This document shows, in pieces, positions 1 to 36,051 of a stretch of 36,051 nucleotides of DNA. The notes beneath the pieces are model-generated. The model had not been told where the DNA came from, did not search any database, and worked only from the letters and a program-made list of their open reading frames with translations. The DNA is from Hyphomicrobiales bacterium (GTDB lineage Bacteria > Pseudomonadota > Alphaproteobacteria > Rhizobiales > Beijerinckiaceae). The translations under genes and the position numbers were made by a program. Location of the stretch: NCBI GenBank assembly GCA_025358745.1, contig JANYIH010000287.1:1-36051 (forward strand), given 5' to 3'. Within the stretch, counting starts at the first letter, position 1. The number at the start of each line of letters is the position of its first letter.

Positions 1-1
1 G

Positions 2-1048
2 CCCCATATCGTCGAGGCCGCGATCAAGGCGTTGCGCGACGGCGAGCATGGCTACACCCCGGCGACCGGCATCCTGCCGTTGCGCGAGGCGGTCGCCGCC
101 GATCTGCACAAGCGCCACGGCGTCGAAGTCTCGCCCGATCATGTGATGATCGTGCCGGGCGGCAAGGTGACGATGTTTATGGCGATCCTGATGTTCGGGG
201 CGCCGGGCGTCGACATCCTCTATCCCGACCCCGGCTTTCCGATCTATCGCTCGATGATCGAGTTCACCGGCGCGCGGCCGATCCCGATCCCGATGCGCGA
301 GGAAAACGGCTTCGCCTTCTCGGCGGAGGAGACGCTTTCGCTGATGACGCCGGCGACCCGCCTCATCATCCTCAACTCGCCCGCCAACCCCACCGGCGGC
401 GTCAGCCCCAAGGCGGAAATCGACAAGCTCGTCGCCGGCCTCGCCCGCTTCCCCGACGCGGCGATTCTGTCGGATGAAATCTACGGACAGATGACCTATG
501 ACGGGCTCGCCCACCAGACCCTGCTCGCCTATCCAGAAATTCGCGACCGGCTGATCCTGCTCGACGGCTGGTCGAAGACCTACGCCATGACCGGCTGGCG
601 GCTCGGCTATTCGATCTGGCCCGCCCAACTCTACGAAGCGGGACGCAAGCTCGCGGTCAATTCCTATTCCTGCGTCAATGCGCCAACCCAGTTCGCCGGG
701 CTGGCCGCGCTGACCGGGCCGCAGGACGCCGTCCACGCGATGGTCAAGGAATTCGACGCGCGGCGCAAAATCGTGGTCGAGGGGCTGAACGCGATCCCCC
801 ACATTCGCGCCGCGACGCCGAAGGGCGCGTTCTACGCCTTCCCCAACATCGCCGCGACCGGCTGGAAGGCCAAGCCGCTCGCCAGCTCTCTGCTGGAAAA
901 AGCGGGCGTCGCGACCATCGGCGGCCCCGATTTCGGCGTTTATGGCGAGGGCTATCTCAGGCTCTCCTACGCCAATTCGCGCGAGAACATCCTTCGCGCC
1001 TTGCGCCGGATCGAGAATTTCCTCGCCAGCGAGAAAGCGCCGTCGTGA
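2..1048 (+). CDS. Pyridoxal-phosphate class I/II aminotransferase (aspartate aminotransferase-like), 5' end outside window
   Basis: Frame is open from position 2; motifs NSPANPTGG, SDEIYGQMTY and PLP-lysine region DGWSKTYAMTGWRLGY. Confidence 0.93.
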   Translation, partial: PHIVEAAIKALRDGEHGYTPATGILPLREAVAADLHKRHGVEVSPDHVMIVPGGKVTMFMAILMFGAPGVDILYPDPGFPIYRSMIEFTGARPIPIPMREENGFAFSAEETLSLMTPATRLIILNSPANPTGGVSPKAEIDKLVAGLARFPDAAILSDEIYGQMTYDGLAHQTLLAYPEIRDRLILLDGWSKTYAMTGWRLGYSIWPAQLYEAGRKLAVNSYSCVNAPTQFAGLAALTGPQDAVHAMVKEFDARRKIVVEGLNAIPHIRAATPKGAFYAFPNIAATGWKAKPLASSLLEKAGVATIGGPDFGVYGEGYLRLSYANSRENILRALRRIENFLASEKAPS

Positions 1049-1115
1049 AATGTTGACATTGGCGCTGGCGTTTGGCAACGCAGGGCGCTAACGCTCCCCC
1101 CGCTACCAGCGTCAA

Positions 1116-1526
1116 TTGATCATGCGCCGCATCGCCCTTATTTTGACCTGCCTTTTCCTCGTCTCCGGCGCTTCCGCGCAACAGGAAAAGCCGCCGACCC
1201 CCGTCTGCGATTCGGCGCGCATCGGTGCGCGCGAGCTTGCCGATTGCCTGCGCACCGCCTCGGATAAGTCCGAGCAGGCGCTGCAAAGCACGTTCGCGGC
1301 CGCGCTGAAATCGATCGAATTGAAGTCAAAAATAATGGCGACGCGCAAAACGCGCTGGAAGCGGTTCCTCAGCGATTCGCAGACGCAATGGGCGGCCTGG
1401 CGCGACGAGGAATGCCAGGATCTGGCGCCGCTTGAGGCGGCCGGCGCCGGCGGCGACCCGCGCCTGGCCTGCTTGATCGACCACAATGCGCACCGCACGG
1501 CGGATTTGAAGGCGCGTTATCCTTAA
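1116..1526 (+). CDS. Secreted DUF1311/LprI-like lysozyme-inhibitor-type protein
   Basis: N-terminal signal peptide MRRIALILTCLFLVSGASAQ; Cys-containing helical core with WKRFLSDSQTQWAAWRDEEC typical of DUF1311. Confidence 0.7.
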   Translation: MIMRRIALILTCLFLVSGASAQQEKPPTPVCDSARIGARELADCLRTASDKSEQALQSTFAAALKSIELKSKIMATRKTRWKRFLSDSQTQWAAWRDEECQDLAPLEAAGAGGDPRLACLIDHNAHRTADLKARYP

Positions 1527-2143
1527 GCCCCGCTCGTCTCCATCGCGATCCGCATCAGGTCCATCGAGGACCGTGCGCCGAGCTTCTGCTTCAGCGCGGT
1601 GCAATTGTTGGCGACTGTCTTGTAGGACACATGCAGCGCGTCGGCGATGTCGCCCATCGATTTGCCCGCCGCCAGCATCCTGAGGATTTCCAGTTCGCGC
1701 GAACTCAAGCTGGCGACCTTGTTGGCGTTGACGTTGGTGCGCAGGAACGCGATCTGGCGCGCCATGTCGGGATGCAGATAGACCCCGCCGCGCGCCACTT
1801 GCCGGACCGCGTCGGCGAACAGCGAGGGGTCGTCGTTCTTGGCGATGTATCCCCTGGCGCCGGCCTCGATGGCGCGGGCGGCGAACACGGGATCGTCGTT
1901 CATCGTAAAGATGATGATCTTGGCCTGCTCGTCGCGCAGGCGGATGCGGCGGCACACTTCCAGCCCCGACAGGCCCGGCAGGTTGAGATCGACCACCGCG
2001 ACGTCGGGCTTCCACGAAAAATACAGCGCCTGCCCCTGCTCGGCGTCCGCCGCATCGCGAACCTCGATTTCCGCGTCAGCGGCGAGCAACGCCTTGCAGC
2101 CGGAAATGACGATAGGATGATCGTCGACGATCAATACCCGCAC
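1523..2143 (-). CDS. LuxR/NarL-family response regulator
   Basis: Receiver VRVLIVDDHPIV..DVAVVDLNLPG..K; C-terminal LuxR HTH LSSRELEILRMLAAGKSMGDIADALHVSYKTVANN; GTG start at 2143 preceded by GGAGG. Confidence 0.93.
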   Translation of the reverse strand: MRVLIVDDHPIVISGCKALLAADAEIEVRDAADAEQGQALYFSWKPDVAVVDLNLPGLSGLEVCRRIRLRDEQAKIIIFTMNDDPVFAARAIEAGARGYIAKNDDPSLFADAVRQVARGGVYLHPDMARQIAFLRTNVNANKVASLSSRELEILRMLAAGKSMGDIADALHVSYKTVANNCTALKQKLGARSSMDLMRIAMETSGA

Positions 2144-2190
2144 GCGAACGTCCTCCCATGACGCCGTGATGACGCGCCGGGCCGGGGAAA

Positions 2191-3168
2191 TCAACCCAGC
2201 GCGAAACCCGACGTGCGCGTGACCGCGCCGTCCTTGGCCACGAACAGTCCTTCCGCGCGGAAGTGGGCGAGCAGCGCCGGCGCCGCCGCGCGGCCGATCA
2301 AAAACGCCGCCGTCGACAGCGCGTCCGCCAGCAGTCCGCTTTCCGCCTGCACGGTCACGCCGGCGAAATCGCCGGGCGAGACGCCCAGTCGGGGATCGAC
2401 GATGTGGTTGCGCGCGTAATCGGGCGACCAGAAATATTGATAGTCGCCCGAGGTGGCGAGAAAGCCGGTCACCGGCGTCCGCGCCACGCTCTCCTGACGC
2501 TTGCGCGGATGGCGCACGCCAGCGAGCCAGGGCCGCCCGTCCGGCCGAGACCCGCGCGCGCCGAGCACGTCGGTGTCGAACAGGGCTTGCCGCACGCCGA
2601 GCCGTCCCAGCGCCGCCGCGACGCGATCCGCGGCGAGCCCGCGCGCCAGCGAATTGAGTGTGACGGCCATATGCGGGCGGGCGAAGCTGACCTGGCTCTC
2701 GTCGAACCGCAGCGCGGTCTGGTCGACTTTGGCCTGCGCGGCCGTCAATTCCCCGCCATCGAGCCAGCGGCCGCGTTTTGCGGCGGCGTCCATCGCCAGC
2801 CACAGCGGCTGGATCGTCACATCGAACGCGCCCGCGCTCGCTTCGTGCATCAGCGCCGCCGTCCGCAGCATCCGCAATAGGCTCGCGCTCGGCCTATCGA
2901 GCCGTCCGTCGCGATTGAGCTTGAACACCTCGCTGTCCTCCCGCGTCAGGCTCGACAGCCGATCGGCGTCGCGGATTTCGGCGAGGGCGGCGGTGAAGGC
3001 GGGCTCGGCGTCCCGTTCGTCCTCGGCGATCACTGACACCGAGACCGTCGCGCCAAACGCGACGCCCAGGCGGCGGTAGAGCCTCCCCCCGGTGGCATCC
3101 GAACCGATCGCCGCCGTCAACCCCGCTGCGGCCAGTCCCAGCGCGTCGCGGCGAGTGGGGAGCTTCAT
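2191..3168 (-). CDS. apbE: FAD:protein FMN transferase (ApbE/NosX family)
   Basis: Tat-like N-terminus MKLPTRRDALGLAAAGL; ApbE pattern (SLTREDSEVFKLN, GAFDVTIQPLW, NSLARGLAADRVAAAL, SGDYQYF, HIVDPRLG); ATG overlaps the upstream stop (ATGA). Confidence 0.9.
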   Translation of the reverse strand: MKLPTRRDALGLAAAGLTAAIGSDATGGRLYRRLGVAFGATVSVSVIAEDERDAEPAFTAALAEIRDADRLSSLTREDSEVFKLNRDGRLDRPSASLLRMLRTAALMHEASAGAFDVTIQPLWLAMDAAAKRGRWLDGGELTAAQAKVDQTALRFDESQVSFARPHMAVTLNSLARGLAADRVAAALGRLGVRQALFDTDVLGARGSRPDGRPWLAGVRHPRKRQESVARTPVTGFLATSGDYQYFWSPDYARNHIVDPRLGVSPGDFAGVTVQAESGLLADALSTAAFLIGRAAAPALLAHFRAEGLFVAKDGAVTRTSGFALG

Positions 3169-5252
3169 TGCGCCGCCCTCAGCCGCGCGGCGCGCTTGGC
3201 CGCCAGCACCAGCGGCACGCATTGGCGCGCGTCATTGTTGATGACGACGCAATCCATGCACTGGAAGCACTCGGAATAGACGATCGCGCCGCTCTTCTGA
3301 ATCGCGTTGTAGCGGCATTTCGCCTTGCAGAGCTGGCACGGATCGCCGCATTCGACCCGGCGCTTCAGCCAGTCCCAGCGCCGCAAAAGCCCGACCAGCG
3401 CGAAGGCGGCGCCAAGAGGGCACAGATAGCGGCAGAAGAACTTGAACGCGAACATGCCGCCGACGACGAGGCCCAAAGCATAGAGCACGAACGGCAGGCT
3501 GCGGGCGAATTCCAGCGTGATCGCGGTCTTGAACGGCTCGATCTCGGCCAAGGTCTCGGCCGGCGCGTTGGGAATGGCGGCCGCGAGCAGAACGCCCGCC
3601 AGCGCGACATATTTGAGGCTTTTCAGCCTCGCGTCCCAACGCTCGGGGATGCGGATCGGCTTGATGCCGAGCCAGCGGCCGAAATCGGCGGCAAGCTCCT
3701 GCATCGCGCCGAACGGGCACAGCCAGCCGCAGAACGTCCCCCGCCCCCACACGACCAGCGTGGCGAGCGTGAACCCCCACAGAACCAGGCTCGGCGGGTC
3801 GTAGAGCAGGAACGCCAGCGATCCCTGCCCACGCGCGGCGCGCGTCAGCCCGATCAGGCTGACGATGGACAATTGCGCCTGCGCCCAGAAGCCGATGAAC
3901 AACAGCGTGAAGACGAGAAACGCCCGCCGCGCCCAGGCGAAGCGGGCCGCCCGCGCCGTCAGCCGGCCTTGCGCCGCGAGCGCGATGGTCAATCCGATCA
4001 GTGAGAGCGCGATGATCGCGGTGTCGAGCGCCCTGTCGCGCCAGACGCCGAGCGCGCCCTTGGCCTCCTCGGGCGGCGGCAGGGTCAAAAGGTCGGCCGG
4101 CGTGGAATAGGGAAAGCCGAAATCGTGGCTGATTCGCGCCGGCAGGATCTGCCCCTTCTCGCGCGTCGCCAACAGACCCAGCGTCGCGGTCGCGGAAGGG
4201 TTCCAGCCCGTTTGCGGCTTGATGACGAACACCGCGAGATCGCCCTGCGGCGCCTGGGCGACCGGCCTGCGCCAGGCGAAATCGCGGATTTCCACCGGCG
4301 CGCCGGATTGGGCAAAAGTCAGCCGCGTCGGCGCCGCGCCTTGCACATAGTCCTCGCCCATGAAGGAATAGCGCCCGGTCGAGACCACCAAGATCGCGTG
4401 GCGGCCGTCGAGATCGGAGATAAGCCGTTCGAACGCCTTGTCGCCGATGAGATTGCGCCCGACCATCGGCGTATCGATTTCGCCGACCCAAAGCTCGATG
4501 AAGGGGTCTTGCGGGTGGGCGCGCACGTCAGCGTCGAGCCCCTCGCCATCCGTGCCCTTGAACGGAGCCTCCGACTCCGCGTTCGAGACGCGGTAGTGTT
4601 TGATGTAACCGCCCGCGACCAGCCCCGCCCAATCGAGCTTGTGGAACACATCCCCGCGCACCCGCGCCGAGCGGGAGGGATCGCGCCCCTCGGCGAAGCC
4701 TAGCTTCTCGCGCGCCACCGTCAATCCCGAGGCGAGCAGCGTCTCGTTGAGAATGCGCACGCTCGCCGTCGCCTTGGCGACGCCGTCGACCACGACCACC
4801 GCGCCGTCGCTCGTCGGGCTGCCGGCCGGCGGCCCGACCTTGATCGTCTGCTTGAGCGATTTTCCCTTGTATTGCTTGACGAAATCGAACAGCGGCTCCG
4901 GCCCGAGCCCGTCCACGAACACCGGCTCGTGGAAATGCACGACCTTCACTTCAAGAAATGTCCCGTCCGGCGCCAACGCCACCAGAAGGTCGATCGGCGT
5001 GCCGGAAAAGCCGGGGATCGGCGCCAGATCGACGGATTCATAGACATAGGCGACAAGCTGGTTCTCGGTCGCGTTCTGCTTGAAGATCGGCCAGACGGGG
5101 AGGCGATCGTCCTTCTCGCCGAGAATATAAGGCGCGGGGAAGGCGCGTTCGAGGTCGGCGCGGGTGAGAAAGCCGGCGAGCGCGGGCAGGCAGGCGAAAG
5201 CCCAGGCGCAAAGCCCGAGGCAAATCATAAACGCCGACCGCAACCCCCGCAT
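3165..5252 (-). CDS. NosR/NirI-like membrane flavoprotein with FMN-binding domain, two CxxxCP motifs and C-terminal 4Fe-4S cysteines
   Basis: Signal peptide; periplasmic FMN_bind-like domain with KATASVRILN; TM helices; FCGWLCPFGA and FCRYLCPLGA; CGDPCQLCKAKC and CFQCMDC. GGAGG upstream of the ATG at 5252. Confidence 0.88.
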   Translation of the reverse strand: MRGLRSAFMICLGLCAWAFACLPALAGFLTRADLERAFPAPYILGEKDDRLPVWPIFKQNATENQLVAYVYESVDLAPIPGFSGTPIDLLVALAPDGTFLEVKVVHFHEPVFVDGLGPEPLFDFVKQYKGKSLKQTIKVGPPAGSPTSDGAVVVVDGVAKATASVRILNETLLASGLTVAREKLGFAEGRDPSRSARVRGDVFHKLDWAGLVAGGYIKHYRVSNAESEAPFKGTDGEGLDADVRAHPQDPFIELWVGEIDTPMVGRNLIGDKAFERLISDLDGRHAILVVSTGRYSFMGEDYVQGAAPTRLTFAQSGAPVEIRDFAWRRPVAQAPQGDLAVFVIKPQTGWNPSATATLGLLATREKGQILPARISHDFGFPYSTPADLLTLPPPEEAKGALGVWRDRALDTAIIALSLIGLTIALAAQGRLTARAARFAWARRAFLVFTLLFIGFWAQAQLSIVSLIGLTRAARGQGSLAFLLYDPPSLVLWGFTLATLVVWGRGTFCGWLCPFGAMQELAADFGRWLGIKPIRIPERWDARLKSLKYVALAGVLLAAAIPNAPAETLAEIEPFKTAITLEFARSLPFVLYALGLVVGGMFAFKFFCRYLCPLGAAFALVGLLRRWDWLKRRVECGDPCQLCKAKCRYNAIQKSGAIVYSECFQCMDCVVINNDARQCVPLVLAAKRAARLRAAQ

Positions 5253-5385
5253 TCGTCCTCCCGCGCGAAACCTACGCATCGAGGCGAACCGGGATATAGG
5301 ACTAAAGAGGGAGGCGCTCCCCCTCCCATCGCCCGCAACGCTCGCTTGGCGCCGCTCCCGAAATGTTGAAGGTCCGCGCGAAACG

Positions 5386-5428
5386 CCGGACGCCTTCGCG
5401 GGTTGTGACCGCGTAGGCGCAACTCCGG
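5386..5428 (+). promoter_or_regulatory. Candidate leader hairpin upstream of the papain-like peptidase gene
   Basis: CGCCTTCGCGG (5391-5401) / loop GTTGTGA / CCGCGTAGGCG (5409-5419), 10 of 11 paired; outer CCGGA (5386-5390) pairs TCCGG (5424-5428); ATG at 5435. Confidence 0.5.
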
Positions 5429-5434
5429 ACGGCG

Positions 5435-6361
5435 ATGAATTTCAGACACCGCATTTTCGCTACCGTCGCCCTCGGCATCTTGTATTGCGGCGCGGCGACC
5501 GCCGCTCCCGAGGGAACCGCCACGACGGCAGGCGAAAGCTATAAGCTGCCGATTTCCCCGCCGCGGGATCAGGGCGATTCCGATTTGTGCTGGGTGTTCG
5601 CTACGCTCAACATGCTCGAGTCCAACTATCTGCAAAAGCATCCCGGCTCGCACATCGAGCTTTCGCGCGGGGCCGTGCAGCGAGCCTCGATAGCCGACCG
5701 CTTTGCGCGATTGATCACGAACAATTCCGCGCATCTCGAAGACGGCGGCGTCGCGGTTGACGCGTTGGCGTTGATCCGCGCCAACGGCTTGTTCGCGGCG
5801 CAGGACTTTCACGATTACGTCGATTCCGATCCAATATTCACGACCGCGGCCGCGCGCTTGTCTAGGATTGCCCTCGCGAGCGAAAAGGCGAAGGCGCTGG
5901 ACCGCGCTTTGGCGGCAGCGCTGGGCGTGCTCCCCGCCGTCACTCACCTCGGCGGCAAGGATTTGACCCCGAGCGAACTCGCCGACGCGGTGCTCGGCGA
6001 CGAGACCTGGACCGAATACGACGTGATCGGCGCGGGCGTCGCCCATGTCGGCCCGTCCGACGATCCCGACGCGCGGCCCGAGACGCGCGTGCATTACGTG
6101 CCGCTCGCCACCGCGATCGATCTTATCCACCGCTCGCTTGCGGGCGGGGAGGCGGTGGTGTGGGGCTCGAAGGACAATCATGCGCTGGAAATCTTCGGCG
6201 CCGATTACGATTCTTCCGGCCAGCCGCTGTCTTATTGGGTCAAGGATTCGTTCGCCCCATACGTCTATCGCGCGCCCGCCGAGGCGATCCACAATGTCCT
6301 GACCGACGTGACCGTCGCCACGCCGTTCGCGCGCGATGAGCGCACGGCGGCCAAGAAATAA
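5435..6361 (+). CDS. Secreted papain-like (clan CA, C1-type) cysteine peptidase homologue
   Basis: Signal peptide MNFRHRIFATVALGILYCGAATAA; PPRDQGDSDLCWVFATLNMLES (active-site-like Cys52), DNHALEIFGADY (His249), YWVKDSF (Asp271 at the usual Asn position). Confidence 0.75.
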   Translation: MNFRHRIFATVALGILYCGAATAAPEGTATTAGESYKLPISPPRDQGDSDLCWVFATLNMLESNYLQKHPGSHIELSRGAVQRASIADRFARLITNNSAHLEDGGVAVDALALIRANGLFAAQDFHDYVDSDPIFTTAAARLSRIALASEKAKALDRALAAALGVLPAVTHLGGKDLTPSELADAVLGDETWTEYDVIGAGVAHVGPSDDPDARPETRVHYVPLATAIDLIHRSLAGGEAVVWGSKDNHALEIFGADYDSSGQPLSYWVKDSFAPYVYRAPAEAIHNVLTDVTVATPFARDERTAAKK

Positions 6362-6364
6362 CGG

Positions 6365-8917
6365 TCACTCGTCGGCGTATTCGTCGCGATCCGGGCTCCC
6401 CGCCAGCACCTCGCGCTTGCCCTGATGGTTGGGGGCGCTGACGACTCCCTCTTTCTCCATCCGCTCCACCAGCGAGGCCGCCTTGTTGTAGCCGACCGAA
6501 AGACGGCGCTGCATGTAGCTGACCGACACCTTCTTCTCGCGCGTCACGATCGCCACGGCGCGGTCGTAATAGTCGCCCGCCTCCTCCTGATCCATCGTCA
6601 TCGCCGGCCCCGCGCCGGCCGAGGCGGCGGGCGGCTCGTCTTCTTCCGGCTCTTCCTCCTCGGTGATCGAGGTCAGATAGTCCGGCGTCCCCTGCGTCTT
6701 CAGATAGGCGACGATCTTCTCGACTTCCGTATCGGACACGAACGGCCCATGCACGCGGGAGATGCGGCCCCCGCCCGCCATATAGAGCATGTCGCCCTGC
6801 CCCAGGAGTTGCTCGGCGCCCTGCTCGCCCAGGATCGTGCGGCTGTCGATCTTGCTCGTCACCTGGAACGAGATGCGGGTCGGGAAATTGGCCTTGATCG
6901 TGCCGGTGATGACGTCGACCGAGGGGCGCTGCGTCGCCATGATGAGGTGGATGCCGGCCGCACGCGCCATCTGGGCGAGACGCTGGATCGCGCCCTCGAT
7001 GTCCTTGCCGGCGACCATCATCAGGTCGGCCATCTCGTCGACCACGACGACGATATAGGGCAGTTCGGCGAGGTCCATCTCCTCCTGCCGATAGAGCAAC
7101 TCGCCGGTCTCGGGGTCGAAGCCGTCCTGCACCTGGCGCGTGATCGCCTCGCCCTTGGCCGCCGCCTCGACGACGCGGGCGTTAAAACCGTCGATGTTGC
7201 GCACGCCGACTTTCGACATCTTGCGATAACGGTCCTCCATCTCGCGCACCGCCCATTTGAGCGCGACCACCGCCTTTTTTGGATCGGTCACGACGGGGGT
7301 GAGCAGATGCGGGATGCCGTCGTAGACGGAAAGTTCCAGCATTTTCGGATCGACCATGATCAGCCGGCACTGGCTCGGCTGCAACCGGTAGAGCAGACTC
7401 AGAATAAAGGTGTTGATCGCCACCGACTTGCCCGAACCGGTGGTGCCGGCGACCAGGAGATGCGGCATCTTGGCGAGATCGACGATGACGGGCTCGCCGC
7501 CGATCGTCTTGCCCAGCGCAATGGCGAGCTTCTGGGTCGAGTTCTCGAAATCCTGACAGGCCAGCATTTCGCGTAAGAACACCGTCTCGCGCTTTTGGTT
7601 GGGCAGTTCGACGCCGATGGCGTTGCGCCCCTGCACCACGGCCACACGGGCTGAGATCGCCGACATCGAGCGGGCGATGTCGTCGGCCAGACCGATCACC
7701 CGCGAGGATTTGACGCCCGGCGCCGGTTCCAGTTCGTACAGCGTCACGACAGGGCCGGGGCGCACGTTGATAATCTCGCCCTTGACGCCGAAATCGTCGA
7801 GCACGCCCTCCAGCAGTCGCGCGTTCTGCTCCAGCGAGTCGTCGGAGATCTTCGAGGCGGTCTTTTTCGGTTCGGCGAGCATGGTCAGCGCGGGCAATTC
7901 ATATTCGCCGCGCTCGATCGGCGTCGTGCGCCGGGCGGCCTTCAGCGGCCCGGCGGCCGGGGTCACGCGCGAAAGCGCAGCGGGCGCGGCGACCGCGGGC
8001 GGGGCTTTGAGGACCGGTTCGACGCGGGCAGCGATGCGCGGCGGCGGAGCGGGCGATTCGACCGGCGGAGCGGCGGTGGGGCCGAGTTGCAGCGGCGCCT
8101 CCAGCGGCGCGCTGAACGGCAGGCTCGATTCGTCGAGCCAGGGCGCGCGCGGCGCCGGCGCGGGCTTTTGCTTCTTACGGCGACGCGCGAGCAGGCGTTT
8201 CAGGCCGCTGCCGACGACGTAGCCGGCATGGATGACCGCGCCGAGCGAAACAAGCCCGAAACCCGGCTCGCCGTCGCGATCCTCGTCCTCAAGATCGACC
8301 GACGCCGCGCGGCGGCGCGGCGCGCTGGAGGGGACCGAGCCCGCCGCCGACGACGATTGAAACTGATACCCCGCCGCGGCGGTCAGCGACAGGATCGCCC
8401 CGGCCGCCAGCACGATGCCGACGCCGATCAGTTCCGCCTTCGAACCGGCGAAAATCTTGCGGGGCAGCCACAGCGCGGCGTCGCCGACGACACCGCCGAG
8501 CCCTGTCGTGAGCGGCCAGCTCGCGGGCGGAGGCAGCAGCGAGGCCACCCCCGAGGTCGCCGCCACGCCCGCCACCAGCAGCAGCAGTCGCGGCCAGACC
8601 CTGCCGAGCCGACGCTCGGCGATCAGCCGCCAGCCCCAGGCCGCCGGCGGCGCCAGCGCCGCCGCGCAACCGACGCCGAGAAACTGCATGAGTAGATCGG
8701 CCGTGACCGCGCCGCCGCGCCCGAGCCAATTGTGCGGCGGGTTGGAGGTGGCGTGATTGAGACTGGGATCGTCGACCGACCACGACATCAGGGCGAGGCC
8801 CGCCCCCACGATCAGCGCAAGCATGGCGACGCCCGCCGCCTCCGCCGCGCGCCGTTTGGGCCCCTCGCGCAGGGAATCGGGGAGATAATCGAACAGCGTG
8901 AAGGTGGTCGTACGCAT
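6365..8917 (-). CDS. ftsK: DNA translocase FtsK
   Basis: N-terminal TM segments, Walker [34 protein letters not shown]-terminal gamma domain [43 protein letters not shown]. Confidence 0.97.
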
Positions 8918-8978
8918 GCAAAACCCCGCGCTTCGGCTTTTCGCGCCTGCGCTAAGGCTCCAAGCTAGGCGGCGGGGG

Positions 8979-9000
8979 TTAACGCCGACCTAACCTTAAC
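8979..9000 (-). promoter_or_regulatory. CtrA-like box upstream of ftsK (TTAA-N7-CTAAC, plus a further TTAAC)
   Basis: ttaacgccgacctaaccttaac; TTAA 8979-8982, CTAA 8990-8993, TTAAC 8996-9000. Confidence 0.35.
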
Positions 9001-9032
9001 GAATGCCTGTCGAAATCTGGCGTGGGAAAGCC

Positions 9033-9959
9033 CTATGGCGCGGCGTCTTCGAAGCCGGCGAAGCAGGTCTCGCGGAACCAGCGATGCGCGGGATCGTCGT
9101 CCAGCCGTTCGGGCCAAAAGGCGACGAGGTCGAAGCCGACAATCGGGACCGGCGTCTCGAAGGTCGCCAGCGCGTCGGCGGCCCAGGCGGCGAGCCGGTC
9201 CGGCAGGACGGCGATCAGGTCGCAACCTGACAGAATCGAGGGCACGACGGCGAAACTGGGGACGACGAGCGCGATGGTGCGCTGGAGCCCAACGGCCGCA
9301 AGCGCGTCGTCGGTCGGTCCGTGGAAATCGAACCGCTCGGGCGAAATCAGCAGGTGCGGATAGGCGCAGAAACGCGCCAAATCCACCGGCGCCTCGAAGA
9401 TCGGATGCCCGATGCGCGCCGCGCCGATGTAACGCTCTTGCAGCAGCCTTCGACAGCGCAGGCCGTCGGGCGCAAAGGCCGGCGTCGTCAGCGCCAGATC
9501 GACCCTCCCCTCGCGCATGTCGGCGCGCAAACTCGCCGATTGCACCGGACGCACCGACAGCCGCATGGCGGGCGCCTCCTTCCGCAACTTCGCCATCAGA
9601 CGCGGCAGGGTCAACGCCGCGGCGTAGTCGGAGGCGGCCAGCGTCAGCACGCCGTCGAAGGAGGCCGGCGCGAAGGCGCTTCTCTCCACCAGCGCCCGCA
9701 GGTTGGAAAGCACCGCCGCGACCAGGGGCCGCAACGCCTCGGCGGCCGGGGTCGGGGCGACGCCGGCCCCGTCGCGCACGAACAGCGGATCGCCGAACGT
9801 CGCCCGCAGGCGGGAGAGCCGCCCGCTCAAACCCTGCTGCGTGACGCCGATGCGCGCGGCGGCGCGCGTCACGTTGCGCTCCTCCAGCAAAGCTTCCAGC
9901 GCGGTCAACTGCGCGACGTCGAGCGATCGGATATCGCGGATCACGATAGTGGCCACCAT
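9033..9959 (-). CDS. LysR-family transcriptional regulator
   Basis: N-terminal wHTH LTALEALLEERNVTRAAARIGVTQQGLSGRLSRLRATFGDPLFVR; divergent from the GST cluster. Confidence 0.93.
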   Translation of the reverse strand: MVATIVIRDIRSLDVAQLTALEALLEERNVTRAAARIGVTQQGLSGRLSRLRATFGDPLFVRDGAGVAPTPAAEALRPLVAAVLSNLRALVERSAFAPASFDGVLTLAASDYAAALTLPRLMAKLRKEAPAMRLSVRPVQSASLRADMREGRVDLALTTPAFAPDGLRCRRLLQERYIGAARIGHPIFEAPVDLARFCAYPHLLISPERFDFHGPTDDALAAVGLQRTIALVVPSFAVVPSILSGCDLIAVLPDRLAAWAADALATFETPVPIVGFDLVAFWPERLDDDPAHRWFRETCFAGFEDAAP

Positions 9960-9973
9960 TCTTTTCTGTTGGC

Positions 9974-9991
9974 GCTGTCGAACGAAACAGC
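9974..9991. promoter_or_regulatory. Dyad in the LysR/GST divergent intergenic region, candidate LysR operator
   Basis: GCTGT-N8-ACAGC (9974-9978 / 9987-9991). Confidence 0.4.
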
Positions 9992-10068
9992 CTTAATTGC
10001 CACGGTCAAGCGTCGGTTCAAAAGGATCGGCGCGGCTCAGGGGCGGAAACGCAATACAGGAGTCTCAG

Positions 10069-10716
10069 ATGGAGATTTACGCCGATCCGATTACGGTGAA
10101 CTGCCGAAAGGTGATCGCGGGACTGAAACTCATGGGCGTTCCTTATGAGTTGAAAAAGGTGGACTATTTCAAAGCCGAACAAAAATCCGACGGCTACGTC
10201 GCGATCAATCCCAACGCGGCGTTGCCGGCGATGCGCGACGGCGGCCTGACGCTCTGGGAATCCAACGCCATTCTCTGTTACGCCGCCGACAAATATGGCA
10301 AGACCCAGTATTACCCGACCGATCTCGCCAAGCGCGCCGACGTCAACCGCTGGCTGTTCTGGGAATGCGGCACGTGGTTTCCCAGCGCCTATATCTTCCT
10401 GGTGGAGAATTGCGTGAAGCCGCTGCTCGGCGGCGCCGCCGATTCGGCTGTTATCGACAAGGAACTCGCCAATTTCCACAAGCTGGCCGGCATCCTCGAC
10501 ACACAGCTTGCAAAGACCGCCTATCTCTCCGGCGACTCCGTGACCATCGCCGACATCGCGGTCGCTTCGCCGATCCACCTGCACGGATGGCAGAAGCTGC
10601 CGCTGCAAATGCACCCAAACCTGCGCCGCTGGCTGGTCGAGCGGATCGAACCGCTGCCGTGCTGGCGCGACTCGATGGTCTACGAGGGCTTCACGCTCGA
10701 AAACAACGCGGCTTAA
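10069..10716 (+). CDS. Glutathione S-transferase family protein
   Basis: MEIYADPITVNCRKVIAGLKLMGVPYELKKVDY; NPNAALPAMRDGGLTLWESNAILCYAADKY; C-terminal SVTIADIAVASPIH. Confidence 0.92.
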   Translation: MEIYADPITVNCRKVIAGLKLMGVPYELKKVDYFKAEQKSDGYVAINPNAALPAMRDGGLTLWESNAILCYAADKYGKTQYYPTDLAKRADVNRWLFWECGTWFPSAYIFLVENCVKPLLGGAADSAVIDKELANFHKLAGILDTQLAKTAYLSGDSVTIADIAVASPIHLHGWQKLPLQMHPNLRRWLVERIEPLPCWRDSMVYEGFTLENNAA

Positions 10717-10767
10717 CCCTTAGGGAAGCGGCGCGCCGCTTCCTGCCCAACCGAGGCGCATCGATCC

Positions 10768-11592
10768 ATGACGTCGCAACCCACTGTCACGGGAACCTTC
10801 AACTACACGCGCCACGACGGCGCCATGCCGGAGGTCTATTTCTACGATCCGCCGGCTGGCGCGAAGATCCGCGATCCCGGCGACGAGCCGGTGGACATGC
10901 CGGTGCGCAGCGGCTGGAGCGAGGTGGATCGCTTCGATCTGGACAAACACGGCTTCGCCCTGCGCGAGTTCCGCCCGGCAGAGCATAATTGGACCGACGA
11001 CGCGGGAATCCGCCGCGATTTCTATCCGGAAGTGGTCGATCTGGTGAAGCGGACCGTCGGCGCCAAACAGGTCCTGGTGTTCGACCATACGATCCGCGCG
11101 ATGCGCAACGAGAAGCAGCAGACGGCGGAAAGCGCCACCACCCAGCGCGCGCCGGTGATGCTGGTCCATTGCGACTACACCGAGAATTCCGGCCCGTTGC
11201 GAGTGCGCCAGCTTATGGCTGGCGAAGCCGAGAGCCTGCTCAAGCGCCGCGTCGCCTTCTACAACGTCTGGAAGCCGCTGCATCGCAAGGTCGAGGAGCG
11301 GCCGCTGGCGATGTGCAACGTCGAGTCGGCCAGCGCTAACGATTTCGTCACGATGGCGTTACGCTATCGCGAGCGCGACGGGGAAATCTACGTGATGAAC
11401 CATTCGCCGCGTCACGATTGGGTCTATTTTCCCGAGATGACGCCGGAACAGGCGGTCTTCCTCAAGACCTACGAGAGCGAGACGGACGGGCGCGCCCGCT
11501 TCGTCGGTCATTCCGCCTTCCTCGATCCGACCACCCGTCCCGACGCCCCGTTCCGGGAAAGCGTCGAAATCCGCACCATCGCGTTCTTCTGA
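10768..11592 (+). CDS. CmcJ/NvfI-type putative Fe(II)/2-oxoglutarate-dependent oxygenase
   Basis: VLVFDHTIR..., HCDYTENSG (HxD), FYNVWKPL, MNHSPRHDWVYFPEM, GHSAF..., RESVEIRTIAFF match this family's arrangement. Confidence 0.8.
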   Translation: MTSQPTVTGTFNYTRHDGAMPEVYFYDPPAGAKIRDPGDEPVDMPVRSGWSEVDRFDLDKHGFALREFRPAEHNWTDDAGIRRDFYPEVVDLVKRTVGAKQVLVFDHTIRAMRNEKQQTAESATTQRAPVMLVHCDYTENSGPLRVRQLMAGEAESLLKRRVAFYNVWKPLHRKVEERPLAMCNVESASANDFVTMALRYRERDGEIYVMNHSPRHDWVYFPEMTPEQAVFLKTYESETDGRARFVGHSAFLDPTTRPDAPFRESVEIRTIAFF

Positions 11593-11601
11593 GCGCGCGC
11601 G

Positions 11602-12372
11602 ATGACCGACGCCTTTCGCCTCGACGGTAAGGTCGCGCTTGTCACCGGCGGCAACAGCGGCATCGGCGAGGCGATCGCGCTCGCCTACGCCGCCGCCGGC
11701 GCCAGGGTGGTGGTCGGCGGCAGGCGGCCGGAGCGCAATGCGGCGACGGTGGAGAAACTCGGCGACGGGCATCTCGCGGTGACGCTCGACGTCGCCGACG
11801 AGCGCTCTGTCGAACAGGCGGTCGCGACAATCGTCAAGGCCTACGGCCGGCTCGACATTCTCGTCAATAACGCCGGCGTTGGCCAGCGCGCCTCCGTCAT
11901 GGAGCTGGAGTTGGCGGCGTGGCGGCGCGTGCTCGACACAAATCTGACCGGCGCTTTTCTCTGCACCAAGCATGCCGCGCGGCAGATGAGCGCGCAAGGC
12001 GCGGGCAAGATCATCAACATCGCCTCGATCTATGGGCTGGCCGCGCCGAGCAAGGGGCTGCTGGTCGCCTATACCGTGTCGAAACACGCCGTCGTCGCGC
12101 TGACCAAGGTCAATGCGATCGAGCTTGCCGCGCATGGGATACAAGTGAACGCCATCGCGCCCGGCTGGTTCTTCACCGAAATGACCGGCGAACTCAAAGG
12201 CACCGACTTCGAGCAATCCGTGTGCGAGCGCACGCCCACAGGCCGCTGGGGCGAGGCCGGCGACATTGTCGGCGCCTGCCAGTTCCTCGCCTCGCCGGCG
12301 GCCGATTTCGTCAACGGCGTCGTTCTGCCGGTCGACGGCGGCTATAGCGCGAGCGACGGCCTGCGCCGTTAG
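11602..12372 (+). CDS. SDR-family NAD(P)-dependent oxidoreductase
   Basis: GKVALVTGGNSGIGEAIA, NNAGVG, IASIYGLAAPSKGLLVAYTVSKHAV (catalytic Ser/Tyr/Lys), PVDGGYSASDG. Confidence 0.95.
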   Translation: MTDAFRLDGKVALVTGGNSGIGEAIALAYAAAGARVVVGGRRPERNAATVEKLGDGHLAVTLDVADERSVEQAVATIVKAYGRLDILVNNAGVGQRASVMELELAAWRRVLDTNLTGAFLCTKHAARQMSAQGAGKIINIASIYGLAAPSKGLLVAYTVSKHAVVALTKVNAIELAAHGIQVNAIAPGWFFTEMTGELKGTDFEQSVCERTPTGRWGEAGDIVGACQFLASPAADFVNGVVLPVDGGYSASDGLRR

Positions 12373-12974
12373 GCCCGGGCGACCGCCAGTTTGAGGCCGA
12401 AGCCTAAAAACACGCAGCCGGTAAGACGATCGAGCGCCCTCACCACGCGCGGCGCGCGCAACCATCGGCCAAACGGGACAGTCAGCGCGATCAGCGCGGA
12501 GAACCAGAGAAGCGTCAGCGCCGCATGGATGGCCGCCAGCAGCAGCGAGAACGCAGCGACATTCGCGCCCATGGGAATGAACTGCGGCAGGAAGGTCGCG
12601 TAGAACACGCCGACCTTGGGGTTCAGCACATTGGTCAGGAATCCGCGCCGCAGCGCCGCGCCGTCGTCGCCGCCCTCGAAGACCAGCCCCGCGCGCGGCC
12701 TTAACAGAAGGCGCAGGCCGAGAAAGCAGAGATAAGCCGCGCCCGCCCATTTCAGCGCGTGATAGGCGCCGGTCGAGGCCGCCAGCAGCGCATTGAGCCC
12801 GACCGCCGCGCCCGCGCCCCAGACGAACAGCCCGCCGCACACACCCAAAGCCGCCGCCGCGCCCGCACGCGGACCCTGCGCGGCGCTCGCGCGCAACACC
12901 AGCGCCGTGTCGACGCCCGGCGTGATCGTCAGCAGGCCCGCGGCGAGCGCGAAGGCGGCCAGCGACAGCCACAT
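12369..12974 (-). CDS. LysE/RhtB-family amino-acid exporter
   Basis: TPGVDTALVLRASAAQGPRAGAAAALGVCGGLFVWG; multiple TM helices; FLTNVLNPKVGVFYATFLPQFI. Confidence 0.93.
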   Translation of the reverse strand: MWLSLAAFALAAGLLTITPGVDTALVLRASAAQGPRAGAAAALGVCGGLFVWGAGAAVGLNALLAASTGAYHALKWAGAAYLCFLGLRLLLRPRAGLVFEGGDDGAALRRGFLTNVLNPKVGVFYATFLPQFIPMGANVAAFSLLLAAIHAALTLLWFSALIALTVPFGRWLRAPRVVRALDRLTGCVFLGFGLKLAVARA

Positions 12975-12975
12975 G

Positions 12976-13431
12976 TCAGATGAAGCGGAACAGGCCGGTC
13001 ATGACGTTCTTCAAGAAGCTCGGCTCCTGTCCGCCCGTCGGCGTCGTGTTGGATACGAAATCGAACACCTTGCCGTCTTTCATGCCGTAGTTGGCGATCC
13101 GCGCCACCTTGCCGCGCTTGTCGAAATAGATTGCCAGCACATGCTGGTCCTTGGTCTCGGCCGGCATGAAGGCGAGCGCGCGGTGCATTTTCTGGCCGAT
13201 GTAATACCAGGCGTCGCCGCCGACGGTGGAGGTGGTCGAGGGCGTGCCCATCAGGTTCAGCGCCTCGCGCTTGTCGGTCTTGCCGACCTGCACCTTGGCG
13301 AGCGACTGATCGTCGATCTGATAGCCGCGATCGAAGTCGCCGTCGTAGCCAATGCAGCCGGAAAGCGGCGCGGCGGCCATCAACGCCGCGACCCACATCA
13401 TTTTCCCCGTCACGCGCATCGACGACCCCAT
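12976..13431 (-). CDS. bamE: Outer-membrane protein assembly factor BamE (SmpA/OmlA)
   Basis: Lipobox LSGC; GYQIDDQSLAKVQVGKTDKREALNLMGTPSTTSTVGGDAWYYIG. Confidence 0.9.
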   Translation of the reverse strand: MGSSMRVTGKMMWVAALMAAAPLSGCIGYDGDFDRGYQIDDQSLAKVQVGKTDKREALNLMGTPSTTSTVGGDAWYYIGQKMHRALAFMPAETKDQHVLAIYFDKRGKVARIANYGMKDGKVFDFVSNTTPTGGQEPSFLKNVMTGLFRFI

Positions 13432-13513
13432 TGCGTAGCCGCGCCCGGCTTGCCAGATTCAGCGGACTAGCGGAAGCCTGTTAACGAAATCAGGACAACA
13501 GACAAGGCCAACG

Positions 13514-14047
13514 ATGTTTTTCGACCGCTGGCGTGCGCGCCGAGCCGCGCGCGCCCTCATTGACCAGATTCACGGCGAGATCGTGGCGGCCGCCCGCGCG
13601 CCCGCGCTCTACACCCTCTACGGCGTGCCCGACGATCTCGACGGAAGGTTCGAGATGGCGACGCTCCACGCCGACCTGCTGCTGCGCCGGCTCAACGACC
13701 TCGGCGAGGTCGATCTCGCGCAGGACGTGGTCGACCGCGTGTTCGAGGGTTTCGACGACGCATTGCGCGAGAAGTCGGTCAGCGATGTCGGCGTCGCCAA
13801 ACGGATGACGAAAATGGCCGGGGCCTATTTCGGCCGCGCGGGCGTCTATGGTCCGGCGCTGGAGGCGCAGGACGGGCAAGCGCTCGCGCTCGCGCTCGCC
13901 CGGAATGCCCTGCGCGTCGGCGAGAGCGCGACCCCGAAAGCGCGCCTGCTCGCTGAGCGCGCCCTCGCCACGCGGCGGCTTTTGGGGCAAACCCCGCGCG
14001 CCGCCTTTCTATCGGGCCAATTTCGCTACCCCCTGCCGGAGACCTGA
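13514..14047 (+). CDS. Ubiquinol-cytochrome c chaperone family protein
   Basis: LYTLYGVPDDLDGRFEMATLHADLLLRRL; GEVDLAQDVVDRVFEGFDDALREKSVSDVGVAKRMTKMAGAYFGR. Confidence 0.9.
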   Translation: MFFDRWRARRAARALIDQIHGEIVAAARAPALYTLYGVPDDLDGRFEMATLHADLLLRRLNDLGEVDLAQDVVDRVFEGFDDALREKSVSDVGVAKRMTKMAGAYFGRAGVYGPALEAQDGQALALALARNALRVGESATPKARLLAERALATRRLLGQTPRAAFLSGQFRYPLPET

Positions 14048-14050
14048 GCC

Positions 14051-14554
14051 ATGACCGGGACCCCCTTCAGCCGCCCGGTGCGGGTCGTGCCGCTGCCCAA
14101 AGACGGGCTGGAGCAGAACATCGAGGCCAACGAGAACGAACGCGCGGCGCTCGCCAAGCTCAACAATCTGCCGGCGATTTCAAAGCTTTCCGCCCGTTTC
14201 CGGATCACCAAGCAGCGGCGTGGAGTGCGGGTCGAGGGCGAGCTTTCCGCGCGTCTGACGCAGACCTGCGTCGTTAGCCTCGAACCGTTCGAGGCCGAGA
14301 TCGCCGAACCGATCGACGTCAATTTCGCGCCCTCCAGCGCAGCCAAGCCCGATTCGGCCGTGGCCGAGGACGAGGACGCGCCGGACGAGATCGTTGAGGG
14401 CCGGATCGATCTGGGCGCGCTCGCGGGCGAATTTCTGACGCTGTCGCTCGACCCCTACCCCCGCAAGCCCGGGGTCGCGTTCGAGCCGCCGCCGCTGGCC
14501 GAGGAGGAAGATTCCGCCTTCGCGCCGCTGCTCAGGAAGCCGCCGCTGGATTGA
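14051..14554 (+). CDS. DUF177/YceD-family protein
   Basis: LSARLTQTCVVSLEPFEAEIAEPIDVNFAP; IDLGALAGEFLTLSLDPYPRKPG; located upstream of plsX. Confidence 0.88.
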   Translation: MTGTPFSRPVRVVPLPKDGLEQNIEANENERAALAKLNNLPAISKLSARFRITKQRRGVRVEGELSARLTQTCVVSLEPFEAEIAEPIDVNFAPSSAAKPDSAVAEDEDAPDEIVEGRIDLGALAGEFLTLSLDPYPRKPGVAFEPPPLAEEEDSAFAPLLRKPPLD

Positions 14555-14640
14555 GCGTTGCGCCGCCCCCTCAACCCGCTATGTTGCCGCCGCAATTACG
14601 GGCAAAGTGCCTTGGGTGGCGGCAGTAAAGACGAATCCCC

Positions 14641-15690
14641 TTGAAGCGTGAAGCGATCATAGCGTTGGACGCCATGGGCGGCGATCATGGCCCGGAAGTC
14701 GTGGCGCCCGCGGCGGCGATCGCGTTGGAGCGTCGCCCCGACACGAGGTTCCTGCTGTTCGGCGACGAGAAACTGATCGCCCCGATTATGGCCAAGCTGC
14801 CCAAACTCGCGGCGAAGGCGACCGTCATCCATTGCGACGTCGCGGTGAAAATGACCGACAAGCCGAGCCAGGCTTTGCGCCAGGGCCGGCGCGTCTCCTC
14901 GATGTGGCGCGCCATCGAGGCGGTCAAGCGCGGCGAGGCCGATTGCGCGATTTCGGCCGGCAACACCGGCGCATTGATGGCGATGGCGAAGGTGTGCCTG
15001 CACATGCTGCCGTTGATCGAACGCCCGGCGCTGGCGGCGATGTGGCCGACGATGCGCGGCGAATCGATCGTGCTCGACGTCGGCGCCTCGATCGGGGCGG
15101 ACGCGCAGCATCTGGTCGATCTCGCCGTGATGGGCGCGGCGATGGCGCGCATCGTGTTCGACATCGAATCGCCGACCGTCGGGCTGCTCAATGTCGGGGT
15201 CGAGGAGATCAAAGGGCTGGAGGAGGTGAAAGCCGCCGGCCGCACGCTGCGCGAAACGACATGGCCGCACCTCAGCTATCACGGCTTTGTCGAGGGAGAC
15301 GATCTCGGCAAAGGCACGGTCGACGTGTTCGTCACCGAAGGATTCACCGGCAATATCGCACTGAAAACCGCCGAGGGCACCGCCAAGCAGATCGCGTCCT
15401 ACATTCGCGACGCGATGGGGGCGACGCTCGCTTCCCGGCTTGGCTATCTCCTCGCTCGCACCGCCTTCCAGGCTTTGCGCCGCAAGCTCGATCCCGGTCG
15501 GGTCAACGGCGGCGTGTTTCTTGGTCTTGACGGCGTGGTGATCAAGAGTCATGGCGGGGCGGACGCCGAGAGTTACGCCGGCGCGATCGAGGTCGGCTAC
15601 GACATGGTGCGCCAGAATCTGCTCGCCAATATCCGCGACATGATTGGCCACGCCAGCGAAGCCCGCGCCCCGACGCTCACCCCTTCGTGA
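14641..15690 (+). CDS. plsX: Phosphate acyltransferase PlsX (TTG start)
   Basis: [64 protein letters not shown]. Confidence 0.96.
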
Positions 15691-15700
15691 AAGTTACGAG

Positions 15701-16669
15701 ATGAGCGCGAAATTCCGTTCGGTCGTGCGCGGCGTTGGCGCCTGCCTGCCCGAGCGCGTCGTCAGCAATGCGGAGCTGGCGGCCCGGATCGACACCTCCG
15801 ACGAATGGATCGCCCAGCGAACCGGCATCCGGCAGCGCCATGTCGCCGGCGAGGGCGAAACCACGGTGACCTTGGGAACCCGCGCCGCCTCGCGCGCGCT
15901 GGCCCGCGCGGGCCTGCAACCCGCCGAGATCGATCTCATCATCGTCGCGACCTCGACGCCCGATCATACCTTTCCCGCCTCCGCGACCGAGATCCAGGCC
16001 GCGCTCGGCATCACGCAGGGCGTGGCGTTCGACCTTCAGGCGGTCTGTTCCGGCTTCGTGTTCGGCGTCACCACCGCCGACAAGTTTCTGGCCTCCGGCT
16101 CGCACAAGCGCGCGCTCGTGATCGGCGCGGAAACCTTCTCGCGCATCCTCGACTGGCAGGATCGCACCACCTGCGTGCTGTTTGGCGACGGCGCCGGGGC
16201 GATGGTGCTCGAAGCCGTCGAGGGCGGCGACAAAGGCGTGATCACGTCGAAGCTGCGCTCAGACGGACGCCATCGCGCCAAACTCTACGTGGACGGCGGC
16301 CCCTCCACCACGCAGACGGTCGGCCATCTGCGGATGGAAGGCAAGGAAGTGTTCAAGCACGCCGTCGGCATGGTGACAGACGTGATCAAGGCCTGTTTCG
16401 AGGACGCCGGCGTCTCGGCGCAGGACATCGACTGGTTCGTGCCGCATCAGGCCAATCGCCGCATCATCGACGCCTCGGCCGACAAGCTCGGCATCGCACG
16501 CGACAAGGTGGTGATCACGGTGGACCGCCACGGCAACACCTCGGCCGCCTCGATCCCGCTCGCGCTCGACGTTGCGGTGTCCGACGGGCGCATAAAACCC
16601 GGCGATCTCGTGATGATCGAGGCGATGGGCGGCGGCTTCACCTGGGGCGCGGCGCTGATAAGGTGGTGA
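15701..16669 (+). CDS. fabH: 3-oxoacyl-ACP synthase III (FabH)
   Basis: [28 protein letters not shown] active-site Cys; [25 protein letters not shown]. Confidence 0.96.
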
Positions 16670-17520
16670 GCGCCCCGCCCGGCTTCGCCCCGCTCGAAAT
16701 CGCCGCCGGTTTCGCTGCCGATTTCGGACCCATCTACGCCCAGCGCGAGGGCGAGCGGGTCCGGTACGGCTTTCGTGTCGAGGAGAAGCATCTCAACCCG
16801 CGCGGGATGGCGCATGGCGGGGCGCTGGCGACCTTCGCGGACATGCAGCTCGCCGCGCTGATGCGGACGGGCGTTCTGGCGCCCAAGCAGGCGCCGACGA
16901 TCAGCCTGTCGGTCGATTTCCTCGCGCCCGTTCAAGCCGGAGCCTGGGTGCAGGGGGAGATCGATCTCGTTGCGCGCAGCGGCCGGCTCGCCTTCGCGCA
17001 AACCGTGCTCCGCGTGGAAGGGACGCCGGTCGTGCGGACGAGCGCGAAATTCGCCTATTCCGAGAAAGCCGCCCCGCTCGATCCGGGCCAACCCGTCCCG
17101 CCGCCCGCTTATATCGATGCGCCTCCGCCCGAGGGTTTTGAACCGCTCGGCTTCGGCGCCGGCTTCGGCGCCTTCTTCGGCCCAGCGTACTGGCGACCCG
17201 GCTCGACCCGATTCGGCTTCCGCGTCTCGCCGCGCCACATCAACCTGTTCGGCTTCTGCCACGGCGGCGCGCTCGCGACTTTCGCCGATTACCAGCTTGC
17301 GCCGTTGCGCCGCGCCGGACTGGCGCAGGGGCCGTTCGCGCCGACGTTGAGCCTCAACATGGATTTTCTCGGGCCCGCCCGGCTCGGCGAATGGATCGAA
17401 GCCGAGGCGGTGCTGCTGCGCTCAACCTCGCGCTATCTGTTCACCCAGGCTTTGCTGACCAACGCCAACGGCGCGGTGGCGCGCTCGAACGCGATCTATG
17501 CGATGATGCGGCCGGCTTGA
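16666..17520 (+). CDS. Tandem (fused) PaaI-like hot-dog thioesterase protein
   Basis: Two homologous halves, each with [13 protein letters not shown] start overlaps the fabH stop codon. Confidence 0.85.
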
Positions 17521-17542
17521 GGGTTGAGTTATCCGCCGCCAT

Positions 17543-17552
17543 TGTATATACA
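17543..17552. promoter_or_regulatory. Perfect palindrome TGTATATACA, candidate toxin-antitoxin autoregulatory operator
   Basis: tgtatataca read directly, 93 nt upstream of the toxin ATG. Confidence 0.5.
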
Positions 17553-17645
17553 TCTCCAATCGACGCTCGGTATCCTTTCCCGCACGAGGCCTCCGAAACG
17601 ATCGTTGCGCGCCGATGGGGCGAGAGAGCGTCCGCCGAGGTTCGG

Positions 17646-17942
17646 ATGAAGCTTCCGAATTTGCTGTGGAGCGCCGAGAAAGACGAATGGCTTCGTCGCG
17701 AAAGGGGCATTGGCTTCGAAGACGTTGAAATCGCTTTGCTCAATCGAGGTGCTTTGTCGGATACGCCGCATCCGAACAAGGAAAGGTTTCCAAATCAAAG
17801 GATCATGATTGTTGAAATTCGCGGCGAAATTTTTGTCGTTCCTTATGTGACCGACGAGGAAAGCCGGTTTCTGAAAACGATCTATCCGAGCCGAAAAGCG
17901 AGACGAATCCATGGGAAGGCCAAAGCGTCGGGACGAAGCTGA
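17646..17942 (+). CDS. BrnT-like toxin of a type II toxin-antitoxin system
   Basis: LLWSAEKDEWLRRERGIGFEDVEIALL...HPNKERFPNQRIMIVEIRGEIFVVPYVTDEESRFLKTIYPSRKA. Confidence 0.75.
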   Translation: MKLPNLLWSAEKDEWLRRERGIGFEDVEIALLNRGALSDTPHPNKERFPNQRIMIVEIRGEIFVVPYVTDEESRFLKTIYPSRKARRIHGKAKASGRS

Positions 17943-18249
17943 GCATGCCCTCGAGCCGGCTCCGCCGTTCTTCGACGAGGAGGAGCGAGAGATCGTAGAA
18001 AGTTACGAGGCGGCGCTCGAACGGGGCGAAGTTCGCGAGAACTCCGCGCAAGAATTGGCTGAAGCCAACGCCGGTTGGAAGGAGATCGTAGAGGCTGCGC
18101 GGGCGCGCAAGGCGATTTCGCTGCGCTTGGAGGTCCGCGACCTCGAACTGATCAAGTCGATCGCCCGCCGCCGCGGGATTCCTTATCAGACGCTGATCGG
18201 ATCGGTTCTGCACCAGTTTGCCCATGGCGCCTTGCGCGAAGCGAACTGA
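17911..18249 (+). CDS. BrnA/CopG-like antitoxin
   Basis: Acidic N-terminus and ISLRLEVRDLELIKSIARRRGIPYQTLIGSVLHQFAHG; start overlaps toxin 3' end by 32 nt. Confidence 0.8.
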   Translation: MGRPKRRDEAEHALEPAPPFFDEEEREIVESYEAALERGEVRENSAQELAEANAGWKEIVEAARARKAISLRLEVRDLELIKSIARRRGIPYQTLIGSVLHQFAHGALREAN

Positions 18250-18328
18250 CGCGCGGCGAGGAGCGGGCGATGTAACGAAGCGACCTGCCGCCCCGAACTT
18301 GTTTCCGAATCCCTCGTCGAGACCAGCA

Positions 18329-19174
18329 ATGCCCGTCCTCAAAGCCCCCTGGAGCGAGCGCAACGGTCGCTTCTCCCCCCTCAAGGCGATCGTGTTCGCC
18401 GCGCTGTTCGCGCCCGCGATCTATATCCTGTGGCGATTCGCGAGCGGGGCTTTGCAGCCCAAGCCCGTGACGGAGATGATCCATCACACCGGCGATTGGG
18501 CGGCTCGGCTGATCCTGCTCTCGCTGTTGGTGACGCCCCTGCGCAAGCTTGGCGCGTGGCCGAAGCTGATCGCGGTGCGCCGCATGGTCGGCGTCGCCGC
18601 GTTCGCCTACGCTTTCGCGCACCTCAGCCTCTACGTCGTCGATCAAAGCTTCAATCTCGTCCATGTCGGCGCCGAGATCGCGCTGCGCTTTTATCTCACG
18701 ATCGGCTTTGTCACGCTGCTGGGCTTAGGCGCGCTGACCGCGACCTCGACCGACGCGATGATCCGCCGGCTCGGCGGGCCGCGCTGGAACCGCCTGCACA
18801 AGCTCATCTACCTCATCGCCGCGCTGGCGCTGTTCCATTATTACCTGCAATCGAAAGCTGACGTTTCCGGCGCCGTGCTGCTGACCGGCTTCTACCTGAT
18901 GTTGATGGTCTACCGCTTCGCGATCAAGCGCCTGCCGCTGTGGAGCGCTGCTCTCGCCTCCGTCGCGCTCGGCGTGAGCCTCACCGCCCTGCTGGAGGCG
19001 ACATGGTACACTTTCCGCCGCCACTATCCGTTCTGGGACGTGCTCGGCGCCAATTTCGACGCCGAGATGTTCCCGCGGCCGACCTTCTATCTCGCGCTGG
19101 TCGGCGCGGCGGCGATCCTCGTCATGGTCGCGCGCAATTACCGGCCGCGACTAAGCCTTGCCGCCGCCGAATAG
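18329..19174 (+). CDS. msrQ: MsrQ/YedZ-type heme-binding membrane subunit of methionine sulfoxide reductase
   Basis: HHTGDWAARLILLSLLVTPLRKL; RRMVGVAAFAYAFAHLSLYVVDQ; RWNRLHKLIYLIAALALFHYYLQSK. Confidence 0.92.
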   Translation: MPVLKAPWSERNGRFSPLKAIVFAALFAPAIYILWRFASGALQPKPVTEMIHHTGDWAARLILLSLLVTPLRKLGAWPKLIAVRRMVGVAAFAYAFAHLSLYVVDQSFNLVHVGAEIALRFYLTIGFVTLLGLGALTATSTDAMIRRLGGPRWNRLHKLIYLIAALALFHYYLQSKADVSGAVLLTGFYLMLMVYRFAIKRLPLWSAALASVALGVSLTALLEATWYTFRRHYPFWDVLGANFDAEMFPRPTFYLALVGAAAILVMVARNYRPRLSLAAAE

Positions 19175-20197
19175 GAACGGCGCGACATCGTTGACGCCGG
19201 GCGCCTTGACGGCGTGAAACGGCGCCGGCCGGCACACCGCCATCGCCGACACGCCGACGCGCGCCGTCAGCAACCCGTTCAGCACGCCCTCCCCCATCCG
19301 CGACGAAAGCTTCGCGGCGATGCCGTGCCCCACCAAGCCTTGCAGCACCGTGTCGCCGACCGCCATGCCGCCGGTGATGACGAGATGGGCCGAGATCGAG
19401 CGCGCCAGTTTGAGGAAGCCGAGGAAGCCCGGCCTTCCGCCGTAAATCTCGGCGATCCGCCGCGTCAGCCGCACCACCTGCGCGGCGACGAACACGACAT
19501 CGAGCGCCGCACGCGGGCTCAGCGCCGTCACCAGCGACACCCGCTTGGCGGCGGCGGCGACTTCGGCCCGCGCGAGCGCATCGAGCGGCTTCACCAGAGC
19601 CCGTTCGGCGATTTCGACCAGATCGCGCCCGTCGATGATCTCGCCCCGCGAGCGGGAGACTTCCGCCAGCGCGCGCGCCGCCTGCGGCCGCGCCGCATAG
19701 AGCGCCATCAGCCGCCCGACGGCGGCGCGTGCGAGATCGCGGTCGTCGCGCGCATGGGCCTGGGCGAGATCGGCGTGCAATTCCGCGATGCGGCGCTGAC
19801 GCATCAGCGCCGAAAACTCCCTGAGCCCCAGCCCCAGCACGCCGGCGACCAACAGCGCCGCGAAGCCCAGTCCCAGCCAGCCGAAGCCTTGCGCCTTCGC
19901 CCACAAGGCTGTGACGAGATTATCGACCCACAGGCCAATCCCTAACGAAATCAGCCCGCCGAGCCCGGTCCAGACCAGCGTCGCCAGCGTCGGGCGCCAG
20001 CGTTTGGCCATGCCGCTCGCCTGCGCGGCCTCGATCTCGCGCTCGGCCTCGTCGAGCGGCTCGGGGGCGCGATCGGGGATCGGCGCGGTTTCCGTGCGCA
20101 CCTCCGCTCGCGGCGGCTGCGCGGTCGGGCGATCGTCATAGGCGATTCCGGAATCGTCGAGCCGGAACGCGCGCGGGCGCGGACGGTAATCGCTCAT
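19151..20197 (-). CDS. ycjF: YcjF/DUF697 (TIGR01620-like) membrane protein
   Basis: Charged N-terminus, two TM helices, LISRIA-type C-terminal DUF697 (SISAHLVITGGMAVGDTVLQGLVGHGIAAKLSSRMGEGVLNGLLTARVG). Confidence 0.9.
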   Translation of the reverse strand: MSDYRPRPRAFRLDDSGIAYDDRPTAQPPRAEVRTETAPIPDRAPEPLDEAEREIEAAQASGMAKRWRPTLATLVWTGLGGLISLGIGLWVDNLVTALWAKAQGFGWLGLGFAALLVAGVLGLGLREFSALMRQRRIAELHADLAQAHARDDRDLARAAVGRLMALYAARPQAARALAEVSRSRGEIIDGRDLVEIAERALVKPLDALARAEVAAAAKRVSLVTALSPRAALDVVFVAAQVVRLTRRIAEIYGGRPGFLGFLKLARSISAHLVITGGMAVGDTVLQGLVGHGIAAKLSSRMGEGVLNGLLTARVGVSAMAVCRPAPFHAVKAPGVNDVAPFLFGGGKA

Positions 20198-21636
20198 GCG
20201 AGGCGGTCTCCGATCAGGAATTGCAGCGCGCGGTCGAGCCTGATGTGGGGCGGCGCCTCGCCCTTGGCCCAGATCGGCGGGCGGAAACGCACGAAGCGCA
20301 GATCGTTGTCGGCCTCCGGCAGCGCCAGCGCGTCGCCCGCGAACAGTTGCTCCGGGTCATCGGGCAATTGCCCAGGAAACACCGCCGCCTCGGCGACGCC
20401 GTCGAACAGTTGGTCGCCGATCCGCTCGCCGCGTTCCGGCGTGCCGATGATCGCCGGCAGTTCATCGCGGCCATGGCGGATCGTCGCCTCGCGCGTCGCC
20501 CTCACGGCGGCGAGCGCGATCACGTCGATCTCGGCGCCGACCCCCTCCGCCCGCGCCACCGCCTTGCCCGCGAGCGTGCGCAGGATCGCCTCCAGCCGGT
20601 CGTGGCTGACGTGGTGGAGATGATCGGCCTTGGTCGCGGCGAACAAAATCCGGTCGACGCGCGGGCGGAGAATCGAGGCCAGCGTCGAGGCGCGGCCGGC
20701 GCGAAACGCGCGCATCACGTCGGTCAACGCGTTTTCGAGATCGCGCAGCGCGGCGGGGCCGGAATTGAGCGCGCCCAGCGCGTCCACCAATACGATCTGC
20801 CGGTCGAGCCGGCTGAAATGATCGCGAAAGAACGGTTTGACGACATGGGTCTTATAAGACTCGTAGCGCCGCTGCATCATCGCCGCCAGCGACCCCGCCG
20901 CCGGCTCGACATTGTCCTCGACGGGCAGCGGCGCGAAGGTCAGCGCGGGCGAACCTTCGAGATCGCCCGGCATCAGGAAGCGACCGGGCGGCAGCGTGGA
21001 GAGCGCATATTCGTCGCCGCGCGCGGCGCGCAGATATTGCGTGAACAAGGTCGCGGCGGCGCGGGCGACGTCCTCGTCGAAGGCGCCCTGCGGGTCGAGA
21101 CCGTCGAGATGGGCGAGCCAAGCCCCGGCCAGCGGCGCTCGCGCCGGCGCGCGGCTCGCTTCAATCGTCTCGTTCGACCAGCGCGCATAGGATTTGTCGA
21201 GCAGCGTCAGGTCGAGCAGCCATTCGCCGGGATAATCGACGATATCGAGATCGAGCCGCGCCGGCCCCTTGTTCCAGCCGGTCGCGCGGGCGAAATCGAT
21301 TCGCAGGCGAAGTTGCGAGATGCGCCGCGTCGATTGCGGCCAATGCCGGTCGGGACCGCTGAGCGCGGCAAGATGCTCCTCGTAGGGAAAACGCGGCACC
21401 GCGTCGTCGGGCTGGGGGTCGAGTTGCGCGCGCGCGAGCCGCCCTTCGGCCGCGACCGCGAGAACGGGCAGCCGCGCCTGCGTCAGCAGATTGTTGACCA
21501 GCGAGGTGACGAACACCGTTTTCCCCGAGCGCGAGAGCCCGGTGACGCCGAGCCGCAGCGCGCCGCCGCGCAGGTAATCGCCGAGCGAACGCGCGACAAT
21601 GCCGGCTTCGGAGGCGAGATTTTCGAGGAAAGGCAT
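20194..21636 (-). CDS. ycjX: YcjX-family P-loop GTPase-like protein
   Basis: LGVTGLSRSGKTVFVTSLVNNLL Walker A; DIVDYPGEWLLDL; stop overlaps the ycjF ATG (ATGA). Confidence 0.93.
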   Translation of the reverse strand: MPFLENLASEAGIVARSLGDYLRGGALRLGVTGLSRSGKTVFVTSLVNNLLTQARLPVLAVAAEGRLARAQLDPQPDDAVPRFPYEEHLAALSGPDRHWPQSTRRISQLRLRIDFARATGWNKGPARLDLDIVDYPGEWLLDLTLLDKSYARWSNETIEASRAPARAPLAGAWLAHLDGLDPQGAFDEDVARAAATLFTQYLRAARGDEYALSTLPPGRFLMPGDLEGSPALTFAPLPVEDNVEPAAGSLAAMMQRRYESYKTHVVKPFFRDHFSRLDRQIVLVDALGALNSGPAALRDLENALTDVMRAFRAGRASTLASILRPRVDRILFAATKADHLHHVSHDRLEAILRTLAGKAVARAEGVGAEIDVIALAAVRATREATIRHGRDELPAIIGTPERGERIGDQLFDGVAEAAVFPGQLPDDPEQLFAGDALALPEADNDLRFVRFRPPIWAKGEAPPHIRLDRALQFLIGDRLA

Positions 21637-22093
21637 CGTCCCCTTGGGTTTTTGACAGCGCCCTATCTAGGATTTTGTTCTCTCCTCGGTAAGGGCTGGC
21701 GTGCGCCGCGGGCTTCGGAACGTTGTCGAGCCTGGATTGCAGACGAAATGCGGCGCCGCACAAGGCCTTCTCGGTTCGATCGTGCGGCGAGATTGTGGCC
21801 CCGAAAATGATAACGACCAATTTAACTATCCGTTCACCATACTAATCCCACCATCGACTATCGTATCACGCGGATTTTACCAAATATACTTCTCATTCTG
21901 CATAAATAAATTGAAACTACTTACGTTTTTTAATCGCCCTCAAAACATGACCATTATTGACAGATTGTCGTCACATTCGCCGATTTTATTGTGCTCGCGG
22001 CGCAACAGACTTTTCGACAGCGAGCGCGTACTGTCCCTTTCAACGGAATGAGGCTTCGGCTTCGCCGTAGGGGTTGAATTCAGGAGTTTGGGT

Positions 22094-22774
22094 ATGAAGT
22101 CTCTCTTTCTGGCCGTCTTGATGGCGGGCGCTGCGACCGGCGCGATGGCCGCCGATCTGCCGACCCGCAAGTCGCCGATGGCGCCGCAGCCGGTTTACAA
22201 CCAGCCGGCTTTCACCTGGGGCGGCCTCTACGCCGGCATCAACGGCGGCATCGGCTTCGCCAAGCTGAGCAACACAAATTTCGGCGATCCGACGGGAGGA
22301 ATTGTCGGCGGCACGATCGGTTATAACTGGCAGATGGGTCAGTTCGTGTTCGGCGGCGAGGCCGATTTCGACTATGGCTTCATGAAGTCCGACAACGGCT
22401 TCAATATCGGCGGCGGCCCCGGCGTCACCTCCTACCGGACCAACTGGATGACCACGGAGCGCCTGCGCCTCGGCTACGCTGTTGATCGCGCGTTGTTCTA
22501 TGTCACCGGCGGTTATGCGGGCGTCTCCACGCATGCCGATATTGCGGCTCCCGATGGTTTCGGCGGCGTCTACACCAACTCCAAGAACGCCTGGCGCAGC
22601 GGCGGCGTGATTGGCGGCGGCATCGAGTACGCCTTCACCAACAACATCTCCGCCAAGGCCGAGTACCTGTTCGCGCCGTTGCAGGACAAGACTTATTGGT
22701 CAGCGACGCCCTACGCCGAGACCAACCGCATGTCGATGTCGCTGGCTCGCGTCGGTCTCAACTACAAGTTCTGA
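22094..22774 (+). CDS. Outer-membrane beta-barrel porin-like protein (Omp25/31 type)
   Basis: Signal MKSLFLAVLMAGAATGAMAADLP; FTWGGLYAGINGGIGF; C-terminal LARVGLNYKF; CAGGAG Shine-Dalgarno. Confidence 0.9.
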   Translation: MKSLFLAVLMAGAATGAMAADLPTRKSPMAPQPVYNQPAFTWGGLYAGINGGIGFAKLSNTNFGDPTGGIVGGTIGYNWQMGQFVFGGEADFDYGFMKSDNGFNIGGGPGVTSYRTNWMTTERLRLGYAVDRALFYVTGGYAGVSTHADIAAPDGFGGVYTNSKNAWRSGGVIGGGIEYAFTNNISAKAEYLFAPLQDKTYWSATPYAETNRMSMSLARVGLNYKF

Positions 22775-22844
22775 TTTGCGTCTGCGTCTATCGCGTGGGA
22801 AGAGCCGGCGGTTTCCGCCGGCTCTTTCGTTTTGAGGCCAACCC

Positions 22845-23588
22845 ATGCAGCTCTGGGACGCCCAAAGTTACGACCGCTTCGAGGCCGAGCGCGCCCGGCC
22901 CTCGCGCGATCTGATCGCCCGAATTCCGCTGCAAGCCCCCGCCCGCGTGCTCGATCTAGGCTGCGGCTCCGGCCTGTCGACGCTCGAACTGCGGCGCGCC
23001 TACCCCCAGGCCGAAATCGTCGGCGCGGACATCAGCCCCGACATGCTCGAAGCCGCCTCCCGCCGCCTGCCCGACGCGCGCTTCGTTGAAGGCGACGCGG
23101 CGACCATCGACACACGCGGTTTCGACCTCGTCTTCGCCAACGCCGTGTTTCACTGGATTCCCAATCACCTCGCCGCGCTCGCGCGCATCGCCGCCGCCTT
23201 GCCCTCGGGCGGATGTCTGGCTGTGCAGATGCCCGACAACGAGGACGAGCCCAGCCATCGCCTGATGCGCGAGGTCGCCGGCGGCGGCGCGGGGGCCAGA
23301 GAAAAAATCGGCGCCTTCGCCGACTACGAATCGGCGCTCTGCCCGCCCTGCGTCCATGTCGATCTCTGGCGCACGACCTATGTGCATCGGCTGGCCGCGC
23401 CTGACGACGTGGTCAAATGGGTCGAGGGCGCGGGTCTGCGTCCTTTCCTCGATCCGCTCGACGCGAGCAATCGCGCCGCCTTCCTCGCTGCCTATCGCGC
23501 GGCCGTGGCGCGCGCCTATCCCGTGCTGCCGAATGGCGTGTTGCTGTTTGCGTTTCCGCGCCTGTTCGTGGTCGCCGCGCGTGGTTAA
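22845..23588 (+). CDS. tam: Trans-aconitate 2-methyltransferase-like SAM methyltransferase
   Basis: VLDLGCGSGLSTLEL, VGADISPDMLEAA, FANAVFHWIPNH, LAVQMPDNEDEPSH. Confidence 0.88.
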   Translation: MQLWDAQSYDRFEAERARPSRDLIARIPLQAPARVLDLGCGSGLSTLELRRAYPQAEIVGADISPDMLEAASRRLPDARFVEGDAATIDTRGFDLVFANAVFHWIPNHLAALARIAAALPSGGCLAVQMPDNEDEPSHRLMREVAGGGAGAREKIGAFADYESALCPPCVHVDLWRTTYVHRLAAPDDVVKWVEGAGLRPFLDPLDASNRAAFLAAYRAAVARAYPVLPNGVLLFAFPRLFVVAARG

Positions 23589-23599
23589 CGGATCGTTAG
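23585..23599 (+). promoter_or_regulatory. CtrA-like box upstream of mepA (TTAA-N7-TTAG)
   Basis: ttaacggatcgttag; 41 nt upstream of the mepA ATG at 23641. Confidence 0.35.
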
Positions 23600-23640
23600 C
23601 GTCGAGCCGCCACAATGAACGCCAAGGCTTGAGGAGACCC

Positions 23641-24546
23641 ATGCGCCCGTTGTTCGCTTTCCTGGCTCTCGGCGTTTTCCTGACTGGCGCGGCGGCGCAG
23701 GACGTCGGCACATTGCATCCCAAACCGCTGCCCCCGCTCGCCGATCCCGCAAATCCGCAAAATCCGGCCAAGCAGGTGTTCGGCCGCGCGCTGAGCCCGA
23801 CTGAGGCGCAGGCGCGCTCGATCGGCTTCTACTCGCGCGGCTGCATGGCGGGCGCGCAAGCCTTGCCGCTCGATGGGGAAAGCTGGCGCGTCATGCGCGT
23901 CTCGCGCAATCGCTATTGGGGCAATCCCGAGACCATCGGTTTCCTCGAACGCTTCTCCAGGAAGGCGGCCGACGCCGGCGTCTGGCCGGGCATCCTGGTC
24001 GGCGACATCTCGCAGCCGCGCGGCGGCCCGATGATAACCGGCCACGCCTCGCATCAGATCGGCCTCGACGCCGACATCTGGCTGACCCCGATGCCGGCAG
24101 ATCTCACATCAGCGCAGCGCGAGGAAATGTCGGCGGTCGATATGGTGCGCTCAGATGGTCTGGCCGTCGATCCCGCGCATTGGTCGGAGGAGCGGGCCGG
24201 CATCATCCGGTTCGCGGCGCGGGAGCCTCAGGTGTCGATGATTTTCGTCAATGCCGCGATCAAGCAGGCTTTGTGCGAAAAGCACGCGGGCGAATCCTGG
24301 ATGAACAAGGTGCGCCCGTGGTGGGGGCACAATTATCATTTCCACGTCCGGCTGCGTTGCCCCTCGGGGCAGGAGGGTTGCGAGAATCAGGGGCCGCCGC
24401 CCGCCGGCGACGGCTGCGACAAGTCGCTGGCGTGGTGGTTCAGCGACGAGGCGCTGCATCCCAAGCCGTCAAAGAAGCCGCCGCCCAAACCGCTGACCAT
24501 GGCCCAGTTGCCGCAGGCGTGCCGCGGCGTCGCCGCGCAGCCCTGA
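23641..24546 (+). CDS. mepA: Penicillin-insensitive murein endopeptidase MepA
   Basis: Signal peptide; ILVGDISQPRGGPMITGHASHQIGLDADIWLTPMP; WWGHNYHFHVRLRCP. Confidence 0.95.
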   Translation: MRPLFAFLALGVFLTGAAAQDVGTLHPKPLPPLADPANPQNPAKQVFGRALSPTEAQARSIGFYSRGCMAGAQALPLDGESWRVMRVSRNRYWGNPETIGFLERFSRKAADAGVWPGILVGDISQPRGGPMITGHASHQIGLDADIWLTPMPADLTSAQREEMSAVDMVRSDGLAVDPAHWSEERAGIIRFAAREPQVSMIFVNAAIKQALCEKHAGESWMNKVRPWWGHNYHFHVRLRCPSGQEGCENQGPPPAGDGCDKSLAWWFSDEALHPKPSKKPPPKPLTMAQLPQACRGVAAQP

Positions 24547-24638
24547 GATCAGAAATGAGCGCCGACGCCGACCGTTGCGGTGAATCAACACGCGCCCGTC
24601 CCACTCATGCGAACCCTTGATCATCAGGAGGGCCCGCC

Positions 24639-25463
24639 GTGCTTGAAAGCTTTCTCGTCGTTCTTGAAGACCATTCCGAGGCGTTGATTCCCTACGCCGT
24701 CTCCGCCGCCAAGGCGCTTAACGCGCATCCCACCGTCGCCTGGCCGCGCCGCGACGCCAGCGGGCTGGAAGACGGGTCGATCGAGGCCAGGCTCGAAGCC
24801 GTCGCCGGCGCGGGGCCGGCGCTCAAGGTTCGCGCCCACGAAGGTTTGCAAGCCTTCGCGGCGGCCGCCAAGGCCGCGGGAATCGAAGCTGAAATGCTTG
24901 AACCTGAAGTCGGGCAGGACCCGCCGCGCGATATTGTGCCGCGCTTCGCCCGCGCGTTCGATTTCACGATGGTGCAGCAGCGCAAGGCGGGCAGCGCGCC
25001 GGGGCGCGACGACTATACCGCCGCGCTGCTGAGCGAAAGCGGCCGCCCGGTGTGGGTCGTGCCGGCGATCCAGCGCCAGGTCGCGCAATTCAAGCGCGTG
25101 CTGGTCGCCTGGGACGGGGGCGCCGCGGCGGCGCGCGCGTTCAGCGAGGCCAAGCCGATCTTCGTTCAGGCCGCCCAGGTGGATATCGTCACCATCACTT
25201 CAGCGCATACGCCGCGCTCCGTGGCGCAAGGCGGCGAGCGGCTGGCGGCGCGGCTCCAGCGGGCCAACATTGCGGCGAGATTCCACACGCTGCCAAGCGA
25301 GGAGGACCCCTCCAGCGCCCTGCTGTCTTACGCCGCGGACGCCAACGCCGATGTGATGGTGTGCGGCGGCTACAGTCACTCGCCGCTGCGTGAGACCCTG
25401 TTCGGCGGCGCGACACGGACTCTGCTCACCAGCATGACGCTGCCGATTTTGTTCGCGCGCTGA
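24639..25463 (+). CDS. Universal stress protein (UspA-like)
   Basis: C-terminal domain KRVLVAWDGGAAAARAFSEA...ADVMVCGGYSHSPLRETLFGGATRTLLTSMTLPILFAR; GTG start with AGGAGGG. Confidence 0.92.
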   Translation: MLESFLVVLEDHSEALIPYAVSAAKALNAHPTVAWPRRDASGLEDGSIEARLEAVAGAGPALKVRAHEGLQAFAAAAKAAGIEAEMLEPEVGQDPPRDIVPRFARAFDFTMVQQRKAGSAPGRDDYTAALLSESGRPVWVVPAIQRQVAQFKRVLVAWDGGAAAARAFSEAKPIFVQAAQVDIVTITSAHTPRSVAQGGERLAARLQRANIAARFHTLPSEEDPSSALLSYAADANADVMVCGGYSHSPLRETLFGGATRTLLTSMTLPILFAR

Positions 25464-25540
25464 GCGGTCCTACAGCCGACCGGAACCTACTAGCCTACGC
25501 GGCGTTGACCTCGCATCCTGAAAACGGAGAGGTCCACGCC

Positions 25541-26065
25541 ATGGTTGCGAAATCCGCCGACAAGACCCTGAAAGACGTGTTCGTTCACGCGCTGAAAGAC
25601 ATTTACTATGCCGAACACGCCATTCTGAAGGCGCTGCCGAAGGTGATCGAGCACGCCAAGCACGCCGAGCTGAAGAAGGGGCTGACCTCGCATTTGGAAG
25701 AGACGCAAGGGCACGTGTCTCGTCTGGAAGAGGTGTTCGCCGAACTCTCGCTGAAACCGGCTTCGGTGAGATGCGAAGCGATCGAAGGCATCCTGAAGGA
25801 AGGCGACGAAGTGATCGGCGAATTCGGCGCAAGCCCGGCCGGCGACGCCGCCATCATCTTCGCCTGCCAGGCTGTCGAGCATTACGAGATCAACCGCTAC
25901 GGCACGATGCTGGCCTGGGCGAAGGAATTGAAAATGAACTCCGTCGCCAAACTCTTGAAGTCGACGCTCGATGAAGAATACGGCGCCGACGACAAGCTGA
26001 CGAAGCTGGCCGAATCCGGCGAGAACCGCGAAGGCATCGTCCAGAAAGCCGCGAAGGCCGCCTGA
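25541..26065 (+). CDS. YciE/YciF-like (DUF892) ferritin-like protein
   Basis: TLKDVFVHALKDIYYAEHAILKALPKVIEHAKHAELKKGLTSHLEETQGHVSRLEEVF; QAVEHYEINRYGTMLAWA. Confidence 0.93.
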   Translation: MVAKSADKTLKDVFVHALKDIYYAEHAILKALPKVIEHAKHAELKKGLTSHLEETQGHVSRLEEVFAELSLKPASVRCEAIEGILKEGDEVIGEFGASPAGDAAIIFACQAVEHYEINRYGTMLAWAKELKMNSVAKLLKSTLDEEYGADDKLTKLAESGENREGIVQKAAKAA

Positions 26066-27268
26066 TCAGCGCTCCGATTTGGCCCGCTCCATCGCATCGA
26101 CGAAACGCGCGAACAGGTAGTGGCTGTCCCGAGGCCCCGGCGAGGCCTCGGGATGGTGCTGCACCGAGAACGCGGGCCGATCGTCGAGCGCTATGCCGCA
26201 ATTGGAATTGTCGAACAGCGACACATGCGTGACGCGCGCGTTCGGGGGCAACGTGTTTGGATCGATGGCGAAGCCGTGGTTCATCGACACGATCTCGACC
26301 TTGTCGGTGGTGAAGTCCTTCACCGGATGATTTGCGCCGTGGTGGCCCTGCGGCATCTTGATTGTCTTCGCGCCGATGGCGAGACCCAGCATCTGATGAC
26401 CGAGGCAGATGCCGAAAATCGGCGTCTTCGTCTCCAGCAACGCCTTGATGGTCGGCACGGCGTAGCGGCCGGTCTCGGCGGGATCGCCGGGGCCGTTGGA
26501 CAGAAACACTCCGTCCGGCTTCATCGCCAGAATCTCGTCCGCGCTCGCCGTCGCCGGCGCGACGATCACCTCGCAGCCCTGATCCGCCAGCAGCCGCAAA
26601 ATGTTGCGCTTGACGCCATAGTCGATCGCGACGACGCGATATTTTGCTTGCCCGCGCCGGCCGTAGCCGCCCTCCAGGCTCCACGAGGTTTCGTCCCAAT
26701 CGTAACGCTGCGTCGTGCCGACGTCGGGCACCAGGTCCATGCCGTCGATGCCGGGAAACGCCTTCGCCTTGGCGAGCAGGGCGGCGCGGTCGAATTCGCC
26801 GTCGGCATGATGCGCGATCACCGCATTGGGCATTCCCAACCGACGGATGCGGGCGGTCAAGGCGCGCGTATCGACGCCGCTGATCCCAATGATTGCGCGC
26901 GCCTTCAACCAAGCGTCCAACCGCCGGGTTGCGCGAAAGTTGGAGGCCTCGCCGACGTCGGCGCGCAGAATTACGCCCCGCGCGCCGGCGGAGGCGGCGA
27001 GATTGACGGTCTCGATGTCTTCCTCGTTGGTTCCCACCACGCCGATATGCGGGAAGGTGAAGGTGATGATCTGACCGGCATAGGAAGGGTCGGTGAGGAT
27101 TTCCTCATAGCCGGTCATGGCGGTGTTGAAACAGACTTCGCCGACCGCTTCGCCGGTCGCGCCGAGGCCGAAACCCTCGATCGCGAGCCCATCGGCCAGC
27201 ACAACGAGCGCGGTCGGTTTGCGCGGCGCCCATCCGGCGCCGGCTTGAGTGGATGTTGCGTTTGACAT
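26066..27268 (-). CDS. carA: Carbamoyl-phosphate synthase small subunit
   Basis: CFNTAMTGYEEILTDPSYAGQIITFTFPHIG; glutaminase PIFGICLGHQMLGLAIG; QHHPEASPGPRDS. Confidence 0.97.
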   Translation of the reverse strand: MSNATSTQAGAGWAPRKPTALVVLADGLAIEGFGLGATGEAVGEVCFNTAMTGYEEILTDPSYAGQIITFTFPHIGVVGTNEEDIETVNLAASAGARGVILRADVGEASNFRATRRLDAWLKARAIIGISGVDTRALTARIRRLGMPNAVIAHHADGEFDRAALLAKAKAFPGIDGMDLVPDVGTTQRYDWDETSWSLEGGYGRRGQAKYRVVAIDYGVKRNILRLLADQGCEVIVAPATASADEILAMKPDGVFLSNGPGDPAETGRYAVPTIKALLETKTPIFGICLGHQMLGLAIGAKTIKMPQGHHGANHPVKDFTTDKVEIVSMNHGFAIDPNTLPPNARVTHVSLFDNSNCGIALDDRPAFSVQHHPEASPGPRDSHYLFARFVDAMERAKSER

Positions 27269-27287
27269 GGCGCTGTGGTTAAGCGCC
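27269..27287 (-). promoter_or_regulatory. Hairpin directly abutting the carA start codon
   Basis: GGCGCT (27269-27274) / AGCGCC (27282-27287), 7-nt loop, next to the ATG (27266-27268). Confidence 0.45.
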
Positions 27288-27327
27288 GCCCGCGCCGGGC
27301 GTCAAGCCGATACGGCGGGAGTCTGAT

Positions 27328-27795
27328 ATGGCCGAACCGATTTCCCTGCGCGATTCCATCGCCGCGCAGATGAAAGACGCCATGAAGGCGGGCGAGAAAA
27401 CCCGCGTGGGCGCGTTGCGGCTCATCATGTCCGCCTTGAAGGACCGCGAGATCGAAGCGCGCGGCGCCGGCAAGATCGTCAGCCGCGCCGACGAATTGGC
27501 GTTGCTGACCAAAATGGCCAAGACGCGCGCCGAATCGCTGACGATTTATAAGGACAACGGCCGCGAGGACCTCGCCGCGCAGGAAGCGGCCGAGATCGCC
27601 GTCATCAACGAATTCCTGCCGCAGCAAATGGACGATGCGGCGGTGACGCAAGCCGCCCGCGCCGCGATCGCGCAGACCGGCGCCGCGGGGATGCGCGACA
27701 TGGGCAAGGTCGTCGCCGCGCTGAAAGACAAATATCCCGGCCAGATGGATTTCGCCAAGGCCAGCGGCATCGTCAAGGGGCTGCTGTCGGCGTGA
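27328..27795 (+). CDS. yqeY: GatB/YqeY domain protein
   Basis: IAAQMKDAMKAGEKTRVGALRLIMSALKDREIEAR; GAAGMRDMGKVVAALKDKYPGQMDFAKASGIVKGLL. Confidence 0.94.
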   Translation: MAEPISLRDSIAAQMKDAMKAGEKTRVGALRLIMSALKDREIEARGAGKIVSRADELALLTKMAKTRAESLTIYKDNGREDLAAQEAAEIAVINEFLPQQMDDAAVTQAARAAIAQTGAAGMRDMGKVVAALKDKYPGQMDFAKASGIVKGLLSA

Positions 27796-28373
27796 GCGCG
27801 GCGTCCCTCAAGCGCGGCGTTTGCGTCTATTGCGGATCGAGCCTCGGCGCGGACCCTGCTTTCGCCGCCGCCGCCGACCAGCTCGGGGCGGCGATTGCGG
27901 GCATGGGCGCGCGGCTTGTGTTCGGCGGCGGCGAACGCGGCCTGATGGGACGCGTCGCACATGCCGCGATGGCGGCCGGCGGCGAGGTGGTCGGGATTAT
28001 CCCCAGGTTTCTCTACGAGCGCGAGGAGGCGACGCGCGCCTGGAGCGAGCTGATCGTGGTCGAAAACATGCACCAGCGCAAGCAGATCATGTTCGAGCGC
28101 GCTGACGCTTTCGTGGCGCTGCCGGGCGGCGTCGGCACGCTGGAGGAGCTGGTCGAGCAACTGACCTGGGTGCAGCTAGAACGCCATCGCAAACCCGTGC
28201 TGATCGCCGATGTCGCGGGCTTTTGGCGCCCGCTGCTGGCGCTGATGGCGCATATGCGGATGTCCGAGTTCATCCGCCCCGAATTCGACGCGCATTATCT
28301 GGTCGCCGAGAAGGTCGCCGACGTGCCCGACATGCTGCAACGCGCCTGGACGATGGCGGCGGCAAACCCCTGA
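27792..28373 (+). CDS. LOG-family Rossmann-fold protein (TIGR00730; putative nucleoside-monophosphate phosphoribohydrolase)
   Basis: VCVYCGSSLGADPAF; ALPGGVGTLEELVEQLTW; GTGA overlap with yqeY. Confidence 0.94.
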   Translation: MSAASLKRGVCVYCGSSLGADPAFAAAADQLGAAIAGMGARLVFGGGERGLMGRVAHAAMAAGGEVVGIIPRFLYEREEATRAWSELIVVENMHQRKQIMFERADAFVALPGGVGTLEELVEQLTWVQLERHRKPVLIADVAGFWRPLLALMAHMRMSEFIRPEFDAHYLVAEKVADVPDMLQRAWTMAAANP

Positions 28374-28450
28374 TCGGGCTTTTCCTCGCAACGATTTTGC
28401 TTAATGTAGCAGCGCCCGGCGAGGCCAGAATCGGGCCAACGGAACAAGGG

Positions 28451-28918
28451 GTGAAGGTGATGCGATTCGCAGGATTCGTGGCGGCGGCGTTCGCGACCGC
28501 CCTGATGACGGCGGCAGCGCTCGCCCAATCCGCGCCCGCCGATCCGCTCGCCCCGGGCGCGGCGGCGGAAGCGGCCAAGGACGAGGCCGCCAAGCCCACG
28601 GCGGAAAAGCCCGCCTCCGCGCCTGAAAAACATCGCCAAGAGCGCGCCAAGCCCCGACATCGCGAGGCCGGCGCCGTCGCCGTCACCGTGCACAACGATC
28701 GTTCGGTCGGTATGATCGAATTGCGCGTCGGGCCGACCGGCGAAGGCAATCTAAAAAAGGTGGTCGGCCCGCTCGCATTCGGCCGCAAGACGGTCATTCA
28801 CGTGCAAAAGACGAAAGACTGCCTGTTCGACATTCACGCCCAGTTCGCCGACGAGGCCGACACGGATCAGACCAGCGTCGATCTGTGCAAAGACAAGGCG
28901 ATCAACCTGACGGATTGA
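28451..28918 (+). CDS. Putative secreted protein of unknown function
   Basis: Signal peptide MRFAGFVAAAFATALMTAAALAQ, Ala/Lys/Pro-rich linker, compact C-terminal domain VTVHNDRSVGMIELRVGPTGEG...DLCKDKAINLTD. Confidence 0.75.
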   Translation: MKVMRFAGFVAAAFATALMTAAALAQSAPADPLAPGAAAEAAKDEAAKPTAEKPASAPEKHRQERAKPRHREAGAVAVTVHNDRSVGMIELRVGPTGEGNLKKVVGPLAFGRKTVIHVQKTKDCLFDIHAQFADEADTDQTSVDLCKDKAINLTD

Positions 28919-28925
28919 TCGCACG

Positions 28926-28951
28926 GAAAAAGGGGAGCCCGGCGGGCTCCC
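28926..28951 (-). terminator. Rho-independent terminator of sodB
   Basis: Minus strand reads GGGAGCC-CGCCG-GGCTCCC-C-TTTTT: 7-bp perfect stem followed by a U tract, downstream of the sodB stop. Confidence 0.8.
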
Positions 28952-28957
28952 TCACGC

Positions 28958-28996
28958 TTACTTCGCCGCGGCGGCCGTTTACTTCGTCGCGGCGGC
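28958..28996 (-). repeat. 21-bp-period tandem duplication of the sodB 3' end including the stop codon
   Basis: ttacttcgccgcggcggc (28958-28975) and ttacttcgtcgcggcggc (28979-28996), 17/18 identical. Confidence 0.85.
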
Positions 28997-29578
28997 GTGA
29001 AGCTCGGCGACATATTCCCAGTTGACGAGGTGTTCGACGAACGCCTTGAGATAATCGGGACGGCGGTTACGGTAGTCGATGTAATAGGAATGTTCCCACA
29101 CGTCGACGCCGAGGATCGGCGTGCCGCCGTGCACCAGCGGGCTCTCGCCATTGGCCGTCTTGGTCGCGACGACCTTGCCGTTGACGACGGCGAGCCAGCC
29201 CCAACCCGAGCCGAACTGGCCCGTCCCGGCGGCGACGAGATCCTCTTTCGCCTTTTCGACCGAGCCGAAGCCGTCGATCAGCGCTTTCTCAAGGGCGCCG
29301 GGGATCTTGCCGCCGCCATTGGGCTTCATCCATTTCCAGAAATGCATATGGTTGTAGTGCTGGCCGGCGTTGTTGAACAAGGGCTGGTTCTTGCCAAACG
29401 CTCCCTTGACGATCTCCTCCAGCGGCTTGCCCTCGAACTCCGTGCCCTTCAACAGGTTGTTGCCGTTGGTGACATAAGCCTGATGATGCTTGTCGTGATG
29501 ATATTCGAGCGTTTCTTTCGACATATAGGGTCCGAGCGCATCATGCGCATAGGGCAGATCGGGCAAGGTGAAAGACAT
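28979..29578 (-). CDS. sodB: Superoxide dismutase, Fe/Mn family
   Basis: MSFTLPDLPYAHDALGPYMSKETLEYHHDKHHQAYV; FNNAGQHYNHMHFWKWM; DVWEHSYYIDYRNRRPDYL. Confidence 0.97.
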   Translation of the reverse strand: MSFTLPDLPYAHDALGPYMSKETLEYHHDKHHQAYVTNGNNLLKGTEFEGKPLEEIVKGAFGKNQPLFNNAGQHYNHMHFWKWMKPNGGGKIPGALEKALIDGFGSVEKAKEDLVAAGTGQFGSGWGWLAVVNGKVVATKTANGESPLVHGGTPILGVDVWEHSYYIDYRNRRPDYLKAFVEHLVNWEYVAELHAAATK

Positions 29579-29735
29579 CGCAGAAACTCCTTGTACGGCG
29601 CGACCGCGGGAAAACGCGCTCAGCGCGGCGGACAGGGGTTAACTAATCGCCAGCCGTCCGCCCCGCAACCCTAACCGCGCCCTACCCCTCGGGAAAACCC
29701 CATGCTTTTGACACATTGTCGAGAACGTTAGCGCC

Positions 29736-30236
29736 ATGGCGATTCTAACCCTGCTTCTGGGCGTGATCCTGCTGGCCCTGGGCTTTGGCGGGTTGTTGCT
29801 GAGCGTCAACCTGATCCCGACCGAAATGGGGATGCTTTACGCCGTCTGCGGAGTCGTGTTTCTCGGCGCCGCCGGCGTGGTGTTTGCGATTGCGGCGCTG
29901 ATCGCCAAGCTCGACCGCATCGTCGCGCCGCAGCCCAAGCCCAAACCGCCGTCGCAACCTGCCCCGCCGTTCGTCGAACCGTCGCCCTCGGCCGCCGTCC
30001 CGGAGGACGAGGTCAACGTCAATCGCAGCGGCCACCTGCCGAGCCTGCGCGCCATCGAGGCGGCGATCGCTGCGCCCCAAGGCGCGCCCAAAGTCGTCGG
30101 CCATTACAAAGCCGGCGGCGCCAAATACATGATCTTCTCGGACGGCGCGATCGAGGCCGAGACGGATCAGGGGGCGTTCCGCTTCGGCTCGATGGCGGAG
30201 TTTAAGGCCTATATCGCCGGCCGTCCGCAGACCTGA
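29736..30236 (+). CDS. Two-TM membrane protein with proline-rich linker and C-terminal soluble domain, unknown function
   Basis: TM helices LLLGVILLALGFGGLLLSV and GMLYAVCGVVFLGAAGVVFAIAAL; VVGHYKAGGAKYMIFSDGAIEAETDQGAFRFGSMAEFKAYIAG. Confidence 0.8.
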   Translation: MAILTLLLGVILLALGFGGLLLSVNLIPTEMGMLYAVCGVVFLGAAGVVFAIAALIAKLDRIVAPQPKPKPPSQPAPPFVEPSPSAAVPEDEVNVNRSGHLPSLRAIEAAIAAPQGAPKVVGHYKAGGAKYMIFSDGAIEAETDQGAFRFGSMAEFKAYIAGRPQT

Positions 30237-30240
30237 GGCG

Positions 30241-31239
30241 TCACACCGCCAGGCCCGCTTTCCCCGCCAGTTCGCGCAACGAGGTCTGCGGCCGTGCGCC
30301 GAGGTGTTGGATCACCTCGGCCGCCGCCAGCGCCGCCAAATCAGCGCAATGGGCCGGCGTCGCGCCGCGCGCCAGGCCGGCGAGATAGCCGGCCGCGAAC
30401 AGATCGCCCGCGCCGGTGGTGTCGACCAGCTTGGCGATGGGATGCGCCGGCGCCTCGATGCGCGTCTCGCCCTGCACGATCACGCAGCCTTTCTCCGAGC
30501 GGGTGACGACCGCGCAGACCCCTTCGGCCGCGAAAGCGTCGAGCGCCTCGTGCAGATGCGTGGTTTCATAAAGCGACAGCGCCTCGTCGGTGTTGGCGAA
30601 CACCGTATCGACCACGCCGGTGCGCATCAGATCGATGAACTCGCCGCGGAAGCGGTCGACGCAGAAGGCGTCCGACAGCGTCAGGGAGACGCTGGCGCCT
30701 GCGGCGTGGGCGATGCGTCCGGCCTTGCGGAACGCGTCCTTGGCCGCCGGCCGGTCCCACATATAGCCTTCGAGATAGACGAAGCGGGCCGAGCGCACGA
30801 GCGCCTCGTCGACGTCGTCGGGCGAGAGATAGGTGCTGGCGCCGAGGAAGGTGTTCATCGTGCGCTCGCCGTCCGGCGTCACATAAACGAAGCAGCGCCC
30901 CGTCGCCGGGCCATGGGCTGCGAGCGCCGTTGTGTAGCCGACGCCGACGGCGCGCAGATCGCGGCCGAACGTCTCGCCCAGTTCGTCCTGTTTCACCTTG
31001 CCGATATAGGCCGCCTTCACGCCGAACGAAGCGACGCCGACGATGGTGTTGGCGGCCGAGCCGCCCGAGACGATCCGCGGATTCTGGCGCGCCGCGTAAA
31101 GCGCCTCGGCGCGATCCTCGTCGATCAACGTCATCGCGCCCTTCGCCATCTCCTGGGCGGAGAGATAGGCGTCGTCGGTCTGAGCGATGATGTCGATCAG
31201 AGAATTGCCGAGGCCAAGCACATCGAGCGCAGCAGACAT
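30241..31239 (-). CDS. PfkB-family sugar/adenosine kinase
   Basis: VLGLGNSLIDIIA, VSGGSAANTIVGVASFG, VDTTGAGDLFAAGYLAGLARG. Confidence 0.95.
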   Translation of the reverse strand: MSAALDVLGLGNSLIDIIAQTDDAYLSAQEMAKGAMTLIDEDRAEALYAARQNPRIVSGGSAANTIVGVASFGVKAAYIGKVKQDELGETFGRDLRAVGVGYTTALAAHGPATGRCFVYVTPDGERTMNTFLGASTYLSPDDVDEALVRSARFVYLEGYMWDRPAAKDAFRKAGRIAHAAGASVSLTLSDAFCVDRFRGEFIDLMRTGVVDTVFANTDEALSLYETTHLHEALDAFAAEGVCAVVTRSEKGCVIVQGETRIEAPAHPIAKLVDTTGAGDLFAAGYLAGLARGATPAHCADLAALAAAEVIQHLGARPQTSLRELAGKAGLAV

Positions 31240-31346
31240 GTAAAGACGCCTTCCCAAGCTTAGGATCGGCGCGGTGTTTGGCCCAGCCGCGCCGCCCCGT
31301 CAACTTCAGCACTCTGGGCAAGCCGGCGCCTCCCTATATAAAGTCC

Positions 31347-32411
31347 ATGAACCCACCCTCGCGGAGCCCTTCATTGGCCGTTCAACTCGACTTTCGTTTC
31401 CCCACCCCTCCCGCTCCTGGAGAAACCCTCGAAGTCGCCGAGGGCGTGCTTTGGTTGCGTCTGCCGCTGCCGTTCCGGCTCGATCACGTCAATGTCTATC
31501 TGATCGAGGACGGCGCCGGCTTCGCGCTGCTCGACACCGGCATCGACGACGAAACGACGCGCCAGATCTGGGACGGCCTCATCGCCGGCGCGCTGAAAGG
31601 TCGCCCGCTCACCCGCATCCTGTCGAGCCATTGCCATCCCGACCATATCGGCCTGGCCGGCTGGCTGTGCGATCGGCTGGGACTCGAGCTTCACGCCACT
31701 CAGACCGAATATCTGGATGCGCTCAATATCCGCTTGGACGCCGGCGCGCTCAACTCCGAGCCCTATCGCAGCTTCTACCTGAACCACGGGCTCGACGAGG
31801 CGCGGATCGAAATTCTGCTCAACCGCGGCCTGCATTATCTACGCATGGTCAGCCATCTTCCGCGCACCTTCAACCGGATGATGGCTGAGGAAACGCTGGA
31901 GATCGGCGGCCGGACCTTCGAGGTTCTTACAGGCGGCGGCCATTCCGCGGAACAGGCGATGCTCTATTGCCGCGAGGGCGGCTTCATCCTGTGCGCCGAT
32001 CAGGCGATGGCGAAAATCTCGCCCAACATCAGCGTCGAGGCGATCGATCCGAACGGCGACCCGCTCGGCGCCTATCTGCGCTCGCTGCGCCAGCTCAAAC
32101 AAGAGCTGCCGCCCGAAACGCTGGCTTTGCCGGGCCACAACCTCCCCTTCGTCGGGTTGGGCGTGCGCATCGACGAGTTGATCGCGCATCACCAGGCGCG
32201 GTGCGAGGCCATTCTCAAGGCGCTTCAGGTTGGTCCCTCCAGCGCGCTCGATCTGGTCCCTGTTGTGTTTGGTCGCTCGATTGACGACCCGCATCAGATG
32301 TCCTTCGCCTTTGGCGAGACGCTGGCCCACGTCAACTATCTGGCCCGGCGCAAAGAGCTGGCGATTCGCGCCGGCAAGGACGGCGCCTGGACCATCTCCC
32401 AACCTGTTTGA
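31347..32411 (+). CDS. MBL-fold metallo-hydrolase (LACTB2/glyoxalase II-like); alternative TTG start at 31374 has a GGAG motif
   Basis: HVNVYLIEDGAGFALLDTGID; SSHCHPDHIGLAGW; GGGHSAEQAMLY; LPGHNLPF. Confidence 0.93.
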   Translation: MNPPSRSPSLAVQLDFRFPTPPAPGETLEVAEGVLWLRLPLPFRLDHVNVYLIEDGAGFALLDTGIDDETTRQIWDGLIAGALKGRPLTRILSSHCHPDHIGLAGWLCDRLGLELHATQTEYLDALNIRLDAGALNSEPYRSFYLNHGLDEARIEILLNRGLHYLRMVSHLPRTFNRMMAEETLEIGGRTFEVLTGGGHSAEQAMLYCREGGFILCADQAMAKISPNISVEAIDPNGDPLGAYLRSLRQLKQELPPETLALPGHNLPFVGLGVRIDELIAHHQARCEAILKALQVGPSSALDLVPVVFGRSIDDPHQMSFAFGETLAHVNYLARRKELAIRAGKDGAWTISQPV

Positions 32412-32446
32412 GCCGACTTGGCGTCAAAAACGGGAAATCGGGCCGG

Positions 32447-32491
32447 TTTGTTTCTTGTTTGTTTCACAAACAACGCTGTTTGTCATACAAA
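32447..32491. promoter_or_regulatory. Tandem dyads TTTGT-N3-ACAAA upstream of the histone-like gene
   Basis: TTTGTTTCACAAA (32458-32470, in a longer TTGTTTGT-TTC-ACAAACAA palindrome 32455-32473) and TTTGTCATACAAA (32479-32491); extra half-site TTTGTTTC at 32447. Confidence 0.5.
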
Positions 32492-32569
32492 GGCTTGTCA
32501 AGCTGAAACTTTTATGTTCAACGAATCAGGCGGGCCTGACTGCTGGTCCGTTTCTCATATGGAGACAAC

Positions 32570-32899
32570 GTGGCCAAAGCTCCCAAATCCGCCTCGTCGC
32601 GACGCCCCTGGGCGCCCGAAGACGTCAAGATGCTGAAGTCGATGGCGCGCAAGGAGCCGGCTTCGGCGATCGCCAAGTCGCTCAAGCGCACCGAAGGCGC
32701 AACCCGTCAGAAGGCGACCGCGCTCGGCGTTTCGCTCAACACCACGCGCGGCCGCGCGGCGTCAAAGGCCAAACCCGCGAAGGCGGCCGCCAAGGCGGCG
32801 CCGAAGAAGGCGGCGGCCAAGAAGGCGGCTGTGAAGAAGGCGGTTGTGAAGAAGGCGGCGCCAAAAAAGGCCGCTAAAAAGGCCGCCAAGAAGGGCTGA
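32570..32899 (+). CDS. Histone-H1-like DNA-binding protein: SANT/HTH-like N-terminus plus Lys/Ala tail (GTG start)
   Basis: RRPWAPEDVKMLKSMARKEPASAIAKSLKRTEGATRQKATALGVSLNT followed by KKAAAKKAAVKKAVVKKAAPKKAAKKAAKKG; GGAGA upstream. Confidence 0.85.
   Translation: MAKAPKSASSRRPWAPEDVKMLKSMARKEPASAIAKSLKRTEGATRQKATALGVSLNTTRGRAASKAKPAKAAAKAAPKKAAAKKAAVKKAVVKKAAPKKAAKKAAKKG
32804..32878 (+). repeat. In-frame 15-nt tandem repeat encoding KKAAx pentapeptides
   Basis: aagaaggcggcggcc / aagaaggcggctgtg / aagaaggcggttgtg / aagaaggcggcgcca / aaaaaggccgctaaa. Confidence 0.85.
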
Positions 32900-32935
32900 T
32901 TTGGGCTAGAGCGGTTGCCGATCAAGTTGAACCAT

Positions 32936-33042
32936 CGTCATTGCGAGCGAAGCGAAGCAATCCACGTTTCCGCCGAGCCAAGCCGTTCCAATTGGCACAC
33001 GATCTCGGCGAGATGGATTGCTTCGCTTCGCCCGCAATGACG
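32936..33042. repeat. Nested intergenic inverted repeat (REP/MITE-like)
   Basis: Arms CGTCATTGCGAGCGAAGCGAAGCAATCCA (32936-32964) and TGGATTGCTTCGCTTCGCCCGCAATGACG (33014-33042), one mismatch; inner CGCCGAG/CTCGGCG and CCAATTGG. Confidence 0.9.
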
Positions 33043-33074
33043 GGAATGCCGATTCTATCTGTTCGGTAGCCGCC

Positions 33075-33485
33075 CTAGGTCAGGCCAAAGCCGTTTCTCA
33101 GCCAGTTCAACCTGAGTTCGAGTTGAATTGGCGGGTAGGCAAGTGCTTGCCCCGCGCCCCACACCGGCCCCGGCCAAGCGAAATCGCCGGCCCGCCTCCC
33201 CACGACATGCCCGTGCAACTGCCGCACGATATTGCCCAGGGCGCCGAGGTTGATCTTCTCGACCTCCGGCAGCGCGCGCAGGATTTGCGCGGCCAGCGCC
33301 AACTCCTCCATCCATTGCGCGCGCTCGGCCGCGTCGAGATCGGTGATCTCGCTGAGGCCGGCGCGGCGGGGAACCAGGACGATCCAGGGGCAACGCGCGT
33401 CGTTCATCAACAAGGCGCGCGACAGCGAGAGATCGCCAATCACACGCGTATCCGCGGCCAACTTGGGGTCGAGCGCGAAGCTCAC
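33075..33485 (-). CDS. HIT-family protein with [13 protein letters not shown] motif
   Basis: [39 protein letters not shown] start overlaps the deoB stop. Confidence 0.88.
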
Positions 33486-34696
33486 AACCAGCTCGTCCCG
33501 CGCGGCCCCTTCGGCAGCCCGATTTTGGCCGCCACCGTCTCGGCGATGTCGGCGAACGTTGCCCGCTCGCCGATCGGCCCCGGGCTCACATCGCCGAAGG
33601 CGACGATCGGCGCGTGCTCACGCGTATGATCGTAGCCGCGCCAGGTCGGATCGTTGCCATGATCCGCCGTGACGACGCAGAAATCGCCTGCGCGCAACGC
33701 CCCCTGTATCTGCGGCAGCCGCGCGTCGAACGCTTCCAGACACGCGGCGTAGCCCGCGACATCGCGGCGATGGCCATATTCGGTGTCGAAATCGACGAGA
33801 TTGGCCAGGATCAACCCGCCCTCCCCCGTCTCGCGCAAAGCGCGCAGCGTGAGATCGATATGCTCGGAATTGGACTTGCCCTTCAACTCCAGCCCGGTGT
33901 CGCGATGGGCGAAAATATCGCCGATCTTGCCGATGCTGACGATCTCGCGCCCCGCCGCGCCCGCGCGCGCCAGCAGATTGCCCGGCAGCGGCGGCATCGA
34001 GAAATCCTTGCGGTTGGACGTGCGCTGGAATTGGCCCGGCCGTTCGCCCAGGAAGGGCCGCGCGATCACCCGGCCGATGTTGAGCGGGTCGCATAAAGTT
34101 CGCGCGAGGCGGCAGACATCGTAAAGCCGCTCCAACCCGAACGCCTCTTCATGCGCGGCAATCTGCAATACGGAATCGACCGAGGTGTAGCAGACCGGCT
34201 TCAGCGTGCGCAGATGCTCCTCGCCGAACCGCTCGATGATCTCCGTGCCGGAGGCGTGGCAATCGCCCAGAATTCCGGTCAACTTCGCGCGCGCGATCAA
34301 CTCGCGCGTTAGCTCGGGCGAAAACGTCGGCGTCTTCAGCGGGAAATAACCCCAGGCGAACTCGACCGGCGTGCCGGCGATCTCCCAATGGCCCGAGGGC
34401 GTGTCCTTGCCGCGCGAGGTCTCGACGCCGTAGCCCCATTGCCCCGTCGGCGCGCGGCAGGCGAAGCCCGGCGGCTTACGCCCGGTCGAGGCGTGCATGG
34501 CCAGCCCAAGACCGAGCTTGTCGAGGTTGGGCAGCGCCAGCGGTCCCTGGCGAAGCCCTGGTTTGTCGGCGCGCCCCTGCGCGCAGGCTTCCGCGATATG
34601 GCCGAGCGTGTCCGCCCCCTCATCGCCATAGTCGACAGCGTCGCGGGCGCCGCCGCAACCCGCGGAATCCAGGATAATGATGACTCCGCGCGACAT
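33482..34696 (-). CDS. deoB: Phosphopentomutase
   Basis: [67 protein letters not shown]. Confidence 0.96.
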
Positions 34697-34710
34697 GCGG
34701 CCTCCTTGTT

Positions 34711-36051
<1,341 letters not shown>

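Follow-up and report, generated by a model that had tools for sequence, protein, structure and literature searches.

The window, i.e. the whole analysed stretch of 36,051 nucleotides from a Hyphomicrobiales bacterium, carries on its minus strand the genes for a NosR-like membrane flavoprotein, the FMN transferase ApbE and a LuxR/NarL-type response regulator (Table 1). The NosR-like gene and apbE share an ATGA overlap, and the response regulator starts 47 nt past the apbE stop on the same strand, with a GGGAGG ahead of its GTG. This agrees with the original prediction, which had reported the overlap and a gap of about 50 nt and had read the three genes as a single operon. Judged from the spacing they are probably co-transcribed. 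A promoter/terminator scan returned no promoter-like site; such a scan has little power and gives no decisive word on operon structure. The apbE product starts with a twin-arginine-like N-terminus (TRRDALG), matches the family profile (PF02424, E 4e-48) and, by phmmer, solved ApbE structures, best 5mgy. In a genome search it was the only ApbE of the assembly, which is 86% complete.

Table 1. Features of the nosR-like operon (positions refer to the window).
Feature	Position	Strand	Remark
NosR/NirI-family NapH-like membrane Fe-S flavoprotein, 695 aa, third clade	3165..5252	-	intact
Predicted periplasmic FMN-binding domain, NosR-like residues 82-168	4749..5009	-	weak PF04205 match, RnfG-like fold
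Thr162 codon, predicted FMN attachment site in DGVAKATAS, aligned with NosR SGAT	4767..4769	-	
NosR-like first CxxxCP motif, CGWLCP, residues 508-513	3714..3731	-	
NosR-like second CxxxCP motif, CRYLCP, residues 607-612	3417..3434	-	
NosR-like first C-terminal 4Fe-4S motif, CGDPCQLCKAKC, residues 635-646	3315..3350	-	cysteines invariant in 56 relatives
NosR-like second C-terminal 4Fe-4S motif, CFQCMDC...C, residues 662-678	3219..3269	-	cysteines invariant in 56 relatives
apbE, FAD:protein FMN transferase, 325 aa	2191..3168	-	PF02424; ATGA overlap with NosR-like gene
LuxR/NarL-type response regulator, 206 aa, GTG start at 2143	1523..2143	-	Response_reg + GerE; receiver Asp52 intact

The NosR-like protein possesses the complete NosR feature set, i.e. 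the FMN domain, the CxxxCP motifs and two C-terminal 4Fe-4S motifs. It matches Fer4_5 (PF12801, E 6.8e-16) and scores 532 bits with the NCBIfam NosR model (NF046105), below the cut-off of 1000 bits. The match to FMN_bind (PF04205) was marginal (E 0.068, residues 82-168); 47 of 56 clade members were matched at E<=1, the best at 7e-6. Scanning the bacterium's own genome with PF04205 gave no match; because the model also misses the NosR-like protein, this is no proof of absence. The AlphaFold2 model computed from 56 sequences (pLDDT 87.9, as opposed to 59.7 from nine sequences) matched the FMN-carrying Rnf subunit RnfG (E 5e-4, probability 1.0). Flavinylation had been predicted in the segment KATASV. 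The alignment supports this and points to Thr162 as the candidate residue, which aligns with the NosR threonine; Ser or Thr occupies the position in 56/56 relatives. The Gly of the canonical motif is replaced by Lys, Met or Arg in all 56. As a PF12801 membrane protein with an FMN domain and an adjacent apbE, the window protein equally matches the domain and gene layout of the NapH-like flavinylated systems.

The original prediction had described a NosR-type module without nos genes. This was supported. Within the window nosZ, nosD, nosL, nirS and a related kinase are absent, and in the assembly (86% complete) nosZ was found neither by a profile that was positive in 17 of 25 other genomes nor by a protein search that gave positives in two control genomes. 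In a tree, nosZ-linked (11), nirS-linked (7) and window-type (57) proteins formed three separate, strongly supported groups. The NosR-like protein of the window is placed in the last of these, a third NosR/NirI clade outside the nosZ-linked one. NirI has the same architecture and an adjacent ApbE (NirX); however, clade and neighbourhood rejected such an identity, as the window protein lies outside the nirS-linked clade and has no nirS nearby. The tree gives no direction of descent, and the term 'repurposed' used earlier for the module was not borne out.

The gene neighbourhoods of 80 named relatives were surveyed next to those of the nosZ- or nirS-linked family members. Genes for the PQQ alcohol dehydrogenase of the ped/exa type (PQQ-ADH), for PedF or for PQQ-ABC were located within 10 kb in 55/80 and the ADH gene itself in 40/80, whereas nosZ or nirS was near none of the 80 and PQQ-type genes near none of 18 nosZ/nirS-linked proteins. 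The dehydrogenase is the only oxidoreductase common to the neighbourhoods of the window-type clade, and 24 of the 40 ADH loci also encode the cytochrome PedF. The remaining 25 relatives had no PQQ gene inside 10 kb; for some of these, such as Marinobacter, the flanks were of full length. Co-occurrence was compared as well: among genomes of relatives a close PQQ-ADH was present in 9/9 carriers vs 3/112 non-carriers (p 2e-11), and in a class-wide sample in 3/3 carriers vs 5/381 non-carriers (p 6e-6). Asp-x-Asp, i.e. a second Asp two residues past the catalytic Asp, occurs in 40 of 42 linked ADHs and marks them as putative Ln-type PQQ-ADHs, a sign that is not specific as many PQQ-ADHs of such size are Ln-type anyway. 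The original prediction had left the redox partner without a name. Neighbourhoods and genome co-occurrence now point to a lanthanide-type PQQ-ADH system as the putative partner of the NosR-like flavoprotein. The earlier wording 'electron acceptor' may be wrong, as electrons may come from the alcohol dehydrogenase.

The matching parts are present in the own genome on contigs outside the window: an Ln-type PQQ-ADH with the sequence WDYD, cytochrome c550 PedF and NosP/NahK (both on contig C246), a PedA1A2BC-like importer (contig C41) and a TonB receptor. The nosR-like operon is apart from the ADH genes, which are on another contig. The PQQ-ADH matches that of a sibling species at 81%, and there most genes of the alcohol system surround the nosR-like/apbE pair in one 26-kb piece (G008:C363), which comprises pqqE, pqqC, PedA1/A2-like genes, pqqB, ExbB/D-like genes, a TonB receptor, apbE, the nosR-like gene, NosP-NahK, a regulator, the PQQ-ADH, a binding protein and PedF.

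A two-component link had also been claimed. The regulator and the lack of a kinase in the window were verified; a candidate kinase resides elsewhere in the same genome. It is an unpaired kinase with LapD_MoxY_N, HAMP and HisKA_3 domains on contig C246, beside the alcohol system. In family member G042 the closest relative of the window regulator (57-58%) is paired with a MoxY-type kinase adjoining a TonB receptor. The MoxY/PedS2-type kinase of C246 is probably the partner of the window regulator. A role of the latter as the ADH-side regulator was rejected: the own ADH adjoins a separate regulator which is 24% identical and belongs to another clade.

We propose, with a probability of about 0.6, that the operon is a flavin/Fe-S electron-transfer unit of periplasmic lanthanide-type PQQ alcohol oxidation with its own maturase and regulator. 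It probably serves alcohol oxidation and not denitrification because the branch of the NosR-like protein has its genes beside rare-earth-type alcohol enzymes. Counted for this were the clade, the neighbourhoods, co-occurrence, the sibling locus, the parts in the own genome, Asp-x-Asp, the single ApbE, the RnfG-like fold and the unpaired C246 kinase. ApbE would attach FMN to Thr162 in the periplasmic domain. Membrane helices, CxxxCP motifs and two 4Fe-4S clusters would then connect the flavin to an electron pool in the membrane or the cytoplasm. The likeliest result would be a second outlet from PQQ-ADH or cytochrome c550 via the NosR-like protein to the quinone pool beside the ordinary cytochrome route; such a direction of electron flow is weakly suggested. 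The C246 kinase and the window regulator would tie the operon to the alcohol/lanthanide regulon.

Several points count against this assignment. With PedF in the majority of the ADH loci a second outlet is not obviously needed; the own operon is apart from the ADH genes, and PQQ genes are missing near almost a third of the relatives. PQQ has a potential of about +90 mV. One measured protein with covalent FMN of such type had a low potential of -184 mV (PMC10339131), and a low-potential FMN would disfavour electron uptake from PQQ.

Electrons might flow through the same system in reverse, from quinol via the NosR-like protein to a periplasmic alcohol component, where they would serve to mature, re-reduce or protect PQQ-ADH or the cytochrome. 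NosR, NirI and RdhC are thought to take electrons from quinol. The protein has the motifs of NosR, PedF is retained in most ADH loci, and NosR and RdhC/PceC, for which this architecture has been characterised, are assigned to the reductive side (PMC5928378). Yet the neighbourhoods have neither a reductase nor an electron-needing substrate in common, and the sole shared oxidoreductase is a dehydrogenase. We consider reversed flow rather unlikely. NosR and RdhC were originally described as regulators (PMC5928378), and with a response regulator in the window operon and NosP/NahK adjoining some relatives the NosR-like protein might act on the alcohol/lanthanide regulon as a redox sensor or regulator rather than serve as a main electron carrier. 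The complete, conserved redox motifs, the dedicated ApbE and the operons without a regulator in most relatives make this decidedly improbable.

The relatives without a PQQ gene in reach would also fit a clade which serves several unrelated periplasmic enzymes, PQQ-ADH being merely the most frequent. This is improbable because all carriers among about 500 sampled genomes possess a close PQQ-ADH somewhere. That the operon is a cryptic accessory of N2O or nitrite reduction, with nosZ or nirS in the part missing from the incomplete assembly, is hardly credible: the protein is outside both clades, nosZ is also missing in the sibling species and in several further carriers, and G015, G042 and G114 hold an additional classical NosR or NirI at a separate locus.

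The proposed role in alcohol oxidation can be extended, tentatively and with considerable doubt, to a dedicated flavin-based route for electrons in lanthanide-dependent alcohol oxidation, at work next to cytochrome c550 in alpha-, beta- and gammaproteobacteria. Its proteins would constitute a third functional NosR/NirI class with an altered flavinylation motif, [AST]KATxS, which an ApbE of its own would read, and here the route would be switched by a lanthanide-sensing kinase on another contig.

The window protein shares with NosR of the Pseudomonas stutzeri/Paracoccus type the domain order, two CxxxCP and two C-terminal 4Fe-4S motifs and an ApbE/NosX partner (HHalign probability 100 over 646 columns); the two are only 33% identical, and the window protein differs by half the curated NosR score, the separate clade and the absence of nos genes. 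The SGAT of NosR is [AST]KAT in window-type proteins, and this lack of the Gly was counted against the proposed assignment to alcohol oxidation. RdhC/PceC of organohalide respiration is likewise a membrane protein with two CxxxCP motifs and an FMN domain on the periplasmic side (PMC5928378), but RdhC is devoid of the C-terminal 4Fe-4S motifs. With the ped/exa/lut lanthanide systems of P. putida and M. extorquens the shared components are PQQ-ADH, PedF, the PedA1A2BC/LutABEF importer, the TonB receptor, NosP-NahK and LuxR-type regulators (PMC6839425, PMC12997753, PMC7391723); neither FMN nor a NosR-like protein occurs in the two descriptions searched for them, PMC12997753 and PMC7391723.

NapH-like flavoproteins with the ethanol oxidase gene exaA have been reported from 172 genomes (Méheust et al., 2021, eLife, PMC8238504). 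They have in common with the window operon a PF12801 membrane Fe-S protein, an N-terminal FMN domain, a neighbouring apbE and a PQQ-ADH link, although the ADH gene of the own genome is on another contig. The association has thus been predicted before, and the window operon is another member of this predicted kind. In that study the flavoprotein is presented as taking the role of cytochrome c and the systems as having arisen several times, whereas the loci here mostly have PedF as well and a single clade comprises all members sampled; the word 'lanthanide' is absent from it. A literature search retrieved no paper naming a link of NosR with PQQ, XoxF or a quinoprotein, or of ApbE with lanthanides. 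New are the lanthanide link, the coexistence with cytochrome c550, the exchange of Gly for Lys in the flavinylation motif and the kinase as a likely partner.

The coexistence with PedF argues against the published proposal of a simple replacement of the cytochrome by the flavoprotein. 'NosR' is a common marker for N2O reduction, by which the window-type clade would be miscounted. Orphan NosR/ApbE pairs gain a concrete, testable partner, and present models of lanthanide-dependent alcohol oxidation, in which cytochrome c550 has the central place as electron acceptor, would gain a component which they are missing.

The original prediction placed a NosR-like gene, apbE and a LuxR-type response regulator gene in one operon; coordinates, overlap and spacing were all confirmed.

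Genes of the NosR-like operon and their family assignments
Feature	Coordinates	Strand	Assignment (Pfam/NCBIfam) and remarks
NosR-like gene	5252-3165	minus	Fer4_5/NosR-like; intact
apbE	3168-2191	minus	ApbE; ATGA overlap with NosR-like gene; intact
Response regulator gene	2143-1523	minus	LuxR-type; starts 47 nt past apbE; intact

The NosR-like protein scored 532 bits against a curated NosR cut-off of 1000 (NCBIfam). FMN_bind matched it marginally and was found in 47 of 56 relatives. In an AlphaFold2 model built from the 56 relatives (pLDDT 87.9) one domain matches RnfG. The DIVSGATVT motif of NosR reads DGVxKATxS in the window clade. At the attachment position, which is predicted from the alignment, Thr or Ser was present in 56/56 relatives, and the Gly of the NosR motif was Lys, Met or Arg in all of them. 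No apbE other than that of the operon was detected in the window's assembly; a single apbE was also found in 6 of 11 other carriers examined. A redox link was not visible in the other scanned window genes (aminotransferase, LprI-type, papain-like, FtsK). The gene at 5435-6361 (plus strand), divergent from the operon, has an exported product in which the surroundings of a QGDSDLCW motif weakly match the papain family (C1); no neighbourhood locus contained a relative.

NosR-family proteins of 120 related genomes are encoded beside nosZ, beside nirS, or, as a third set, beside neither. In a tree of 75 proteins the nosZ-linked (11), nirS-linked (7) and window-type (57) proteins separated with strong support. 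The 80 named relatives from GTDB genomes in the input had been picked for their resemblance to the window clade, which makes the tree no test of other origins. Three genomes (G015, G042, G114) possess a window-type protein plus a nosZ-linked or nirS-linked one at another locus. Neither profile nor protein searches detected nosZ in the window's assembly, an incomplete MAG (3.94 Mb, 355 unordered contigs, 86% complete); as controls, the profile search was positive in 17/25 other genomes and the protein search in two of the four genomes it covered. As the window is an entire contig, linkage beyond its ends is not directly readable.

What surrounds window-type genes was examined in 80 relatives, using our own codon-usage gene caller with tblastn as cross-check. 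No nosZ or nirS was located within 10 kb in any of the 80, and 55 had at least one PQQ-system gene within this distance. The neighbours were a PQQ-dependent methanol/ethanol-family dehydrogenase (ADH; TIGR03075; 40 of 80), cytochrome c550 PedF (TIGR04494; 34), an ABC system (38) with PQQ_ABC_bind (TIGR03863) and PQQ_ABC_repeats (TIGR03866), apbE (54), a NosP-like FIST protein and a NahK-like kinase. In the remaining 25/80 this distance contained no PQQ gene, which for some reflects a short contig. PQQ genes were absent near all 18 nosZ/nirS-linked controls. Among relatives a close PQQ-ADH, sharing at least about 64% identity, was present in 9/9 carriers of the window-type protein and 3/112 non-carriers (p = 2e-11, shared ancestry ignored). 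A class-wide sample, own genome excluded, gave 3/3 carriers and 5/381 non-carriers (p = 6e-6, shared ancestry ignored).

Several loci had further features. In many relatives PQQ-ADH is accompanied by a 506-aa aldehyde dehydrogenase and, after it, a DUF779 protein (L060 4753-6719 and similar). At L032 (G042) and L068 (Rhodoblastus acidophilus) NosP-like and NahK-like genes adjoin the NosR-like gene, and PQQ-ADH is absent within 10 kb. A beta-proteobacterial subgroup, mostly Rhodocyclales (L094, L096, L099-L102, L106, L121), has the NosR-like gene without nearby apbE or PedF and with a kinase-regulator pair; some loci add a 172-aa polyketide-cyclase-like secreted protein. Marinobacter/Halomonas loci (L109, L115, L118, L123, L134) carry the motif variant ATVS, and their fetched flanks contain neither apbE nor PQQ genes. 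Here functional divergence is possible.

Matching parts were present in the window's own genome. Contig C246 encodes NosP-like and NahK-like proteins, a regulator, PQQ-ADH, a PedJ-like binding protein and PedF; contig C41 encodes the importer, with its binding protein, beta-propeller, ATPase and permease. In the sibling species G008 a single 26-kb contig carries pqqE, pqqC, PedA2/A1-like genes, pqqB, ExbD/ExbB-like genes, a TonB receptor and, further along, apbE, nosR-like, NosP-NahK, regulator, PQQ-ADH, binding protein and PedF. Beside PedF on C246 (9608-12354; L141/L159) are genes for a 2Fe-2S protein and a large molybdopterin-aldehyde-oxidoreductase-like protein; 12527-12907 codes for a small cytochrome c. 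Together these may constitute a periplasmic aldehyde-oxidation step.

The C246 PQQ-ADH, 81% identical to that of G008, carries WDYD. Asp-x-Asp (WDFD/WDYD) was conserved in 40/42 aligned ADHs; the remaining two are second copies from Marinobacter loci which also hold a WDYD copy. Asp-x-Asp is the lanthanide rule of XoxF/PedH enzymes. The PQQ_ABC genes near window-type genes are of the same type as LutABEF of M. extorquens (PMC7391723) and PedA1A2BC of P. putida, which the latter requires for growth at low La3+ (PMC6839425).

The window regulator was rejected as the ADH-side regulator since the two regulators fall in separate clades. Its closest relative (57-58%; G042, contig C13) adjoins a sensor kinase and a TonB receptor. 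C246 has a TonB receptor matching that of G042 (56%). Divergent from this receptor lies a kinase without an adjacent regulator, 40% identical to its G042 counterpart. LapD_MoxY_N, HAMP and HisKA_3 were identified in 3/3 kinases tested, some matches being just under the Pfam cut-off. PedS2, part of the lanthanide switch of P. putida, is an MxaY-related membrane kinase with HAMP-domain signalling to a LuxR-type regulator (PMC6115532). We infer that the window regulator pairs with the C246 kinase.

How might the flavoprotein serve alcohol oxidation? Méheust et al. (PMC8238504) describe NapH-like flavinylated proteins with ethanol oxidase in 172 genomes and propose that they pass electrons from the alcohol oxidase into the respiratory chain, as cytochrome c does in other microbes. 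Our data fit this link. Plain replacement of the cytochrome is disfavoured because PedF is present in 24/40 ADH loci (19/27 among loci with more than 5 kb on each side) and in the window's genome. The main rival to the second outlet favoured below is electron flow in the reverse direction. One ApbE-type covalent FMN protein has a potential of -184 mV (PMC10339131) and flavoproteins span -495 to +153 mV (PMC5928378); thus, energetics do not settle the direction. We favour a second outlet, in which electrons from the alcohol dehydrogenase would reach the membrane pool via the NosR-like flavoprotein.
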